Shown piece after piece: positions 1 to 64,000 of a DNA stretch of 64,000 nt. Position numbers and translations under genes: made by a program. The DNA is taken from positions 1,163,398-1,227,397 of the forward strand of contig BPGU01000001.1 in the NCBI GenBank assembly GCA_026003195.1, written 5' to 3'. The stretch's first letter is position 1; each line of letters begins with the position of its first letter. The notes under the pieces were generated by a model. It saw only the letters and a program-made list of their open reading frames with translations, did not search any database and had not been told where the DNA came from. This DNA comes from Armatimonadota bacterium (lineage in GTDB: Bacteria; Armatimonadota; HRBIN16).

Positions 1-1
1 G

Positions 2-655
2 GTTGCGCTGGTGGGGCAATCGGGTTCGGGCAAGACCACAATGGTGAACCTGCTCCAGCGCAACTACGACGTGACCTCTGGTGCGATACGCATCGACGGC
101 ATCGACATCCGTGACGTGCAACTCAAGAGCCTGCGCCGTCAGATTGGCGTGGTGATTCAGGAAACCATCCTCTTCAATACCACTATCATGGAGAACATCC
201 GCTACGGACGGCTGGATGCTACCGATGAAGAGGTGTACGAAGCCGCCCGCGCCGCCAACATTCACCACGTGATTGAAGCACTCCCTCAGGGCTATGAGAC
301 GCGCATCGGTGAGGAAGGGGTTAAACTCTCGGGCGGCGAGAAACAGCGCGTCGCCATCGCCCGCGCCATCCTCAGTAACCCGCGCATCCTGATCCTGGAT
401 GAAGCCACTAGTGCGCTCGACTCTGAAACCGAAGCGCTTATTCAGGAAGCTCTGGAACGGCTGATGCAGGGGCGCACCAGCTTCGTGATCGCCCACCGTC
501 TTTCCACCATCGTGAAAGCGAGCAAAATAGTGGTGATGGAAAAGGGTGAGATCAAAGAGGTGGGCACGCACGAACAGCTGCTGGCTTATGGCGGCATCTA
601 CGCTAACCTGTATCAACAACAGTTCCGGGTGGCACTGGAAGCGCAAGCGGTATAG
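2..655 (+). CDS. ABC exporter ATP-binding domain (C-terminal part, cut by window edge)
   Basis: This is the 3' part of an ABC transporter gene; its transmembrane part lies outside the window. The remaining ~217 residues form a complete nucleotide-binding domain. It shows Walker [10 protein letters not shown] at the very start, Q-loop VVIQE, signature LSGGEKQR, Walker [10 protein letters not shown] followed by the D-loop SALD, and the switch histidine in AHRLS. The [10 protein letters not shown] sequence and the C-terminal tail (EVGTHEQLL) are typical of MsbA/LmrA-type fused exporters, which flip or export lipids, drugs or peptides using ATP. The substrate cannot be read from this domain. The frame is open from base 2. 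It stops 49 bases before aspS, which has its own ribosome binding site. Confidence 0.93.
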
Positions 656-704
656 GCTGTATAATAATCCTGCTTCAGTCAGCATCACGGGAGGTTTTGG
701 ATCC

Positions 705-2522
705 TTGCAACGGTGGAAACGCACGCATTTTTGTGGGACACTGCGCCCAGAGCATATCGGACAGCAGGTAATACTGAACGGCTGGGTACATCGCAGTCGT
801 GACCATGGAGGGCTAATCTTTGTTGACCTGCGCGATCGCAGTGGACTGGTACAGGTGGTGTTTGACCCCAGCACAGCCCCGCAATCACACGCCATAGCGG
901 AGACGGTGCGTTCGGAGTACGTGCTGGCGGTGGAGGGTACCGTCCGCCGTCGCCCCGAAGGGTTGGAGAACCCCAAGCTGGCTACCGGCGAGATAGAGGT
1001 ACTGGTGTCTGACGTAGAGGTACTGAATACCTGCCGCCCCTTGCCCTTCCAGATTTCCGATGAGAACCTGAACGTGGATGAATCGATCCGCCTGCGCTAT
1101 CGCTACCTGGACCTGCGCCGCCCAGAGATGTTCCACCGGCTGGAGCTGCGCCACAAGGTAGTCCAGCTGATTCGGCAGTTCCTGAACGAACGCGGATTTA
1201 TAGAGGTCGAAACGCCCATTTTGATCAAATCCACGCCGGAGGGAGCGCGCGACTATCTGGTTCCCTCGCGCCTGTACCCGGGTCACTTCTATGCTCTTCC
1301 GCAGTCTCCTCAGCAGCTCAAGCAGCTGCTGATGGTAGGGGGTGTGGAACGCTACTACCAGATAGCGAAGTGCTTCCGCGATGAGGACACCCGCGCGGAC
1401 CGCCAGCCCGAGTTTACCCAGCTGGACCTGGAGATGTCCTTCGTAGAACAGGAGGATATTCTGCAGCTGATCGAGGAGATGACTATCTTCGTGGTGGAGT
1501 CGGTGTCCAGCAAGAAGATGATAAAGCCCTGGCCGCGCCTGACGTACGATGAGGCGATGGCACGGTTCGGCACAGACAAACCCGACCTGCGCTTTGGATT
1601 AGAGCTGGTAGACCTTTCCCCGGTGCTGGTAAACACGCAGGCTCAGATTTTCCGCAGCGTGCTGGACAACAGCGGACAGGTCAAAGCCATCCGTATCCCG
1701 GGAGGCGCACAGTACAGCCGCAAGGACATCGATGAAATCACCGAGTTCGCCCGACGATTTGGCGCGAAAGGGCTGGCAACGGTTCAGTGGATGGAGACAG
1801 GCGTGCGCTCACCCATTGCCAAGTTCCTGACCACCGAAGAGATGTCCGCTATTCGTCAGGCTACCGAAGCCCAGGAGGGCGACATGGTCGCCATCGTTGC
1901 CGATCAGCCGAAGGTGGTGGCGAACGTGCTCTCGCGCCTGCGCAATGAGTTTGGTAAACGATTAGGACTGCTGGACCCCAACGTGCTGGCGTTTTGCTGG
2001 ATTGTAGACTTCCCGCTGGTGGAGTGGAACGAGGAGGAAGGGCGTTGGGACCCGATGCACCATCCCTTCACGATGCCCCACCCAGAGGACATCCCTCTGC
2101 TGGACACGGACCCTGCCCGCGTACGCGCTTCCTGCTACGATGTGGTGTGCAACGGCGTGGAGTGGGCAAGCGGCAGCATCCGTATCCACCGGCGCGACAT
2201 CCAGCAGAAAGTGTTCCGACTGCTCAACTACAGTGAGGAAGAGACGCAGGCTCGCTTCGGACACATGTTAGAGGCTTTTGAATATGGTGCGCCTCCCCAC
2301 GGGGGCATCGCGCCCGGCATCGACCGCCTGGTGATGTTCCTCACCGACGACGAGAACATCCGCGAGGTAATCGCCTTCCCGAAAACCGCCACGGGTCAGG
2401 ACCTGCTTTTCGGTGCGCCCGCCCCAGTAGACGAGAAGCAGCTGGAGGAACTGCATATCCGCGTGGTGCTGCCGGAGGAGAAAAAGGGCTCATCAAAAAT
2501 CGGAGAGGGGGTTGAATCCTGA
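705..2522 (+). CDS. aspS: Aspartyl-tRNA synthetase
   Basis: It charges tRNA-Asp with aspartate in the cytoplasm. The 605 residues match bacterial-type AspRS. There is an N-terminal OB fold ([20 protein letters not shown]), class II motif 2 ([18 protein letters not shown], about residues 224-241), a bacterial GAD insertion, and motif 3 ([12 protein letters not shown], about residue 535). I place the start at TTG 705 because GGGAGGT lies 9 bases upstream and family homology begins there. The longer frame upstream runs through the preceding ABC gene and looks unlike the family. The residue after SRD is His (about residue 34), where discriminating enzymes usually have Leu. This hints at a non-discriminating enzyme that also makes Asp-tRNA(Asn), an inference from family knowledge. 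Confidence 0.97.
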
Positions 2523-2770
2523 CCTCCGCGCTCTGGAATCCAGCGGCTTACCCCTGAGCGGGGGGCTTTCACACCGGAGAGGGCGGGGCAGGTACCGAAC
2601 CAAGCCGGACGGGAAACCTCCCGCCTCTCGACTTCAGCTCGGGCAGGCAAACCCCCTCTTGGCTCCGTAGCCCGGTCTTTCGCCGGGTCGGGTCCTCACA
2701 TCTATACAGTACATCGATTCCACATCTTTGTCAAGGGGTATCACCGCAATTTTCAGAGAATTTTACCCAA
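2523..2770. other. 248-base gap with possible structured RNA or terminators between convergent genes
   Basis: The gap lies between the 3' ends of aspS and the minus-strand cytochrome gene. It is GC-rich and full of potential pairing: a hairpin CCCGG/CCGGG at 2671-2687 with a GAAAG loop on the minus strand, a small CGGGA/TCCCG hairpin at 2610-2623, and CCAAG (2600-2604) able to pair with CTTGG (2658-2662). It turns AT-rich after 2700. I cannot match it to a named RNA family. It may be a bidirectional terminator region or a non-coding RNA. Confidence 0.35.
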
Positions 2771-3301
2771 CTACCGTGTGTGGGTGTATGCCCCCTGTCT
2801 CAGTAGCAAAGTGGACGCTTTCCCCTGCAACTGCGCCGTGATCCGAACATCTTCCACCTTGACCCCCGGCGGCAGCTCGATGCGCCAGCGATTGGGCGAG
2901 AGACGGGTTACCGGTAACACCTTTCCCCGTGCCATGGCACGCAGAGAAGCGCCGCGAGGTGAGACCTCCCCCTCCAAAACTCGCGATTGCCTGTCCGTCC
3001 AGATAAGGAACACCTCGCCCCGACTGATGGCACGGACATACGCCATCAGCACCCCCACCTGCTCACCGCGCATTTGGGACACTCCCGGCATGCTTTCCAC
3101 TATCTCCCGCAAGCTGTCTGCGGTAGCGTATTTCTTCTCGAAACCGGGTTCAAACATCGCACCTTCTTGCCCATGGCAGGAGCTGCACTGCTTTTCATAG
3201 GTCTCGACCACGCGCAGCGGCGCTGGCTGAAAGGACCCCACTGCTAACGCTGCAATGACGCAGAGGGAGGTCAAAAGAAGCGCACTACCGAGCCTTCTCA
3301 T
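2771..3301 (-). CDS. Secreted c-type cytochrome-like protein
   Basis: A protein of about 176 residues with a signal peptide/anchor (RRLGSALLLTSLCVIAALAVGS) followed by one heme-binding CSSCH motif near residue 40. The nearby GVLMAYVRAI resembles the distal helix of small class I cytochromes; a Met for the sixth ligand could be in SMPGVSQM. The C-terminal half is a separate beta-rich stretch of unknown role. The start ATG at 3301 follows GGAGGAG and overlaps the end of the upstream dehydrogenase gene by 17 bases, so the two are probably co-translated. The likely role is accepting electrons from that dehydrogenase outside the membrane. An upstream GTG at 3316 is possible but less good. Confidence 0.8.
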   Translation of the reverse strand: MRRLGSALLLTSLCVIAALAVGSFQPAPLRVVETYEKQCSSCHGQEGAMFEPGFEKKYATADSLREIVESMPGVSQMRGEQVGVLMAYVRAISRGEVFLIWTDRQSRVLEGEVSPRGASLRAMARGKVLPVTRLSPNRWRIELPPGVKVEDVRITAQLQGKASTLLLRQGAYTHTR

Positions 3302-4550
3302 CCGCTCCTCCGGCACCTTTGCCCTCTTGTCCTGCCCAGGAGATGCGGTAGATACGATTGGTCACGTCACAGGTGAAAATCACACTCCCATCGGGCGCTT
3401 CGGCGCAGTCCACAGGTCTTGCCAGCACCTGATTGTCGGCAGAGAGTGTCTTGACGATGGTCAGACTGCCATACGGTCTGCCCGTCACCGGGTCGAAGAG
3501 CACCCGCTCGATGCGATAGCCATCCGGCACGCTGCGGTTCCATGAGCCACGGCACGCCACAAACATGTCCCCCTGGTGCCCGGGGAAATGCGTTTGGGTG
3601 AGAAAAGTAAAGCCGTTCGTCGCCCAGTGTGCTCCAAACGACCAGGCAGGAGGCTCGGTCTTCGCCGCAAGTTCCAGGATGTCCTGACGCTGCTGGTACT
3701 CGATACGAGGAACCCGATTACCCACAATGAAGGGATGCCCGTAGAACTTCCCTTCCTCATAGTGATTCAGCTCGTCTGGGGGGTTGAAGTCGGTAACCGG
3801 CTGAAACCCTGCTCGTTCGCCCAGCGTCCGCCCAAACCAATCACTGCCGTGATCGACTCCCCATACTTCTTGCGTCCCCGGGCGTAGACGCAACTTCTCC
3901 GTATTGCGGATGCCGCTCGCGAACAACGTTTTACCGGTACCATCTTTCAGAAAACGCCAGATCTTCTGTCGCTCCGTCCCCATTTCATCATTGATGTTGC
4001 CAGAGTCGCCGATAGAAGTGTAAATATAGCGGTCGGTGACGAGGATCGACCGCCACCAGTGCCCTCCACCCCTCGGCAAAGAGCCTTCGGGAATGACGGT
4101 CACCACTTCATCCGCCTTGCCATCGCCGTCGCGGTCTTGTGCACGGTGGATCGCGCCGCTCTGGGTGAACCATAGCCATCCGTCCACGAAATGCATCCCA
4201 TGAACGGTTGGATAGCCACTGACGAACGTATTGACCACCTCGTAGCGGTCGCCACGTCTGCGCAGCGCGAGAATATCCCCTTTCTGCGGGCGGCTGAGGT
4301 ACAGTGTACCTTTGTCGTCGAACTCCACGAATCGGCAGTTTTCGATACCTTCCGCGACCAGGTCCACACGATAGCCCGGACGCACCCAGAAAGCCGGAAC
4401 ACCGGCACCGCGTACGCCTTGCAGCGGCGATTTGGCGGACGCGTCTGCCCTGACACTGGGGGAGGGCTCTTGACGTTGCGCCGTGAGACATCCTGTGGCA
4501 AGTATCACCCACAATCCAACCGATGCGATAACGGGTATCCGTGCTGTCAT
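3285..4550 (-). CDS. Lipoprotein of the PQQ glucose/sorbosone dehydrogenase beta-propeller family
   Basis: A 421-residue exported protein. The N-terminus has a hydrophobic segment ending in ILATGC, a plausible lipobox, so it is probably membrane-tethered. The rest resembles soluble glucose/sorbosone dehydrogenase propellers: FDDKGTLYLS, VHGMHFVDGWLWFT, DRDGDGKADE, HWWRSILVTDRYIYTSIGDSGN, GIRNTEKLRLRPGTQEVWGVDHGSDW and the C-terminal CAEAPDGSVIFTCD. In the family, the conserved His/Arg/Asp residues bind PQQ and Ca2+ and oxidise sugars. Some relatives lack activity, so the substrate is open. It is followed by an overlapping cytochrome c gene, consistent with a two-protein periplasmic electron-transfer unit. 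Confidence 0.8.
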   Translation of the reverse strand: MTARIPVIASVGLWVILATGCLTAQRQEPSPSVRADASAKSPLQGVRGAGVPAFWVRPGYRVDLVAEGIENCRFVEFDDKGTLYLSRPQKGDILALRRRGDRYEVVNTFVSGYPTVHGMHFVDGWLWFTQSGAIHRAQDRDGDGKADEVVTVIPEGSLPRGGGHWWRSILVTDRYIYTSIGDSGNINDEMGTERQKIWRFLKDGTGKTLFASGIRNTEKLRLRPGTQEVWGVDHGSDWFGRTLGERAGFQPVTDFNPPDELNHYEEGKFYGHPFIVGNRVPRIEYQQRQDILELAAKTEPPAWSFGAHWATNGFTFLTQTHFPGHQGDMFVACRGSWNRSVPDGYRIERVLFDPVTGRPYGSLTIVKTLSADNQVLARPVDCAEAPDGSVIFTCDVTNRIYRISWAGQEGKGAGGADEKAR

Positions 4551-4662
4551 CCTGTTCTTCTCCCTCTTCTGGTCTCACTTTGCACCGCGCACTCCATTGG
4601 CAAGGAATCGCCAGGCGCGCGTTGAATGTGTGAAATAAAGTATAGCTCACAGGAGAGGCGAG

Positions 4663-5763
4663 ATGCAACTGATACGGATTGGGATGATTGGCGTCGGGCA
4701 GATAGGCAAAAGCCATCTGCGTCAGTATGCACAAATACCCGGCGCACAGATAGTCGCCGCCGCGGACATCAATGAAGCGGAGCTGCGACGTGTTGCCGAA
4801 GAGTACCATATCCCCTACACCACTACCGATTTCCGCAAGCTACTGGAGCGCGATGATATCGATGCCGTCGACGTATGCCTGCATAACAACCTGCACGCGC
4901 CGGTAACTATTGAGGCTCTGCAGGCTGGCAAACACGTCTATTGCGAGAAGCCTATGGCGGGCGCTTACGTAGACGCCCTTGCCATGTACGAAACGGCGCA
5001 GCGCACCGGTAAAAAGCTTTCCATTCAGCTGGCGACCCTTTTCTCTAAGGAAACCAAAGCAGCCCGGAGACTGATTGACGAAGGCTATCTGGGCAGACTA
5101 TACCACGCACGCTCCACAGGATTTCGCAGGCGTGGCAGACCGTATGTAGACGGCTACGGCACCGCTTCCTTCGTGCAAAAGGCTGTTGCAGCGGGTGGTG
5201 CACTTTATGATATGGGCGTCTACCACATCGCACAGGTGCTGTACCTGCTCGGTCTGCCGAAGGTGGAGCGCATCAGCGGTAAGATTTATCAGGAAACCGA
5301 TATGGACGCGCGCCGACGCGACATCAGCGGCTACGACGTAGAGGAGCTCGGGCTGGGCTTTGTCAAATGCGACAACAATGTGACGATAGACATTATCGAA
5401 GCGTGGGCAGTCCACATGGACGGATTCGAGGGGAGCAGCATCTTCGGATCTAAAGGAGGTATCCGACTGAACCCCTTCGGCTACTTCACCACCGTCGCCG
5501 ACATGGACATGAACGCTACCTTCGATCTCAATAGCGCAGACTGGCGCTGGCATCAGCTGGTGGAGAATACCGATGCTTACGACTCACCCCAACACCACTG
5601 GATTGCAGCGCTGCAGGGGCGGGTGGATCTGTTGCCTACCGCCGAAATCGCTCTGGCAACCATGCTTATCAGCGAGGGCATCTACCTGTCCGACCAGCTG
5701 GGGCGCGAAGTCACGGCGGAGGAGGTACGTCAGGCATCCAAGTCTACGGCGATGAAGCTGTAG
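4663..5763 (+). CDS. Gfo/Idh/MocA-family NAD(P)-dependent oxidoreductase
   Basis: A 366-residue cytoplasmic dehydrogenase. The Rossmann fold begins at residue 5 with [14 protein letters not shown] (GxGxxG). The family signature EKPMA follows at about residue 93-97. The C-terminal half has the usual beta-sheet domain with [12 protein letters not shown], where the Asp and His match the catalytic D-x-x-x-H pattern. These enzymes oxidise or reduce sugars, inositols or related polyols; the substrate is not readable here. The start is supported by AGGAGAGG 7-14 bases upstream. It is transcribed divergently from the dehydrogenase/cytochrome pair, across 112 bases that must hold both promoters. It is one of two Gfo/Idh/MocA genes in the window. 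Confidence 0.93.
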
Positions 5764-5773
5764 ACAGCATAGG

Positions 5774-5840
5774 GGAGGGCGAGGCTCCTGCCGAGACGTC
5801 TGAAGAGATAGCGCTGGCTCCTCAGGAGGTTCGCCCTCCA
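5774..5840. repeat. Intergenic hairpin repeat (GAGGGCGAGGCTCCTG family)
   Basis: An imperfect inverted repeat whose arms GGAGGGCGAGGCTCCTG (5774-5790) and CAGGAGGTTCGCCCTCC (5824-5840) pair at 15 of 17 positions. The 22 bases 5774-5795 occur again, exactly and inverted, at 52087-52108, and a close copy is at 52363-52384. It sits between a stop codon and the promoter region of the next operon, so it may also act as a transcription stop. No coding sequence is visible in it. Confidence 0.7.
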
Positions 5841-5944
5841 CCCCTCGCAACTCTTGCGGGATGTGAGGCTTCTGTCGGGCTACAGGAGAAGTGGTATAAT
5901 GAAAGGGAAGATGTACAAACCGTTGGCAGTGAGGATAAACGCCT

Positions 5945-6724
5945 TTGAGTGAGAATAACCCGTCGTCCTTCGCCGAGACCCCAACCCTCTCGGTGGTGGT
6001 ACCTGCTTACAACGAGGAGAACCGGCTGGGCGATACCCTGCCAGTGCTGTACGCCTATCTGAGGGAGCATTTCCCCCAGTTTGAGCTGATTGTTGTGGAC
6101 GACGGCTCTACCGACTGCACTCCGTCTATCGTTCAGGAGTTTGCGCAACAACATCCTGAGGTACGCCTTCTCTCTTACCAGCCGAACCGGGGCAAAGGAT
6201 ACGCTGTGCGAACCGGCGTCCTGCAATCCCGGGGGGAGTGGGTGCTCTTCTCCGATGCGGACCTAGCTACTCCTATCGAGGAGCTGCCGAACCTCGCTGC
6301 CAGGCTGCGTGAAGGATACGATATCGCCATCGCCTCGCGAGCGGTGCGAGGCGCCAAACTCGTCGTTCGCCAGCCCTGGTACCGAGAGTTCGCCGGGCGC
6401 AGTTTCAACCTGATGGTGCAGCTGCTGGCAGTGCCGGGCATCCACGACACGCAATGCGGTTTCAAACTCTTCCGGCAGGAAGCAGCGCGCGAGACATTCT
6501 CGCGCTGTGAGGAAAACGGCTTCAGTTTTGATATCGAGGTGCTGCATGTGGCTCTGCGTCTGGGATACCGGATCGCAGAGGTGCCTGTGCACTGGATGCA
6601 CCGTGAAGGTTCCAAGGTGCGCTTGCTGCGCGATGCAGTGCGCATGTTTCTTGCGCTCCTGCGCATTGCTCGACGGCATCATGCGTTGCAGGCTATCGTG
6701 CGAGAGCCCCATCAGGCGCCATGA
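5945..6724 (+). CDS. Family 2 glycosyltransferase, dolichyl/polyprenyl-phosphate glucosyltransferase-like
   Basis: A 259-residue GT-A enzyme without membrane helices. It shows LSVVVPAYNEENRL at the N-terminus, VVDDGSTD, NRGKGYAVRTG, FSDADLATP (the DxD-like metal site) and DTQCGFKLFRQE. This combination is typical of ALG5-like enzymes that move a sugar from a UDP- or GDP-sugar to a polyprenyl phosphate carrier. The start is TTG 5945, preceded by GAGG at a good distance. Its stop overlaps the next gene's ATG (ATGA), so it is translationally coupled to a methyltransferase. A likely role is in making a lipid-linked sugar for the cell envelope. Confidence 0.9.
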   Translation: MSENNPSSFAETPTLSVVVPAYNEENRLGDTLPVLYAYLREHFPQFELIVVDDGSTDCTPSIVQEFAQQHPEVRLLSYQPNRGKGYAVRTGVLQSRGEWVLFSDADLATPIEELPNLAARLREGYDIAIASRAVRGAKLVVRQPWYREFAGRSFNLMVQLLAVPGIHDTQCGFKLFRQEAARETFSRCEENGFSFDIEVLHVALRLGYRIAEVPVHWMHREGSKVRLLRDAVRMFLALLRIARRHHALQAIVREPHQAP

Positions 6725-7452
6725 ACCCTGCTGAATACGAACGCATGTACCGCTACGAAGACCACTACTGGTGGTTCGTCAGCCGCCGCGAGCTGGTGGA
6801 ATCGCTGGTGCGCCAGCTGCCTCTTCCCGCTGACGCGATGATCGTCGATGTCGGATGCGGCACTGGTGCTACCGCTGCGCAGATGCAAAAGTATGGCAGG
6901 GTGATCGGCGTGGATATCTCGCCCCTTGCTCTGGCATGGAGCCAACAGCGCGGGCTCAGTCATCTGTTGCTTGCCGCGGCGGAGCAATTACCCATCGCAG
7001 TGGAGAGCGTGGACGTGATTATTGCCACCGACATTTTGGAGCACCTTGACGATGATGTCGCGGTTTTGAAAGAGTTTTACCGGACGTTGAAGCCGGGGGG
7101 GTATGTGGTGGCTACCGTGCCCGCGTACAGTATTCTGTGGAGTGAACACGACCTTGCGCTCATGCACCGGCGGCGTTACGTCGCACACGTGTTGGCACAG
7201 CGCAGCCGAGCCGCCGGCTTCGAGATCGTCCGTCTGACATACGCCCTCTTCTTTCTGTTTCCCCTTGCACTGGTGATGCGACTGCTCAAACGCCGACCGC
7301 CCCCCGAAAAGGAACCAGAAGCGCAGCTTCCCCCCCTGCCCGAGTGGCTGAACCGTCTGCTCATCCGGTTTCAGCGTATCGAGACAGCCATGCTGAAGTA
7401 TGTGCGATTCCCATGGGGGGTCAGCGTGGTGGCCGTGCTGCGAAAGCCATGA
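6721..7452 (+). CDS. Class I SAM-dependent methyltransferase
   Basis: A 243-residue protein. The SAM-binding motif VDVGCGTGATAAQM is at about residues 42-55, the acidic residue of motif II is in GVDIS, motif IV is IIATDILEHLDDD and motif VI is LKPGGYVVATVPA. The N-terminal YRYEDHYWWFVSRRELV is common in methyltransferases located in polysaccharide clusters. The C-terminal part has a hydrophobic stretch (YALFFLFPLALVMRLL) that may touch the membrane. It overlaps both neighbours by 4 bases, as the middle gene of a three-gene operon. The acceptor is unknown; context suggests a lipid-linked glycan or envelope compound. Confidence 0.9.
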   Translation: MNPAEYERMYRYEDHYWWFVSRRELVESLVRQLPLPADAMIVDVGCGTGATAAQMQKYGRVIGVDISPLALAWSQQRGLSHLLLAAAEQLPIAVESVDVIIATDILEHLDDDVAVLKEFYRTLKPGGYVVATVPAYSILWSEHDLALMHRRRYVAHVLAQRSRAAGFEIVRLTYALFFLFPLALVMRLLKRRPPPEKEPEAQLPPLPEWLNRLLIRFQRIETAMLKYVRFPWGVSVVAVLRKP

Positions 7453-8351
7453 GCGGAGGATGGATTCTGATCACAGCGGCAGCCGTGTGGGCGTGGACGA
7501 ACCTGATAGAGCCGTTCTCTCTACGCCTGCGGCATCGGTTGCTGACGCTTCCTCACCTTCCGCCTGCACTGGATGGCTTCACGATCCTGCACCTGAGCGA
7601 CCTGCATATCCGCAAAATGGGGCTACTGGAGCGCAAACTGAGCCGCCTGCTGGCGCAGACATCGGCGCACCTGGCGGTCCTCACCGGAGACCTGGTGGAC
7701 GCGGACAGTGGTGTTGCACCGCTGGCGGAAATCCTTTCCCACATTCAGACACTCTTGGGGACGTACGCCGTGTGGGGCAACTCCGAGCATAAGCCCTCCC
7801 GTTTGCCTCATCCCGAAAAGCTGGAGCAAGCACTACGAGAGGTGGGGGTGGATATTCTCAACAACGCGGCGAGCATGGTTCATCATCACGGCGCTACCAT
7901 CTGGCTGGGAGGAGTAGACGACCCTCATGCAGGGTTCGCTGACCTGTCCGCGCTCGTTCCTCCTCTACCGCCTGCGGACCTGCACCTGCTCCTGGCACAC
8001 TCCCCGGACGTTTTGATAGACCCGCTCACGGGACACTTTGACCTTATCCTGTGCGGACATACCCATTGCGGGCAGATACGGCTCCCGCGTTGGGGGGCGC
8101 TGTGGAGTCACACCCGGCTAGGGCGCTGGGTAGGCGAACCCATCCTCACCCCCGAGCACATCGCACGCCGTCTAAATCGCCCCCTGCCCCAGCCGTATGT
8201 CATGGTCTCGCCGGGCGTCGCAACGGTGGGCGCACCTTTCTTCAAAGCGCGCCTATTCTGCCCACCGGAGGTGACGCTTATCGTGTTGAGGTCTAGCGTT
8301 TCTGCACCAGCGCATACCTCGGCGCAGATTGCTCCATCTCAGGAAACCTGA
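7449..8351 (+). CDS. Membrane-anchored metallophosphoesterase (YkuE/YaeI-like)
   Basis: About 300 residues. The start ATG 7449 overlaps the previous stop (ATGA). A short hydrophobic N-terminal segment (WILITAAAVWAWTNLI) probably anchors it. Calcineurin-like motifs follow in order: ILHLSDLHIRKMG, VLTGDLVDAD, YAVWGNSEHK, LLLAHSPDV and LCGHTHCGQIRLP. The third block is normally GNHE/D; here a Ser sits where the His of that motif stands (GNSEH), so the active site may be altered. Relatives hydrolyse UDP-sugars, lipid pyrophosphates or cyclic nucleotides. Given the neighbours, a lipid-sugar substrate is plausible. The last 59 bases overlap the convergent minus-strand gene. Confidence 0.88.
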   Translation: MSGGWILITAAAVWAWTNLIEPFSLRLRHRLLTLPHLPPALDGFTILHLSDLHIRKMGLLERKLSRLLAQTSAHLAVLTGDLVDADSGVAPLAEILSHIQTLLGTYAVWGNSEHKPSRLPHPEKLEQALREVGVDILNNAASMVHHHGATIWLGGVDDPHAGFADLSALVPPLPPADLHLLLAHSPDVLIDPLTGHFDLILCGHTHCGQIRLPRWGALWSHTRLGRWVGEPILTPEHIARRLNRPLPQPYVMVSPGVATVGAPFFKARLFCPPEVTLIVLRSSVSAPAHTSAQIAPSQET

Positions 8352-9039
8352 CCAGCACAGCGGTATGGATGATGCGCGCAGTTCCCTCCGGGCTCAGATC
8401 GTCGGTGTAGAGAATCAGGTCGTACGCTCCGTCTTCGTCGATGTCACGTCCAAACGTCTGCTTCACGAAAGCAGCGCGCTGTCGGTCGGAATCGCGGATG
8501 GCACGCTCGGCTTGTTCACGCGTCAGGTTCATCCGTTCCATCACCCGCTGGATGCGCACTGGCAGTGAGGCTCTCAGCCGGACATTGAGCGCGCGAGGAA
8601 GCAAGAAGTTTGCCCCCCGTCCGAGAATAATGGCGAAACCTGCGCGCTCGATGGTAAGAAGCACCTCCGCAAGGTGCTTGCGGTAGCTGGGCGTCTCGAT
8701 GCCCCCGATGCCGAGCAACGACTTCACCACAGTATCGATCTCGCCCTGCGCGTGTTCGTCCAGCGACTGCACGATTTCGCGGCGTACCTCCGCGTGGTTT
8801 GCAATCGCATCGATAATCTGCTGGTCCCAAACACGCCAGGGCTCTCCCAGCATCTCAGCCAGCTTCTGGGCAGCCGCCGTCCCCTCCGCTCCCAACTGAC
8901 GAGAAATGGTCACCACAGGAAGCACTACACGAACGCGCTCTCTTTTTTGCAGCTCTTCGATACTGCGCAGGCGTACGATGGACTCGGTAATGCGCTGGTC
9001 TACCAGCCTCGGATCTTCGCTGATTCGAATCATTGTCAT
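8293..9039 (-). CDS. Cytidylate kinase-like (AAA/P-loop) protein
   Basis: A 248-residue protein resembling the cytidylate-kinase-like family (Cytidylate_kin2). After a charged N-terminus comes VVTISRQLGAEGTAAAQKLAE, a degenerate P-loop region, then WDQQIIDAIA, FAIILGRGANFLL, VRLRASLPVRIQRVM and the LID-like RDSDRQRAAFVKQTFGRDIDEDGAYDLIL. True CMP kinases carry GPxGxGKST in the P-loop; here GAEGTAA lacks the Lys, so ordinary nucleotide kinase activity is uncertain. The start is ATG 9039, with a second in-frame ATG at 9033 also possible. The tail overlaps the phosphoesterase gene on the other strand by 59 bases. Confidence 0.8.
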   Translation of the reverse strand: MTMIRISEDPRLVDQRITESIVRLRSIEELQKRERVRVVLPVVTISRQLGAEGTAAAQKLAEMLGEPWRVWDQQIIDAIANHAEVRREIVQSLDEHAQGEIDTVVKSLLGIGGIETPSYRKHLAEVLLTIERAGFAIILGRGANFLLPRALNVRLRASLPVRIQRVMERMNLTREQAERAIRDSDRQRAAFVKQTFGRDIDEDGAYDLILYTDDLSPEGTARIIHTAVLVRFPEMEQSAPRYALVQKR

Positions 9040-9130
9040 CGCCCCCTCTACACGTTCCTAACCTTCCACTTTCAGTATATCATTCCGTTCACCAAACCAC
9101 CAGAGGATTTTTACCAGTTTGGGGGAGGAG

Positions 9131-9160
9131 AAAGAAAAAGCGGCGGTTTCCAACCGCCGC
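9131..9160 (-). terminator. Rho-independent terminator after the large glycosidase gene
   Basis: On the minus strand a perfect 9-bp GC-rich stem (9140-9148 pairing with 9152-9160) with a 3-base loop is followed directly by TTTTTCTTT (9131-9139 region). It lies about 94 bases after the stop of the large minus-strand gene and before the promoter region of the kinase-like gene. Confidence 0.9.
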
Positions 9161-9253
9161 CGAAGCCGGGGGATTACGGGACGCCTCAGGTGCGTAGTAT
9201 TTTTGTTGGGCGACCTCGCGTCCCTATTTTACTGCAGAGATGTTAACGACAAG

Positions 9254-12200
9254 TTAACGAACGGTTTTCTGGAAAGCAATTTGCGAGAGAGACTGCTCCA
9301 GAGACGATCTCGGACCTATCAGCACCAGCTCCACCGCCGGACAGGTAACCTCCCAGCCATCGGACACCTTGCGCAGAGGCACTTCTGTCACCGTGTATGC
9401 CCGTCCATTGCGCCATTCCACGATCCAGGCAGAAAGCCCCTGCGCCTGGCTGCGCCAGCGGAGATTTCCACCGTCCATCAGTGTTGCTACCAGCAACTCA
9501 GATTGCGCCAGCGGCTTGCTGTCCATACTAACCAGCATCCACGCGCTGCTGCTTTGGGCAATCAGAACACCATTGACACGCAGGCTTCGCCCACCAGTTG
9601 CCGCCAGAGGCTGGGCTGCTTCATCGAAAAGCACGGCACTTGGAAGGTTCTGCTGTGCTTCCCACACGATGTCCGCATCGCCCAGCCGCAGGCTTACGGT
9701 AGTCACAGTGTGCCTCTCTTCTCGGGGCAAGAGCGAAATCAGCCGCAAGGTGCTATCTCCTGTCAGCGATGTTCTCCATATCCCCTGCCGTGCCTCGATA
9801 CGGATGGAAGGATGTATCCCCATGGCGGGCAACAGTTCCAGATACAGATTCGTCTGCACGGAAACGGTAAGCGCCGAGTGCTCTACAAAAATGTCCTTGC
9901 CCGGAAGGGTCTCCCAGGGAATCGGGCAGTAAAACACCGCGCCCCTGCCCAAACGGTGCTGATAGAGCGGGATGTTCGCCGATAAACGCAGGGGCTCTGC
10001 CTGTCCCTTCTCTATCACAGGCTGAGGCAAACCAGAAGGATGCTCCACAACCCCTTGCAGGTTGACCCCACACAGCTTCTGCAGCCGAGAGGCGTCCCGT
10101 TTGCCCAGCGGGTCGGTGGAGGGATCACCGGATAGATACACCAGACATCCTGCGTTTGCCAGACTTTCGATAGCGGCAACGGAGGCTTCAGAGAGTGTGT
10201 AAGCCAGCGGCATCAGCACGGCACGAGGAGGGTTCTGCGCCAGCACGGGCAGTTCGCTCTCGTTGGCGACATCAAAAGGCACCCCTGTTGCCAGCAGGCA
10301 CTCTATCGCGTTCATCAACGCGGTGTGTGCCAGCCCCTCTGGCGCGCCTAGACGCCAGTTGTCAGGAAGCACCAGCACCACGTCTGCTCTGCGGTATTCA
10401 CGAGGCACTCTATCGGAGAAAAGGCGCAGGTTACGGTAAAGTTTCAGTACTGGTTTCGGACGCAGCGGGTTGTTCCATGCAATGCCCCAAGGGAAGACGC
10501 TGTCTGGGTCATCCGCCCAGCACCAGTTCTGGATTTTGGTCACATCCAGCGCCAGCGCGGCGTGCACCACCCACCAGAAGAGTTGCCGTTGCTGCCACTC
10601 GGTGCGCTGGATATGGTAACCTGTCCCACCCCGCTCTGGCTTCCAGGCGTCGTGTGTTTTGACCCCAAACTCACCGATGTTCACCGTCTTGCCCGCGAAA
10701 CGCATGTCGTTCCACTTGATGGTGGCCATCATCTGCGCCAGGTCTTGCTGCGGAGGATGGAAATAGCCGATGTTCGAGGCATCCATCCCGTCAAGGGAAA
10801 GACGCAGGTCGATGCCGTTGAACGGTCGCTGGTAGTACTCGCTGGTGATAGGATGCTCGGCATCTTCAGAGCGGATGGCTTCGCACAGTGCGCCGATCCA
10901 TCGCCGCATCAGCAACACCTGAAACCCGCGCACATCGCGCGTACGCACCTCGTACCAGCTTCCCGAAACAGCATTTTGCACCGGTATTTCGCCCAATTTC
11001 GCTTCAGGAACATGAGGTGCCCAAGCCTGGCGCAGCGCTTCGTCGCCACCGTACCGCTCGCGCAAAAACTCATTCCACAGGCGGCGAATGTCGGGGGTGT
11101 CCTTCAGGTTGAGCTGAAAATCGCCGTTCAGATAGTAAATCAACCCCGGCACGTGCTTGTAGCGTGCCGCAAACTGTCGGCACATCTCTGCTTGCCGCTT
11201 CAACGTCGCATCGTCTACCACAACATCCTGCCCTATTAGTAACCCCGCCATGTAGGGCAAGCCGAAGCGCTGCGATAGCTGCACCACCGCATCCAGTTGC
11301 CGCCACTGGGCCTCTGTAAACTGGTAGTTCTGGGGGTGGTACTGCAGGTTCTCATACAGATGCAGTCCGTATTCGCGCATCAGCTGCATCTCCCGGAACC
11401 AGGTCAGCGGGTTGTGACTGCGTGACCAGAACCAGTTGCCATAGGTATCCGTACCGAATAGAAGCGCTCGCTGCGCAAAGCCGTCAGGATGGATGAGGTT
11501 GAAAGCGTTGTGTTCGTAGGTGATGCGCACGCCGTTCTGAAGAACCCGGTCATCCTTCACACAGAAGCCACTCTGGATTCGGTCCAGCACCAGCTGACCC
11601 TGCCGAACATCCGCCTGCATGACCACGAAGTCCGGTGCGTCTGCAGGAACCCTCCAAATCCATTCCGTGTTCGCCTTCCCTCTGGGGGGAACTTCCAGCG
11701 TTTCCTGTCGCTGTTGCAGGCTCTTTCCCTCCGGGGTGAGAAGCCGCCAGAGCACGTTCACCGTCTGGGAACGTGTGGACATGTTCCGTATCTCCAGATG
11801 CAGTCGCGCGGTTTCGCCGCGCTGATAGATAGCGTAGTCGCTCCGCAGCTGTTCCGCCATCACGCCCGCCCGCAGCAGTTGTAACACATGACGCAATAGC
11901 ACTTCACCCTGCGCCCCCGCGAACACATCACGATTGGTGACTCCGAAAATCGCCCACGCGGAATCGGTAAAGGGACCGGCAAAGTGGCGAACCAGCGCAC
12001 CCGCTACGCCCGCAAATCTGCCATATCCATCCTGCACAACCACCAGTGGCAACCACCGGGCGTTTTGACGCAGCTGGGCGGTGGCCTCATAGCCTTTCAC
12101 CGCGCCCTCAGAACGCCAGTTTGCGCTCATCAACGCTCCCGGTGGTGCCACCAGTCGCGCACCCGTTATCGGCTGGTCAGGGCTGAAAAGGGTCAGTTGC

Positions 12201-13618
12201 GTGGGAGTAATCACCAGTCCGTCTTCGGGTTTGCCGTAATGGGCGTTGATGCGTTCCTCGCGCGGAACCGGCGCACAGGTGACTTCATCGAACCACATGC
12301 TACCCGAAGCCAGGTAAAGCCCCGCGTGAAACACCACTTTCGCTGCGTTCGGCACAATCTCGAAGCGCTCTTCGTAGCGTTTCCAGCCCTGTGTACCGCG
12401 CACCTGCGCAAAGTCCTTGAAAGTCACCAGTTTGCCGTCGCGGTCATACTGGTACACCGCCAGAAAGGCAAAGCCCGGTCCCTGCACGTGTTCTGTGCGC
12501 AAATGTGCACCAACCAGGTAGACACCCCCTGGCTCCACCGGTAGCGTATAGCTGAAACGCGCGCCCCCCTGCACATCTTGCGCCGTGACCTTCGCACAGC
12601 GTTCGCCAGCCGCTGGATTTTCGGTAACAACCCGACACTGCTCCCGGACATCGGCTTCCCAGCCTGTCCCTCCCTCTTCGAAACCGCCGTCCGGCACCCG
12701 TGCGAATCGTGCTCTTTCCATCTGTTGATGGATGAACTGGGCATACGGCATCCATCTACCGTTTTGCTTCATCACCAGATGGTCAAACGCATATCCGCCC
12801 GTGCACAACAGGTCGCCTCCCTGCATCAGGAAAGCCAGCAAAGCCTTTCTCGCCCCCACAGGAAACGACGCACCGGTGGGCACAATGAGCAGGTCAAACT
12901 GTTCGGCGTTCAAGACGGTGGGGTCAGCGATCTGGGCAGCGTTCAGCGGGGTCAATGGGATGCCTTCCGCTTGCAGAGCACGCTGGAAAGTCTCTAGCGG
13001 TGTACGCATCCCCACCACCGGTAGCGCTGGCTCGTGCAATATCGCCGCGCGATAGCCTGTGCGTCGTGACGTGTTCAGAGGTTCCGTCCACTCCACGCCC
13101 TTCTCGCCTCTTACCAGATTCATGTCGTCGAACCACGCGGTTCCGCTGGCGTTATAGATGCCGATGCGCAATGCGATATACTCTGCCTCTACATGGACCC
13201 GAAATGTATACTCCGCGTACGTCCACGAGTGCGTACCGGAATACTGTGCGAAGTCGTATGCCTCCACCATACGCCCAGCGGCGTCGAACTGGTAGATTGC
13301 CATGAAGGCATAGCCTGCCCCACCTGAAGGCACCACATGGCGCGTTGCTACCCAGCCGCACACCGTCCATTTTTCACCAGGTAGTACCGCATAGACGACC
13401 TGCTCCACCTGCGCTCCGTGCGTGCTGTCTACTCGCAGGCTCCGCCGACCACTGCGTTTGTGCTGAGTGTCGTACGACGCTCCGCTCGCCATACTCCATC
13501 CGGAATCGGTCTCGAAGCCTCCGTTGCGCAACAACGACGGTGAGGCGAGTAGAGCAGAACTTTCAGAAAGGGCAAGCCATAACCACGCAACAGCAAGAAT
13601 CAGGCATCGGCTATTCAT
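9254..13618 (-). CDS. Very large secreted multidomain glycoside hydrolase-like protein
   Basis: About 1454 residues with a signal peptide (RCLILAVAWLWLALSESSALLA). Two lectin-like modules of similar design come first (LLRNGGFETDSGWSM and VPDGGFEEGGTGWEAD), each with a KxxVFHAGLYLASGSMWFDEV-like end; these resemble CBM4/9-type carbohydrate-binding modules. Between and after them are Rossmann/GATase-like stretches (DLLIVPTGASFPVGARKALLAFL). The middle holds a glycosidase-like TIM barrel with a candidate nucleophile in VNIGEFGVKTHDAW (about residue 983) and LIYYLNGDFQLN where the acid/base is expected. The start ATG 13618 follows GGAGGG and puts the signal peptide first; an ATG 87 bases further upstream is less likely. 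The exact GH family and sugar are unknown. A terminator follows. Confidence 0.82.
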   Translation of the reverse strand: MNSRCLILAVAWLWLALSESSALLASPSLLRNGGFETDSGWSMASGASYDTQHKRSGRRSLRVDSTHGAQVEQVVYAVLPGEKWTVCGWVATRHVVPSGGAGYAFMAIYQFDAAGRMVEAYDFAQYSGTHSWTYAEYTFRVHVEAEYIALRIGIYNASGTAWFDDMNLVRGEKGVEWTEPLNTSRRTGYRAAILHEPALPVVGMRTPLETFQRALQAEGIPLTPLNAAQIADPTVLNAEQFDLLIVPTGASFPVGARKALLAFLMQGGDLLCTGGYAFDHLVMKQNGRWMPYAQFIHQQMERARFARVPDGGFEEGGTGWEADVREQCRVVTENPAAGERCAKVTAQDVQGGARFSYTLPVEPGGVYLVGAHLRTEHVQGPGFAFLAVYQYDRDGKLVTFKDFAQVRGTQGWKRYEERFEIVPNAAKVVFHAGLYLASGSMWFDEVTCAPVPREERINAHYGKPEDGLVITPTQLTLFSPDQPITGARLVAPPGALMSANWRSEGAVKGYEATAQLRQNARWLPLVVVQDGYGRFAGVAGALVRHFAGPFTDSAWAIFGVTNRDVFAGAQGEVLLRHVLQLLRAGVMAEQLRSDYAIYQRGETARLHLEIRNMSTRSQTVNVLWRLLTPEGKSLQQRQETLEVPPRGKANTEWIWRVPADAPDFVVMQADVRQGQLVLDRIQSGFCVKDDRVLQNGVRITYEHNAFNLIHPDGFAQRALLFGTDTYGNWFWSRSHNPLTWFREMQLMREYGLHLYENLQYHPQNYQFTEAQWRQLDAVVQLSQRFGLPYMAGLLIGQDVVVDDATLKRQAEMCRQFAARYKHVPGLIYYLNGDFQLNLKDTPDIRRLWNEFLRERYGGDEALRQAWAPHVPEAKLGEIPVQNAVSGSWYEVRTRDVRGFQVLLMRRWIGALCEAIRSEDAEHPITSEYYQRPFNGIDLRLSLDGMDASNIGYFHPPQQDLAQMMATIKWNDMRFAGKTVNIGEFGVKTHDAWKPERGGTGYHIQRTEWQQRQLFWWVVHAALALDVTKIQNWCWADDPDSVFPWGIAWNNPLRPKPVLKLYRNLRLFSDRVPREYRRADVVLVLPDNWRLGAPEGLAHTALMNAIECLLATGVPFDVANESELPVLAQNPPRAVLMPLAYTLSEASVAAIESLANAGCLVYLSGDPSTDPLGKRDASRLQKLCGVNLQGVVEHPSGLPQPVIEKGQAEPLRLSANIPLYQHRLGRGAVFYCPIPWETLPGKDIFVEHSALTVSVQTNLYLELLPAMGIHPSIRIEARQGIWRTSLTGDSTLRLISLLPREERHTVTTVSLRLGDADIVWEAQQNLPSAVLFDEAAQPLAATGGRSLRVNGVLIAQSSSAWMLVSMDSKPLAQSELLVATLMDGGNLRWRSQAQGLSAWIVEWRNGRAYTVTEVPLRKVSDGWEVTCPAVELVLIGPRSSLEQSLSQIAFQKTVR

Positions 13619-13732
13619 CACCGCCCTCCGGGGGCACGAAGGGTCGCAATCCGCCACAATATGGCTAATAGATTTTGCACACGTACCTCCCTGTAAACCA
13701 TTCAACCCGATTTTTTGACGTAGCTGCAGGTT

Positions 13733-14494
13733 TTAGCCTGCGCAAATGGTCAATCCCTCCTGCTCCGCCATCAGCAGTATCTGGCTGACCGCTACCAGCG
13801 CCGCCGTCTCTGTGCGCAGGATACGAGGCATCAGACAGACTGTGGTTGCCCCGTGCTCCCGACACAGCACGACCTCTTCGTCCGTCAATCCCCCTTCCGG
13901 TCCCACAACGACCGTCACTCCCGAATCCAGAGCACCGACTCGCAACCACTCCGCAAGCGACAACGCTGCACCGTCTGGATGCAACGCCAGAACGCTCGTA
14001 CGTGTCACCATCTCCAGCGCCTGCTGAAGAGACAAAACGCCTTCCACTGTGGGCACCTTCGCTCGGTGAGCCTGTTCCGCCGCCTCTTTGGCGATTCTCC
14101 GCCAGCGCTCCACCCGCGACCTCTCGCGCTCTCCTTCCAGCCTCACCACACTCCGCTCGGTATGTACCAGAAGAAAACGCGAGACACCAACCTCCGTCCC
14201 GTGCTGGATGACCTGCTCTATCTTTTCGCCCTTTGCCAGCGATTGCACGACCGTGATGTGCACGCTCGGCTCCACATCCAGCTCCACCCAGCTGCCCACG
14301 CGCGCCACCGTTTCGTCCTTCCGCACCGACTCCAGCACGCAGTGATACTCCTTGCCCGAACCATCCAGTACACTGATTTCGTCGCCGGGCTGCAACCGGA
14401 GCACTGCTCGAATCTGACGGGCATCTTCTCCCAGAATGCGCACGATGCCGTCCGAAAACTGCTCTGCAGACACAAAGAAACGATGCCTGGGCAC
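13733..14494 (-). CDS. rsmE: 16S rRNA (uracil-1498-N3)-methyltransferase
   Basis: A 253-residue SPOUT-class enzyme that methylates U1498 of 16S rRNA. Recognisable blocks are the N-terminal PRHRFFV PUA-like start, QSLAKGEKIEQVIQHGTEVGV, ERSVVRL, RRIAKEAAEQAHRAKVP, and the SAM-binding knot VVVGPEGGLTDEEV with LMPRILRTETAALVAV. The length is normal for the family. The start is GTG 14494, with GAGG in range and only 3 bases after the prmA stop. prmA-rsmE adjacency is common in bacteria and supports both calls. Confidence 0.96.
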   Translation of the reverse strand: MPRHRFFVSAEQFSDGIVRILGEDARQIRAVLRLQPGDEISVLDGSGKEYHCVLESVRKDETVARVGSWVELDVEPSVHITVVQSLAKGEKIEQVIQHGTEVGVSRFLLVHTERSVVRLEGERERSRVERWRRIAKEAAEQAHRAKVPTVEGVLSLQQALEMVTRTSVLALHPDGAALSLAEWLRVGALDSGVTVVVGPEGGLTDEEVVLCREHGATTVCLMPRILRTETAALVAVSQILLMAEQEGLTICAG

Positions 14495-14497
14495 GGT

Positions 14498-15346
14498 TTA
14501 ACCTCTCCTCGCAGCAAAAGCCCACCAGTCCCCGCGCTTGCGAACGATCATCTCGTGCCAAGGAGGTTGTGACAAAGCCCTGCGAACGGACTGCTGTCGC
14601 CCCTCCACGATACCGCTCACGATCAGGCTTCCCCCGCGCCGGCTACAACGCGCAAAATCGGGCAGCAACTGCAGGATGACCTCTGCAGTGATGTTGGCCA
14701 CCAGCAGATCGCATTCCGGCGCGCCTTCACATCCTTCTGCCAGGTGCACCGACACCACCTTTTCTACCCTGTTGCGAGCCACATTGCGCTGCGCGACGAG
14801 CACCGCTACCGGGTCGTTATCGCCCGCCCATACGGAAGAAGCTCCCAGCTTTGCCGCCGCAATCGCCAGGATGCCTGAACCGGTACCCACATCCACCACC
14901 GCCACGCCAGTCTGTATCATTTCTTCTAAAAAATCTAAACATAATTGAGTGGTTTCATGCAGCCCCGTACCGAAAGCCATGCCCGGGTCGAGTTCAATCA
15001 CCACATCCTCTTGACGAGGCGTATAGGGCTCCCACGAGGGTTGAATCACTATCCGACTGCCTACTCGGAAGGTGTGGAAAAACTGCTTCCACGCATCCGC
15101 CCATTCGGACTCGTCTCGCACTCGCTCTTCCACGCGCTGCATGGGAGGAAGCCCCCACTCCGGCAGGAGCGATAGCTGCGTCAGGAGCCACCTTTTGCGT
15201 TCGTCCAAACGCCCGTCCACCGGCAGCGCGACGACAACCTTGTCTGATTCCAGCCGAACACCTTGCACTCCTGCCTGTCGGCAAACTTCTGCGACCGCCT
15301 CATGTGAAATGGGGTGGACCAGGATGCCCATCTCCAGCCATTTCAT
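14498..15346 (-). CDS. prmA: Ribosomal protein L11 methyltransferase
   Basis: A 282-residue enzyme that trimethylates lysines and the N-terminus of ribosomal protein L11. The N-terminal substrate-recruiting domain starts KWLEMGILVHPISHEAVAE. The linker has WADAWKQFFHTFRVG, and the methyltransferase domain has DPGMAFGTGLHETTQLCL, VVDVGTGSGILAIAAAKLGA and LLVANITAEVILQLLPD, all diagnostic for PrmA. The ribosome site GGGAGGA overlaps the last codons of the upstream permease (stop 4 bases before this ATG), so the gene belongs to the ABC-permease/prmA/rsmE operon. Confidence 0.97.
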   Translation of the reverse strand: MKWLEMGILVHPISHEAVAEVCRQAGVQGVRLESDKVVVALPVDGRLDERKRWLLTQLSLLPEWGLPPMQRVEERVRDESEWADAWKQFFHTFRVGSRIVIQPSWEPYTPRQEDVVIELDPGMAFGTGLHETTQLCLDFLEEMIQTGVAVVDVGTGSGILAIAAAKLGASSVWAGDNDPVAVLVAQRNVARNRVEKVVSVHLAEGCEGAPECDLLVANITAEVILQLLPDFARCSRRGGSLIVSGIVEGRQQSVRRALSQPPWHEMIVRKRGDWWAFAARRG

Positions 15347-15350
15347 CTTG

Positions 15351-16746
15351 TTATCCTCCCGCTTGAGCCTGTTTTCGGCGCATCAGCGCTCCCCCTGCGA
15401 TTGCTACAGCTGAGCCTAGCGCGAAGTACACTACGCTCCAGAGGGCGAAGTGGTGGTCGGTTCCAAACAGTTCCGCCGGCGTGAAAAGGTTGGCAAACGT
15501 CCATTCCCAACGACGCTGCAATGCTTGCACATTGTACAAGAATTGCGCGAGAAGGTACATTGTTCCCACCAGCAGGAATAAAGCCCCCCAACGGTTCTTG
15601 ATTAGCACGGAGGCAAAATATCCCAAAGCCCACACCCACCAGACGTAACCCGCCAGGTACAGCCATGCCACCGCGCTGGTGCGCATCTTTGCGGGTAAAA
15701 ACAGGTCCGTCAGGCTCCCTGCTAGGAGTAATAACAGCAAATAGAGCAACGCGCTTTGCACCGTCCCCACCTTCAGAGAGCGTGGATGCAACCACTGGTA
15801 CCATCTTTTCTCTACGAGCGGTACCCCCCGTTGCTACGATAGGAGTAATGGTGGCGAGCGAGGTGGCCACTACCATCGCCATATAGTTGGACACAGAGGC
15901 GGGGAAAGTGGCTCCTCTGGCAGTGATCAATGCAGCCCCCAGAGACCACAGGTATAAAATCGCCGTCAGCAATCGGGTTTTCCATGCTCCCTGACGAGGG
16001 TCGGGTAAGAGGTAGTTCGCCGCGATCTGCAGCAAGATAGCCAGAAGGAGCGAAACGGATATCGCCACAAACACCCAGAACTGCCAAGGTGCCAGTCCTA
16101 TCCCCGGCACCAACATGGATGCGGACATGCTCCCCCCAAAGGCTCTACTCATCACGAAGGCAATGCCTATCACCATCCCCGCGAAGTACGCGCTCGCCAG
16201 CGCGCCGTAGGTCAACACGTTCGCCAGGGTGGTACTGGAACAGATCGCGCTCATCATCAAGCCGAAAGCCGCCAGCAGCGCGCCGGTGATGAGCATCCCT
16301 GCATAGCGCTCCAGCATCACTCCTGTATCCACTCCCCCCATCAGGAACAGCACAGCCACCAGAGGCATCCCGCACAGAATCATTACCACCATGAACGCCA
16401 GCGCGGAAGCAAACTTGCCCCAAACGATTGCAAAGCGAGAGAGAGGTGTCATGATAAGCAGCTCGTAAGTGCGCTGTTCGCGTTCCATCGTAATCGCACT
16501 GGTGGTTAGAGCTGGTGTGATAAACGCTACCAGAAACCACTGAGTGGCCACCAGTGTTTCGAACAACGTCTGTGCCAGACCAGCTGTGGAGCGCTGTACT
16601 CCCTGCGCCATAAACTCGTTATACGATACCACAACCACCAGTCCCAGTATCAGCAGGTAAGCTACCAGACAGCCGTATGTTCGCACCCCACGCATCCGCT
16701 GGCGGGAAGACTGCCGAAAAACAGGATTCTCCAGTCGTTCGATCAC
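15351..16746 (-). CDS. ABC-2 type transporter permease, disrupted by a one-base frameshift
   Basis: This is the membrane partner of the ATPase encoded just upstream. Start GTG 16746 shares its first base with the ATPase stop (TAGTG). The frame from there encodes several transmembrane helices with the ABC-2 block FLVAFITPALTTSAITMEREQRTYELLIMTPLS. It then loses sense after SLATITPIVATG. The sequence resumes in the next frame as VPLVEKRWYQWLHPRSLK followed by four more helices to the stop at 15351. The switch coincides with a run of six G on the coding strand (C6 at 15824-15829); removing one G restores one continuous protein of about 465 residues. This may be a sequencing error, a real mutation or a slippage site. 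Confidence 0.85.
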
Positions 16747-17687
16747 TATTGCACCGCTCCCTGGGTCACCCGCATGAAGATGTCCTCGAGGTCGGTAGGC
16801 TGCTCGGCGAAGGAGAGCACTTTGACTCGCTTTTCGGCTAAAGCCCACACCACACGATAGTGCTCCCCCGGTGCTCCTACGTAGTGTGCCCGAATGACCC
16901 CATCCTCTACCTGCACGTCCCGGATGTCTTCCATTTGGCTCTGTAACACCTGCACTGCAACATCTACATCCCCATCCTCAGCAACCTTTATTTCCAGCAC
17001 GTGCGAGCCGGTCAGCTGGCGCATGATGGTATTCATCTCGCCACTGATGAGCAGTTCTCCTCGCTCGATGATGGCGATCTTGTTGCAGATGTCCGCCAGC
17101 TCAGGTAGAATGTGCGAGGAGATCAGGATGGTCTTACCCATGTTGCGCAGTTCTTTCAACAGCTCCTTGATCTCAATACGGGCGCGCGGGTCCAAGCCCG
17201 AAGCAGGTTCATCCAGCAGCAACACCTGCGGATTGTGCAGCAGGGTCTTCGCCAGGCACAGCCTCTGTTTCATTCCGCGCGAGAGAGCCTCTACGTAGTC
17301 GTTCTTCTTGTGCGACAGGTCGGTGAGCGCAAGCACATCGTCTATCAGTCGCTCGCGTTCGGAGCGCGGCACGCGATAGGCGCACGCGAAAAAGTCCAGA
17401 TACTCCCACACCTTCACATCGTCGTACACGCCGAAAAAGTCGGGCATGTAACCGATGAGCCGCCGCACTGCCTCCGGTTCCCGGACGACATCATGTCCCG
17501 CAATGGTGGCAGTACCGCTTGTCGGCTCCAGCAGAGTAGCAAGGATGCGGATGGTGGTGGTCTTCCCCGCGCCGTTGGGTCCGATAAAACCCAGAATATC
17601 TCCCTCCTCGATGCGCAGGTTCAGGTTATTCACCGCCACCAGATTGCCGTACTTTTTGGTCAGGTTGTGGGTCTCGACAATTGCCAC
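16746..17687 (-). CDS. ABC transporter ATP-binding protein (ABC-2 type, CcmA/NatA-like)
   Basis: A 313-residue ATPase. It shows Walker A GPNGAGKTTTI, Q-loop ending GYMPDFFG, signature LSRGMKQRL, Walker B VLLLDEPASGLDPRAR and the switch His in ISSHILPEL. The C-terminal ~90 residues (QLTGSHVLEIKV and on) form the small regulatory domain often seen in ABC-2 exporters and in gliding-type (GldA-like) ATPases. I choose GTG 17687 (VAIVETHNLTKKYG) because family similarity begins there; the frame runs further upstream. It is coupled to the downstream permease by a one-base overlap. Substrate unknown. Confidence 0.93.
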   Translation of the reverse strand: MAIVETHNLTKKYGNLVAVNNLNLRIEEGDILGFIGPNGAGKTTTIRILATLLEPTSGTATIAGHDVVREPEAVRRLIGYMPDFFGVYDDVKVWEYLDFFACAYRVPRSERERLIDDVLALTDLSHKKNDYVEALSRGMKQRLCLAKTLLHNPQVLLLDEPASGLDPRARIEIKELLKELRNMGKTILISSHILPELADICNKIAIIERGELLISGEMNTIMRQLTGSHVLEIKVAEDGDVDVAVQVLQSQMEDIRDVQVEDGVIRAHYVGAPGEHYRVVWALAEKRVKVLSFAEQPTDLEDIFMRVTQGAVQ

Positions 17688-17853
17688 CGTTGCCCCCCCG
17701 TTCGCTTTGCTGCTCGCGGTGCTAGAGATTAACACAAAACACCATCCTCTGGCAAGAGGATGCATCCAAATGCATGGCGAAACCGATGCCTATCAACATC
17801 CCAAGAGACTCGCTGCGCTTGGTGGAAAACGACCTGTTCATGAGAGGTGAAAA

Positions 17854-18900
17854 ATGTCTGCGATTCGGATAGCCATTGCAGGCTGCGGCAGCGTCAGTCG
17901 CCATTACCTGAGCGATTTGCAAAGCAGCGAGCATGCGCAGGTTGTCGCTCTGTGCGACGTGCTGGAAGAGCGCGCCCGCGAACGCGCCGAGCAGTTCGGC
18001 ATACCGCAGATTTACACAGACGTGGATGAACTGCTCGCCCGGTGTGAGTTCGACATGCTCATCAACCTGACCTCCATGCAGCAACACTACCCGATTAACC
18101 TGAAGGCGTTACAGGCTGGCAAGCACGTACTGTGCGAAAAGCCCTTTGCCACCACGCTGGAGGAAGGTCGCACGCTGATAGAAACTGCCCGACAACAGGG
18201 TGTCAACCTCTGGGGCGCGCCGACGGTAGTCACCAGCCCGGCATTCCAGTGCATGGCAGAGCTGCTGGCACAGAAGGCGGTAGGCGACGTATACGTTGCC
18301 CGCGCATGGTATGGGCATGGGGGACCTGGATGGGGACCCTGGTTCTACCAGAAGGGCGGCGGTTGCCTGTTCGACCTGGGGGTTTACAACATTACGACGC
18401 TAACAGGGCTACTCGGTCCCGCCAGAAGCGTCACCGCGCTGATGGGAACCGCCATTAAAGAGCGGTGGGTAGAAGGACAGCACGTGAAAGTGGAAGCGGA
18501 TGACAACACTATCGTACTGATGGAGCACGGCGATAGTGTTTTCTCCTGCGTGATGACCGGTTTCGTATATGGTCCCTACCATGAGGAGCGCACCATTGAA
18601 CTGGTGGGGACGAAGGGCAGTATCAACATGCTGGGCTGGGACTGGCATCCCAGGGGCGTGGAGGTCTGGGACACCGAATCTGGTGCGTGGAAGGTGGTAT
18701 GCGAGGATCAGAAGGGCTACAACTGGAATCAGGGAGGCTCGTACCTGGCGCGGTGTCTTGCCACCGGCGAAAAACCGCTGATGACCGCCGAGCATGCCTT
18801 TCACGTGCTGGAGGTGATGCTGGCTGCGCAAAAGTCCGCACAAACAGGGCAGCGCGTGGAGGTGTACAGTCGGTTCTCTGCCCCCTGGCTGGAGAGGTAG
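17854..18900 (+). CDS. Gfo/Idh/MocA-family oxidoreductase
   Basis: A 348-residue dehydrogenase with an N-terminal Rossmann fold (IRIAIAGCGSVSRHYLSDL), the EKPFATT signature at about residue 96 and a C-terminal domain containing GGGCLFDLGVYNI. The GxGxxG motif is GCGSVS, with Ser at the last position, which occurs in the family. GAGAGG lies 7 bases before ATG 17854. It begins a plus-strand set with an FAD oxidoreductase (7-base gap) and a propeller glycosidase-like protein, suggesting a carbohydrate or polyol oxidation pathway. It is divergent from the ABC operon. Confidence 0.92.
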   Translation: MSAIRIAIAGCGSVSRHYLSDLQSSEHAQVVALCDVLEERARERAEQFGIPQIYTDVDELLARCEFDMLINLTSMQQHYPINLKALQAGKHVLCEKPFATTLEEGRTLIETARQQGVNLWGAPTVVTSPAFQCMAELLAQKAVGDVYVARAWYGHGGPGWGPWFYQKGGGCLFDLGVYNITTLTGLLGPARSVTALMGTAIKERWVEGQHVKVEADDNTIVLMEHGDSVFSCVMTGFVYGPYHEERTIELVGTKGSINMLGWDWHPRGVEVWDTESGAWKVVCEDQKGYNWNQGGSYLARCLATGEKPLMTAEHAFHVLEVMLAAQKSAQTGQRVEVYSRFSAPWLER

Positions 18901-18907
18901 TACGGGG

Positions 18908-20695
18908 ATGAAAACGAAGCGACTGCAAACGGATGTGGTGGTTGTTGGCGGTGGCATGGCAGGAGTGTGCGCAGCGATTGCTGCCGCCCGCTGTGGTGTG
19001 CAGGTGGTACTGATACACGACCGTCCGGTGCTCGGAGGCAACTCCTCCAGCGAAGTGCGCATGCACATTTGCGGCGCAGACTGCAGCGGCGGTCGCCAGG
19101 ATACCGATTCCCGCGAGACCGGCATTCTGGAAGAGTTACGGCTGGAGGACGCGGTGTACAACCCTCAGCGTAGTGCGAGCATGTGGGATCTGCTGCTATA
19201 CGATAAAGTGCGCAGTGAGACCAATATCACTCTGCTCCTCAACACGCACTGCCGAGGCGTCAGAATGTCCGCCCCCGCCCGCATCGCGTCCGTACTGGCC
19301 TCCTGCCCTCTGACTGAAACGGAGTACATCATCTCCGGGAAAATATTTATCGATAGTTCCGGCGATGGACGTCTGGGAGCGGAAGCAGGCGCGCTGTTCC
19401 GAACGGGCAGAGAAAGTAGAGAAGAGTATGGTGAATCGCTTGCCCCTGTCAGACCCGATGAGAAGCGATTGGGCAGCACCGTTCTGTTCATCACGCGCCA
19501 GTATGACCATCCAATACCTTTCGTGCCACCGCAGTGGATTGCACGCTTCCCATCGTGCCAGCATCTTCCACACCGAAGCCATAGCTCCTGGGAGTACGGT
19601 TACTGGTGGGTGGAATACGGCGGTGAGTTGGACACTATCGCCGACGGCGACCGCATTCGCGACCAGCTGCTAGCTTTTGCTCTCGGCGTGTGGGACCATA
19701 TTAAGAACAGTGGACACCACCCGCAAAGCGCAAACTGGGCGCTGGAATGGATTGGCTTCTTGCCCGGAAAGCGTGAAAGCCGACGGTTCGTTGGTGAATA
19801 CGTTCTGAACCAGCGCGATGTGCAGCAAGGAGAAGTCTTCGAGGACGGTGTCGCCTATGGGGGCTGGCCGATAGACCTGCACCCCCCAGAAGGTATCCTG
19901 AGCAAGGAGCCTCCAGCACAACAGATACACGTTCCCCTGTACAACATCCCGCTGAGGAGCCTGTACTCTCGCAACATTTGCAACCTGTTTTTCGCCGGAC
20001 GCAACATCTCCGCCACGCATGTCGCCTTCGGCAGCACTCGAGTGATGGCAACCTGCAGTGTCATGGGACAGGCGGCGGGCACTGCAGCGGCGCTGTGCGT
20101 CCGCGAGAGGGTGTCCCCTTCCGAACTGAAAGGGCATATCGCAGCCCTGCAACAGGCGCTGTTGAAAAGCGATGCTTACATCATTGGGGTGACGAACTCG
20201 GATCCGTATGACCTCGCCCGCTCCGCCGAGGTAGTCGCCTCCAGTGAAACCCCAGAGGGGCGCGCGACAAACATCGTGAACGGCGTACGTCGTGGCGTGG
20301 GAACACTCACCAACCGATGGATTTCTGACCCGACGAAGGGGTTCCCGCAGTGGGTGGAATTGCGGTTCCCTCGCGAAGTGCGCCTGCGTGAGGTACATCT
20401 GGTCCTCGATACCGGATTGCACCGTCCTCTCACATTGACCCATAGCGACTCCTATCATTCGAGAATGATTCGCGGTGCGCAACCCGAGACTGTACGCGAC
20501 TATGACCTGCAGCTGATTCACGGCAGAAATGCACTCACCATCGCTTCGGTGCGGGGAAACTACCGGCGATTCTGTCGGCATCGCTTCCCGGCTCATGCGG
20601 CAACAGCGCTGCGACTGGTGGTCTCCGCCACGAACGGCGCCCCCTCCGCGCGCGTTTTGGAGATCAGAGCTTACGAAACCGAGCAGTCTATCTGA
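18908..20695 (+). CDS. FAD-dependent oxidoreductase (FAD_oxidored family) with C-terminal beta domain
   Basis: A 595-residue protein. The dinucleotide-binding motif DVVVVGGGMAGVCAAIAAAR is at about residues 9-28. It is followed by PVLGGNSSSEVRMHICGAD, a hallmark of the FAD_oxidored group found in planctomycetes and related bacteria. The second FAD contact is IFIDSSGDGRLGAEAGA, and the C-terminal FAD motif is NLFFAGRNISATHVAFGSTRVMATCSVMGQAAGTAAA. The last ~130 residues (NIVNGVRRGVGTLTNRWISD onward) look like an F5/8-type sugar-binding beta sandwich. There is no signal peptide. The substrate is unknown; the neighbours (a Gfo/Idh/MocA dehydrogenase and a glycosidase-like protein) point to sugar acids or polyols. 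Confidence 0.88.
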   Translation: MKTKRLQTDVVVVGGGMAGVCAAIAAARCGVQVVLIHDRPVLGGNSSSEVRMHICGADCSGGRQDTDSRETGILEELRLEDAVYNPQRSASMWDLLLYDKVRSETNITLLLNTHCRGVRMSAPARIASVLASCPLTETEYIISGKIFIDSSGDGRLGAEAGALFRTGRESREEYGESLAPVRPDEKRLGSTVLFITRQYDHPIPFVPPQWIARFPSCQHLPHRSHSSWEYGYWWVEYGGELDTIADGDRIRDQLLAFALGVWDHIKNSGHHPQSANWALEWIGFLPGKRESRRFVGEYVLNQRDVQQGEVFEDGVAYGGWPIDLHPPEGILSKEPPAQQIHVPLYNIPLRSLYSRNICNLFFAGRNISATHVAFGSTRVMATCSVMGQAAGTAAALCVRERVSPSELKGHIAALQQALLKSDAYIIGVTNSDPYDLARSAEVVASSETPEGRATNIVNGVRRGVGTLTNRWISDPTKGFPQWVELRFPREVRLREVHLVLDTGLHRPLTLTHSDSYHSRMIRGAQPETVRDYDLQLIHGRNALTIASVRGNYRRFCRHRFPAHAATALRLVVSATNGAPSARVLEIRAYETEQSI

Positions 20696-20711
20696 AAGGG
20701 GGAGTCATCGC

Positions 20712-21671
20712 ATGGCAACATTGCCCGGCATAACCGCATGGGCGGGCAGAATACCCGAGATGTTCCGATACTGGGAGGTTGTTGCAGAGCCTGACCGGGA
20801 CGAGCCCGAATGGTGGGCAGGCGCGCCATCCGTCGTGCGCGACAGAAAAGGTGTCTTCTGGATGGCAATACGCATGCGCACCGCGGAAGGCGAGCTGGGC
20901 AAACGCGGATACGAGATACGTATCCTGCGCAGTGACGATGGCATACACTTTATAAAAGTTCATAGCCTGAAACGTGAACAGATACCCACTACTGGCTTTG
21001 AACGTCCCGCCCTGCTGATAGACCCGCGCACGGGCAAGTTTAAACTATACGCCTGCGGGCCGCTCACCAGAGACTGGTGCATTTTCAAGTTCGCCGATGT
21101 CGACAGCCCGGAGCACTTTGACCCTGCCACCGCCACGCCTGTCATCGAAGCAATACCTTCACAGCCGCAGGGCGTGCCCTACCCCACCGCCTACAAAGAC
21201 CCGTTCGTCCTGTACGCTGAGGGAGCCTTCCACTGTTACGTCATCGGCGTATTACGCTCGGAACGTATCTTCCACTTCGTGAGCGAAGACGGCGAGCGCT
21301 GGCAACCCGTGGGACACCCTTCCGAGTCGCTGCTGCCCCTTGCGGGGTGGCACTCCTTTTACGTGCGTCCGGCGTGTGTGCTGCCCATCGGCGTGGGGTA
21401 TCTCTTCGTTTACGAAGGCTCCAGCGTGCAGTGGCAAGACCCCGTATACAATATCGCCACCGGTTTGGGGTTCACCTTTGACCTGCACCACGTCATAGAC
21501 CTCACTCCAGACGCCCCATTGCTCGTCAGCCCAACGCCAGGCCGGCTACACGTCTGGCGGTACTCGCACTGGTTGTGGGTGGACGGAGAACTATGGGTGT
21601 ATGCGGAGGTGGAAAAACCGAACGGAGCGCATGAGACCAGGCTGTACAGACTACCGGTTACCCAGCGATAA
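20712..21671 (+). CDS. Glycosidase-like five-bladed propeller protein (GH43/GH32-like)
   Basis: About 319 residues. I start at ATG 20712, which follows GGGGGAG; the open frame continues upstream through the previous gene. Repeated beta-propeller blade motifs can be seen: WWAGAPSVVRDRKGVFWMAIRMR, YEIRILRSDDGIHF, RPALLIDPRTGKFKLYACG, AYKDPFVLYAEGAFHCYVIG and WHSFYVRPACVLPIGVGYLFVYEGS. The YKDP aspartate matches the second acidic site of such propeller enzymes. No signal peptide is present. It is probably intracellular cleavage of an oligosaccharide, in the same operon as the two oxidoreductases; specificity unknown. Confidence 0.75.
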   Translation: MATLPGITAWAGRIPEMFRYWEVVAEPDRDEPEWWAGAPSVVRDRKGVFWMAIRMRTAEGELGKRGYEIRILRSDDGIHFIKVHSLKREQIPTTGFERPALLIDPRTGKFKLYACGPLTRDWCIFKFADVDSPEHFDPATATPVIEAIPSQPQGVPYPTAYKDPFVLYAEGAFHCYVIGVLRSERIFHFVSEDGERWQPVGHPSESLLPLAGWHSFYVRPACVLPIGVGYLFVYEGSSVQWQDPVYNIATGLGFTFDLHHVIDLTPDAPLLVSPTPGRLHVWRYSHWLWVDGELWVYAEVEKPNGAHETRLYRLPVTQR

Positions 21672-21700
21672 CCCTTGCATCCTCACCAAAGTTAGGGTAT

Positions 21701-21706
21701 TATAAT
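21701..21706 (+). promoter_or_regulatory. -10 box of the groESL promoter
   Basis: A perfect TATAAT is placed 7 bases before the CIRCE operator and about 62 bases before groES. A TTGCAT at 21675-21680 could serve as -35, but the 20-base spacing is longer than usual. Confidence 0.7.
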
Positions 21707-21713
21707 TCGTGGA

Positions 21714-21740
21714 TTAGCACTCGGCACCGTCGAGTGCTAA
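21714..21740 (+). promoter_or_regulatory. CIRCE operator (HrcA binding site)
   Basis: The sequence is TTAGCACTC, nine bases, then GAGTGCTAA: a perfect match to the CIRCE consensus with the standard spacer. It overlaps the expected transcription start of groES-groEL. In other bacteria HrcA bound here represses the chaperonin operon until heat stress. hrcA itself is not in the window. Confidence 0.97.
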
Positions 21741-21767
21741 AATCTTGCTCAAGGAGGTGACTCTGCG

Positions 21768-22079
21768 ATGCCTGAGACCGCAGTCAAGGTACAGCTCAAA
21801 CCGCTTGCAGACCGCATCGTGGTCAAGCCGATGGAAGCCGAAGAGGTAACCAGTGGGGGCATCGTGTTGCCTGATACCGCGAAGGAGAAACCACAGAAGG
21901 GTGAGGTTGTCGCCGTCGGTCCCGGCAAGATGCTGGACAACGGTAAGGTCGTGGAGATGGAAGTCAAAGTGGGTGACGTTATCTTCTACTCCAAGTACGG
22001 TGGCACCGAAATCAAAATCAACGGCGAGGAGTACGTCATCTTGCGCCAGGACGACGTGCTCGCAGTTCTGGAGAAATAA
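21768..22079 (+). CDS. groES: Co-chaperonin GroES
   Basis: A 103-residue cap protein of the GroEL folding chamber. It has the typical [46 protein letters not shown], the mobile loop being [12 protein letters not shown], and ends [24 protein letters not shown] is 9 bases before ATG 21768. It is 17 bases upstream of groEL and shares the CIRCE-controlled promoter. Confidence 0.98.
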
Positions 22080-22093
22080 GAGAGGAGGAGTGA

Positions 22094-23704
<1,611 letters not shown>

Positions 23705-23731
23705 AAGCGTTGCCAGACGTGGCGGACTTCA

Positions 23732-23760
23732 GGGGACGGACACGCTGTCCGTCCCCTTTT
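23732..23760 (+). terminator. Rho-independent terminator of groESL
   Basis: A perfect 11-bp stem (GGGGACGGACA, 23732-23742, pairing with 23746-23756) with a 3-base loop is followed by TTTT. It lies 27 bases after groEL and just before the 3' end of the convergent gene. Confidence 0.9.
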
Positions 23761-23764
23761 GACA

Positions 23765-25657
23765 TCACTGGGGGGAGTAGATGAACAGCATCCAGCGTGG
23801 CTGCTCTAACCTGCTGATGACGCCAGCCCGTACTTCCGGCATGGGATAAAAGCCGCCGAGCACAGGGTCGTAAGGAGCACGCCGGCGCCTCTTCCACGCC
23901 TCCGCCAGCTGCTGCATCTGCTTCTGTTCTGCCACAAAGTACGACTGGAAGACAAACTGAGCCGCCTGATTATAGTGTGCTACCCAACCCTGTAACCTCT
24001 CTCCGTCGGGCGCTGCCCCAACCGCAGGCGTGATTATCGCAAAAAGGGGCTGCACCTTCTGCAGCACATCGCGCGCTGCCGACATGTTCGGTAAGGGCTG
24101 GTTCACAGTGAACTTGTTCTGTCCCTGTCCCAGCTCGACAGGAACCTGCACCAGAGGTGTTTCGGGCAGCCACATCCAGATGTGGTGCGTATACCATGCA
24201 GCGCGCCACGGCATATCGCTGATTCCGACAACGGGCGTTGGCAGTCCCCCGCTGGGGTTGCGCTGCTTAGCCTCCGAGATGATCCTGTCCAGCCGTTGCG
24301 AAATCACCGCAAACGCCATCAGTTCTTCACGCTCCGGTTTGGGCTCCCGAAACACAAAAGAAAGCATCAAAGGAACAGATACGATGAGCACGACGCCGGT
24401 CAGCGCCCACCGCCACACGCGGGGAGCGTCTTCCCCAAACAGGGACTGTATCAAATCCTCCAGCGTACCTAGCGCCAGTATGCTGAAGGGTATCACAAAG
24501 CAATAGAGCGCAAGCGTATTTGCTCCCGGCACCCCGAACGAACACGTGATAAGTACCAGTATCGCCGTCCACCATATCATATTGCGCCATAATGCTAATG
24601 CACGCTGGCGCATCGGGATAAACAGCCCCGTGAAAGCCAGCGCCATGATAACAGGATGAGGAAACGTTAACAGCCAGCCAATGCCGTTGCGCAGGTTGCT
24701 TGACCATTTGCCTACCACTTGCTGTGCGTTTTCCATAAACAGCGCGGTCACGCTAGGAGGACGCTTGCCTTCCTCATAGCGGCGATAGAGCGAATAGCCC
24801 GGGTACGGCTTGGTTGCCATGCCGACCTCGTACACGCGCAGGTTGAAAAACGGATTGCCGAACAGGCGCACATTGCGTATCCAGTACGGCAAGCTGAGGA
24901 GCGCGAAGCCCAGCAGGAACATCGCGACATTTTTGCCCCGGCGTTCCGGGTTGGTCACCATCAGATAAATGGTGGCAGGTATCACCAGCAACCACAGCGA
25001 GAGTTGCGTCAGGTAACTCGCACTAGCCAGAACACCTGCCCAGAAACTGCGACGTGGATGCCGTTCTACCCAGACCTCCATCTCCTGTCCCGTATCCGCA
25101 TCTATTTCCACCCTGCTGGGACGGTAAAGGAGATAGCATGTCGCCAGCAGCAAGAACCCCGCCATCGCTGCCGGCATCCCGGATATGCCCAGGTTCGCCA
25201 GCGCGCCTTCTGTCAAAAGCAACAAAGCCGCCGCCCAGTAGCCGACACGCCTGCTGAACAACCGGCTACCCACAAAGTAGACAAGCACAAGGCTGAGAAC
25301 AAACCATATCACAGAACCCAGCGCGAGGGTACTGTCCTGCGTGCCCCTGTACAGCAGAAGTGCCAGGTACATCGGGTACGCAGGACCGTGCTCGAGGTCG
25401 TACGCCTCGCGTACATCCTTCCAGAAGTGCAACCCCAAAGGAACGATATTGCTCGTGACAAAACCGCGTCCCTTCGACAGATTGTAGGCTATTTGTCCAT
25501 AGTCCATCGCCTCGTCCGTTGGACTAACAAAACGAGTGCGATAGAAGAAGCCGATAACCAGTGCGACAATGACCAGCGATAGTATCCAGACCACCGCCGT
25601 TCGCACGATGTTCGTTACTTTTACTTCTGCACTGCTTCTGGGCGCATCAGCAACCAT
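23765..25657 (-). CDS. GT39/ArnT-like polytopic membrane glycosyltransferase
   Basis: About 630 residues with roughly ten transmembrane helices. The first periplasmic loop carries SPTDEAMDYGQIAYNLSKGRGF, where acidic residues match the catalytic D/E region of dolichyl-phosphate-mannose/ArnT-type transferases that take sugar from a polyprenyl phosphate carrier. WIRNVRLFGNPFFNLRVYEVG fits the family. A C-terminal soluble domain of ~200 residues follows (ISDMPWRAAWYTHHIWMW). The start ATG 25657 has GGAGG about 10 bases upstream; a GTG 18 bases earlier is possible. Together with the two GT2 enzymes in this window, it could glycosylate proteins or envelope glycans. The acceptor is unknown. Confidence 0.8.
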   Translation of the reverse strand: MVADAPRSSAEVKVTNIVRTAVVWILSLVIVALVIGFFYRTRFVSPTDEAMDYGQIAYNLSKGRGFVTSNIVPLGLHFWKDVREAYDLEHGPAYPMYLALLLYRGTQDSTLALGSVIWFVLSLVLVYFVGSRLFSRRVGYWAAALLLLTEGALANLGISGMPAAMAGFLLLATCYLLYRPSRVEIDADTGQEMEVWVERHPRRSFWAGVLASASYLTQLSLWLLVIPATIYLMVTNPERRGKNVAMFLLGFALLSLPYWIRNVRLFGNPFFNLRVYEVGMATKPYPGYSLYRRYEEGKRPPSVTALFMENAQQVVGKWSSNLRNGIGWLLTFPHPVIMALAFTGLFIPMRQRALALWRNMIWWTAILVLITCSFGVPGANTLALYCFVIPFSILALGTLEDLIQSLFGEDAPRVWRWALTGVVLIVSVPLMLSFVFREPKPEREELMAFAVISQRLDRIISEAKQRNPSGGLPTPVVGISDMPWRAAWYTHHIWMWLPETPLVQVPVELGQGQNKFTVNQPLPNMSAARDVLQKVQPLFAIITPAVGAAPDGERLQGWVAHYNQAAQFVFQSYFVAEQKQMQQLAEAWKRRRRAPYDPVLGGFYPMPEVRAGVISRLEQPRWMLFIYSPQ

Positions 25658-25767
25658 TGGCAGAGGTTCCTCCACGTTGCACTTGTCTCTCCAGTGTTCA
25701 ATCTAATTCTGGTTCGCTCAGGGATTGTCCTCTAGAGAATACCATACAGTGTCGTGTTGTTTAGTGC

Positions 25768-25796
25768 TTGCAAACATCACACGAATGCCCTAAAAT
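25768..25796 (+). promoter_or_regulatory. Sigma-70-type promoter of the DUF6785-like gene
   Basis: TTGCAA (25768-25773) and TAAAAT (25791-25796) are separated by 17 bases and lie about 45 bases before the start codon. Confidence 0.7.
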
Positions 25797-25840
25797 GAAA
25801 ACGCTGCACTCTCGCACCACCTAGTGGAGGAATAGGCTAC

Positions 25841-27871
25841 ATGGTATTCAACGGTATTGGGGCACGGCTCACCGCACAAGCCCCTGCCATGCCTATAACG
25901 CACCTCAAGGAACAGGAACAGGTTGAAGAGGCAGCCCGGGAGCGAGGGGTCACTCTGCGCTCGGTGCTGATCGGCACCCTGCTGATTCCCGTGAACACCT
26001 ACTGGATTATTCAGGTAGAGGGCATCTGGCATCGCAACCATGCCACAGCGATGTCGCTCTTCTGGAACACCGTGTTCTGTCTGATGATACTGATCCTCGT
26101 TAACGTACTCTTGCTGAAGCGATACCTCCCGCGCTATGCGTTCACACAGGGCGAGCTGATTGTCATCTACGTGATGATTACCATCGCCTCTGCGCTGGCT
26201 GGGCACGACACCCTGCAGCTGGGTATCCCCGCGCTGTCCATGCCCTTCTGGGGTGCAAACGACACCAATGGCTGGAACCAGCTCTTCAATCACTACTTTC
26301 CCAAGTGGCTCACCGTGCAGGACAGAGAGTTTCTACGTCCATACTACGAGGGGCACAGTTCGTTATACATTCAGGGGCGCATTCTGGTATGGTTCAAGCC
26401 CGTGCTGATATGGAGCGTGTTCATCGGCGTGATGGGGCTGGTGATGGTGTGCCTCAACGTTATCCTGCGCAAGCAGTGGATGGAAAACGAGAAGCTCACC
26501 TACCCCATCGTGCAACTGCCAATGGCGATGGTCGCGAACGGCGGCAACACCGGATTCTTCCTGCAAAAACCGCTCCTGCTCGGCGCGTTGCTGGGTGGAG
26601 GTCTGGACGTAATCAACGGTCTGCACGTGTTGTTCCCCGCTATCCCCCAGATCGTGGTGCGGCACGATGACCCCTCACGCAATTTGCAACAGTACTTCAC
26701 CACACCGCCATGGAACGGCGTAGGCTGGTTCCCCTTGCCATTGTATCCCTTCATCATTGCGCTGGGCTACTTCTTGCCTGTAGACCTCTCGTTCTCGATA
26801 TGGTTCTTTTTCCTGCTGAAAATGGCTCTGCGCGTGGTAGCAACCGCCTTCGGAGTAGAACAGGGACGCCCCTACACCTTCCCCTTCTTGAACGAACAAT
26901 CATACGGCGCATGGTTTGCTATCTTCACCTTCGCGATATGGGGAGCACGGCATCACCTGCGTGAGGTGTGGCGAAAAGCCATCCATCCCCGTTACGCAGG
27001 CATTGACGACTCGCGCGAGGCGCTCAGCTATCGAGGTGCCATTGTGGGGCTGCTGCTAGGCATGGTATTTCTCATCGCCTTCTGCGTAGCTGCAGGGATG
27101 AAACTATGGGTAGTGGTGCTGTTTTTCCTCATATTCTTCATCATATCCATCGGCATCACGCGCGTGCGAGCGGAACTGGGTCCGCCTGCACATGAAGTGG
27201 TCGGCATGAACTCTCAGACCTTCCTCCTCATGATGTTTGGCTCTACTGCTATCGGCGCGCCCAGCCTGACCATGATGACCATGTTCTGGTGGTTCAGTGG
27301 ACGCGGTTACCGTACTCATCCCATGCCCTGTCAGCTGGAAGCCATGAAGATGGCTCAACAGGGAGGCATCAACATGAAGGGCATGGGCTGGGTGATGATG
27401 TTTGCCATGTTCTTTGGCGGCTTAGCTTCTTACTGGGCAGCGTTGCATCTGAAATACGCCAACACCACCGGCGTGGACTATATGGACATGCACAACTGGG
27501 GGAATTACTACTGGCTCGAGAGCATCCTGCGCTCGCCACGCGAGCCCAGCGTGACAGCGATGCTGGCAGTGGTGTTCGGTTTTGCCGCAGCCTCCTTGAT
27601 GCACCTGGCGAGGATACGTTTCCTGTGGTGGCCCTTCCACCCTGCCGGGTACGCCCTGTCGCTCAACTTCGGTGTGGAGTACTTCTGGTCGTGCCTGCTC
27701 ATCGCCAGCATCATCAAGTGGCTGGTGCTGCGCTATGGTGGATACAAGCTCAACCGCCAGATGATGCCCTTCATGTTTGGAGTCATCCTGGGCGAATACT
27801 GCGTGGGCGCGTTCTGGAGCGCGATGAGCGTGATACTGGATACCCGAATGTACGATTTCTGTCCGGGGTAA
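25841..27871 (+). CDS. DUF6785/DUF6784-type polytopic membrane protein (first copy)
   Basis: A 676-residue protein with about a dozen or more hydrophobic segments. It carries blocks I associate with a large uncharacterised OPT-transporter-like family in armatimonads, planctomycetes and verrucomicrobia: YAFTQGELIVIYVMITIASALAGHD, RKQWMENEKLTYPIVQLPMAM, PPWNGVGWFPLPLYPF, VRAELGPPAHEVVGMNSQTF and WWFSGRGYRTHPMPCQLEAMKMA. GTGGAGGA precedes the ATG and a good promoter lies 45 bases upstream. It is alone in its transcription unit. A second copy is at 59536-61551. Function unknown; transport of a small organic solute is a guess. Confidence 0.8.
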   Translation: MVFNGIGARLTAQAPAMPITHLKEQEQVEEAARERGVTLRSVLIGTLLIPVNTYWIIQVEGIWHRNHATAMSLFWNTVFCLMILILVNVLLLKRYLPRYAFTQGELIVIYVMITIASALAGHDTLQLGIPALSMPFWGANDTNGWNQLFNHYFPKWLTVQDREFLRPYYEGHSSLYIQGRILVWFKPVLIWSVFIGVMGLVMVCLNVILRKQWMENEKLTYPIVQLPMAMVANGGNTGFFLQKPLLLGALLGGGLDVINGLHVLFPAIPQIVVRHDDPSRNLQQYFTTPPWNGVGWFPLPLYPFIIALGYFLPVDLSFSIWFFFLLKMALRVVATAFGVEQGRPYTFPFLNEQSYGAWFAIFTFAIWGARHHLREVWRKAIHPRYAGIDDSREALSYRGAIVGLLLGMVFLIAFCVAAGMKLWVVVLFFLIFFIISIGITRVRAELGPPAHEVVGMNSQTFLLMMFGSTAIGAPSLTMMTMFWWFSGRGYRTHPMPCQLEAMKMAQQGGINMKGMGWVMMFAMFFGGLASYWAALHLKYANTTGVDYMDMHNWGNYYWLESILRSPREPSVTAMLAVVFGFAAASLMHLARIRFLWWPFHPAGYALSLNFGVEYFWSCLLIASIIKWLVLRYGGYKLNRQMMPFMFGVILGEYCVGAFWSAMSVILDTRMYDFCPG

Positions 27872-27909
27872 ATTCTCTCGATTTTTGCATCAGGGAATGC
27901 AGGAAAGGC

Positions 27910-27938
27910 TTGACACTGGCGCGAAGTTATGGTAGCGT
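27910..27938 (+). promoter_or_regulatory. Possible promoter of the LysM/copper-amine-oxidase-like gene
   Basis: A consensus TTGACA (27910-27915) is followed after 17 bases by a weak TAGCGT (27933-27938). It is the only promoter-like pair in the 134-base gap before the next gene. Confidence 0.4.
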
Positions 27939-28005
27939 AAAGTGCCTGTTACGCTGAGGCGCGATGCCTACCGGAATCCCTGAGTGAGAAAAAGGAGGCA
28001 GGTGC

Positions 28006-29583
28006 ATGAAAAGAACTGTGTGCGTTCTTGCTGTTGCAGCGGCGCTGTTGACCTCCACAGCGTGGCTGCCAGCAAACGTGCAAGCGATTCCCGATAACGC
28101 ACCCCGCCTGCAGGTGATTAATGCACGAGACTTCGCACAACCGCTGCAGGTGAGCACGGAGCTGTCGGTGCGGTACCAGGGCAAGGCGATTGTGAAGCTG
28201 GAGCTGTGGGTGGATAACGTGCTTTTCGCCGAAAAGTCTCTGGATACCCCTTCGGAGCGAGGCGTTGCCTCGTTCATCCTGGACCCCGCCTATCTGAGCG
28301 CGGGCAAACATACCATTACCCTGAAAGCCATTGAAGCGGATGGCACGGTCGGCACCTCGCGCACCAGCGTAACCGTAGAGGCACCTACTCTCACCAACCT
28401 GCCTCTCGCTATTGTTTCACCGGCTAACGGCACCGCCGTGTCGGGGAAAGTGGAGATTGGGCTGCGGGTGAGCGAGCAGCTGGGCAGGGCGTACATCAGC
28501 CTGTTTATCGACCGCCAGTTCAAGACCCTGCGCAACTTCCCGCCCTATACCTATACCTGGGATACCACCACTGTGGAAAACGGGTGGCATCTCATCGAAG
28601 CTCTGGGCGTGGACGAAGCGCGGAACACCTACAAGGCAGTACCGGTGCGAGTGCTGGTCAATAACCCGGGCGGTCAAACAGTGCGAGAAACGCGCCCCGC
28701 GGAAGCTTCCGCAAGCTCCCCCGATATCCTGCTCACCCCGCTGGGCAGCACATTGACGCTGCAACCTGCGGAGGCGATGCCCTACTCCACCCTGCGCGAC
28801 GTGATGCCGCCTGCAACCACAAGTGCAGGTGCAAAGCGCACACTGGGCGATACCGAGATCGCACCTTCTGGCTCTCCCCAGCAAATGGCGAAGGCGATAG
28901 CACCGCCCTCTATGTTGGGGGGACAGCGGGAAGCAGTGCCTTTCTCGGAACCGCGCACGTCTGTGCAATCGCCCGCCATGGTAGCCGGCACCCTCAGCCA
29001 GCCTGAGGTATTGCCCTCCGCCACCGCACCGGCAGGACAGAAGCTGGTGGTTCCTTCCATGGTCGCGATGGCTCCACCTGCCCCGCAGACCGTCTACGAG
29101 GTGCGCAAGGGCGATACCCTGACCGGCATTGCCAAACGACACGGAGTCTCACCAGAAGCCGTGGCCACCGTGAACGGTATCAGCAACCCGAACCGTGTAC
29201 GCGCGGGCGACAAGCTGATTATCCCCGGTTCCACGTTCCAGGTGGTGTTCGACAACACGCGCATCGCGTTTGACGTGCCGCCACGTGTGCAGGACGGGGT
29301 ACCACTGGCGCCCTTCCGCCAAATCTTCGAGCATACGGGAGGGTGGCTGTTCTGGTATCCCCAGTCGCGAACGGTACGGGCGGTGAACGCGGAGCGTGAG
29401 ATCGAACTGAGAATCGGCCATCCTTCGGCACAGGTCAATAACCAGACCCTGCCGATGGAGGTTGCACCGTTCATCGACCGCGGGCGCACTATTGTGCCGC
29501 TGTCGTTCGTGCGCGACGCGCTGGATGTCAAAATCCATTACGACCCGAAAACGGGTAACCTGCTCATCGAAAGCGAGAGGTAA
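28006..29583 (+). CDS. Secreted protein with Ig-like, LysM and copper-amine-oxidase-N-like domains
   Basis: A 525-residue exported protein. The signal peptide is VCVLAVAAALLTSTAWLPANVQA. Two beta-sandwich segments follow (about residues 35-125 and 130-225; SPANGTAVSGKVEIGLRVSE is typical of Ig-like bacterial domains). A long Pro/Ala/Ser-rich linker comes next, then a LysM domain near residue 365 (YEVRKGDTLTGIAKRHGVSPEAVATVNGI). The C-terminal ~110 residues end with PFIDRGRTIVPLSFVRDALDVKIHYD, matching the copper amine oxidase N-terminal-like domain common in surface proteins. LysM binds peptidoglycan, so this is likely a cell-wall-attached protein. GGAGG precedes ATG 28006. Confidence 0.88.
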   Translation: MKRTVCVLAVAAALLTSTAWLPANVQAIPDNAPRLQVINARDFAQPLQVSTELSVRYQGKAIVKLELWVDNVLFAEKSLDTPSERGVASFILDPAYLSAGKHTITLKAIEADGTVGTSRTSVTVEAPTLTNLPLAIVSPANGTAVSGKVEIGLRVSEQLGRAYISLFIDRQFKTLRNFPPYTYTWDTTTVENGWHLIEALGVDEARNTYKAVPVRVLVNNPGGQTVRETRPAEASASSPDILLTPLGSTLTLQPAEAMPYSTLRDVMPPATTSAGAKRTLGDTEIAPSGSPQQMAKAIAPPSMLGGQREAVPFSEPRTSVQSPAMVAGTLSQPEVLPSATAPAGQKLVVPSMVAMAPPAPQTVYEVRKGDTLTGIAKRHGVSPEAVATVNGISNPNRVRAGDKLIIPGSTFQVVFDNTRIAFDVPPRVQDGVPLAPFRQIFEHTGGWLFWYPQSRTVRAVNAEREIELRIGHPSAQVNNQTLPMEVAPFIDRGRTIVPLSFVRDALDVKIHYDPKTGNLLIESER

Positions 29584-29603
29584 CGCAACCAACCTAAAGC
29601 ATT

Positions 29604-29633
29604 GCCGGAGAGGAGTTCCTCTCCGGCGTTTTT
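29604..29633 (+). terminator. Rho-independent terminator
   Basis: A perfect 10-bp stem (29604-29613 with 29618-29627) and a 4-base loop, followed by GTTTTTCTT, 20 bases after the LysM protein gene. Confidence 0.9.
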
Positions 29634-29656
29634 CTTACCAACCGGTTCTGCCTGTG

Positions 29657-29911
29657 TTACACAATCCCCGCTACCTTCTCTTCTTTCTTGCCCGAGTCGC
29701 TCTCCGATTTGCTCTCCGACGATGGCTTCTCGGACTTCCGGTAGTCGGTAATGTGGAAGCCAGGTCCCTTAAACAGGATGCCTACCGGATATAATAACCG
29801 CCGCACCGTGCCACCACACTGGGGACACTCTGTCAACGGTGGCTCTGTAATCCGCTGAAATTGCTCAAACTCTACTCCACAGCTATCACACCGGTAACCG
29901 TACGTGGGCAT
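29657..29911 (-). CDS. FmdB-family zinc-ribbon protein
   Basis: An 84-residue protein starting PTYGYRCDSCGVEFEQFQRI, with a second pair CPQCGG about 20 residues later: the two CxxC knuckles of the FmdB/putative regulatory zinc ribbon family. KGPGFHITDY is also typical. The tail is Ser/Lys/Glu-rich and disordered. I start at ATG 29911 because MPTYGYRC is the family start and GGAGG lies 11 bases upstream. Members are thought to be regulators but their biochemical role is not established. Confidence 0.9.
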   Translation of the reverse strand: MPTYGYRCDSCGVEFEQFQRITEPPLTECPQCGGTVRRLLYPVGILFKGPGFHITDYRKSEKPSSESKSESDSGKKEEKVAGIV

Positions 29912-29998
29912 TGTTCGCATCACCTCCGATAATATTATGACAAGGCTTTGGGAAGATGGTCAACCTTGCTCGAAAAAAATGTTGGGGGATTGCAGGAC

Positions 29999-30028
29999 TT
30001 GACAAATCCTCCGCCGAATAGGTATAGT
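29999..30028 (+). promoter_or_regulatory. Promoter of the NlpC/P60 hydrolase gene
   Basis: Consensus TTGACA (29999-30004), an 18-base spacer and TATAGT (30023-30028). The leader to ATG 30103 is about 68 bases. It ends in AAGGAGGTGA and contains a possible hairpin around GTGGCT/AGCCAC (30061-30077). Confidence 0.8.
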
Positions 30029-30102
30029 CACGCGAGGCGTTGTGCTGCAAGGGCAACGCTGTGGCTGTCCCTAAGCCACTGACACACTAAGGAGGTGAAC
30101 CC

Positions 30103-31086
30103 ATGCAGCGGTGGCTCACACTCTGCGCTTTGACAGTGGTATATAGCTCGTTGTGGGTGACAAGTGCCGTAGCGCAACGTGTGGTTGTGGTGAAAGAGAA
30201 CGATACAGTGTGGTCCTTGGCAAAGCGGTATCAGGTGTTGCCTCAGGACATCGCGAAAGCGAACAGATTGCAGAATCCCGACGCTTTGAAGCCGGGCATG
30301 CGCTTGAAAATCCCTGCGCCGGTCAAGCCAAAGGTTGTTCCGGTGACCATGCGAAAGACAGGCGTCATCGATGCGGACCGCGTCTGCATTCGCTACGCCC
30401 CTCATCGCACCGACCGCGCAGTGACCCTACTGGACAAAGGGCATCCTGTTCTGGTCACGGCGAGGCAGGGCAACTGGCTTCAAGTGAAGCTCCCCAGCGG
30501 TCAGATGGGCTGGGTTCGCGACGATTTGGTCAAGGTTACCGGTACGCTGGCAGCGCGGGCGAAACCTGCCAAACCGCAACAAATAGCCAAACGCTCCATG
30601 AAACCTTCGCATCCTGCCCAGAAGAGCACCAGGAGAGCCTCAAAGCGCACGGTTGCTTCCTCCAGCAGCGCACGCCGGGAAGTGGCATCCGTCGGTTCAG
30701 CCTCCGGAAGCTCGGCTGGCGAATCCATCGTGCGCACCGCTTCACGCTTCCACGGAGTGCGGTACCGGTGGGGAGGCTCCTCGCGAAGCGGTTTTGATTG
30801 CTCCGGTTTTACGCGCTATGTGTTTCGCCATAAGGCAGGCGTGGATCTGCCCCACTCCGCCAGTGCGCAGTTTCGAAGAGGTAAGCCGGTGTCACGTAGC
30901 GAACTGAAACCCGGTGATCTGGTTTTCTTCCAGACCTACCGGCGTGGAGCCTCGCACGTAGGTATCTACATCGGCAACGGCAAGTTTATCCACGCCTCCA
31001 GCGCGCGAGGGCGTGTGCGCGTGGATAGCCTCAATGAGGGCTACTATCGCCAGCGCTATCTGGGCGCACGCCGTGTCGTCCAGTAA
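30103..31086 (+). CDS. Secreted NlpC/P60 cell-wall peptidase with LysM and SH3 domains
   Basis: A 327-residue exported peptidoglycan endopeptidase. Signal peptide (LTLCALTVVYSSLWVTSAVAQ). LysM at about residues 27-67 (VVVKENDTVWSLAKRYQVLPQDIAKANRL). A bacterial SH3 domain at about 85-145 (GNWLQVKLPSGQMGWVRDDLV). A basic Ser/Lys linker. The NlpC/P60 domain covers the last ~120 residues. The catalytic Cys is in GFDCSGFTRYVF, the His in ASHVGIYIGNGKFIHASS. The family cleaves gamma-D-Glu-diaminopimelate or similar bonds in stem peptides. It has its own promoter and AAGGAGGTGA ribosome site. Confidence 0.95.
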   Translation: MQRWLTLCALTVVYSSLWVTSAVAQRVVVVKENDTVWSLAKRYQVLPQDIAKANRLQNPDALKPGMRLKIPAPVKPKVVPVTMRKTGVIDADRVCIRYAPHRTDRAVTLLDKGHPVLVTARQGNWLQVKLPSGQMGWVRDDLVKVTGTLAARAKPAKPQQIAKRSMKPSHPAQKSTRRASKRTVASSSSARREVASVGSASGSSAGESIVRTASRFHGVRYRWGGSSRSGFDCSGFTRYVFRHKAGVDLPHSASAQFRRGKPVSRSELKPGDLVFFQTYRRGASHVGIYIGNGKFIHASSARGRVRVDSLNEGYYRQRYLGARRVVQ

Positions 31087-31184
31087 ACCACCGGAAAAAT
31101 TTTGCAAAGAGCATCCAGACCACGCAGGAGTCGGGATGGATGCTCTCTAATATAGGGTTTCGGTACGACGGTGGTGAGTTGTAG

Positions 31185-31445
31185 ATGGAGCAACCCGAAG
31201 TTGGACCAGAGTTCGACCTGCACCGCGTACGCAAGGTAGTAGAAGTTCGCGCCAACATCGTGAACGAACTGCTGGACCAGGGCTGGATACTGCACGATAT
31301 CTACATTTCGAACGAGTATCGTAGCGTATATATTTTGCTGATGTTGGGCGAGCTGACCTGCCCCCGCTGCGGTGCCCCGGCAAATATCGAGGTATCCGAA
31401 GGGGGAGACCGCTACCGCTATATCTGTACGAAGGAATGTTCTTAG
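31185..31445 (+). CDS. Small protein with CxxC zinc-knuckle, unknown function
   Basis: An 86-residue protein that I do not recognise. It has a helical N-terminal half (VVEVRANIVNELLDQGWILHDIYIS) and a C-terminal metal-site pattern CPRCGAPANIEV plus a closing C near the end (YICTKECS). It sits between the NlpC/P60 hydrolase and the sigma factor gene on the same strand. Codon use is normal and the frame is free of overlap with other good candidates. The ribosome site before ATG 31185 is weak (GGTGAG). Confidence 0.65.
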   Translation: MEQPEVGPEFDLHRVRKVVEVRANIVNELLDQGWILHDIYISNEYRSVYILLMLGELTCPRCGAPANIEVSEGGDRYRYICTKECS

Positions 31446-31614
31446 CGGCTGGCGAATCTCTTTGCACGGCAACGTTTTGCAAGGTGCAATACGTAATTTC
31501 CAATGGGGTACAATTTCAGAAGTGCCGCGAAACAGAATGCGACCTCGTGATGTCGAACTAATGGAAGACGATAGCAATGGTCTGCAGGCATGATGGAACG
31601 CACCGAGGAATAAG

Positions 31615-32520
31615 ATGAGCAGCAACAATCCAGCCAACCGAAGAGGAAGCTTAACCGGTAGCCCCACCCTGGCGCCCAACCGTAAGCCGGCAGGGGGGGA
31701 GGTACCTTCTTTGCTGAATCGGCTGACGCGCGTCGCACTGCTCACGCCGGAGGAAGAGCTGGAACTGGCGGAGCGCGCCCGCAAGGGGGACGAGGAAGCA
31801 AAGCAGAAACTGGTCGAGGCAAACATGCGCCTCGTGATGAATATCGCCAAGCACTATCGGAACGCGCTGGTGCCGTTTGAGGACCTGGTGCAGGAGGGCG
31901 CTATTGGGCTGATGAACGCCGTGGAGCGATACGACCCCTCCAAAGGCTATCGCTTCAGCACGTACGCCACGCACTGGATCCGACAGGCAATCGGGCGAGC
32001 CATAGATAACAAGGCGAAAACGGTTCGCATCCCGGCTCATGTCGCCGAGCAGTTGCGTCGTATGGAGCGCGAACGTGAGCGACTGCGCCGCGAAACAGGC
32101 GACGAGCCGAGCATCGAACAGCTGGCGAAAGCGATGGGCGTGTCGCCCAAGAAGATATTACAACTCCAGCAGGCGGCACAAGAACCCCTGTCACTGGATA
32201 TGCTCGTTGGCGAGGAGGAGGACACCTCGCTGGGTTCGCTCATCCATGACCAGAATGTACGCGACCCGGAAGAGGTCATGCTGGAAATGGAGCGGCGCAA
32301 GGTGCTGGATGAGCTCCTGGAAACCGAGCTGACCGACCGCGAGCGACAGGTGATTATCCGCAGGCTGGGCTATGGCGACCAGGAGGAGCAAGTCTTACAG
32401 GAGATAGGAGAAGCGCTCAAAATCTCGCGCGAACGTGTGCGCCAGATTGAAGCGCAAGCCATGCGTAAACTCAAAGACGCCGCCAAGCGCAGGGGTTTAC
32501 GCGAGTATCTTCTGCAGTAG
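31615..32520 (+). CDS. RNA polymerase sigma-70 factor (RpoD/SigA-like, no region 1.1)
   Basis: A 301-residue sigma factor. Region 1.2 is LLTPEEELELAERARKGDEEAKQKLVEANMRLV; region 2 contains FEDLVQEGAIGLMNAVERYDPSKGYRFSTYATHWIRQAIGRAI, with the -10 recognition and melting residues; region 3 is IRIPAHVAEQLRRM...GDEPSIEQLAKAMGVSPKKI; region 4 has the helix-turn-helix LQEIGEALKISRERVRQIEAQAMRKLK. It lacks the N-terminal acidic region 1.1 and is shorter than typical RpoD, so it may be the main sigma of a lineage with short SigA or a group 2 stress sigma. The leader starts with an AT-rich TACAAT-type box. A terminator follows. Confidence 0.93.
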   Translation: MSSNNPANRRGSLTGSPTLAPNRKPAGGEVPSLLNRLTRVALLTPEEELELAERARKGDEEAKQKLVEANMRLVMNIAKHYRNALVPFEDLVQEGAIGLMNAVERYDPSKGYRFSTYATHWIRQAIGRAIDNKAKTVRIPAHVAEQLRRMERERERLRRETGDEPSIEQLAKAMGVSPKKILQLQQAAQEPLSLDMLVGEEEDTSLGSLIHDQNVRDPEEVMLEMERRKVLDELLETELTDRERQVIIRRLGYGDQEEQVLQEIGEALKISRERVRQIEAQAMRKLKDAAKRRGLREYLLQ

Positions 32521-32555
32521 CGGTTAACTTTTTAACCGCCTGTCTCCCTCACTCC

Positions 32556-32592
32556 AACGGCACGAGGAGAACCCCTCGTGCCGTTCGCCTTT
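32556..32592 (+). terminator. Terminator after the sigma factor gene
   Basis: A 12-bp stem AACGGCACGAGG with CCTCGTGCCGTT around a 6-base loop, followed by CGCCTTT. The T-run is short, but the stem is perfect. Confidence 0.75.
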
Positions 32593-32630
32593 CAGAGAGC
32601 CGCATGAAGAGCTGATGAACCACTGATGCA

Positions 32631-32825
32631 CTATTCGCGCTCCCCTCCCTCAGAGCGAGGCTGGCGGCGATCGCCCCCTTTCCACCGTCCCGCACGGCGT
32701 GCCGCTTCTTTCAGCAGGTACTCAATCTGCGCGTTCACACTGCGCAGATCGTCCGCTGCCCACTTCTCCAGCACCTCGTATAGCTCCTCGTCGAGGCGCA
32801 GCAGGAACCGCTTCTTCTCAGGCAT
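32631..32825 (-). CDS. Ribbon-helix-helix (Arc-like) DNA-binding protein
   Basis: A 64-residue protein. [40 protein letters not shown] is a clear ribbon-helix-helix: a short beta strand (FLLRL), then two helices with the conserved turn around RSVNAQ. The tail is Arg/Glu-rich. The start ATG 32825 overlaps the SPFH gene's end by 8 bases, so the two are co-translated. Such Arc-like proteins are often found right after SPFH genes in other phyla. Probably an autorepressor or partner of the SPFH protein; the target DNA is unknown. Confidence 0.85.
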
Positions 32826-33702
32826 ACAGAGTCCCAGTGTTGATGACCGGAGTAGCCTCGCTCTCTGAAACCAGCGCGACCAACAGGTTGTTGACCATCG
32901 CCGCCTTGCGCTCTTCATCCAGCTCCACCACGTTGTGCTCGCTGAGCTGCTGCAACGCCATCTCTACCATGCCGACCGCGCCCTCTACGATACGCTGGCG
33001 CGCCGCGATAATCGCCTCTGCCTGCTGACGGCGCAACATCGCCTGCGCGATCTCGGGAGCATAAGCGAGATGACTGATGCGCGCCTCCATGACCTCTACG
33101 CCAGCAACCTCCAGCCTTGCCTGTACCTCGCGTTTCAACTCCTGAGAGATTTCATCCGGATTGCCTCGCAGAGACTCTTCCCCTTCCCGATGCGAGTCGT
33201 AAGGGTACCGAGTTGCCAGTGCGCGGATGGCGGTTTCACTCTGTGTGGCGACGAACTCCTGATAGTTTTCTACATCCAGCAGAGCCTTCGCCGAATCCAC
33301 CACACGCCACACGACCACCGCTGCAATCTCAATGGGATTGCCCAGCGCGTCGTTCACCTTCAGTTTCTCACTGTTGAAGTTGTGGATACGCAGCGACACG
33401 CGAGGCTTCAGGGTAAAGGGGTTCGTCCACCAGAACCCGCTCTGTCGTGCGGAACCAACGTAACGTCCGAAGAACACAATCACCCGCGCGGTGTTCGGCT
33501 GAACCACGAAAAAGCCCGACCATAGCAGGCTGGCAAGCACCAGTAGAATCATGCCATACCAGAACCTGCCGGGCCAGGCAATATCCTGGTCTATCGCTGC
33601 GCGGATGATGAGCCATAAACACAGCACATGCACCGCAAATTGCAACAGTAGCACCACGAACCCGTTGACGTACCACGCCTTGCTTTCGCGAATGGGTTCC
33701 AT
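32818..33702 (-). CDS. SPFH/Band 7 domain membrane protein
   Basis: A 294-residue protein with two N-terminal transmembrane helices ([23 protein letters not shown] and [21 protein letters not shown]). The SPFH domain follows: [79 protein letters not shown], and [38 protein letters not shown]. These proteins form large membrane scaffolds in lipid microdomains. Its own promoter lies upstream, and the last 8 bases overlap the ribbon-helix-helix gene. Confidence 0.93.
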
Positions 33703-33733
33703 TTCACTCCTCCGATTTCATTTTGATATCATC

Positions 33734-33763
33734 ATTATATCACACCTGGAGACCACTTGGCAA
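33734..33763 (-). promoter_or_regulatory. Promoter of the SPFH/ribbon-helix-helix operon
   Basis: On the minus strand, TTGCCA (33763-33758), an 18-base spacer, then TATAAT (33739-33734), about 30 bases before ATG 33702. GGAGGAG is the ribosome site. Confidence 0.75.
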
Positions 33764-33908
33764 GAGGTGCTCCCAAGAGGACAGGGGGTCGCTTCGTCAT
33801 GCCTGGCGACCTCGGTTCGTGCTCTGAACATAGTGGATAGGAAGGAGGAGTCAGCGCAAGAGAGAAAATCAAGCGTAGAGCACTGCGGAAAGAAAGGTGG
33901 CGCAGAAG

Positions 33909-35894
33909 ATGCGGAGAACAAAATCAGAGGATGACTGGCGAAGCGGTTCTGTGAAAGCCTTCCAGCTGCACGAATGGACTTTCACCCTTGCCCCTGTTGG
34001 TAACCCTTTTTCTCCTGCCGACAACGACATCCTCGCAGAGATTCGTCTGCCCGGCGGGCAGATGATACGACAGCCCGCGTTCTGGGATGGCGATAACATC
34101 TGGAGAGTGCGTTGGACCCCTGTGCGCTCAGGAGCTATTCGCTGGCGGCTGCTCCGGAACGGAAAACCTGTCCACGTCGATGTGCAAACGCAGATCAAAC
34201 CGATTTCGACACAAGCGTCCCTGGGCTTCGTACGAAGACATCCTCGCCTGTCGCATTTTGTGAATGACAGAGGCAAAATCTTCTACCCTGTGGGGCAAAA
34301 CGTTGCATGGCGAACCCCAAACGCCGACTACCCGGTCTTTTTCCAGCAGATGTCACGCGCAGGCATGAACTGGGCAAGAGTCTGGCTGTGCCACTGGGAT
34401 AACAAAAACCCCGACTGGCTCATGGACAAGCGGATAGAACCGGGCTGGTTAGACCTGGGCGTTATTCGTCGTCTGGAGGAGATACTGCAACTCGCAGAGC
34501 GATACGGCATCTTCATCCAGCTCACCCTGCAACATCACGGACAGTACTCCACGCACACTAACCCCAACTGGGCGGAAAATCCCTGGAACGTGCAGAATGG
34601 AGGTTTTCTTGCTTCACCGGAACAGTTCTTTACACATCCCCGAGCCATCGAAATCACCCGCCACAAGTACCGCTACTTCGTGGCGCGATGGGGATACTCA
34701 CCGCATCTCATGGCGTGGGAGCTGTTTAACGAGGTGGAATGGACAGACGCTGCCGCAGGTGGTCAATGGGACGTTGTTGCACAGTGGCACCGCGAGATGG
34801 CAAAGTTCTTGCGCTCTATCGATGTGCACCGGCACCTGATTACTACCAGCTCCGCCATGCACATCCCCTCGCTGTGGACAGAGATGGATTATTACCAGCC
34901 TCACTACTACGTGCCGGACATCGCGGGCACCCTGCTGGCAATGACATCTGCGCGGTGGAATAAGCCCATCTTCATCGGAGAATGGGGAGGCGCTAACCCT
35001 CGGCAGTGGGGCGATGACGCTTTCCTCCGGCAGGGGCTGTGGGTCGGTGTCATGCGTGGACTGGCGGGCGCGGCGCAGTGGTGGTCGTGGGACACCACCG
35101 AACCGCGCCAATGGTACAACCATTGGGCATCTTTGACCCGGTTCCTGAAACTGGCAGGCTTCCCTTCCGCACAGGTCTGGCAGCCGCTTTCAGCGCAGGT
35201 GCTCTCCGAGAAAAGAGCACCCTTCCGCTTCTCCCCAGGCGGTGGTTGGGAAAGCACCACACGCTACCGCTTCTCGGTACCCACTGATGGCTCCGCTATA
35301 GAGGGTTTATCTGAGTTGTCGCGATTCGTGCAGGGTGAGTCTCACCGCGACATGTGCAAAGAGCCGATTGTGTTCGAGGTGAACTTCGCACAGGAAGGAA
35401 CTTGCGTTCTGCACATCGGCACCGTAGCCCGTAGTGGTGCCGCCATCACGGTGAAGCTGGACAACCGCACCGTCGCCGAAGAGCGCTTCCCTTCGGCGGA
35501 GCGAGACACCTTTGTGAACAAAGAGATTACCTTCGCGATACCTGCAGGCAGACACGCTATATCCATCTACAATCCCGGAGCCGACTGGTTCACGCTGGAT
35601 AGCGTCACGCTCACGCCATATGCTCCACCCAACAAGGTGGCTGCCTGCGGTGACGGTCAGAGCGCAATGTGGTACCTGTGGAGAGAACAACCGATAGACG
35701 CGCGCATAACGCTGAAAATACCGGCGATTCGACAGGGAAAGTACCGCGTGGTGTGGTGGGACATCCTTCAAGCGAAGGTGCTACGCACGGAATCGGTCAC
35801 GGTCTCCGAAAGGGGCTTACAGGTGGAGGTTCCTGCGCACGAGCGAGACATTGCAGGATGCTTGCTTCCTCTGGCGCGCCGAGTCAGCCTGTAA
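33909..35894 (+). CDS. GH5-like glycoside hydrolase with N-terminal DUF5060-type and C-terminal beta domains
   Basis: About 661 residues, without a clear signal peptide. Residues ~15-95 are a beta-sandwich (FQLHEWTFTLAPVGNPFSPADNDILAEIRLPGG) like DUF5060. The TIM barrel follows: FYPVGQNVAWR, MNWARVWLCHWDN, ERYGIFIQLTLQHHGQY, the acid/base in LMAWELFNEVEW (about residue 280) and the nucleophile in KPIFIGEWGGANP (about residue 360). A C-terminal jelly-roll (VFEVNFAQEGTCVLHIGTVARSG) ends it. The family cleaves beta-linked plant or microbial polysaccharides. I prefer ATG 33909; GTG 33897 is also in frame. The final ~22 bases overlap the 3' end of rnpB on the other strand. Confidence 0.85.
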   Translation: MRRTKSEDDWRSGSVKAFQLHEWTFTLAPVGNPFSPADNDILAEIRLPGGQMIRQPAFWDGDNIWRVRWTPVRSGAIRWRLLRNGKPVHVDVQTQIKPISTQASLGFVRRHPRLSHFVNDRGKIFYPVGQNVAWRTPNADYPVFFQQMSRAGMNWARVWLCHWDNKNPDWLMDKRIEPGWLDLGVIRRLEEILQLAERYGIFIQLTLQHHGQYSTHTNPNWAENPWNVQNGGFLASPEQFFTHPRAIEITRHKYRYFVARWGYSPHLMAWELFNEVEWTDAAAGGQWDVVAQWHREMAKFLRSIDVHRHLITTSSAMHIPSLWTEMDYYQPHYYVPDIAGTLLAMTSARWNKPIFIGEWGGANPRQWGDDAFLRQGLWVGVMRGLAGAAQWWSWDTTEPRQWYNHWASLTRFLKLAGFPSAQVWQPLSAQVLSEKRAPFRFSPGGGWESTTRYRFSVPTDGSAIEGLSELSRFVQGESHRDMCKEPIVFEVNFAQEGTCVLHIGTVARSGAAITVKLDNRTVAEERFPSAERDTFVNKEITFAIPAGRHAISIYNPGADWFTLDSVTLTPYAPPNKVAACGDGQSAMWYLWREQPIDARITLKIPAIRQGKYRVVWWDILQAKVLRTESVTVSERGLQVEVPAHERDIAGCLLPLARRVSL

Positions 35895-36260
35895 GCGGGG
35901 TTCTGTGCCCTGCCTGTAGAGGGCAGGCGACGGCTATCTCTCTGGGGTACCGGTTACCCGGTACCTCTAGCGGCTGTACCCGGAGGCTCAGCGGGCGCAC
36001 CTCAACGCCTCCCTATTCAGCCTTGCTCCCGATGGGGTTTGCCCTGCCTGCGACATCACTGCCGCCGCGGTGCGCTCTTACCGCGCCTTTTCACCCTTGC
36101 CCGCATTCAGCATGACGCTGAACCGCTGGCGGTGTGTTTTCTGTGGCACTTTCCGTAGGGTCACCCCTCCCGGACGCTATCCGGCATCGTGCCCTGTGGA
36201 GCCCCGACTTTCCTCCCCGCCCAAACGGGCGAGGCAGCCGCCCGGCTGGCTCGGCGCGCC
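35873..36260 (-). ncRNA. rnpB: RNase P RNA, bacterial class A
   Basis: The catalytic RNA that matures tRNA 5' ends. On the minus strand, the 5' end GGCGCGCCGAG pairs with the 3' end CTCGGCGCGCC to close helix P1 (one mismatch in about 17 bp when extended). The hallmark GAGGAAAGTCGGGGCTC (P2/P4, CR I) follows shortly after the 5' end, then GGTGAAAAGGCGCGGTAAGAGCGCACC (CR II/III region), AGGCAGGGCAAACCCCAT and the CR V CACAGAACCCCGCTTACA near the 3' end. The length (~388 bases) is normal for type A. The P1 boundaries define the coordinates. Its 3' end lies inside the end of the GH5 gene. Confidence 0.97.
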
Positions 36261-36266
36261 ACCATC

Positions 36267-36272
36267 ATTATA
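36267..36272 (-). promoter_or_regulatory. -10 box of rnpB
   Basis: Minus-strand TATAAT ends 6 bases before the predicted 5' end of the RNase P RNA, the exact place for a start site. The -35 region must lie inside the last codons of the upstream propeller gene (stop at 36273-36275). Confidence 0.75.
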
Positions 36273-37460
36273 TCACTTTTGCTTGCCCGGATGCGGAGAC
36301 CAGGCGGGAGAGTAGTTGTCCGCCGTGCCGTCCGTTAATCGCCGGGCATCGGAACCGTCCGCGTTCACAATCCACAGGTCGCGATTGCCATCCTCGCGGA
36401 ACTTGACGTATACCAGACTCGTGCCTCCCTGAGACCAGGTGGGCGTTATCGCGTTGCCCTTGACTATCAGACGAGGCTCGGGATCGCCGATACCCATCAC
36501 GCCGATGCCAACCCGGTCCTTTTCCTCGTCTCGCACCCGCCACATCTCAAAGGCGAGATGCGTTCCCTCTGGCGCCCACGTCACTGCTCCTGGCGCCAGG
36601 TCACCTTTGCCCTGCCACAGAGGCTGCAACGACTCGGTGACCAGATTGTACAATGCCACCGCATGGCCAATCTGTCGGTTTCCCATGATGGTAATCGCCA
36701 GCTGCGTGCCGTCCGGCGAGAGCGCAATATGCACCTCTTGCCCGCCGATAATCGGCTCCGGCAGCTTCTGCTCCGTGGGAAGTGGAACCTGTTGCTCTTC
36801 TTGTGCTCCCTCACCTTCGTGCTGGTGGTCTACACCACCCCGGCGATAGCGCACCAACAACTCGCCCCCTTCAGTGCGTTGCACCGCGTACACAATCCTT
36901 TTCTCGATGTCGTAGGCAGGCTCGCGGAAAAGCACACTCCCGCCAAAAGTATTGCGCCACTGCTGCTCCAGCTCGAACGGGGGCAGAATCTTCTCCGCTT
37001 CCCCTCCCTCGATATCTACCAGCAGTACCTGCCCCTGCAAAAGGAAGATGATGTGTTTGCCGTCAGGCAGAAACTGTGGCTTCTCCTTGGCGCCCACACT
37101 GACGGTCAACTGTTGAACCCGTTTGCACTCCGGGTCCGCGTAAAACAGCTGCGAAGTCCGATTGTCCCTGTCGGAGATAAAAGCGATGAGTCTTCCATCG
37201 GGTGACCAGGCAGGGTCGGTTTCTGAAGAAGGGTCTGCGGTGATCTGACGGAGACCGCTCCCATCCGGACGAATGACCCACAAGTCGGGGTTGCCTGAGC
37301 GGTTGGAAACAAAGAGTATCCAGTCCTTTGTGTCGATATCGGCGGGTTTGACTCGGAAGGGATTAAAATAGCGAATCCAGAACATGCCCGCCGCGACCAG
37401 TACCACTACCGCCAGCAATCCCAGCAAGGTGTGTTTGAACCAAACGCGCCTGAGATACAT
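36273..37460 (-). CDS. Membrane-anchored TolB/PD40-type beta-propeller protein
   Basis: A 395-residue protein with one N-terminal transmembrane helix (LLGLLAVVVLVAAGMFWI) and an extracytoplasmic six- or seven-bladed propeller. Blade repeats of PD40 type are clear: ILFVSNRSGNPDLWVIRPDGSGLRQITADP, PAWSPDGRLIAFISDRD, ALSPDGTQLAITI, VTWAPEGTHLAFEMW and RDLWIVNADGSDARRLTDG. A His/Glu/Gln-rich low-complexity insert (DHQHEGEGAQEEQQ) is unusual. The family resembles TolB but without Tol-Pal neighbours here. It may bind a partner protein; function unknown. No ribosome site of note was needed to choose ATG 37460. Confidence 0.83.
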   Translation of the reverse strand: MYLRRVWFKHTLLGLLAVVVLVAAGMFWIRYFNPFRVKPADIDTKDWILFVSNRSGNPDLWVIRPDGSGLRQITADPSSETDPAWSPDGRLIAFISDRDNRTSQLFYADPECKRVQQLTVSVGAKEKPQFLPDGKHIIFLLQGQVLLVDIEGGEAEKILPPFELEQQWRNTFGGSVLFREPAYDIEKRIVYAVQRTEGGELLVRYRRGGVDHQHEGEGAQEEQQVPLPTEQKLPEPIIGGQEVHIALSPDGTQLAITIMGNRQIGHAVALYNLVTESLQPLWQGKGDLAPGAVTWAPEGTHLAFEMWRVRDEEKDRVGIGVMGIGDPEPRLIVKGNAITPTWSQGGTSLVYVKFREDGNRDLWIVNADGSDARRLTDGTADNYSPAWSPHPGKQK

Positions 37461-37539
37461 CGTGCGCTCCCTTTGCCGTGTTTACTTCTAACACTTCGGT
37501 CTTCTCCACCGGAAGCGAAAAATCCTGTCAACCACCCTG

Positions 37540-38160
37540 CTAATGGAACTGCTGGCTCAACGGGCGGGCTATCAGGTCGGAAACTCTGCTCTGGGTGTAG
37601 GGTACCTGTACCAGCAAGTGTCGCTCCCCGGGATTAGCGATGAAAAAAGCCATCCCGCACGGAAAGAGAAGCCCTTCTGGAGCACGCTTCGCGAGCAGAC
37701 GCAGCTTGAAAAAGCGAGGCAGTTGTCCGTGCCGAAATGCGCCGCGTACGTCCTCTACTCGGTGATCACTCAGCGCGCTGCGCTGAAAATGGTAGGCGTA
37801 GATGTTCTGGTAGCTCATCCCGTCAAATCGGTCATAGACCACCAGCAGGGAAAGCTCTTCCACCGCCTCCATGAAATCCGTGAGGAGAAGTCGGTACAGG
37901 TTCTCTAGAAGTTGCAGAGCGTCCTGGTAACCGACAAAGTGATGCGTAAACTCTCCAAGTGCACCGGAGAACTCTTCAGGCAGCTCGCGGAACTCGTAAT
38001 AGCAACCGTTACTGGACACTACAGCGCGAGCGATTTCGTTACTGAACTCCATCCCCTCGCCCACTTGTTGCTTGACATAGCGTGCCAGTACTTGCGTTGC
38101 TCCCCCGTCCGCCTCTAAAAGGTCCACAAGCCACTCGTTATCCATCATAGACCCATCCAC
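37540..38160 (-). CDS. Hypothetical protein, 206 residues
   Basis: I do not recognise this protein. It is soluble and acidic in its first half (GEGMEFSNEIARAVVSSNGCYYEFRELPEEF) and more basic later (RHGQLPRFFKLRLLAKRAPEG). It has no signal peptide or membrane helix. The frame has good codon use and ends GERHLLVQVPYTQSRVSDLIARPLSQQFH. A second ATG (MDNEWLVDLL) at 38145 could be the start. It lies upstream of the propeller gene on the same strand with a 79-base gap, so they may share a transcript. The 171-base gap to glcF has no clear feature. Confidence 0.7.
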   Translation of the reverse strand: MDGSMMDNEWLVDLLEADGGATQVLARYVKQQVGEGMEFSNEIARAVVSSNGCYYEFRELPEEFSGALGEFTHHFVGYQDALQLLENLYRLLLTDFMEAVEELSLLVVYDRFDGMSYQNIYAYHFQRSALSDHRVEDVRGAFRHGQLPRFFKLRLLAKRAPEGLLFPCGMAFFIANPGERHLLVQVPYTQSRVSDLIARPLSQQFH

Positions 38161-38331
38161 AGCCGCTCCCTTCCTTCCAAAAAGAAATCCATCCGAAGAA
38201 CTCCCTACAATCGGATTCTAAGCGATGTACATTCAGAAGTCAACATCTCCGACACGAGTTTACTGAAAAAACAGCATTTTGACGGGGAGTGTTGGCAGCA
38301 CATATTTTCTTGGTCGGGCTGCGATATAGCC

Positions 38332-39612
38332 TCATGTCATCTCGGGGTCCCCATATGCCCGGTATAAAAGCTCTACTGGGTGCAGGATATGCACGGGTTG
38401 AGGTAGATCCCGCAATCCTTGTGCTATCCATGCCAAGCATCCCGGATTGCCGGTCAGCACGATTTCCGCTCCCGTAGCGCGGATACGCTCTATCTTACGT
38501 TGCAGCAGACGCGAAGCCATCTCGGGCTGTAGCAGGTTATAGATGCCCGCACTGCCACAACACATATCCGACTCCTCCAGCTCCACCAGCTGCACGCCGG
38601 GGATACTGCGGATAACATCCCGGGGCTGTTTGCGTATCCCCTGCGCATGCGCCAGGTGGCAGGCGTCATGGTACGTCACCACAAGGCTGGAATCCTTCCC
38701 CCGACCCGCTAGAGGCCGGACGGGCTTTCGGATGCCTACCTCCGCCAGAAACTCCATCACGTCCTTGACCTGAGCCGCAAAAGCGCGTGCTCGCGCTTCG
38801 TGAGGGGTGCACTCCAACAGCCTGCCATACTCCTTCATGGTCGAGCCGCAGCCTGCCGAATGGACGATGACAGCGTCGACCGCCTCGTGTTCAAAACGTT
38901 CCATCAGGCGCACTGCCAGCCGTCTTCCTTCTTCAGGAAAGCCGTTGTGCACGTGCAGCGCGCCACAACATCCCTGTCCAGAAGGCACGACCACCTCAAA
39001 GCCGTTGTGTTGCAACACCGCTATCGTGGCGACGTTGACCTCGTGGAACAGCACAGAGGTGACGCAGCCGGTCAGAACACCCACCCTACCCCGACGTTCG
39101 CCCAGCGGAGGATACACAGCAGCCAACTTCCCCCACCTGCCGGAGATGCGCGGCAACTTTGCTGCCACACCTTTTGCTCCCAGCATCCACGCCAGAGGTG
39201 CAGGTATCGCCTTGTCGCCAAACAAAGGAGAAAATAGATGAGCCAAGCGCATCGCGAAGACGAAGGCTGCAGGGCGTGTCATCACTCCCAGAAGCCATCG
39301 TTTCGCTGTCCTGTGGATAGCGGGGCGTGTAGATGACTGCTCCACCTGTGCTCGGGCAATCTCCAGCAGCAGCCCGTATTCCACCCCTGAGGGACATGCT
39401 GTCTCGCAAGCGCGACATCCGAGGCAACGGTCTATGTGCTCTACTGACTTGGGTTCCCAGCGAATGCGCCCTTCCGAGACAGCCCGCATGAGGTAGATGC
39501 GTCCACGCGGCGAATCCGCTTCGTTGCTCTCTTCCACGTACGTTGGGCAGGACTGCAGGCACAAGCCACAATGGATACATTTCAACAGATGCTCTGTGCG
39601 CAACTCTCGCAT
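38332..39612 (-). CDS. glcF: Glycolate oxidase iron-sulfur subunit
   Basis: About 426 residues. Two 4Fe-4S clusters are bound by CIHCGLCLQSCPTYV and CLGCRACETACPSGVEYG near the N-terminus. Two cysteine-rich CCG domains follow (CVTSVLFHEVNVATIAVLQHNGFEVVVPSGQGCCGALHVHNG and YHDACHLAHAQGIRKQPRDVIRSIPG...CCGSAGIYN). This layout is that of GlcF, which passes electrons from the flavin subunits to quinones when glycolate or lactate-like 2-hydroxyacids are oxidised at the membrane. ATG 39612 directly follows the glcE stop (TGATG), so the two are coupled. GTG 39615 is an alternative start. Confidence 0.95.
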   Translation of the reverse strand: MRELRTEHLLKCIHCGLCLQSCPTYVEESNEADSPRGRIYLMRAVSEGRIRWEPKSVEHIDRCLGCRACETACPSGVEYGLLLEIARAQVEQSSTRPAIHRTAKRWLLGVMTRPAAFVFAMRLAHLFSPLFGDKAIPAPLAWMLGAKGVAAKLPRISGRWGKLAAVYPPLGERRGRVGVLTGCVTSVLFHEVNVATIAVLQHNGFEVVVPSGQGCCGALHVHNGFPEEGRRLAVRLMERFEHEAVDAVIVHSAGCGSTMKEYGRLLECTPHEARARAFAAQVKDVMEFLAEVGIRKPVRPLAGRGKDSSLVVTYHDACHLAHAQGIRKQPRDVIRSIPGVQLVELEESDMCCGSAGIYNLLQPEMASRLLQRKIERIRATGAEIVLTGNPGCLAWIAQGLRDLPQPVHILHPVELLYRAYGDPEMT

Positions 39613-40847
39613 CACAGTCCCTCCACGAACCTGCCCGGAGCCAGCATTCCCAGAGGATCAAACCCCTCTTTGAGTCGACGCATCACGTCTACCCCGCCGC
39701 GCACCACGTCCCATGTACCGAAGACGCGCTTTACATCCACAGGCGCATGCTCCAGCAAGCAAAAGCCTCCAAGCCTTGCGGTTTCCCTGCGAATCTCCTG
39801 CAAATCCGCTACGGATGGCAGGCTACTGCTCCACCAGATGCGCACCACGCCCACGCCGAAGTGAGCCTGCATCCACGCCTCCGCAAAACGTTGCGACAGC
39901 CACAACATCATCTCTGCCGTCTGCGCAGGGGGCACCACGCACCGGCAACGACAGGACGAACCCATCAGCAGATAGCAATCACGCAGGTGGCTCTCCTCTT
40001 CAGACGATACCGGTTCCCATTCCAGGTGCGTGTGTTCACGCAGAAAATCGCTCTGCCAGCGTACATCTTCCTCAAAGCCAGCCACACCACAGAAGATGCT
40101 CCAACCCTTTTCGGGCTCGTAAGTCACTTCCAGCATCTCCGGTTGCAGCAGTGGGTGGCTCCATGCATCGCGTAGTGATGACAGGCTCTGTGCATCACTC
40201 AGGGTGGCACGGTAGACAGAGCGCACCTCCGGCACAGGCGCTACCTTGAAGGTCAATTCGGTGAGCACACCCAGCGTGCCCCACGAACCCGCGAAAAGGC
40301 GCGGCAGGTCATAACCGGCAACGTTTTTCACTACCCCCACACCCGCCCTGATCACTTCGCCCGAAGGCAACACCGCCCGGATCGCCAGGAGCCATTCGCG
40401 CGGTAAGCCGTAGCGCTGGCGTCGGGGTCCCGCCCCGTTGGAAGCAACAATGCCACCCACCGTCTGCCTGTCCGGCAACGGGGCATCCACCGGCAACCAT
40501 TGCCGATGTGGACGAAGCAGGCTCTGTAGAGTGCTCAGGCTCATACCTGCTTCGACGGTAACCACCAGGTCGCCCGGCGAGTAGTCCACCAAATGCGACA
40601 GCGCGCGCATGTCCATCGCCCACCGGTACGAACGTATGGGGTCCCCCATACCTACATGCGTGCCGCCTCCCCAAACGACTCCGGCTGCGTCGTGCTCGCG
40701 GCAGATATCCAGCGCATCGCACACCTCATCGACGGAGGACGGACGGAGAACCACCTCAGGCACGCAGCCGTCCAGCGCGTACGCTGCGCATGGCTCCCCT
40801 GTGGTCACCTCTGTCACTGCTTTCAGTTTCTCAGCAATGTTCGCCAT
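39612..40847 (-). CDS. glcE: Glycolate oxidase FAD-binding subunit GlcE-like
   Basis: About 411 residues of a PCMH-type FAD-binding protein. The FAD-binding pattern includes VVLRPSSVDEVCDALDICREHDAAGVVWGGGTHVGMG and ADAPLPDRQTVGGIVASNGAGPRR. KNVAGYDLPRLFAGSWGTLGVLTELTFKVAPVP is the signature that sets GlcE apart from GlcD. The start ATG 40847 is chosen because family similarity begins at MANIAEKL. A -10 box sits only 9 bases upstream, so the message may be leaderless. The main catalytic subunit glcD is not next to this pair. Confidence 0.9.
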   Translation of the reverse strand: MANIAEKLKAVTEVTTGEPCAAYALDGCVPEVVLRPSSVDEVCDALDICREHDAAGVVWGGGTHVGMGDPIRSYRWAMDMRALSHLVDYSPGDLVVTVEAGMSLSTLQSLLRPHRQWLPVDAPLPDRQTVGGIVASNGAGPRRQRYGLPREWLLAIRAVLPSGEVIRAGVGVVKNVAGYDLPRLFAGSWGTLGVLTELTFKVAPVPEVRSVYRATLSDAQSLSSLRDAWSHPLLQPEMLEVTYEPEKGWSIFCGVAGFEEDVRWQSDFLREHTHLEWEPVSSEEESHLRDCYLLMGSSCRCRCVVPPAQTAEMMLWLSQRFAEAWMQAHFGVGVVRIWWSSSLPSVADLQEIRRETARLGGFCLLEHAPVDVKRVFGTWDVVRGGVDVMRRLKEGFDPLGMLAPGRFVEGL

Positions 40848-40856
40848 CGTATCCGC

Positions 40857-40886
40857 ATTATAGACGAATCGCCCCTGTCTGCGCAA
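40857..40886 (-). promoter_or_regulatory. Promoter of glcE-glcF, consistent with a leaderless transcript
   Basis: Minus strand: TTGCGC (40886-40881), 18 bases, TATAAT (40862-40857), then only 9 bases to ATG 40847. Transcription would start at or within a few bases of the start codon. No good ribosome site is visible. Confidence 0.6.
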
Positions 40887-40964
40887 GCCTGGCGGCAGGA
40901 TACGCCACCATTGTTAAAGCATTCTGATAATTTTAAAAAAATATTGAAAATTTTAATCAAACGA

Positions 40965-40993
40965 TTGATTTTTTAAATATTGGGTGATACAAT
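40965..40993 (+). promoter_or_regulatory. Strong-looking promoter with AT-rich upstream element
   Basis: TTGATT (40965-40970), 17 bases, TACAAT (40988-40993). The 45 bases before it (40920-40964) are almost pure A/T runs in an otherwise GC-rich region, like an UP element. It faces the small zinc-knuckle gene. Confidence 0.7.
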
Positions 40994-41078
40994 GTGAAAC
41001 ACGGTCGCCGGATACGGTGTCTGTATACGGTGGACGGGGCAGGTAGAAGGTGTGAGTTTCAGGCTGCCCGGAGGCGCG

Positions 41079-41288
41079 ATGAACAGGAGGTCCGTGATGC
41101 AAGCAGTGTTGGAGAGAGAGCAACAGCAGTTGAACCGTGCACCGCTAAGAGCACCTGTGCGGTCGCAAGTGGAGAACTGGCTGTTCGTGTGCGACCGATG
41201 CGGTCAGCCTATCACCTACGATGAGCCTCTGCAGGTGAACTGCAACGGCAGCGATATGGAGGTAACCCATCTTCAATGCCCGTGCTAA
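41079..41288 (+). CDS. Small protein with CxxC...CxC motif, unknown function
   Basis: About 69 residues. The C-terminus carries CDRCGQPITYDEPLQVNCNGSDMEVTHLQCPC, a possible zinc site made of CxxC and CPC with a His. The N-terminus is basic and helical. The start could be ATG 41079 (GGAGGC upstream) or ATG 41097 (AGGAGGT 6 bases upstream). It sits directly after the AT-rich promoter and before the DUF5658-like membrane protein, 36 bases away, so both probably share a transcript. Confidence 0.6.
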   Translation: MNRRSVMQAVLEREQQQLNRAPLRAPVRSQVENWLFVCDRCGQPITYDEPLQVNCNGSDMEVTHLQCPC

Positions 41289-41324
41289 CGTGGCATGAAC
41301 ATCTGCGTGATAAGGAGCACAACA

Positions 41325-41744
41325 ATGCGACTGGCACGCGAAACATGGCTCTTGCTGGCTATCGGTTTGGTAGACCTGGCAAGCACGCTCTACCTGATAC
41401 ACAGGGGGCTGGCGCGAGAAGCCAACCCGGTCATGGCGTGGTACCTTGTCCACTTCGGGTGGTGGGCTTTTTGCGCTGCCAAAACCACCATGCTGGTCTG
41501 CCCGCTGGTGATATTGGAGTGGGCTCGGCGCATCAAGCCGTATCTGGGATTGTGGGCGTTGCGAATCGCGCTGGTGGGTTACCTGTTCGTCTACTTCGGC
41601 GTCGTGTGGCGCGCAAACGAAGCGCACATCGCTCGCATTACTGATGCGTACCTGTGCCGGATGAGCCAGCTCTGGCAGCAACGGTTGAAGCCCTCCGTAC
41701 CTGCCGACCAGCACCACAGACCGATGATGATGCCCATCGAGTAG
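41325..41744 (+). CDS. Small DUF5658-like membrane protein
   Basis: About 139 residues with three likely transmembrane helices (TWLLLAIGLVDLASTLYLI, WAFCAAKTTMLVCPLVIL, LRIALVGYLFVYFGVV). The block DLASTLYLIHRGLAREANPVMAW matches the DUF5658 pattern (D-x-x-T...G-x-x-E-x-N-P). AAGGAG lies upstream of ATG 41325. The cytoplasmic tail is basic and Pro/His-rich. Function unknown. Confidence 0.75.
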   Translation: MRLARETWLLLAIGLVDLASTLYLIHRGLAREANPVMAWYLVHFGWWAFCAAKTTMLVCPLVILEWARRIKPYLGLWALRIALVGYLFVYFGVVWRANEAHIARITDAYLCRMSQLWQQRLKPSVPADQHHRPMMMPIE

Positions 41745-41873
41745 GGTTCCTTCATGTCGTTCCACAGAAACCCCATCACTTCAACGGTGTTTATCATGCT
41801 ATTTTACCGAATACCCCGTTCTTTTGTCGTACAAATGCCTTCCTGTGTGCAATGTACGAAGTGGTGAGGTGGG

Positions 41874-42065
41874 ATGGATACAGAAGCGCACCGTAGCGAC
41901 AAACGCTCACTCACGTTGGCATGCCTTCTTTTTCTGGCAAGCCTGCTCCTGCTCGGCTGGGCGATTTTGCCTCATCTTCCCCAAAGGATAGGCGTCGCGC
42001 TATCCACTGTGTGCGTGTATAAAGATCGCGCCCTGCGCAAGCTGCGCAGGGCGATTGGATATTAA
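41874..42065 (+). CDS. Possible small single-helix membrane protein
   Basis: A 63-residue frame with a charged N-terminus, one hydrophobic stretch (LACLLFLASLLLLGWAIL) and a basic tail. GAGGTGGG precedes the ATG. The coding end contains a perfect hairpin (CGCCCTGCGC... at 42028-42052), so it could also be a chance frame before a terminator. No homologue recognised. Confidence 0.4.
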   Translation: MDTEAHRSDKRSLTLACLLFLASLLLLGWAILPHLPQRIGVALSTVCVYKDRALRKLRRAIGY

Positions 42066-42129
42066 GTGTCTGCTTTTTGTCTTCCTGTGTGTGTGAATTC
42101 CCTCAAACTACCGCTTTCTCAGTTGTTCA

Positions 42130-42147
42130 TCCTGTGATAGCACAGGA
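42130..42147. promoter_or_regulatory. 18-base inverted repeat upstream of the sugar ABC operon
   Basis: TCCTGTG-ATAG-CACAGGA, a perfect 7-bp dyad about 72 bases before the solute-binding protein start. It could be an operator for a sugar-responsive repressor or a short hairpin in the leader. Confidence 0.45.
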
Positions 42148-42218
42148 GCGTCGCTGGCGGCAGGATTCCCTTCCCTCGTCACGGAAGCATTTATCAAAAC
42201 GAGCGGGAGGGATCACCT

Positions 42219-43247
42219 TTGCGAAAGGCTTTGTGGATCACACTGATACTGGCGGGCGCGATGCACCTGCTGGTCGCCTGCGGAAAGAAGCAAGCGCCCT
42301 CAGGAGGCACCACCGCTACGAGCACCGGAACCAAACTGGTGGTGGCGGTGATGCCCAAGCTGAAAGGTATCGACTACTTCAACGCCGTAGAGCGAGGTGC
42401 CAGAGAAGCGGCGCAGGAACTGGGTAACATCGACCTCACCTACGACGGTCCCACCGAGGGCAAGGTAGACCAGCAGATTCCCTTCATCGAAAGCTGGACG
42501 CTGCAGAAAGTAAACGTGATCGCGGTAGCGTGCAACGACCCTGACGCCATCTCCCCTGCCCTGAAGCGTGCACGGGACAAGGGCGTGCACGTGATCACTT
42601 ATGACGCCGACGCCAATGCCGAAAAGTCGGGGCGGGAGTTTTTTGTCAATCAGGCGACCTTTGAGGACATCGGGCGTGCGCTGGTAGACGAAATGGCTTC
42701 TCAGGCAGGTGAGGACGCGAAGGTGGCTATCGTCAGTTCCTCTCCCACTGCGCCCAATCAGAACGCCTGGATTGCGGTCATGAAACGCTACATGGCGGAA
42801 AAGTACCCGAAGATGCAGATTGTCACCATCCAGTATCCCGAGGAGGACCAGGGACGCGCCTTCAGCATGACGCAGGACATCCTGAAGACCTATCCCGACG
42901 TCAAGGGCGTGTTCGGGCTGTCGTCGGTAGCGTTCCCCGGAGCCGCCGATGCGGTGCGTCAGGCAGGCAAGAGCGGCAAGGTAGCTGTCGTCGGGCTGTC
43001 CACTCCTAAGAGCATGAAGGAGTTCGTCAAGGACGGCACCGTGAAGACGGTCATCTTGTGGAATCCCGTGGACCTGGGCTACCTGACCGTGTATGTGGCG
43101 AAAGCGGTCGCAGAAGGCACGCTGAAGCCGGGCGATACCGAGTTCGAAGCCGGAAGGCTGGGCAAGGTTAAAGTGGAGGGCGACCAGGTGTTGCTGGGAC
43201 CGCCTATGAAGTTCACCGCAGAGAACATCGACCGGTATGACTTCTGA
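42219..43247 (+). CDS. Sugar ABC transporter solute-binding lipoprotein (CUT2, RbsB/LsrB-like)
   Basis: A 342-residue exported protein that captures a sugar outside the membrane. Start TTG 42219 has GGGAGGG in range and gives the signal peptide KALWITLILAGAMHLLVAC, a clear lipobox. The type 1 periplasmic-binding fold is seen in VVAVMPKLKGIDYFNAVERGAREAAQEL, VIAVACNDPDAISPALKRARDKGVHVITYDADAN, VAIVSSSPTAPNQNAWIAVM and VFGLSSVAFPGAADAVRQAGKSGKVAVVGLSTP. It resembles rhamnose/AI-2/ribose-type binders. It overlaps the permease gene by 11 bases. Confidence 0.92.
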   Translation: MRKALWITLILAGAMHLLVACGKKQAPSGGTTATSTGTKLVVAVMPKLKGIDYFNAVERGAREAAQELGNIDLTYDGPTEGKVDQQIPFIESWTLQKVNVIAVACNDPDAISPALKRARDKGVHVITYDADANAEKSGREFFVNQATFEDIGRALVDEMASQAGEDAKVAIVSSSPTAPNQNAWIAVMKRYMAEKYPKMQIVTIQYPEEDQGRAFSMTQDILKTYPDVKGVFGLSSVAFPGAADAVRQAGKSGKVAVVGLSTPKSMKEFVKDGTVKTVILWNPVDLGYLTVYVAKAVAEGTLKPGDTEFEAGRLGKVKVEGDQVLLGPPMKFTAENIDRYDF

Positions 43248-44205
43248 GCGTATCTCCCCCACCCGTTTCGCCCTGTGGCGCCAGTACGGGCGCGAGATGA
43301 GCGTGGGGGTCTTTCTGGTGCTGCTGCTGGGCTATTTTGGCACCACGCCGGGCTTCCTGCGGGCAGAGAACCTGCGTGACATCCTGATCAACGCTGCGCC
43401 GCTGGTGATTGCCGCCTGCGGGATGAGCATGGTCATCATCGCGGGCATGATAGACATCTCCGCAGGATCCGCGCTGGCGGTGTGCGCGGTGATCGCAGGG
43501 CTCACCGCCAAATCGGGCGCCCCTCTACCGCTCGTCATTCTTCTGCCCATGCTGGCGGGGGCGGTCATCGGCGCAGTGAACGGGTGGCTGGTGGCTTTTG
43601 TGCGCATCCCGGCGATTATCGTCACGCTGGGCATGATGAGCGTGCTGCGCGGGGGCATTATCTGGTGGACGCGCGGCGAGTGGATCGGTAACCTGCCCCC
43701 ATCCTTCTCCGCCATCGGGCGCGACGAGGTTCTCGGTATCCCCGCGCCGGTGCTGATTGCGATAGGCATTGTGGCGACAGCCGCTCTTTTGCTGGCTCGC
43801 ACCCCCTTGGGACGCCACATCTACGCAGTGGGCGGCAATCCCCTTGCTGCCGCCCGCATGGGCATCCCCGTACGGCGGGTGTTGTGGCTGGTGTTCGTGA
43901 TACACGGCGCGTTGCTGGGGCTCTCTGCGCTGGTATATGCCTCACGCTTCAGCGTCATCCAGAGCAACGCTGGTGCAGGATTCGAGCTGCTCGCCATCAG
44001 CGCGGTGGTAGTCGGAGGCGTGAACATCTTCGGTGGACAGGGGACCGTGTGGGGTAGCGCGATTGGGGGGCTGTTGCTGCAGGTCATCAGCACCGGACTG
44101 ATTTTCCGTCGCGTCTCCGAATACTGGGCGCCCAGCGTGCAGGGTGCGCTGGTGCTGCTGGCGGTGGTGGCAGATGCTCTGCGCACGCGGAGGGCACGGC
44201 GGTGA
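43237..44205 (+). CDS. Sugar ABC transporter permease (CUT2, RbsC-like), first
   Basis: A 322-residue membrane protein with about eight to ten helices. Family signatures: NAAPLVIAACGMSMVIIAGMIDISAGSALAVCAVI near the start, VNGWLVAFVRIPAIIVTLGMMSVLRGGI, TPLGRHIYAVGGNPLAAARMGIPV and GFELLAISAVVVGGVNIFGGQGTVWG. It forms half of the membrane channel with the next gene product. ATG 43237 overlaps the binding-protein gene; its end overlaps the next start (GTGA). Confidence 0.95.
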   Translation: MTSERISPTRFALWRQYGREMSVGVFLVLLLGYFGTTPGFLRAENLRDILINAAPLVIAACGMSMVIIAGMIDISAGSALAVCAVIAGLTAKSGAPLPLVILLPMLAGAVIGAVNGWLVAFVRIPAIIVTLGMMSVLRGGIIWWTRGEWIGNLPPSFSAIGRDEVLGIPAPVLIAIGIVATAALLLARTPLGRHIYAVGGNPLAAARMGIPVRRVLWLVFVIHGALLGLSALVYASRFSVIQSNAGAGFELLAISAVVVGGVNIFGGQGTVWGSAIGGLLLQVISTGLIFRRVSEYWAPSVQGALVLLAVVADALRTRRARR

Positions 44206-45143
44206 AGCGGCTGGTGCTGCGGCGTGAAGCGGTGTTGGCTCTGCTGCTGCTCGTGGAGATGGCGGCGATGCAGTCGCTGTCTCCTCTCTTCCTCACGCCC
44301 GACAACTTGATCGAGGTGGTACGCCAGTCCGCCGAGATCGGACTGATTGCGCTTTCCATGACGCTGGTGATGATCACCGCAGGAATAGACCTATCGGTCG
44401 GCTCCATCGTGGGCTTAAGCATCATGACGATGGGCATGTTGTGGGAAGACGCACGGCTGCCGCTATGGCTGGGGATTCCGCTGGCGCTGGTGGCGGGTGT
44501 GCTGCTGGGTGGCTTCAACGGCGTGCTCATCACCGCCGTGGGCATCCCCCCGCTCATCGTCACGCTGGCAACGATGGCGGGCTTTCGTGGCATCGCGCTG
44601 GGTATGAGTCAGGCGCGTTCCATCCGCAACTTTCCCGAAAGCTTCCTCTGGCTGGGGCAGGGTTACGTCATGGGCATCCCGGTGCAGGTGTGGGTGCTGG
44701 CTGTGGCTGCCTTGCTCTTCCATCTGGCTTTGACGCGCACCGCGTGGGGCCGGTCGGTATTCAGCATCGGCGCGAACGAGGCGGCGGCGAGGCTTTCCGG
44801 CGTGCCGGTGCACCGCGTGAAGATGCAGGTGTATATGCTGTCGGGATTCATGAGCGCATTGGCGGCGGTCATCTACGCGGCGCATGTCTCCGTCGCCAAG
44901 CCCGATGCGGGGCTGGGGTTCGAACTCACCGCCATCACCGCCGTGGTGCTGGGTGGCACCGCCGTCTCGGGTGGCGAGGGGGGCGTGCTGGGCACGCTGA
45001 TAGCCCTGCTGATGGTGGGCTTCCTGCGAAGCGGGTTGACTCTGGCGCGCGTGCCCTCTGAAGCGCAAGACATGATGGTAGGGTTCCTGCTGATCCTCGT
45101 GGTGGCAATAGACCGCTGGAGCCGACGTGCGGGGAGAGAGTAA
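44202..45143 (+). CDS. Sugar ABC transporter permease (CUT2, RbsC-like), second
   Basis: A 313-residue paralog of the preceding permease, starting at GTG 44202 by a 4-base overlap. It shows EIGLIALSMTLVMITAGIDLSVGSIVGLSIM, VLITAVGIPPLIVTLATMAGFRGIALG, TAWGRSVFSIGANEAAARLSGVPV and ELTAITAVVLGGTAVSGGEGGVLGTLIALLMVGFLRSGLTL. Two different permeases argue for a heterodimeric channel, as in LsrCD/RhaPQ systems. No ATPase gene (RbsA/LsrA-like double domain) is adjacent, which is unusual. Confidence 0.94.
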   Translation: MKRLVLRREAVLALLLLVEMAAMQSLSPLFLTPDNLIEVVRQSAEIGLIALSMTLVMITAGIDLSVGSIVGLSIMTMGMLWEDARLPLWLGIPLALVAGVLLGGFNGVLITAVGIPPLIVTLATMAGFRGIALGMSQARSIRNFPESFLWLGQGYVMGIPVQVWVLAVAALLFHLALTRTAWGRSVFSIGANEAAARLSGVPVHRVKMQVYMLSGFMSALAAVIYAAHVSVAKPDAGLGFELTAITAVVLGGTAVSGGEGGVLGTLIALLMVGFLRSGLTLARVPSEAQDMMVGFLLILVVAIDRWSRRAGRE

Positions 45144-45170
45144 GGTCTCTGCAAGGTGTCATTACTACTT

Positions 45171-45279
45171 TGTCAAATCTTTTCCTGAAGATGTTGATAT
45201 TGCCCCAGCGATGGAAAATCGCGGGCAACAGCCCACGAAACCTGCGCACGCAGGTTATCCACCACCGAAGGGGGTTTTT
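45171..45279. repeat. About 109-base structured intergenic repeat, copy A
   Basis: It matches copy B at 52146-52253 along its whole length with scattered changes. It contains a GCGAT...ATCGC hairpin, a perfect palindrome AACCTGCGCACGCAGGTT (45239-45256), and a terminator-like CCACCGAAGGGGGTTTTT end. It follows the permease gene, so in this place it could end the operon transcript. Confidence 0.8.
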
Positions 45280-45341
45280 CAAACTGAGGCGCACACTACC
45301 CTGTACGTCTTACCCATCTTCCTCTGCTCTCTCCTGTGTGG

Positions 45342-45347
45342 TATAAT
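45342..45347 (+). promoter_or_regulatory. -10 box upstream of the gamma-Glu-GABA hydrolase-like gene
   Basis: Consensus TATAAT placed 28 bases before ATG 45376. No convincing -35 is present at 17 bases. Confidence 0.5.
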
Positions 45348-45375
45348 GGGCTACACAGCACACACGGGAGCGACG

Positions 45376-46098
45376 ATGAAAGCACCTCTCATCGGCATCA
45401 CAACGGGCTACGAGCAACACGGCGAAACGGTCGTCTCGTTAGGAAGGCGCTACCTCCGCGCGGTAGAGCAGGCTGGCGGCGTGCCGGTGACGCTGGCTCC
45501 CCTGCAAGAGGCGCAACTGGTAGAACGTTATGCCCTCCTGCTGGACGGTTTGATGGTCAGCGGAGGAAAGGACATCCCCCCTGCCCTGTATGGAGAGGAA
45601 CCGCATCCTCAGACCGATGCCCTTTCGGCAGAACGACCGCTGTTCGAAATCGCGCTGGTGCGCCTGTTCCGTGAGATGGACAAGCCCGTGCTGGGCATCT
45701 GTTATGGTTGTCAGCTGCTCAACGTGGCTTTCGGCGGCACGTTGATACAGGACATCCCCTCCCAGATCGGCAACGGGGTCAAACATCGGCGGCAGTCGTC
45801 CGAAGAGCCGCACGCCTGCCATGTAGTGGCGATACGCGCAGGGAGCCTGCTCAGGCGGATACTGGGCAAGGCAGAGGTGGAAATCGTCAGCTCGCATCAT
45901 CAGGCGGTGAAGCAACCAGCTGAGGGTTTACAGGTGACCGCTACCGCACCGGATGGAGTAATAGAAGCTATAGAGCTGGAGGACGCGCGCTTCTTCGTTG
46001 GGGTACAATGGCATCCAGAGATGGACCCCGAAGCGGAGGCAACCGGTCGGCTGATGTGCGCCTTCGTTCGCGCAGCTTCGGAGTGCACCAAACGATAA
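45376..46098 (+). CDS. Class I glutamine amidotransferase-like peptidase C26 (PuuD-like)
   Basis: A 240-residue cytoplasmic hydrolase of the gamma-glutamyl-gamma-aminobutyrate hydrolase type. Motifs: PLIGITTGYE at the start, LLLDGLMVSGGKDIPPALYGE, nucleophile Cys in VLGICYGCQLLNVAFGG, SSHHQAVK and the catalytic FVGVQWHPEM. The family frees glutamate from gamma-glutamylated amines, amino acids or related compounds. I start at ATG 45376 (GGGAG upstream, family start MKAPLIGIT); the frame is open further upstream into the repeat, which is not coding. Confidence 0.92.
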   Translation: MKAPLIGITTGYEQHGETVVSLGRRYLRAVEQAGGVPVTLAPLQEAQLVERYALLLDGLMVSGGKDIPPALYGEEPHPQTDALSAERPLFEIALVRLFREMDKPVLGICYGCQLLNVAFGGTLIQDIPSQIGNGVKHRRQSSEEPHACHVVAIRAGSLLRRILGKAEVEIVSSHHQAVKQPAEGLQVTATAPDGVIEAIELEDARFFVGVQWHPEMDPEAEATGRLMCAFVRAASECTKR

Positions 46099-46110
46099 GG
46101 AGGCATCAAC

Positions 46111-46779
46111 ATGTACCGTCGCGCTGCGTTTACACTTATCGAGATGCTGGTAGTCATCGCCATTATCGCTTTACTGGCGGGACTGCTGTTCCCCGTCTTC
46201 GCGCGCGCCCGCGCTAAAGGCAGGGAAACATCCTGCCTGTCGAACATCCGCCAAATCGGCATGGCCATCATGATGTACGCTGAGGACTGGGACGAACGCT
46301 ATCCCTGGGCGGTCGACGCCACCGATAAGTACACCCCCCAAATCTGGAACGACCATCCTTACTGGCAGCAATGGATACCCTATATGCCCCTGTTGCACGA
46401 GGTGCTGATGCCCTACTGTCGCAGTGCGGAGCTGTGGCGATGCCCGTCCGACTTCGGCTATGTGTACCAGGACTTCAACTGCGAGCCTCTGGACGCGACG
46501 CCCTCCTCCTATCAGAGGTTCGGCACCAGCTACGTCTTCCGCACCGAAATCGCCTTCCGACAGATGATGCTTTCCAACTTCCAGTATCCGGCGGAGACGA
46601 ACGTCATCATGGACAGCAGCGGGGCGTGGCATGGCAGTGAAGGCATTATGCGCACTCGCATCGAATGTTTCGATCCGCGCTTCTATCGCGGCTACCGCTA
46701 CAATGTATTGTTTGGCGACGGACATGCCAAAAATATAACGTACTACGATCTGGACAGGGCGTGGAGTATTCCGCTGTGA
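46111..46779 (+). CDS. Type II secretion/pilin-like protein with H-X9-DG C-terminus
   Basis: A 222-residue prepilin-like protein. The prepilin peptidase site and pilin helix are [31 protein letters not shown], cleaved before F in the family. The rest is the DUF1559-type region, with LSNIRQIGMAIMMYAEDWDERYPW and the C-terminal NVLFGDGHAKNITYYD. These proteins are abundant in planctomycetes and armatimonads; their job is not known. AAGGAGG precedes ATG 46111. The stop overlaps the amidohydrolase start (GTGA). Confidence 0.93.
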   Translation: MYRRAAFTLIEMLVVIAIIALLAGLLFPVFARARAKGRETSCLSNIRQIGMAIMMYAEDWDERYPWAVDATDKYTPQIWNDHPYWQQWIPYMPLLHEVLMPYCRSAELWRCPSDFGYVYQDFNCEPLDATPSSYQRFGTSYVFRTEIAFRQMMLSNFQYPAETNVIMDSSGAWHGSEGIMRTRIECFDPRFYRGYRYNVLFGDGHAKNITYYDLDRAWSIPL

Positions 46780-48134
46780 TCCTGCGAGCCGAATGGGTGC
46801 TGCCTGTCGCCCGAGAACCGATTGAACAGGGCGAGGTGGTCATTCAAAACGGGGTGATCGTGGACGTGCGCGTGCGTTCGGGCACACGCGGTGGCGCGGA
46901 CGTGTTCGACTTCGGTGAAGCAGTCATCCTGCCCGGGCTGGTGGACGTACATACCCACCTCGAACTGACCGCCCTGCGGGGCGCAGTGGAAGACCTGCCC
47001 TTCTTCGAGTGGATACGCCGACTGGTGAACCTGAAAGGGTTGCTGTCGGAGCAGGAGTGGCGCGAATCTGCCCTGTGGGGCGCTCTGGAGGCAGCGGCAT
47101 CGGGCATTACCACTGTGGCAGATACCACCGACTCGGGCGCTTCCGTGCACGCCCTGCTGCAGGTGGGCTTGCGTGGGCGCGTGTATCAGGAGGTGTTCGC
47201 CGTGCAGCCCGACCGGTCCGCCCGCCAGACGCTGAGCGAACTGGAAGACCGGATGCAGTGGCACCATCGCGCCACACGTGGCACGCTGGTGGAGGTAGGC
47301 ATCGCCCCGCACACGCTGTACACCGTCCGTCCAGAGGTCATGACCGCCCTGCGTGAATACACTCGCGAGAAAGGCTATCCCGTGTGCATCCACGCCGCCG
47401 AATCGAGCGATGAGGTCGCCCTGCTGCAGGAGGGCACAGGCAAGTTCGCGCAGATGTACGCGGAACGAGACATCGCCTGGCAGACGCCGGGCAAGCATCC
47501 GATAGACATCCTGCACGAGCAGGGCTGGCTGGAGCCGAACACCTTGCTGGTACACGCGGTGCAAACCGATTCGCGTCATGCAGAGGTCTTTGCCTCCACC
47601 GGTACCGCCATCGCCCATTGCCCGCAGTCCAACGCCAAGCTGTACAACGGCATCGCGCCGCTGGGCGAGTGGCTGGCGCAGGGGGTGAAGGTCGGTCTGG
47701 GCACCGACAGCGTGGTGAGCAACAACACGCTGGACATGTTCGCCGAGATGCGCAGTGCGGTGATGCTGCAGAGGGCAGTGCGTGGGGTGGACTCGTGCCT
47801 GAGCGCACGCAGGGCGCTGGAGCTGGCAACAGCAGGCGGGGCGAACGCGCTGGGCATGGCAGAGCGCATCGGCACACTGGAGCCGGGCAAACAGGCAGAC
47901 CTGTGCGTGGTGTCGCTGGAGGGCGCGCACACCTTCCCCGTGTACGACCCGTACGCCGCGCTGGTGTTTTCCGCCCGCGCCTCTGACGTGGTGATGACAA
48001 TGGTGGCGGGCAAAATCATCTACCAGCGGGGTGAGCATCCCCTGCTGCGCGAGCCGGTGCAGAACCTGCGCGAACGGCTCCGTCGCACCGCGCGCCGCGT
48101 CCGGCAAGCGCTGAGTGGCGATGGAACTGGATAG
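46776..48134 (+). CDS. Amidohydrolase, aminodeoxyfutalosine/MTA-SAH deaminase-like
   Basis: About 452 residues of a metal-dependent deaminase. Metal ligands: HxH in GLVDVHTHLEL, H in CIHAAES, H in LLVHAVQTDS, and D in VGLGTDSVVSNNTLDMFAEMRSAV. The layout is that of the SsnA/MtaD/aminofutalosine deaminase group. Because mqnA and an mqnP-like gene are encoded 0.7-2.4 kb away, deamination of aminodeoxyfutalosine in menaquinone synthesis is a good hypothesis, but MTA/SAH or guanine deamination cannot be excluded by sequence alone. Start GTG 46776 overlaps the pseudopilin stop by 4 bases. The end overlaps the aldolase gene. Confidence 0.88.
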   Translation: MILRAEWVLPVAREPIEQGEVVIQNGVIVDVRVRSGTRGGADVFDFGEAVILPGLVDVHTHLELTALRGAVEDLPFFEWIRRLVNLKGLLSEQEWRESALWGALEAAASGITTVADTTDSGASVHALLQVGLRGRVYQEVFAVQPDRSARQTLSELEDRMQWHHRATRGTLVEVGIAPHTLYTVRPEVMTALREYTREKGYPVCIHAAESSDEVALLQEGTGKFAQMYAERDIAWQTPGKHPIDILHEQGWLEPNTLLVHAVQTDSRHAEVFASTGTAIAHCPQSNAKLYNGIAPLGEWLAQGVKVGLGTDSVVSNNTLDMFAEMRSAVMLQRAVRGVDSCLSARRALELATAGGANALGMAERIGTLEPGKQADLCVVSLEGAHTFPVYDPYAALVFSARASDVVMTMVAGKIIYQRGEHPLLREPVQNLRERLRRTARRVRQALSGDGTG

Positions 48135-48753
48135 CCTGCGACAGCAACTGTGTGAGATCGGACGCTATCTCGGCGAGCGCGGGCTGGCATGGGGTACCTC
48201 GGGCAACATCAGCCTGCGCGTGGACGAGCAACGCTTCCTCATCTCCGCCTCTGGGGCGTGGCTGGGCAAACTGGTACCCGAACAGACCGCCCTGTGCTCG
48301 CTGCACGATGACGGGTTCACCGGGGCAAAGCCTTCGATAGAAACGCCGATGCACCGCGCCATCTACCGCGTGCGTCCCGAGGCACAGGTGGTAGTGCATG
48401 TCTCGCCTCCCTACAGTACGCTCGTCGCCTGCTCGGAGATGGAAGTGCCCACCGACCTGAACATCGAGAACATCTTCTACCTGGGGCGCATTGCCCGCGT
48501 GCCCTTCATCCACCCGGGCACGCAACAGCTCGCCGACGCCGTGGGCGAAGCGGTGCGCGAACACGAGACGATCATCCTGTCCAATCACGGCGTCATCACC
48601 TTCCACCAGTCCATCCCCGACGTGCTGATGCGGGTGGAGTCCTTTGAGATGAGCTGCCGCATCCTCGTGATGGCACGCATGGCGAACCTCCCGCTGCACC
48701 ATCTGCCGATGGACATGGTGGAACAGTTACGGGGCGGCTACAGGCGGTCATAA
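48121..48753 (+). CDS. Class II aldolase/adducin-like protein with altered metal site
   Basis: About 210 residues. The fold is recognisable from LGERGLAWGTSGNISLRVDEQRFLISASG, KPSIETPMHRAIYRVRPEAQVVVHVSPPYSTLVA and IILSNHGVITFHQSIPD. In this family zinc is bound by three His, the first two as HxH. Here the motif is HVS (in VVVHVSPPYS), so the second ligand is Ser, while the third (SNHGV) is kept. Activity as an ordinary fuculose-phosphate-like aldolase or methylthioribulose-1-phosphate dehydratase is therefore doubtful. The start is ATG 48121; GTG 48115 is possible. The gene overlaps the amidohydrolase gene. Confidence 0.87.
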   Translation: MELDSLRQQLCEIGRYLGERGLAWGTSGNISLRVDEQRFLISASGAWLGKLVPEQTALCSLHDDGFTGAKPSIETPMHRAIYRVRPEAQVVVHVSPPYSTLVACSEMEVPTDLNIENIFYLGRIARVPFIHPGTQQLADAVGEAVREHETIILSNHGVITFHQSIPDVLMRVESFEMSCRILVMARMANLPLHHLPMDMVEQLRGGYRRS

Positions 48754-48819
48754 CCCTATTTCCGGCAAGATTCGCCCGATCTGCACTCGCAGGCTGGCAG
48801 TTCGTTAACTATCTCGCGG

Positions 48820-49587
48820 TTATCTTTGCTCAAGCCGTTCCAGCCTCCCTACCTCTTCCGCGAACCGCGCCAGCCCCTCCTCATGCGCGGGGGTCATGTC
48901 GTACTGCATGATGTCGCACAGGTAGTGCCGAACCAGCTCCTCCCCTGCCCCCAGACGCTCACTCTCCTGACGTACAACCTGCTCGACGTGCTCCAGTCCC
49001 CATTGCCGCGCTCGGAGCAGAGCCTCCACCAGCGACGGCGTGATGCGCTCCTGCCTGCCCAGCCACAGCGCCCACACGAACGGCAGTCCCGTCCACCGAT
49101 ACCACTCCTCACCTAGGTCGGCGACGGTCAGCCCCTCCGCACCTGCCAGCATACCCTGATCGCCGATGAGCAGAGCTGCGTCCGCCTGCCGGAGCATCGC
49201 CTCCAGATTGGGCGCGGCAGAGATATATTCCGGCTTCGCCTGCCACCATCGCGCGAACAACACCTGCACTAGCGCGGAGGAGGTCAACGAACTGGTATCC
49301 AGAGCCACCGAACGCACCCTTTCCAGAGGCACTTGGGAGAAGAGCCGGACGCTCCACACCTTGCCCGTGCTGGCGATGGCGATACGCGGCACCGCTCGCC
49401 AGTCCGGGTGGCGGAAGAGCTCAATGGAGGAGACCATCGCACACGCCACCTCGCCCGCTGCAACCATCCGCGCAAGACGCGACGGTACACCGTACACCAC
49501 CTTTATCCCGCGGTCTTCACCTTCGGGCGTGTGGAACCATGTGACCAGAGGCTTCGCATTCAGATACGGCACGCTACCGATAAGCAC
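48820..49587 (-). CDS. mqnA: Chorismate dehydratase MqnA (futalosine pathway)
   Basis: A 255-residue protein with a periplasmic-binding-like fold adapted to catalysis. It makes 3-enolpyruvyl-benzoate (3-[(1-carboxyvinyl)oxy]benzoate) from chorismate, the first step of futalosine-dependent menaquinone synthesis. Signature blocks are IGSVPYLNAKPLV, GVPSRLARMVAAGEVACAMVSSIELF, VALDTSSLTSSALVQVLF, AALLIGDQGM and DLGEEWYRWTGLPFVWALWLG. It lies 3 bases downstream of the UbiA-like gene on the same strand, so they form an operon. This places the organism among futalosine-type menaquinone producers. Confidence 0.95.
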   Translation of the reverse strand: MLIGSVPYLNAKPLVTWFHTPEGEDRGIKVVYGVPSRLARMVAAGEVACAMVSSIELFRHPDWRAVPRIAIASTGKVWSVRLFSQVPLERVRSVALDTSSLTSSALVQVLFARWWQAKPEYISAAPNLEAMLRQADAALLIGDQGMLAGAEGLTVADLGEEWYRWTGLPFVWALWLGRQERITPSLVEALLRARQWGLEHVEQVVRQESERLGAGEELVRHYLCDIMQYDMTPAHEEGLARFAEEVGRLERLEQR

Positions 49588-49590
49588 CCA

Positions 49591-50481
49591 TCACCTCCAG
49601 AAGAACCACCAGTCCGCGAGGGTACATGCGAAGAGCAGCACACTCACCCATCCGTTCAACGTGAAGAAGGCGAGGTTCACCCGGCTCAGGTCGCTGGGCT
49701 TCACCAGGCTCTGTTCGTAGGCGATGAGCGCAGCGGCTGCCACCACGCCCGCATCATATCCCCAGTGCAGGTTCGCTAGCCGTCCCACCACCAGCAACAA
49801 CACCACCATCCCCACATGCATCAGACGCGACAGCCACAGCGCACGTGCCTCACCCAGCGCCTGCGGCAGCGAGCGCAGACCAACCTGACGGTCAAACTGC
49901 ACGTCCTGCAGGCTATAGATGATGTCAAAGCCTGCCGTCCACAGCATCACCGCCAGCGACAGCAGGATGGGCACCACGTCGAACTGCCCGCGCACCGCCA
50001 GCCATGCTCCCACCGGCGCGATGCCCAGACTCAGCCCCAGCCACAGATGACTGAGGGCGGTGAACCGCTTGGTGTAGGAATAAGCGAGAATCCACAGCAG
50101 CGCTACCGGAGAGAGCGCAAAGCAGAGCGGGTTCAGCTGCCACGCCGCGAAGACAAACACCGCCGCCGATACCACGGTGAATAGCGCCACCTGCCCAACA
50201 GTGAGTATGCCACGGGGTAACGCACGGTTTGCCGTGCGGGGGTTGAGTGCATCGTAGCGCATATCGGCAATGCGGTTGAACGCCATCGCCGTGCTGCGCG
50301 CACCCACCATCGCCACCAGAATCCAGCCCAGCGTGCGCCACTCCGGTATCCCCCTTGCCGCCAGCAGGGCAGACAACAGCGCAAACGGCAGCGCAAACAC
50401 CGTATGCTCGAGCTTAATCATCTCCAGAATGATGAAGACCTTTTGCACCAGCCTGCTCACGATGTCCGCTGTCACCCCCAT
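49591..50481 (-). CDS. UbiA-family prenyltransferase, MqnP-like
   Basis: About 296 residues with eight or nine helices. The first Asp-rich motif is NRIADMRYDALNPRTANRALPRG and the second YSLQDVQFDRQVGLRSLPQALG, the two pyrophosphate/Mg2+ sites of UbiA enzymes. The start region MIKLEHTVFALPFALLSALLAARG is characteristic of the MqnP/UbiA subgroup found with mqn genes, which attaches a polyprenyl chain to the naphthoate precursor. The frame extends further upstream but without family similarity. A TATAAT box only 3 bases before ATG 50481 suggests a leaderless message starting at or just after it (GTG 50475 is in frame). Confidence 0.9.
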   Translation of the reverse strand: MGVTADIVSRLVQKVFIILEMIKLEHTVFALPFALLSALLAARGIPEWRTLGWILVAMVGARSTAMAFNRIADMRYDALNPRTANRALPRGILTVGQVALFTVVSAAVFVFAAWQLNPLCFALSPVALLWILAYSYTKRFTALSHLWLGLSLGIAPVGAWLAVRGQFDVVPILLSLAVMLWTAGFDIIYSLQDVQFDRQVGLRSLPQALGEARALWLSRLMHVGMVVLLLVVGRLANLHWGYDAGVVAAAALIAYEQSLVKPSDLSRVNLAFFTLNGWVSVLLFACTLADWWFFWR

Positions 50482-50484
50482 GCC

Positions 50485-50490
50485 ATTATA
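50485..50490 (-). promoter_or_regulatory. -10 box for the mqnP-mqnA operon
   Basis: Minus-strand TATAAT (50490-50485) immediately before ATG 50481. If used, the transcript begins at or slightly inside the coding region. Confidence 0.55.
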
Positions 50491-50559
50491 CCCCGATCGA
50501 CATGCAGGAAAACACGCCCCTTCGCGACGAATGTACAGGAGAAACCCAAATCCACAGGG

Positions 50560-50766
50560 ATGAACACCATGCATGAGCACGATACACCACCCAGACGCAT
50601 CCTCTGCCCACGCTGTCGGTTGTATGACCGCAAGCGGCGTCGTTGCACAATAGGTAAAGTGAACCCCCGCACCAAGCTGGACACCTACGAAACCGCGCGG
50701 GTGCTAGGGGTACGGGCTCTGTGCGCCCTGAACCTGTACCGAGACCAGCTGCTCTCCGGTAAATAA
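50560..50766 (+). CDS. Small basic zinc-knuckle protein, unknown
   Basis: About 68 residues, with RRILCPRCRLYDRKRRRCTIGKVNPRTKLDT: a CxxC pair plus a further Cys in a very basic stretch. The C-terminal half is helical (ARVLGVRALCALNLYRDQLLSGK). It could bind nucleic acid or metal. It is divergent from the mqnP gene with a short intergenic gap; start ATG 50560 or 50569. No family recognised. Confidence 0.6.
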   Translation: MNTMHEHDTPPRRILCPRCRLYDRKRRRCTIGKVNPRTKLDTYETARVLGVRALCALNLYRDQLLSGK

Positions 50767-50770
50767 CAAA

Positions 50771-50806
50771 TGCGTCACTACGCAGCTCGCATCTGCGCAG
50801 GACGCA
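50771..50806 (-). terminator. Hairpin terminator of the first PEP-CTERM-like gene
   Basis: Between two convergent genes, TGCGTC (50771-50776) pairs with GACGCA (50801-50806) and the inner CGCAG (50781-50785) with CTGCG (50793-50797). On the minus strand it is followed by TTTGTTATTT, suiting the gene at 50873-51697. Confidence 0.55.
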
Positions 50807-50872
50807 TCTGTCGTTCGCTTCCGTTATTCCTTTGTGCTTCAGAAAGGCAGGGAAGTGTGAGACACTGAGACG

Positions 50873-51697
50873 TTATGCCCTTCGGCGGCGCAGCAGCGCC
50901 AGCGCAGGCACCCCGCTCAGGAACAGCATCCACGTCGAGGCGTCGGGAATGACCGACGCAAACACCACGAAGTCCTGATAGTCTCCGTCGAATGAGGTGC
51001 TCTCCACCGTCACGTCCTCTACCCCGATGTAATACGACTGGTTCTTCGCCACCTCAAAGAAGGCGAAGTGCTGAACCGTCTGGTCCGCTGCCTGCGTGTT
51101 CAAACTGGACTGCGAGAACCAAGCCCACTTGGCAGTGCTAGGGTTGTTCTTGTCCTCCGTCGCCAGATACCAGCCGAAGTCCTGCCACGGTGGAGTGAAG
51201 GTCTTGATAGCACCTGCGGTATCACCACCGACGAACAGGCGCACGTGGTTTGCCGAAGAAGGAGTGAGCAGGGTATCCTTGTTGACCGCCACGTCTTTCT
51301 TGTAGATGCCGAAGTAGTTGTAGTCATCCAGCCCTGCCACCTCGATACGGATGGCTGCCCAGTTCGGGTCGGTGGAGGTGAAGTAGATGTTCAAATCTCC
51401 AGCCGAAGAGCTGCCAACGTAAGGATAGGCGACACCAGGCGAACTGGTAGAGTTCCAAAACGCACCTGTCTTGGCAATCCAGTTGCCGATGTTGCCGGGT
51501 TTGGTAAAGTCCTTGGACTTGCCATCCCAGTAGGGGTCTTCATCTTCGTTGGCATCCCCAACTAGGGTTTGGCTTCCAGCGGTACCACCGTTCCACGTTT
51601 GCGTTGTACTCACGCTGGGCTGCAGCGTCAACGCCTGTGCCGTGCCCACTGCCAGTGCCAGACCGGCTACCAGCGCGAACAGTACGAACCTTTTCAT
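50873..51697 (-). CDS. PEP-CTERM-like sorted surface protein, tandem copy 1
   Basis: A 274-residue secreted protein with a signal peptide (KRFVLFALVAGLALAVGTAQA), a beta-rich body of unknown fold (e.g. WIAKTGAFWNSTSSPGVAYPYVGSSSAG) and a C-terminal sorting signal: VIPDASTWMLFLSGVPALALLRRRRA. The signal has the layout of PEP-CTERM (short motif, hydrophobic helix, Arg cluster) but with PDAS in place of PEP. In other bacteria exosortase cleaves and anchors such proteins. The start ATG 51697 follows GGAGGG. A sigma-54 promoter lies 63 bases upstream. It is about 95% identical to the copy at 52666-53490 (14 differences by hand count). Confidence 0.85.
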   Translation of the reverse strand: MKRFVLFALVAGLALAVGTAQALTLQPSVSTTQTWNGGTAGSQTLVGDANEDEDPYWDGKSKDFTKPGNIGNWIAKTGAFWNSTSSPGVAYPYVGSSSAGDLNIYFTSTDPNWAAIRIEVAGLDDYNYFGIYKKDVAVNKDTLLTPSSANHVRLFVGGDTAGAIKTFTPPWQDFGWYLATEDKNNPSTAKWAWFSQSSLNTQAADQTVQHFAFFEVAKNQSYYIGVEDVTVESTSFDGDYQDFVVFASVIPDASTWMLFLSGVPALALLRRRRA

Positions 51698-51759
51698 TCC
51701 TTTCCCTCCTTTTCGCAGTTTTCTGGGGGCTGCGAGTCCCCCTGCTATCCCATATATAA

Positions 51760-51775
51760 TGCAAGAAGCGTGCCA
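51760..51775 (-). promoter_or_regulatory. Sigma-54 (-24/-12) promoter of tandem copy 1
   Basis: Minus strand: TGGCAC-GCTTC-TTGCA, a perfect match to the TGGCAC-N5-TTGCW consensus, followed by TTATATATGGG. The expected start site is ~50 bases before the ATG. The same arrangement precedes the two other PEP-CTERM-like genes. Confidence 0.88.
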
Positions 51776-51805
51776 CAGGCGGGGATCGAGAACCTGAGAA
51801 GGCAC

Positions 51806-51820
51806 ATTTTTATGAAAAAT
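51806..51820. promoter_or_regulatory. AT-rich dyad upstream of sigma-54 promoter 1
   Basis: ATTTTT-ATG-AAAAAT, a 6-bp inverted repeat 30 bases upstream of the -24 element. Similar dyads lie at the same distance before the other two sigma-54 promoters. Confidence 0.55.
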
Positions 51821-52145
51821 TGTCAAGGTCAACTCGATATATTGCCTGTAATGAGTGATGTAATACATTACAAGTAGATAGAGGGAGCTATAGTAATCTG
51901 TCAAGCGTTCATCTCGTCAACGGTTATGCTCCGCCACAATCCAGGTGTCATGGCGAGCGCGAGCGAAGCCATCTCCTGCGCCAGAGCAACCTTATCCCCG
52001 TCCCCTCTTATGAGAAGAGGGGTGATTGCGGTTCCCCATTCCCCCACAGAGAAAGGGGATAAGGGACGAGGGTGAGACACCAACGGCTCGGCAGGAGCCT
52101 CGCCCTCCACAGGGAGAGAACAAGGATCATGCTTGCATAGTAGTC

Positions 52146-52253
52146 TGTCAGAACTTTTTCTTAAAATGTTGGTGTTGTCTCAGCGATTGAAAATCGCAGG
52201 CAACATCCCGCGAAACCTGCTCACGCAGGTTATCCACCCCCGAAGGGGGTTTT
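52146..52253. repeat. About 108-base structured intergenic repeat, copy B
   Basis: It follows copy A (45171-45279) base for base with about a quarter of positions changed, mostly in the first 45 bases. Conserved are GCGATTGAAAATCGC, the near-palindrome AACCTGCTCACGCAGGTT (one base off the perfect copy A form), and CCCCCGAAGGGGGTTTT. Confidence 0.8.
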
Positions 52254-52618
52254 GTCCACATTGCCCGCGACTTCCAGTCGCCGGGTGGTCTATGGCAACT
52301 TTGACGCTTGAAGGACTACTAGTGGTCGCTTGTCTAGCATGATTCTCGCTTTTACCCTGTGAGGGGCGAGGCTCCTGCTGAGACTCTGTGTCATGGCGAG
52401 GATGCGCTAGCATCCGAAGCCATCCCCTTTGTGAGCGCAGGAGATTACTCCGCCGCTTCGCGGCTCGCAAGGACACATCGGTCGCGACGGAGAGCAATGT
52501 TTGACAAAATGGGGGATGGACAAATAATGGAAAATGCGCCGATAGGCAGTTTCTCACTGCAGCACGGCGCATTCTCACAGGTTGGTACTTCTGGTTAGCC
52601 GGTCTGTTTTTCGGAGAA

Positions 52619-52654
52619 GGGAAAACCTGCGGTGGGCACATCGCAGGTCTTCCC
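52619..52654 (-). terminator. Hairpin after tandem copy 2
   Basis: A 13-bp stem (52619-52631 with 52642-52654, one mismatch) 11 bases after the stop of the second gene on the minus strand. The following T-run is weak (TTCTCCG), so termination is probable but not certain. Confidence 0.5.
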
Positions 52655-52665
52655 GTGTCGTTCAC

Positions 52666-53490
52666 CTATCCTCTTCGGCGGCGCAGCAGCGCCAGCGCAG
52701 GCACCCCGCTCAGGAACAGCATCCACGTCGAGGCGTCGGGAATGACCGACGCAAACACCACGAAGTCCTGATAGTCTCTGTCGAATGAGGTGCTCTCCAC
52801 CGTCATGTCCTCTACCCCGATGTAATACGACTGGTTCTTCGCCACCTCAAAGAAGGCGAAGTGCTGAACCGTCTTGTCCGCTGTCTTCGTGTTCAAACTG
52901 GACTGCGAGAACCAAGCCCACTTGGCAGTGCCAGGGTTGTCCTCGTCCTCCGTCGCCAGATACCAGCCGAAGTCCTGCCACGGCGGAGTGAAGATCTTGA
53001 TAGCACCTGCGGTATCACCACCGACGAACAGGCGCACGTGGTTTGCCGAAGAAGGAGTGAGCAGGGTATCCTTGTTGACCGCCACGTCTTTCTTGTAGAT
53101 GCCGAAGTAGTTGTAGTCATCCAGCCCTGCCACCTCGATACGGATGGCTGCCCAGTTCGGGTCGGTGGAGGTGAAGTAGATGTTCAAATCTCCAGCCGAA
53201 GAGCTGCCAACGTAAGGATAGGCGACACCAGGCGAACTGGTAGAGTTCCAAAACGCACCTGTCTTGGCAATCCAGTTGCCGATGTTGCCGGGTTTGGTAA
53301 AGTCCTTGGACTTGCCATCCCAGTAGGGGTCTTCATCTTCGTTGGCATCCCCAACTAGGGTTTGGCTTCCAGCGGTACCACCGTTCCACGTTTGCGTTGT
53401 ACTCACGCTGGGCTGCAGCGTCAACGCCTGTGCCGTGCCCACTGCCAGTGCCAGACCGGCTACCAGCATGACGATAAGGAACCGTTTCAT
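52666..53490 (-). CDS. PEP-CTERM-like sorted surface protein, tandem copy 2
   Basis: A 274-residue paralog of the copy at 50873-51697. Differences cluster in the signal peptide (residues 5-8) and the second half (DEDNPGTAK for DKNNPSTAK, KTADKT for QAADQT, DMTV for DVTV, DRDY for DGDY, final G for A). The middle, about 470 bases, appears identical at DNA level. The sorting signal is VIPDASTWMLFLSGVPALALLRRRRG. GGGAGGG precedes ATG 53490 and a sigma-54 promoter is 63 bases upstream. It is followed by a hairpin. Function unknown; probably an extracellular matrix or surface layer component. Confidence 0.85.
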   Translation of the reverse strand: MKRFLIVMLVAGLALAVGTAQALTLQPSVSTTQTWNGGTAGSQTLVGDANEDEDPYWDGKSKDFTKPGNIGNWIAKTGAFWNSTSSPGVAYPYVGSSSAGDLNIYFTSTDPNWAAIRIEVAGLDDYNYFGIYKKDVAVNKDTLLTPSSANHVRLFVGGDTAGAIKIFTPPWQDFGWYLATEDEDNPGTAKWAWFSQSSLNTKTADKTVQHFAFFEVAKNQSYYIGVEDMTVESTSFDRDYQDFVVFASVIPDASTWMLFLSGVPALALLRRRRG

Positions 53491-53552
53491 GTTCACTTCC
53501 CTCCCTTTCGTGCATTCAGGGGCTGCGAGTACCCCTTCCAACCTATATATAA

Positions 53553-53568
53553 TGCAAGATTCGTGCCA
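53553..53568 (-). promoter_or_regulatory. Sigma-54 (-24/-12) promoter of tandem copy 2
   Basis: Minus strand: TGGCAC-GAATC-TTGCA followed by TTATATATAGG. It is a perfect consensus match and in the same position relative to the start codon as in copy 1. Confidence 0.88.
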
Positions 53569-53595
53569 TAGAAGGGGTTGTGGGGGTATTCGGGC

Positions 53596-53614
53596 AAAAA
53601 TTTTCGAAATTTTT
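53596..53614. promoter_or_regulatory. AT-rich dyad upstream of sigma-54 promoter 2
   Basis: AAAAATTT-TCG-AAATTTTT, a perfect 8-bp inverted repeat 27 bases upstream of the -24 box. Confidence 0.6.
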
Positions 53615-53687
53615 TCTGACTACGGTTCCGCAAGGGTGTTTCCGATAATTTGAGCAGATGTGCTATAATCGTCCGCAGGTGGAGAAA

Positions 53688-54458
53688 ATGGCGCAGGGTC
53701 CCAACAACCAGCACCACGCGGTGGTGGTCATTCCGACCTACAACGAGCGGGAGAATCTGTCTGTGGTGTGCCAGCAGGTGCTGCAGGCAACAGGCGGGCA
53801 GGTGCACATCCTGGTTGTGGATGACAACTCGCCCGACGGCACCGGTCAGCTGGCGCACGAGCTGGCAACACAACACTCGCAAATCTACGTGCTGCACCGC
53901 GAGCGGAAAGGGGGATTGGGACGCGCCTACGTGGTGGGGTTCAAACAGGCACTGGATATGGGTTACCAGCTGATTGCCCAGATGGATGCCGACCTCTCGC
54001 ACGATCCCAAGGACCTGCCTGTACTGATCGAGCATACAGCGCATGCCGATGTAGTTATCGGCTCTCGCTACGTGCCCGGCGGAGATGTGGCAGACTGGTC
54101 GCGCTGGCGTTACTACCTCAGTCGCTACGCCAACATCTACGTCGAGCTGGTCACCGGCATACCGGTTATCGACGCCACCAGCGGCTACCGCTGCTGGAGA
54201 CGTCAGGTGTTAGAAGCCATCAGCCTGGATACTATTCGCTCCAACGGATACGCCTTCCAGATAGAGATGGCATATCGTGCTTATCGGCACGGTTTCCACA
54301 TTCAGGAAATCCCTATCGTCTTCACCGAGCGGCGCGCGGGCAGGTCCAAGTTGTCTCGAAAAGTCATCTGGGAGGCGATCTGGCTCCCCTGGAAACTGCG
54401 CTTTTCCCGAGCGCATCGCCCCTCCATCGCCGAACACAACCCCGTTCCTCCCCTTTGA
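53688..54458 (+). CDS. Polyprenol-monophosphomannose synthase-like GT2 (DPM1 type)
   Basis: About 256 residues. Motifs: AVVVIPTYNERENLSVV, LVVDDNSPDGTG, GLGRAYVVGFKQAL, LIAQMDADLSHDP (DxD metal site), VIGSRYVPGGDVADW, IDATSGYRCWRRQVL and EIPIVFTERRAGRSKLSRKV. These are diagnostic for DPM1-like enzymes that transfer mannose (or a similar sugar) from GDP-mannose to a polyprenyl phosphate. There are no C-terminal helices, so it is the soluble type. I start at ATG 53688, with GGTGGAG upstream and a TATAAT at 53664-53669. It may supply the GT39-like enzyme at 23.8-25.7 kb. Confidence 0.93.
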   Translation: MAQGPNNQHHAVVVIPTYNERENLSVVCQQVLQATGGQVHILVVDDNSPDGTGQLAHELATQHSQIYVLHRERKGGLGRAYVVGFKQALDMGYQLIAQMDADLSHDPKDLPVLIEHTAHADVVIGSRYVPGGDVADWSRWRYYLSRYANIYVELVTGIPVIDATSGYRCWRRQVLEAISLDTIRSNGYAFQIEMAYRAYRHGFHIQEIPIVFTERRAGRSKLSRKVIWEAIWLPWKLRFSRAHRPSIAEHNPVPPL

Positions 54459-54543
54459 CATCTCCTCATTCCCGCGTTATAATGTGCATAGTAGTCATAG
54501 CAGCATTATATAACACTTTGCGAGGGGCAAGGAGGGTCCTATT

Positions 54544-55629
54544 GTGGGCGCGTCGGAACCGGATGAGCCGAGGTACCTGCGCATCCAGCGCATCCTGGAA
54601 ACGCAGATTTTAGAGGGCAAGCTGCCAGCTGGCAGTCAGCTACCCGGCGAGCGCGCTCTGGCACAGCAGTTCGGCGTGAGCCAGATGACTGTCAACCGCG
54701 CCATTCAGGAACTGGTGCGCAAGGGACGCCTGTACCGTCGCTCAGGAGCGGGCACTTTTGTAACCGATGCCGTGCAGCCGGTACGTGTACACGGCGTGCT
54801 GCTGGTGGTTCCGTACGCCGAACATCCGCAGGCAGACACCTATCTGCGTGAGCCTTTCCGTGCAGTACGCAACGTCGCTCAGGCGCGCGGGCTGACTCTG
54901 CAAGTCGTTCAGGCGGATGTTTCGGAGTACGCGGACGTGGCACAGCGGCACGCACACGGTGCTTTGCTATTTGTCGCTCCCCCCAACAATGCTCACGATA
55001 CGTTGCGCCGACTGTGGCAAGATGGTGCGCGATTTGTGGTCATGGGAGCATCCTGGCAAGCGAACGGTTTCCCTTGTGTGGATAGCGACAACTTTGGTGG
55101 AGCACGACGCGCTGTGGAGTACTTGCTCTCGCTGGGACATCGCCGTATCGCCTACCTCAACGGCTGGGAAGGCAGTACCAACTGCGCGGACCGACTGCGT
55201 GGCTACTGGCACGCCATGCAAAAGTGGGAAGCGCCAGTGCGCTCTGAGTGGATCGTGCAGGCAGGCTCTGATTCACATCTATCCGTAGAGGCGCGACAGC
55301 AGCTGACCGATTTGCTTATCCGCGCCGAGCATGTCACCGCTATCTTCATCGCCGGCTACTACCTCGCGCTGGAAACGCTGAGCTTGTTGCGCTCACTGGG
55401 AATGCGTGTGCCCGAGGACGTGAGCATCGTCGCTTTCGACGACCCATCCAGCGCGGCACATCTGAACCCTCCCCTTTCCACCGTGCGCCAGCCCCTGTAC
55501 GAAATGGGACAACGGGCGATGGACCTGCTCTTCGAGGTGTTGACCAGCACGGACCCCGCGCCACTGTGCCAGACGGTTTACCTGCCTACCGAGCTGGTGA
55601 TACGCGAGTCGTGTGTGCGGCTGGGATAG
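54544..55629 (+). CDS. GntR-HTH/LacI-sensor hybrid transcriptional regulator (AraR-like)
   Basis: A 361-residue regulator. The N-terminal winged helix-turn-helix of the GntR family covers residues ~10-77 (YLRIQRILETQILEGKLPAGSQLPGERALAQQFGVSQMTVNRAIQEL). A type 1 periplasmic-binding sensor domain like LacI's follows (GVLLVVPYAEHP, VDSDNFGGARRAVEYLLSLGHRRIAYLNG, VPEDVSIVAFDDPSSAAHLNPPLSTVRQP). This architecture occurs in AraR-type sugar repressors. Start GTG 54544 has AAGGAGG upstream. Its target is unknown; no sugar operon is directly adjacent. Confidence 0.92.
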   Translation: MGASEPDEPRYLRIQRILETQILEGKLPAGSQLPGERALAQQFGVSQMTVNRAIQELVRKGRLYRRSGAGTFVTDAVQPVRVHGVLLVVPYAEHPQADTYLREPFRAVRNVAQARGLTLQVVQADVSEYADVAQRHAHGALLFVAPPNNAHDTLRRLWQDGARFVVMGASWQANGFPCVDSDNFGGARRAVEYLLSLGHRRIAYLNGWEGSTNCADRLRGYWHAMQKWEAPVRSEWIVQAGSDSHLSVEARQQLTDLLIRAEHVTAIFIAGYYLALETLSLLRSLGMRVPEDVSIVAFDDPSSAAHLNPPLSTVRQPLYEMGQRAMDLLFEVLTSTDPAPLCQTVYLPTELVIRESCVRLG

Positions 55630-55747
55630 CCGGTCTAGTTACCTGCTTTTACCTCCCTCAATACCGACACCGGCAGGTTTACGGTGCAGGAAACGCCGTT
55701 TTCCGCCGACCACAAGAATAGTGAAACCTGCGGGAAGGTGCGCTGAG

Positions 55748-56023
55748 ATGAAGACACTGATATACTGTCCACGCAATTGGGGCGACGATGCCCAACAGTG
55801 GGAGGAGCGGCGCAGATTGTGCCGAGCAGTGAGTAGAGAACTGGGATTGGTTCATGCGGTGGAGGCGGAAGATTTCCCTACCCTGCAGCGCCTCTGTCTG
55901 CGCGAGGGCTACGAACGGGTCGTTGTGCCTGGTACTATGCATATCCCTCCAGAGGTCCTCCTCTGGCTGAAGAGTCGGCGTATCCGCATCCATGATGCGA
56001 TGCGCCTGGTAAAACAGCGTTAG
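55748..56023 (+). CDS. Small hypothetical protein
   Basis: A 91-residue soluble protein, not recognised. It has an alternating alpha/beta look: [69 protein letters not shown], which could be a small Rossmann- or resolvase-like unit. GGAAGGTG lies before ATG 55748. It follows the regulator after 118 bases and overlaps the convergent ATPase gene by 4 bases. Confidence 0.6.
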
Positions 56024-57126
56024 TAAATCGCCTTCTGCGTCTCCTTATCAAACAGATGCGTCTTCTCCATGTCCAACACGATCTCTAGCTCCTCCCCCTC
56101 CTTCGCCTTCGTGTCGGCGTCGATGGTGGCCACTATTTGGTGCGTGCCCAGCGTCAGGTACATCGTGACGACCGCCCCCATCGGTTCTATCACATCCACC
56201 ATGGCGCGCAGTGTATTGCCATCGTGCGCAGTGGTCAGAGGGGCAAGCGATTTATCAAAGATGTCTTCTGGACGCACCCCGAAAACTACCTGCTTATCCA
56301 CCCAGGGTTGCACCTTATCCGCCGCGAATTTGGGCAGCAGCAGCTTGAAATCGCCGCCGTCCACGTAGTAATCATCTCCGCTGCGCTTCAGCGTCACATC
56401 CAGGAAGTTCATCGGCGGCGTGCCGATGAAACCGGCGACGAACATGTTCGCCGGATAGTGATAGATATTCAAAGGGGTATCCACCTGTTGCAAGACCCCG
56501 TCCTTAATCACCGCAATGCGGTCACCCATCGTCATCGCCTCCACCTGGTCGTGGGTGACGTAGATGGTGGTGACTGCCAGCCGCCGCTGCAGTTTGATGA
56601 GCTCGGCACGGGTCTGCACGCGGAGCTTGGCGTCGAGGTTGGAGAGCGGTTCGTCCATCAAGAACACCTGGGGCTCGCGTACGATAGCACGCCCTAGCGC
56701 CACACGCTGCCGTTGACCGCCGGAGAGCTGTTTGGGCTTGCGGTCCAGCAGTCCTTCCAGCCCAAGCAGCTTCGCCGCTTCATGCACCCGCCGCTGAATC
56801 TCCGCTTTGGGGAACTTGCGCATGCGCAGAGCAAACGCCATGTTATCATACACCGTCATGTGCGGATACAGCGCATAGTTCTGAAACACCATCGCGATAT
56901 CCCGGTCTTTGGGCTGCACATCGTTGACCAGCCGTTCGCCGATGTAAATCTCCCCGGAGGTCACCTCTTCCAGCCCGGCAATCATGCGCAACGCAGTGGT
57001 CTTCCCGCAGCCCGAAGGTCCTACCAACACGAGGAACTCTTTATCCTTGATTTCCAGATTCAGGTCGTTGACGGCAACGACGTTCTTGAAGACTTTGGTC
57101 AGGTGTTTTAACGTGACCGATGCCAC
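56020..57126 (-). CDS. Sugar ABC transporter ATP-binding protein (UgpC/MsmK/MalK type)
   Basis: A 368-residue ATPase of CUT1 sugar importers. Walker [19 protein letters not shown]-loop [14 protein letters not shown], signature [19 protein letters not shown], Walker [17 protein letters not shown], and the switch His in [18 protein letters not shown]. The C-terminal regulatory OB domains begin about residue 236 ([18 protein letters not shown]). It is alone, with no permease or binding protein adjacent; in other bacteria MsmK-like ATPases power several importers. It does not fit the CUT2 permeases at 43-45 kb, which use a double-domain ATPase. Confidence 0.95.
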
Positions 57127-57271
57127 GGCTCACCGCCCTCCAGTTTCGTGTTTGGTCTACTATTCATCATACGGGAAATGGATTCCTGCTGTCAAGCGTT
57201 CGTTTGCCCTTGGGCGTCGATACCGAACTCCCAATTTTTCTCGTTGTTTCGCAGGTGAGACGAGAAAGGGC

Positions 57272-57300
57272 TTGCAATCTCTAAAACGCTCTGCTAAAAT
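57272..57300 (+). promoter_or_regulatory. Promoter of the LacI-family regulator gene
   Basis: TTGCAA (57272-57277), 17 bases, TAAAAT (57295-57300), 29 bases before ATG 57330. The palindromic operator lies just downstream. Confidence 0.75.
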
Positions 57301-57306
57301 AAAGAT

Positions 57307-57320
57307 AGTTAACGTTAACT
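57307..57320. promoter_or_regulatory. Palindromic LacI-type operator
   Basis: AGTTAACGTTAACT is a perfect 14-base palindrome with the central CG typical of LacI-family operators. It lies between the -10 box and the start codon, so binding would block the regulator's own transcription. Confidence 0.75.
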
Positions 57321-57329
57321 TTATTCGAG

Positions 57330-58418
57330 ATGGCGAAAATGCGCGTGACCATCAGACACATTGCGGAGGAGGTTGGCGTCTCCGCGATGACGGTCTCCCG
57401 AGCCTTGCGTAATGACAAGGGCGTTAGCGAAGCCTTGCGCCAGCGCATTTTGCAGGCAGCGGAACGGCTGAACTATCGTCCAAACCTGCTGGCGCGGGGT
57501 CTGGTATCGCAGCGCACTTATCTTATCGGCGTGCTTATTCCCAACCTGCGACACTCCTTCTGGCTGCACATGGTCATAGGCATCGAAGAGGTGGCTAAAC
57601 GCGAAGGCTACACGGTGCTGATATGTCACTCCGACGACGACCCTCAGGTAGAGCAGCAGGAAATCCGCTCGTTGATTAGCCGGCAAGTGGAGGCGCTGCT
57701 GATAGCCTGCTGTAATCCCGACCGTAATGCTTCCTTCCTGAGCACGCTGCAGCAGGAACATATCCCTGCCGTGCTATTTGACCGTTACTCACAGGCACTG
57801 CATCTCCCTTATGTGGGATGCGATGACCGTACAGGTGCTCGGCTGGCAACGGAGCACCTGGTACGGTGCAAATACCGAAAAATCGCCCACCTGGCAGGCG
57901 ACCAGTCGCTCAGTGTGGGACGTGACCGTTTACTGGGCTATCAGGAGGTGATGCAAGAAGCGGGGCAGCAACCCATCGTGGAAGTGTGCGGGTTCGGCGA
58001 GGATAACGGCTACAAAGGCTTCCGGCGTTTGTTTACCAAACACCGCCCGGATGCTATCTTTGCCTCCCACGACCCCGTAGCCATCGGCGCGATGCGCGCT
58101 GCCTTCGAAATGGGACTAAGAATCCCCAACGATTTGGCTATTGTCGGCTTCGCGGACATGGATTGCGCGGAGCACCTCTGGGTTCCTTTGACCACTGTTT
58201 GGCAACCCAAGGAAGAGCTAGGGAGGGCGGCAGCAAACCTCGCCATGCGCCTGCTGAGTGGCGAAAACGGAGCGACGGATAAACACGTTACCCTGTCCAC
58301 CCACCTTGTCGTGCGCCAGTCCTGTGGCGCGTTGCAGCGTGGTGTGCCGCTCCCGAAAGAGGCTGTCGTAGCATCCCACCAACCACTCTCACCTGAGAAG
58401 GAGGTATACCGACAGTGA
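57330..58418 (+). CDS. LacI-family transcriptional regulator
   Basis: A 362-residue repressor-like protein. The helix-turn-helix is [53 protein letters not shown]. The sensor domain shows [58 protein letters not shown] and [31 protein letters not shown] likely autoregulatory palindrome lies in its leader. The stop overlaps the start of a pseudopilin gene (GTGA), an unusual partner. The effector is probably a sugar, unknown. Confidence 0.95.
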
Positions 58419-59245
58419 AACGCACAACGGCATTCACTCTGATCGAACTGCTGGTTGTGATAGCGATTATCGCTATCCTCGCAGCCATTCTGTTCCCGGT
58501 GTTCGCTCAGGCGCGTACCAAAGCTCGCCAGGCATCTGACATGAGCAACCTCAAGCAGATTGGGCTGGCACTGCAGATGTACGCGCAGGACTACGACGAG
58601 ACCCTGGTGCCCGCCGGGTTCTTCATCTCACCACCCGACCCCGACACAGGCGGTACCTATACCCCCTGGATGGTGTTCATCTTCCCCTACCTGAAGAACA
58701 AGGGCATCCTCGTCTCCCCGCAGTTCGCACAGGTATGGACGATGACCGACGCCCGCAATCTGGGGTGGAACATCGGTCTGTGGCGGGATATTGTAGACGG
58801 CGTCGGTGAAGGGCGCGTCGTGCGGGTCTCATACGGTCTGAACAACTCCGACCCGTGGGACGCCTGGCGTACCTTGCCCTGGCCCGACGACCCATACAAC
58901 CACTACGGTCCCGGCTTCTGGGCGCGTGGCGGTGTTAAACTGGCAGAGCTGGCACTGCCTGCTCAGACCATCTACGTGCTAAACGCGAAATACCCGGACC
59001 TCTGGTCATCCTGCGACCGTGACCTGGTACTGAACGGCGCACTGCCCTGCGGGTTCACTTCGGTCGGAAAGGACTGGGTGTCTACCGACCCTAACGTGCA
59101 GGGATTCTTCAACCAGAGGCTGAACGTGCTGTGGACTGACGGACATGTGTCCACGCGACGCTGGGGAGACTACTGTCCGCACCTGTGGTCTGTGCAAGAT
59201 GACCAGGCAATAGACCCCATACCGGCGTGCCGTACGGGCACGTAA
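58415..59245 (+). CDS. Pilin-like protein with H-X9-DG C-terminus (DUF1559 type), second
   Basis: A 276-residue prepilin-like protein with the cleavage region [65 protein letters not shown]. The C-terminus has [16 protein letters not shown], the DG-H motif. Start GTG 58415 overlaps the LacI gene stop by 4 bases and has GGAGG at a good distance. It resembles the pseudopilin at 46111-46779. Such proteins are secreted or assembled by type II/IV pilus-like machinery; the role is unknown. Confidence 0.92.
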
Positions 59246-59315
59246 CAATTCAGGGGACAGGGAGAAAATTATCCCTGCCCCCCTACTCTACTATCAGGCA
59301 GACAGGAGAAGGCAG

Positions 59316-59501
59316 ATGCGAAACCGAGAGGTCAACCCCGTTATCGCAGTAGTGTTGATTGTCGTCGTACTGGCGATAGTGGGTTACATATTCTACACGC
59401 GCGGCGTCAAGAGAGAAGAAGCGCGCGGCGCACCGCCTGAGTTCTACCAATACCAGCGACGTGGTGCCCCTGCGCCGTCGCAGCCTGTAATGCCGCGTTG
59501 A
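59316..59501 (+). CDS. Small single-pass membrane protein
   Basis: A 61-residue protein: short basic N-terminus, one transmembrane helix (PVIAVVLIVVVLAIVGYIFY), then a basic, Pro/Gln-rich tail. AGGAGAAGG precedes the ATG. It lies 70 bases after the pseudopilin gene and may share its transcript. No family recognised. Confidence 0.65.
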   Translation: MRNREVNPVIAVVLIVVVLAIVGYIFYTRGVKREEARGAPPEFYQYQRRGAPAPSQPVMPR

Positions 59502-59535
59502 CGCCTCGGCAAACCAGCTCGCCCTGTGGATAAAG

Positions 59536-61551
59536 ATGCACAGAGGATATGCCAGAGGGAAGAAAGCCGGCGGCGAACGTGATATTTGCGGTATCGCGGA
59601 ACAGGAAGTAACGCAACACTCTTCCCGCCCGGTTGCTCCTCTGCGCCCAGCTGTAGCGATTCTTGTCGGCGCGGGCGGCGTCGCCTTTCTCTGCGCCGTT
59701 ACCCCTTACAACGACTATCACCTGAAAAACACGTTCCTGTACGGTAACCATCTGCCCATCGGCGCGCTCTGCTTGTTTACCCTGCTCGCATGGCTGCTGA
59801 ATCCCCTTTTGCGTCGCTTGCGTCCCTCGCTGGCTTTGAATACGGCGGAGCTACTTATCGTATGGAGCATGTGGGCGACGGGAGCCAGCCTGGCGTCGTC
59901 GGGACTGTGGAGATACCTGGGACCCATGGTGGTTGCTCCTGCGTACTTCGCTAACGCCGGAAGGCGATGGATTAGCGCGTTCTCCAGCTCCCCAGATGCT
60001 CTGCTTCTGAGCAAGCACCCCAATTCCCCCCTCGTTCGCTGGTTCTACGAGGGTATTCCGCCAGGCGTTCCCATCCCTTTCCTTGCCTGGATACCGGTGC
60101 TGGTGAGCTGGGGTGTTCTGTTCGCCCTGTTCACCACTCTGTTCATCGCCCTGTGTGCACTGCTGCGCAAACAATGGGTGGAACGAGAGCGGCTTACCTT
60201 CCCTCTGGCAGTGCTGCCGCTGGAGATTGCTGTAGAGCGAGCGGACCGAGCGCTTTACCGAAACCGGCTGTTTTGGGCTGGAGTGCTGCTTGTTGTAGCG
60301 CATCACGGCATTAACACCGCTCACGCGCTCAGCCCCTCGGTGCCGGCGTGGCTGGCTCCGGTGGACACAAATGCATGGTTTCCCGACCCACCGTGGAACG
60401 CGCTGGGCTTTGGGGTGATAGAACTGTTTTTCGCGGTCATCGGCGCGGTGTACCTGCTCCCCGCCGAGGTATCTTTCAGTTTGTGGTTTACGTTTCTTGT
60501 GCTTCACCTTGTGAGGGTGGTTCGTGTGCAGCTGGGAATGGACCCGCTAATGGTTGGTCCCTTGCATCATGAAGGGGCAATGGGCACAGGCGCGCTCATC
60601 GCATGGGCGCTGTGGATGTTGTGGACAGCTCGTGCGCACTGGCGGTATGTATGGTGTGTCCTCACTGCTCAAGAACTACATGCCGACCAGCACGAGCCGA
60701 TGGGCTACCGGACGGCAGTAGCGCTGATTGGCCTTTGTCTGGCTGGTATCCTTGTATGGCTGCGCTGGGCAGGTATCCCCTTTCTTATTGCGATTACCGT
60801 CACCCTGCTGTTCCTCCTGATTATGATAGTGCTGACGCGAGTAGTTGCAGAAGCAGGATTGCTGTTTGTACAGACACCGTTTATCCCTACTGACGCTATG
60901 GCTTTCTTCGGCACCAGCTATTTCACTACACACACTGCCAGCGCCACGCTGCTGATGGAGGTTGTCATTATGCATGACCCGCGAGAGCATCCGATGCCAG
61001 CGGTCGCCAATGCCTACAGTCTGGCACGTCCTTCGCTATTGCCCGCTCGCTGGTTGACCAGAGCGCTGGCTCTGGCTCTATGCGTGGGGTTTATTGTGGG
61101 GTTCTTTGCCTTCGTGGGAGTGTCTTATCGCTACGGCAGCGTCACTCTGGACTACTACGGTACAAACATAGCGCCTCACTGGTCGCTGGACAGGGCGCTG
61201 GGCTACGGCGAATCCCCCCTGCGTCCCCATCCCGGCGGTATTCTGGCAATGGGCATTGGAGGCGCGCTCTCCCTGTGGCTGGGCTGGATGCGAAGCCGGT
61301 ACATCTGGTGGCAGATTAGCCCTATCGGTCTGGTGATGGCAAGCACCTACGCGATGGGGCGCATCTACTTTTCGGTCTTCCTGGGATGGCTACTTAGGTG
61401 GCTATGCGTGCGCCTGGGTGGATTACACAGCTACCGTCGCTATTTGCCCTTTTTTCTCGGTCTCCTGCTGGGTGAAGCGCTATACGGTGGGTTGGCTGCC
61501 CTGTTCAGCACACTGACCGGCGCCCCAGTGCCCCAGTTTCTGCCGAATTGA
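59536..61551 (+). CDS. DUF6785/DUF6784-type polytopic membrane protein (second copy)
   Basis: A 671-residue protein related to that at 25841-27871. Shared blocks: ALNTAELLIVWSMWATGASLAS (for FTQGELIVIYVMITIASALA), RKQWVERERLTFPLAVLPLEI, DPPWNALGFGVIELFFAVIGAVYLLPAEVSFSLWFTF, LTRVVAEAGLLFVQTPFIPTDAMAF and REHPMPAVANAYSLA. It has about a dozen hydrophobic segments and a hydrophilic N-terminal tail of ~45 residues. The ribosome site is poor (GGATAAAG), so translation may depend on upstream genes. Function unknown; no second subunit is next to it. Confidence 0.8.
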   Translation: MHRGYARGKKAGGERDICGIAEQEVTQHSSRPVAPLRPAVAILVGAGGVAFLCAVTPYNDYHLKNTFLYGNHLPIGALCLFTLLAWLLNPLLRRLRPSLALNTAELLIVWSMWATGASLASSGLWRYLGPMVVAPAYFANAGRRWISAFSSSPDALLLSKHPNSPLVRWFYEGIPPGVPIPFLAWIPVLVSWGVLFALFTTLFIALCALLRKQWVERERLTFPLAVLPLEIAVERADRALYRNRLFWAGVLLVVAHHGINTAHALSPSVPAWLAPVDTNAWFPDPPWNALGFGVIELFFAVIGAVYLLPAEVSFSLWFTFLVLHLVRVVRVQLGMDPLMVGPLHHEGAMGTGALIAWALWMLWTARAHWRYVWCVLTAQELHADQHEPMGYRTAVALIGLCLAGILVWLRWAGIPFLIAITVTLLFLLIMIVLTRVVAEAGLLFVQTPFIPTDAMAFFGTSYFTTHTASATLLMEVVIMHDPREHPMPAVANAYSLARPSLLPARWLTRALALALCVGFIVGFFAFVGVSYRYGSVTLDYYGTNIAPHWSLDRALGYGESPLRPHPGGILAMGIGGALSLWLGWMRSRYIWWQISPIGLVMASTYAMGRIYFSVFLGWLLRWLCVRLGGLHSYRRYLPFFLGLLLGEALYGGLAALFSTLTGAPVPQFLPN

Positions 61552-61615
61552 CTTTCCGTTGCCCAGAGATATACATGACTGGAGCGATGTTACTAACAGA
61601 ACCAGTATGACCCTC

Positions 61616-61636
61616 GAAAAATTCCATAAATTTTTC
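61616..61636. promoter_or_regulatory. AT-rich dyad upstream of sigma-54 promoter 3
   Basis: GAAAAATT-CCATA-AATTTTTC, a perfect 8-bp inverted repeat 27 bases upstream of the -24 element, matching the position of the dyads before the tandem PEP-CTERM-like genes. Confidence 0.6.
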
Positions 61637-61663
61637 TGGAAAAATGGGGAAAAACCCCGTTTG

Positions 61664-61679
61664 TGGTACGAATCTTGCA
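61664..61679 (+). promoter_or_regulatory. Sigma-54 (-24/-12) promoter of the lectin-like gene
   Basis: TGGTAC-GAATC-TTGCA followed by GTATATAAATAG. The N5 GAATC is identical to that of tandem copy 2, and CCCCGTTTG precedes it as CCCCGCCTG does in copy 1. One base (T for C) differs from consensus in the -24 element. Confidence 0.82.
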
Positions 61680-61738
61680 GTATATAAATAGCGGAGAGAT
61701 AGAGTACGCCCCTGTGTGGGATGAAAGGAGGTATCACT

Positions 61739-62299
61739 GTGTCATTCAGCATCTATCGCCGGATAGGGCTGGTTCTTGGCTTGAGTCTGTTGCTGGTTCC
61801 TGCGGCGTACAGCTACACCCTGCTCAACTCTATCGTCTGGTCCGGGAACGGACACCTGTACCAGGTTTACGGAGGCTCTTCCTCCTGGCAGGACGCAGCA
61901 GCCTTTGCCAGCACGGTTAGTGTGCCGGGCTTTTACAACGGCTACCTGGCAACCGTGCACAGTGCAGACGAGAATGCAGTTATTACCAGCTTGCTTACCC
62001 TACCCGCCTGGCTGGGGGGCTATCAGCCGCCGGGCGAGCTGGACCCGAACGCCAACTGGCAGTGGGTAACAGGTGAACCGTGGACTTACACCAACTGGTA
62101 CCCTGGGCAGCCCAACGATTATCTGGGACCGGGTAGCGAGCAGTATCTGGTTATTTACACCAACGGCATGTGGCACGATTACCCGCAGGGTACTCGCCCC
62201 AGCTTCGTCGTGGAGCTGAACCCTGTGCCCGACCCGGCAAGCATCGTGGGGCTGGGGGTAGGCTTGGTGGGACTGTTCCTGCGCCGACGAAAGCACTGA
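61739..62299 (+). CDS. C-type-lectin-like protein with PEP-CTERM-like anchor
   Basis: About 186 residues. Start GTG 61739 (AAGGAGGT 8 bases upstream) gives the signal peptide RIGLVLGLSLLLVPAAYS. The body reads like a C-type lectin domain: NGHLYQVYGGSSSWQDAAAFAST, YNGYLATVHSADENAVITSL, AWLGGYQPPGELDPNANWQWVTGEPWTYTNWYPGQPNDY and QYLVIYTNGMWHDYP. Disulphide cysteines are absent. The C-terminus VPDPASIVGLGVGLVGLFLRRRKH is a PEP-CTERM-like sorting signal with PDP in place of PEP. Likely secreted and surface-sorted, perhaps binding glycans. It has a sigma-54 promoter like the two tandem genes. Confidence 0.88.
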   Translation: MSFSIYRRIGLVLGLSLLLVPAAYSYTLLNSIVWSGNGHLYQVYGGSSSWQDAAAFASTVSVPGFYNGYLATVHSADENAVITSLLTLPAWLGGYQPPGELDPNANWQWVTGEPWTYTNWYPGQPNDYLGPGSEQYLVIYTNGMWHDYPQGTRPSFVVELNPVPDPASIVGLGVGLVGLFLRRRKH

Positions 62300-62335
62300 A
62301 CCGCAAAGCCGATAGACAACGCTCTGTTGAGGGAG

Positions 62336-62420
62336 CCTCTGGCACTCTGTCTTCGCAACGCTGCCAGAGGAGAGAAGGTTTTGTTGTGTTTCCAAGCGGC
62401 AGGTACGATCACCTGCCGCT
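62336..62420 (+). terminator. Two hairpins after the lectin-like gene
   Basis: A 9-bp stem CCTCTGGCA/TGCCAGAGG (62336-62344 with 62362-62370) and a 10-bp stem AGCGGCAGGT/ACCTGCCGCT (62395-62404 with 62411-62420) followed only by TTGCC. They probably end the transcript, although T-runs are weak. Confidence 0.5.
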
Positions 62421-62510
62421 TTGCCGTATGTCAGTCTGCACGTACCGTAGCAGGAGTCTTTATCCCTTCCCCGAAGTTCTTTGTCAAGTACCCGTCTGAG
62501 GAGAAGAACC

Positions 62511-63464
62511 ATGCCTGAAGTCTGGTTACCGTTCGCCAAGCGATGCGTGTGGGGTTTTGCACAGGGCATACAACTCGCCATTGCCCCGGATGAAGTGGAA
62601 GAGGGAGGGCGCTCCCCACGGGGTCTGTTCCGTATTGGCTATCCCATTCTGGATAACGGACGGAAAACGGGACTGGTCAACTTCATCGCAGTAGAGCCCA
62701 TCGTGCGTGGGCAAAGGGGTTTTAGCGAACTCGAATGGAGCCAGAGTGACCAACAACACGGCAAAAGATTCTGGTGCCTGAAAGGAAACGACATCTCCAC
62801 TGAGCCTCATCCCGGGGAGCGTTACAAGCAAGGCAGGATAGAATTTCTGAAAGTTCGCTTTCTGGTGGAACGATTCGAAAACGGCGCGGAGGTGACTGTT
62901 GAGGCAACCTTCCGCAGCGACCGCCCCGACGAGGTATGCTTGGTTGCCGAACCTACCTCCAATAGCGCACCTCTGGACCAGTGCGTACTGACTGCCACAA
63001 TGGGCAACTACATCCGCGCCCGGCAGATCTGGCTCAGAGACGCCATGATACACAGTCGCGAGTTATTCAGCGACTATCAGGGTGAGCACTTCGCCCCCGA
63101 TACCTACTTCCCCCTGGAACGCCTCCCGCGTAACCATGCGGGCGACATCGTCGTGTGCCTCACCACTGACGAAGCCGACCCGGGCAAAGAGCCGGCAGAC
63201 CCGCGTGCCCCATGGTGGCGCTATCGGGGTTCTTTCCCCGTTACCCAGTACTGGCGTAAACCGAAGGGCACATGGAACCGGGACCTGCAGGTGCGCGTGA
63301 ACGCCCGAAGGGTGTATTGGGCAAGCAAGGTGGAGATTCCGCACGGCATCGCCTACGAGAATTTCGACCTTGTCGAGCGTTTTCATAGCAATAGCCCGTT
63401 TTGCTTCGGTATCACACGCAAGCCGCCGACCTCTCTGGCGATTCTGAGATATCGAAAACGTTAG
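62511..63464 (+). CDS. Hypothetical protein, 317 residues
   Basis: I do not recognise this protein. It is soluble, without signal peptide, and has a mixed beta-rich composition (GLVNFIAVEPIVRG, VEATFRSDRPDEVCLVAEPTSN, RNHAGDIVVCLTTDEADPGKEP). It looks like a large carbohydrate-related beta sandwich, but this is a guess. The start ATG 62511 has GAGGAGAAG upstream. It stands alone between the lectin-like gene and the efflux gene. Confidence 0.72.
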   Translation: MPEVWLPFAKRCVWGFAQGIQLAIAPDEVEEGGRSPRGLFRIGYPILDNGRKTGLVNFIAVEPIVRGQRGFSELEWSQSDQQHGKRFWCLKGNDISTEPHPGERYKQGRIEFLKVRFLVERFENGAEVTVEATFRSDRPDEVCLVAEPTSNSAPLDQCVLTATMGNYIRARQIWLRDAMIHSRELFSDYQGEHFAPDTYFPLERLPRNHAGDIVVCLTTDEADPGKEPADPRAPWWRYRGSFPVTQYWRKPKGTWNRDLQVRVNARRVYWASKVEIPHGIAYENFDLVERFHSNSPFCFGITRKPPTSLAILRYRKR

Positions 63465-63479
63465 AACCCATCGGACGCC

Positions 63480-63508
63480 TTGAAATGCCTTGCAATATGC
63501 GGTATAAT
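63480..63508 (+). promoter_or_regulatory. Promoter of the TolC-like gene
   Basis: TTGAAA (63480-63485), 17 bases, perfect TATAAT (63503-63508). A TTTAACTAACTATTTAATTAAC stretch lies between the -10 box and the ribosome site and could hold a repressor site. Confidence 0.8.
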
Positions 63509-63553
63509 ACCATTGGATTTAACTAACTATTTAATTAACATGAGGCAAGGCAG

Positions 63554-64000
63554 ATGAGGCGAAGCATCACGAGTATCCTGACCCTGTTGATGTTCTCATC
63601 GCAGCTGCTTGCACAACAGCTGCCCGCAGAACTCAGCCTTCAGGAGGCGTCGCGCCTCGCGATAGAGCGCAACCTGGACTATCGCGGTGCGGTCAAGGAT
63701 ATCCATGTAGCGGTGGCAAAGCAACAGCAGGCGCGCACGCTCCGGCAGCCGAAGCTGGAGGCACGCATCTCCCTGCAACATTTGCCGGAACCACCAGCCT
63801 TGAGCGTACCTCCCATCAGCCTGAAGTTACCCAATCCGTCCAATCCCCAGTCGCCTTTGAACCTCACTGTGCCCGTGCCCGAGTTCGAGCTGGCGAAGGC
63901 AAATGCCAAGCGAGCGACGTTGACCTTCAGCGTGCCGTTGTACACCAGCGGTCGCATCGAGAACGCAATCCGGGCGGCTTCGTTGGGAGTACGCGCCAGC
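63554..64000 (+). CDS. TolC-like outer membrane efflux protein (N-terminal part, cut by window edge)
   Basis: The first ~149 residues of an exported protein. Signal peptide (RRSITSILTLLMFSSQLLAQ), then ELSLQEASRLAIERNLDYRGAVKDIHVAVAKQQQARTLRQPKLEARISL, the classic start of outer membrane efflux proteins, and PLYTSGRIENAIRAASLGVRAS, the second strand/helix region. Such trimeric channels carry drugs or proteins across an outer membrane with a pump and an adaptor, so the organism is likely diderm. A promoter lies 45 bases upstream. Confidence 0.9.
   Translation, partial: MRRSITSILTLLMFSSQLLAQQLPAELSLQEASRLAIERNLDYRGAVKDIHVAVAKQQQARTLRQPKLEARISLQHLPEPPALSVPPISLKLPNPSNPQSPLNLTVPVPEFELAKANAKRATLTFSVPLYTSGRIENAIRAASLGVRAS

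Follow-up and report, generated by a model that had tools for sequence, protein, structure and literature searches.

Probable gene conversion in an old tandem pair of putatively exosortase-sorted surface-protein genes of an Armatimonadota bacterium

Described systems and the gene pair

Gene conversion is generally known to drive the concerted evolution of tandem genes, and calcium lectins of the LecB type bind two Ca2+ ions together with a sugar. The sorting system closest to the locus presented here is the PEP-CTERM/exosortase (EpsH) system with the regulators PrsK and PrsR (PMC1569441, PMC9850573); a DNA motif was described for it in Proteobacteria in 2006 (PMC1569441), and in Aquincola an RpoN-dependent PEP-CTERM protein is involved in floc formation (PMC9850573). 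The available part of PMC3162934 links sigma-54 to the cell exterior and does not mention PEP-CTERM. DUF4114 of the Myxococcus pilus protein PilY1.1 has been proposed to bind calcium and exopolysaccharide (PMC9109919), and LecB, BclA and RS-IIL are described as calcium lectins (PMC13190605). Our literature searches found no work on PEP-CTERM proteins of the Armatimonadota/Armatimonadetes, the nearest result concerning, by its title, LuxI/LuxR; they found none on gene conversion together with PEP-CTERM and, for concerted evolution of surface proteins, none that by its title was about bacteria.

Here we analyze two neighboring genes in a window of 64,000 nucleotides (the whole stretch of DNA under study) from a bacterium of the Armatimonadota. 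Both lie on the reverse strand: copy 1, at the alpha position (50873–51697), encodes a secreted protein of 274 residues with a DUF4114 domain and a C-terminal PDAST sorting signal, and copy 2, at the beta position (52666–53490), encodes a secreted protein of the same length. The spacer between them (51698–52665, 968 nt) contains a match to a dispersed repeat of the same genome (51890–52520); the corresponding spacer in the closest relative found, G005, measures 391 nt. Three homologues are present in the window genome at E ≤ 0.001, the two copies and a 40% relative at C1:909422, which carries a PEP-type tag and has no sigma-54 promoter in the DNA fetched.

With the PEP-CTERM/EpsH system (PMC1569441, PMC9850573) the pair shares the signal peptide and a C-terminus made of a short motif, a hydrophobic helix and an Arg cluster, an exosortase adjoining an EpsI-family gene, a −24/−12 promoter (53–67 nt before the start codon across the genus studied here), and RpoN together with a PrsR-like response regulator beside a histidine kinase. 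It differs in that the motif is PDAST and not PEP, and in that the host belongs to the Armatimonadota and not to the Proteobacteria of the 2006 motif.

Age of the pair and history of its identical core

Direct alignment of the two copies gives 21 differences in 825 nt and 14 in 274 residues, the latter exactly as counted by hand in the initial annotation. Divergence along the genes is patchy, with eight differences in nt 7–23, none in nt 24–496 and 13 in nt 497–825 (10 residue changes, 2 silent changes and 1 in the stop codon), so that all 21 lie outside the core, in agreement with the annotated differences in the signal peptide and second half. The identical core comprises 473 nt (51202–51674 in copy 1, 52995–53467 in copy 2, reverse strand). 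The core of roughly 470 nt announced earlier is thus real, although the range given for it (51205–51679 vs. 52998–53472) was shifted and includes three differing bases (51675, 51676 and 51679). When 21 differences were placed at random, a clean run of at least 473 nt appeared in 0 of 200,000 draws.

We searched 61 genomes, namely the window's own, nine more of the genus and 51 more of the phylum, and obtained matches in 10: the window genome itself, eight of its nine fellow members of the genus and, from outside the genus, a single one of the 51. Among named genomes, copy 1 alone as query returned none and the alignment as query five loci, the named relatives with a match being Bacterium HR16 (HRbin16) and Chthonomonadia bacterium Ch118, and Chthonomonadia lies within the Armatimonadota; no relative of the protein was found in the viral contigs searched. 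Synteny at the locus was compared in G005, G003, G002, G001, G004 and G009. The order MqnA, UbiA, small ORF, pair, glycosyltransferase, LacI, with two copies, is present in G005 and G002, and the same order, also with two copies, runs from UbiA to LacI in G003, the extent of its 7.9-kb contig. G001 has a single copy at the locus and another elsewhere in its genome, and the contigs of G004 and G009 end within the gene. The copies of G003 are unlike each other, as are those of G002, and their lengths differ (with stop, 846 nt for alpha and 738 nt for beta in G003, 837 nt and 750 nt in G002); in G005 the reading frame of the beta copy is broken in the assembly. Most simply, then, the pair would be older than the split of these species and would have stood at the same place before the four genomes of the genus diverged. 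Because a pair occurs at the same synteny in three other genomes, in two of which the copies are of clearly different types, the "recent tandem duplication" of the initial annotation is not supported.

In the core tree, one group (100/99) unites the beta copies of G003 and G002 and the locus copy of G001; the alpha-type copies stand outside it, both window copies and both G005 copies among them. Most simply, too, a beta-type core was replaced by an alpha-type one in the line leading to the window genome and G005, and with it, as we infer, the beta-type ectodomain by the alpha-type. In the same tree the two window copies pair with each other (98/99), as do the two copies of G005 (97/94), and the AU test rejects the groupings by position, copy 2 with G005 beta at p = 5.9e-6 and copy 1 with G005 alpha at p = 2.4e-6. 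A four-way alignment of these copies gives, for the core, 45 informative sites that group by genome, 0 by position and 0 crossed; for the upstream region 30 by position, 0 by genome and 1 crossed; and for the downstream region 17 by position, 3 by genome and 3 crossed. Nucleotides 497–825 are intermediate (10 by genome, 3 by position). Cores are thus alike within and different between the two genomes, while the flanks mostly follow position.

The upstream tree, built on 120 nt and with most branches weak, rejects a clade of all four copies (p = 7.9e-11) as well as a pairing of copy 1 with copy 2 (p = 0.013). In it, G005 beta groups with G003 beta at 97/100, and copy 1, with support that is not strong (85/85), groups with G005 alpha. 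It also rejects copy 2 with G005 beta (p = 6.7e-11), which counts against a simple story; by eye, the leader of copy 2 resembles more those of G002 beta and G001. The assignment of copy 2 as the orthologue at the beta position rests on synteny, site patterns and the downstream sequence, in which it is identical to G005 beta at 138 of 183 positions. Apart from the near leader of copy 2, an identity tract, positional flanks and discordant trees are thus found together, in a pair that the synteny of three other genus genomes makes older than the exchange.

In the 3' part, residues 187, 202, 203, 206 and 229 are peculiar to copy 1 compared with copy 2 and G005, residues 166 and 238 are peculiar to copy 2, residues 183 and 274 follow position, and at residue 184 both window copies are unlike G005 and unlike each other; this mosaic suggests more than one exchange, the last of which, in the window genome, covers no less than the 473 identical nt. 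Copy 2, G005 beta and G003 beta end in Gly and the alpha copies of the same three genomes in Ala, yet the Gly end is not general, since G002 beta ends in Ala and the locus copy of G001 in Ser.

Three other explanations of the identical core have to be weighed against exchange between the copies. Purifying selection could hold the core identical in two old copies, since part of the ectodomain is encoded there and a common partner of two sorted proteins is conceivable. Between genomes, however, the core is the faster part: copy 1 and G005 alpha differ at 61 of 443 core positions and at 35 of 329 in the 3' part, and at this ratio about 24 core differences would be expected between copy 1 and copy 2, where 0 are observed. 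Constraint, moreover, predicts silent differences in the core, and the silent sites are identical too. Because the core diverges more between genomes than the 3' part, constraint does not explain its identity and is given virtually no credence. A collapsed or over-corrected core, so that two diverged copies are read as identical, would agree with exact identity across 473 nt in a genome (4.58 Mb) that lies in 29 contigs with an estimated contamination of 4.82%; against such an assembly or polishing artefact, which we consider very unlikely, a single contig of 1.34 Mb holds the two copies, whose flanks and spacer are unlike, and in G005, a separate assembly, the core also groups by genome without being identical (405/432).

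If the old beta gene had been lost and the window genome and G005 had then each undergone a recent tandem duplication of their own, the core copies would be mutual closest relatives in both genomes, as they are, and G001 does have only one copy at the locus. A duplication should carry its flanks along, but upstream copy 1 is identical to copy 2 at 82 of 169 positions and to G005 alpha at 145 of 170; G005 beta retains the upstream sequence of G003 beta, with the 97/100 support mentioned above, and copy 2 retains the beta-position Gly that G005 beta and G003 beta also have. To fit, a duplication would have to bring nothing but the core to the old position, and that is conversion under another name. 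Synteny and flanks speak against a recent duplication as such, and its independent occurrence in two genomes is highly improbable. We therefore hold that this is very probably an old tandem pair of secreted, exosortase-type sorted surface-protein genes homogenized by gene conversion, and that, as judged from sequence comparison, the process in the window genome and G005 is concerted evolution. Gene conversion or recombination had already been suggested in the initial annotation, and site patterns and trees support it; the accompanying proposal of a way to vary a surface protein runs counter to the traces, which are those of homogenization, the opposite. The earlier replacement of a beta-type by an alpha-type ectodomain is a swap and no sign of ongoing variation within one population.

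As in concerted evolution generally, likeness of the core is greater within than between genomes and the flanks are positional. The pair differs from the general case in that exchange has its limits within or close to the two sorting signals, the ectodomain thus moving as a unit, and in that the pattern is seen in only one pair, in two genomes. Between the unlike copies of G003, the longest exactly shared DNA (29 nt) lies within the C-terminal sorting signal, as does the only other shared stretch of at least 12 nt (14 nt); one of the two longest shared stretches in G002 (16 nt each) is in this signal as well. In G003, nt 24–78 are alike at 39 of 55 positions and the 69 nt before the last 15 nt at 60 of 69. 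The sorting tags may serve as recombination arms. Conserved DNA of the signal peptide and of the sorting signal would then provide homology for RecA-type recombination at both ends, and therefore the ectodomain would be exchanged while the promoter and the start of the signal peptide remain in place.

Promoters, regulators and sorting signals

Both copies are preceded, 63 nt 5' of the start codon, by TGGCACG-N4-TTGC (TGGCACGCTTCTTGC at 51761–51775 for copy 1, TGGCACGAATCTTGC at 53554–53568 for copy 2, reverse strand), which by its consensus is a sigma-54 −24/−12 promoter. Two papers agree with that consensus, one giving TGGCAC at −24 (PMC9850573, section 7) and the other the GG/GC rule (PMC1569441). 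A promoter motif conserved within unlike flanks had been annotated before, and alignment bears this out, the −24/−12 elements being shared and the flanks unlike beyond the near-promoter region. Among the PDAST-tagged homologues examined in the genus, 10 of 11 have the exact TGG[CT]AC-N5-TTGC upstream and the one in G004 departs from it by one change; the motif is not found upstream of two other relatives, one being cut by a contig end before the tag. Leader hairpins were rejected as a common RNA element: both window leaders fold no better than shuffles (z −0.05 and 0.48), and of eight leaders folded only those of G005 beta and G003 beta clearly beat them (z −2.34 and −2.37).

Scanning the window genome with a pattern allowing at most two mismatches yielded 11 sites (0 in the reversed control) and with a shorter exact pattern 19 (1 in the control), 20 in union. 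As judged by eye, seven of the 20 precede genes with an exosortase-type C-terminus and 12 precede other genes, several of them secreted-looking, or no convincing gene; one precedes an exosortase gene (C2:22009). A search for the tag in the same genome gave 13 matches at E ≤ 10, of which eight were read: four are of the PDAST type (copy 1, copy 2, C1:1246080 and C1:363789), all with the promoter, and three PEP-type matches (L095, L096 and L098) have no promoter in the DNA fetched; the eighth is the relative at C1:909422 mentioned above. By comparison of positions, only two of the 26 PEP-CTERM matches over the cut-off stand behind one of the 20 sites (C1:522963 and C1:1225619).

A single RpoN is encoded in the genome, and one of its proteins has the sigma-54 activator domain in full (253.6 bits). 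Four other hits to this domain (24.6–30.5 bits), although over the cut-off of 20.2, are partial; hits of this kind occur in 14 of 14 control genomes. The full activator is composed of a receiver and an AAA domain and adjoins a GAF/PAS histidine kinase. No HTH family is among its Pfam matches at E ≤ 0.01, the Fis-type DNA-binding domain is absent, and the frame ends after the AAA lid with no continuation seen in other frames. The PrsR model TIGR02915 scores about 420 bits on it (419.8 and 420.7; cut-off 502.6), less than the AtoC and NtrC models, which also stay below their cut-offs, and the kinase scores 105.4 bits against a PrsK cut-off of 300. In these scores and in the missing DNA-binding domain, the two proteins differ from PrsK/PrsR.

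The C-terminal sorting signal (residues 250–274; 50876–50950 in copy 1, 52669–52743 in copy 2, reverse strand) consists of IPDASTW, a hydrophobic helix and an Arg cluster, and helices are predicted at residues 2–22 and 253–273 of the protein model. Read in this way, the sequence has what is broadly expected of an exosortase-sorted protein, namely a signal peptide and a C-terminal motif followed by a hydrophobic helix and a basic end. The window genome encodes two exosortases (PF09721, 209.3 and 206.5 bits), both over the TIGR02602 cut-off and neither reaching the cut-offs of subfamilies such as XrtA. The label PEP-CTERM was rejected, as PF07589 matches neither protein at E ≤ 1 and neither copy is among its 31 matches in the genome; so were VPDSG-CTERM (14.7 and 14.6 bits vs. 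a cut-off of 25) and, as partner, the VPDSG-specific exosortase XrtC (98.3 and 75.7 vs. 300). The earlier description as a sorted protein thus holds for the signal peptide, the hydrophobic C-terminus with its Arg cluster and the presence of two exosortases, but no sorting-signal model is reached over its cut-off; cleavage and anchoring of the copies by exosortase are putative.

Predicted ectodomain and proposed role

Residues 173–246 (50960–51181 in copy 1, 52753–52974 in copy 2, reverse strand) match DUF4114 (PF13448) with 34.2 and 34.4 bits against a cut-off of 27. The AlphaFold2 model is modest (mean pLDDT 63), with block means of 78–90 over residues 121–200. With this modest model, LecB-type lectins occupy the top five rows in Foldseek (best E 4.1e-3, probability 0.99, none at E ≤ 1e-3) and also the top 14 in the VIA list (Z 5.5 to 4.9), where thrombocorticin follows (4.5). 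Since the best of these rows (Z 5.5, 108 residues aligned, 3.6 Å) has a Z value that can reflect a common arrangement only, the LecB-lectin-like fold is weakly supported, a lead and not proof; a sequence profile search of the PDB found no relative at E ≤ 10. Residues E227, D228, D237, D239, Y240 and D242 do not vary among the 10 sequences aligned, and a calcium site could be built from them. With PilY1.1 of M. xanthus (PMC9109919) the proteins share a DUF4114 over the cut-off, whereas they bear a putative exosortase-type anchor and are not pilus proteins. A likeness to LecB, BclA and RS-IIL (PMC13190605) would lie in the predicted fold, lectin rows heading both fold lists, and in these invariant residues; the proteins have no sequence match to solved structures, and their calcium and sugar binding is putative.

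Both copies would be transcribed by the sigma-54 polymerase, exported by Sec and processed by exosortase, and the products would be calcium-dependent, sugar-binding matrix proteins; two equal copies under two promoters would raise the dose. By analogy with the Aquincola protein, our best guess is a role in holding the extracellular matrix. Most likely, then, the pair encodes calcium-lectin-like matrix adhesins that are controlled by sigma-54 and sorted by exosortase, and conversion keeps their ectodomains alike. It is possible, although doubtful, that the sorting signals act as recombination arms for ectodomain swaps in general and that the genus has a module run by its own sigma-54 circuit. 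Whole ectodomains would be swappable because signal peptide and C-terminal tag have to stay the same in all proteins of this kind; the circuit would comprise PDAST as the one variant tag, an exosortase driven by sigma-54 and a single activator that has no DNA-binding domain and could fire all sigma-54 promoters at once from solution.

Conversion between tandem paralogues is known already, and so is the control of exosortase substrates by sigma-54; the phylum, the link between tag and promoter, and the activator without a DNA-binding domain are new. The locus corrects a natural misreading, in that near-identical neighbors need not be new duplicates, and offers a clean natural case of one gene pair in which flanks and coding core have different histories. 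It also ties a variant sorting tag to sigma-54 control, a link that is checkable in other genomes.

Spacer between the tandem copies

The two copies are separated by 968 nt in the window genome, against 391 nt in G005, the closest relative found. Inside the window spacer lies a dispersed repeat (51890-52520), which has 54 matching places genome-wide, itself included, at identities of 75-100%; the matches are pieces in both direct and inverted orientation.

Beta copies in related genomes

An 8-bp hairpin is present in the leaders of the beta copies of G005 (fetched stretch L034, 9359-9418) and of G003, another genome of the genus (L035, 4459-4518). Both leaders fold better than their shuffles (z of -2.34 and -2.37, respectively), and they differ from the leader of window copy 2. 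The beta copy of G005, within the L034 stretch (G005 C2:856000-873000), is interrupted by a stop. Because the MqnA and glycosyltransferase genes beside it are also each matched across two frames, there are hints that these broken frames reflect base errors in the assembly rather than true pseudogenes.

Sigma-54 promoters and their activator

The third sigma-54 site of the window (61664-61678, + strand) lies upstream of a secreted-looking 192-aa ORF (61721-62299, + strand) ending in a PEP-CTERM-like VPDPAS tag, where PF07589 matches. Elsewhere in the window genome, three secreted-looking, mutually related proteins (L071, L086 and L088) stand behind a sigma-54 promoter; SSPTLSGC-like repeats can be seen in two of the three. 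Two 353-aa proteins with such a promoter (L084 and L085) are strongly alike at the ends that were viewed. A 75-aa protein downstream of another site (L047, G000 C1:363598-363869) comprises hardly anything beyond its signal peptide and PDAST tag.

Only one activator in the window genome has a full sigma-54 domain (L089 7888-9108, corresponding to G000 C1:37887-39107, - strand). Judged by its domain matches and reading frame, it has no DNA-binding domain; its gene is adjoined by that of a GAF/PAS histidine kinase.
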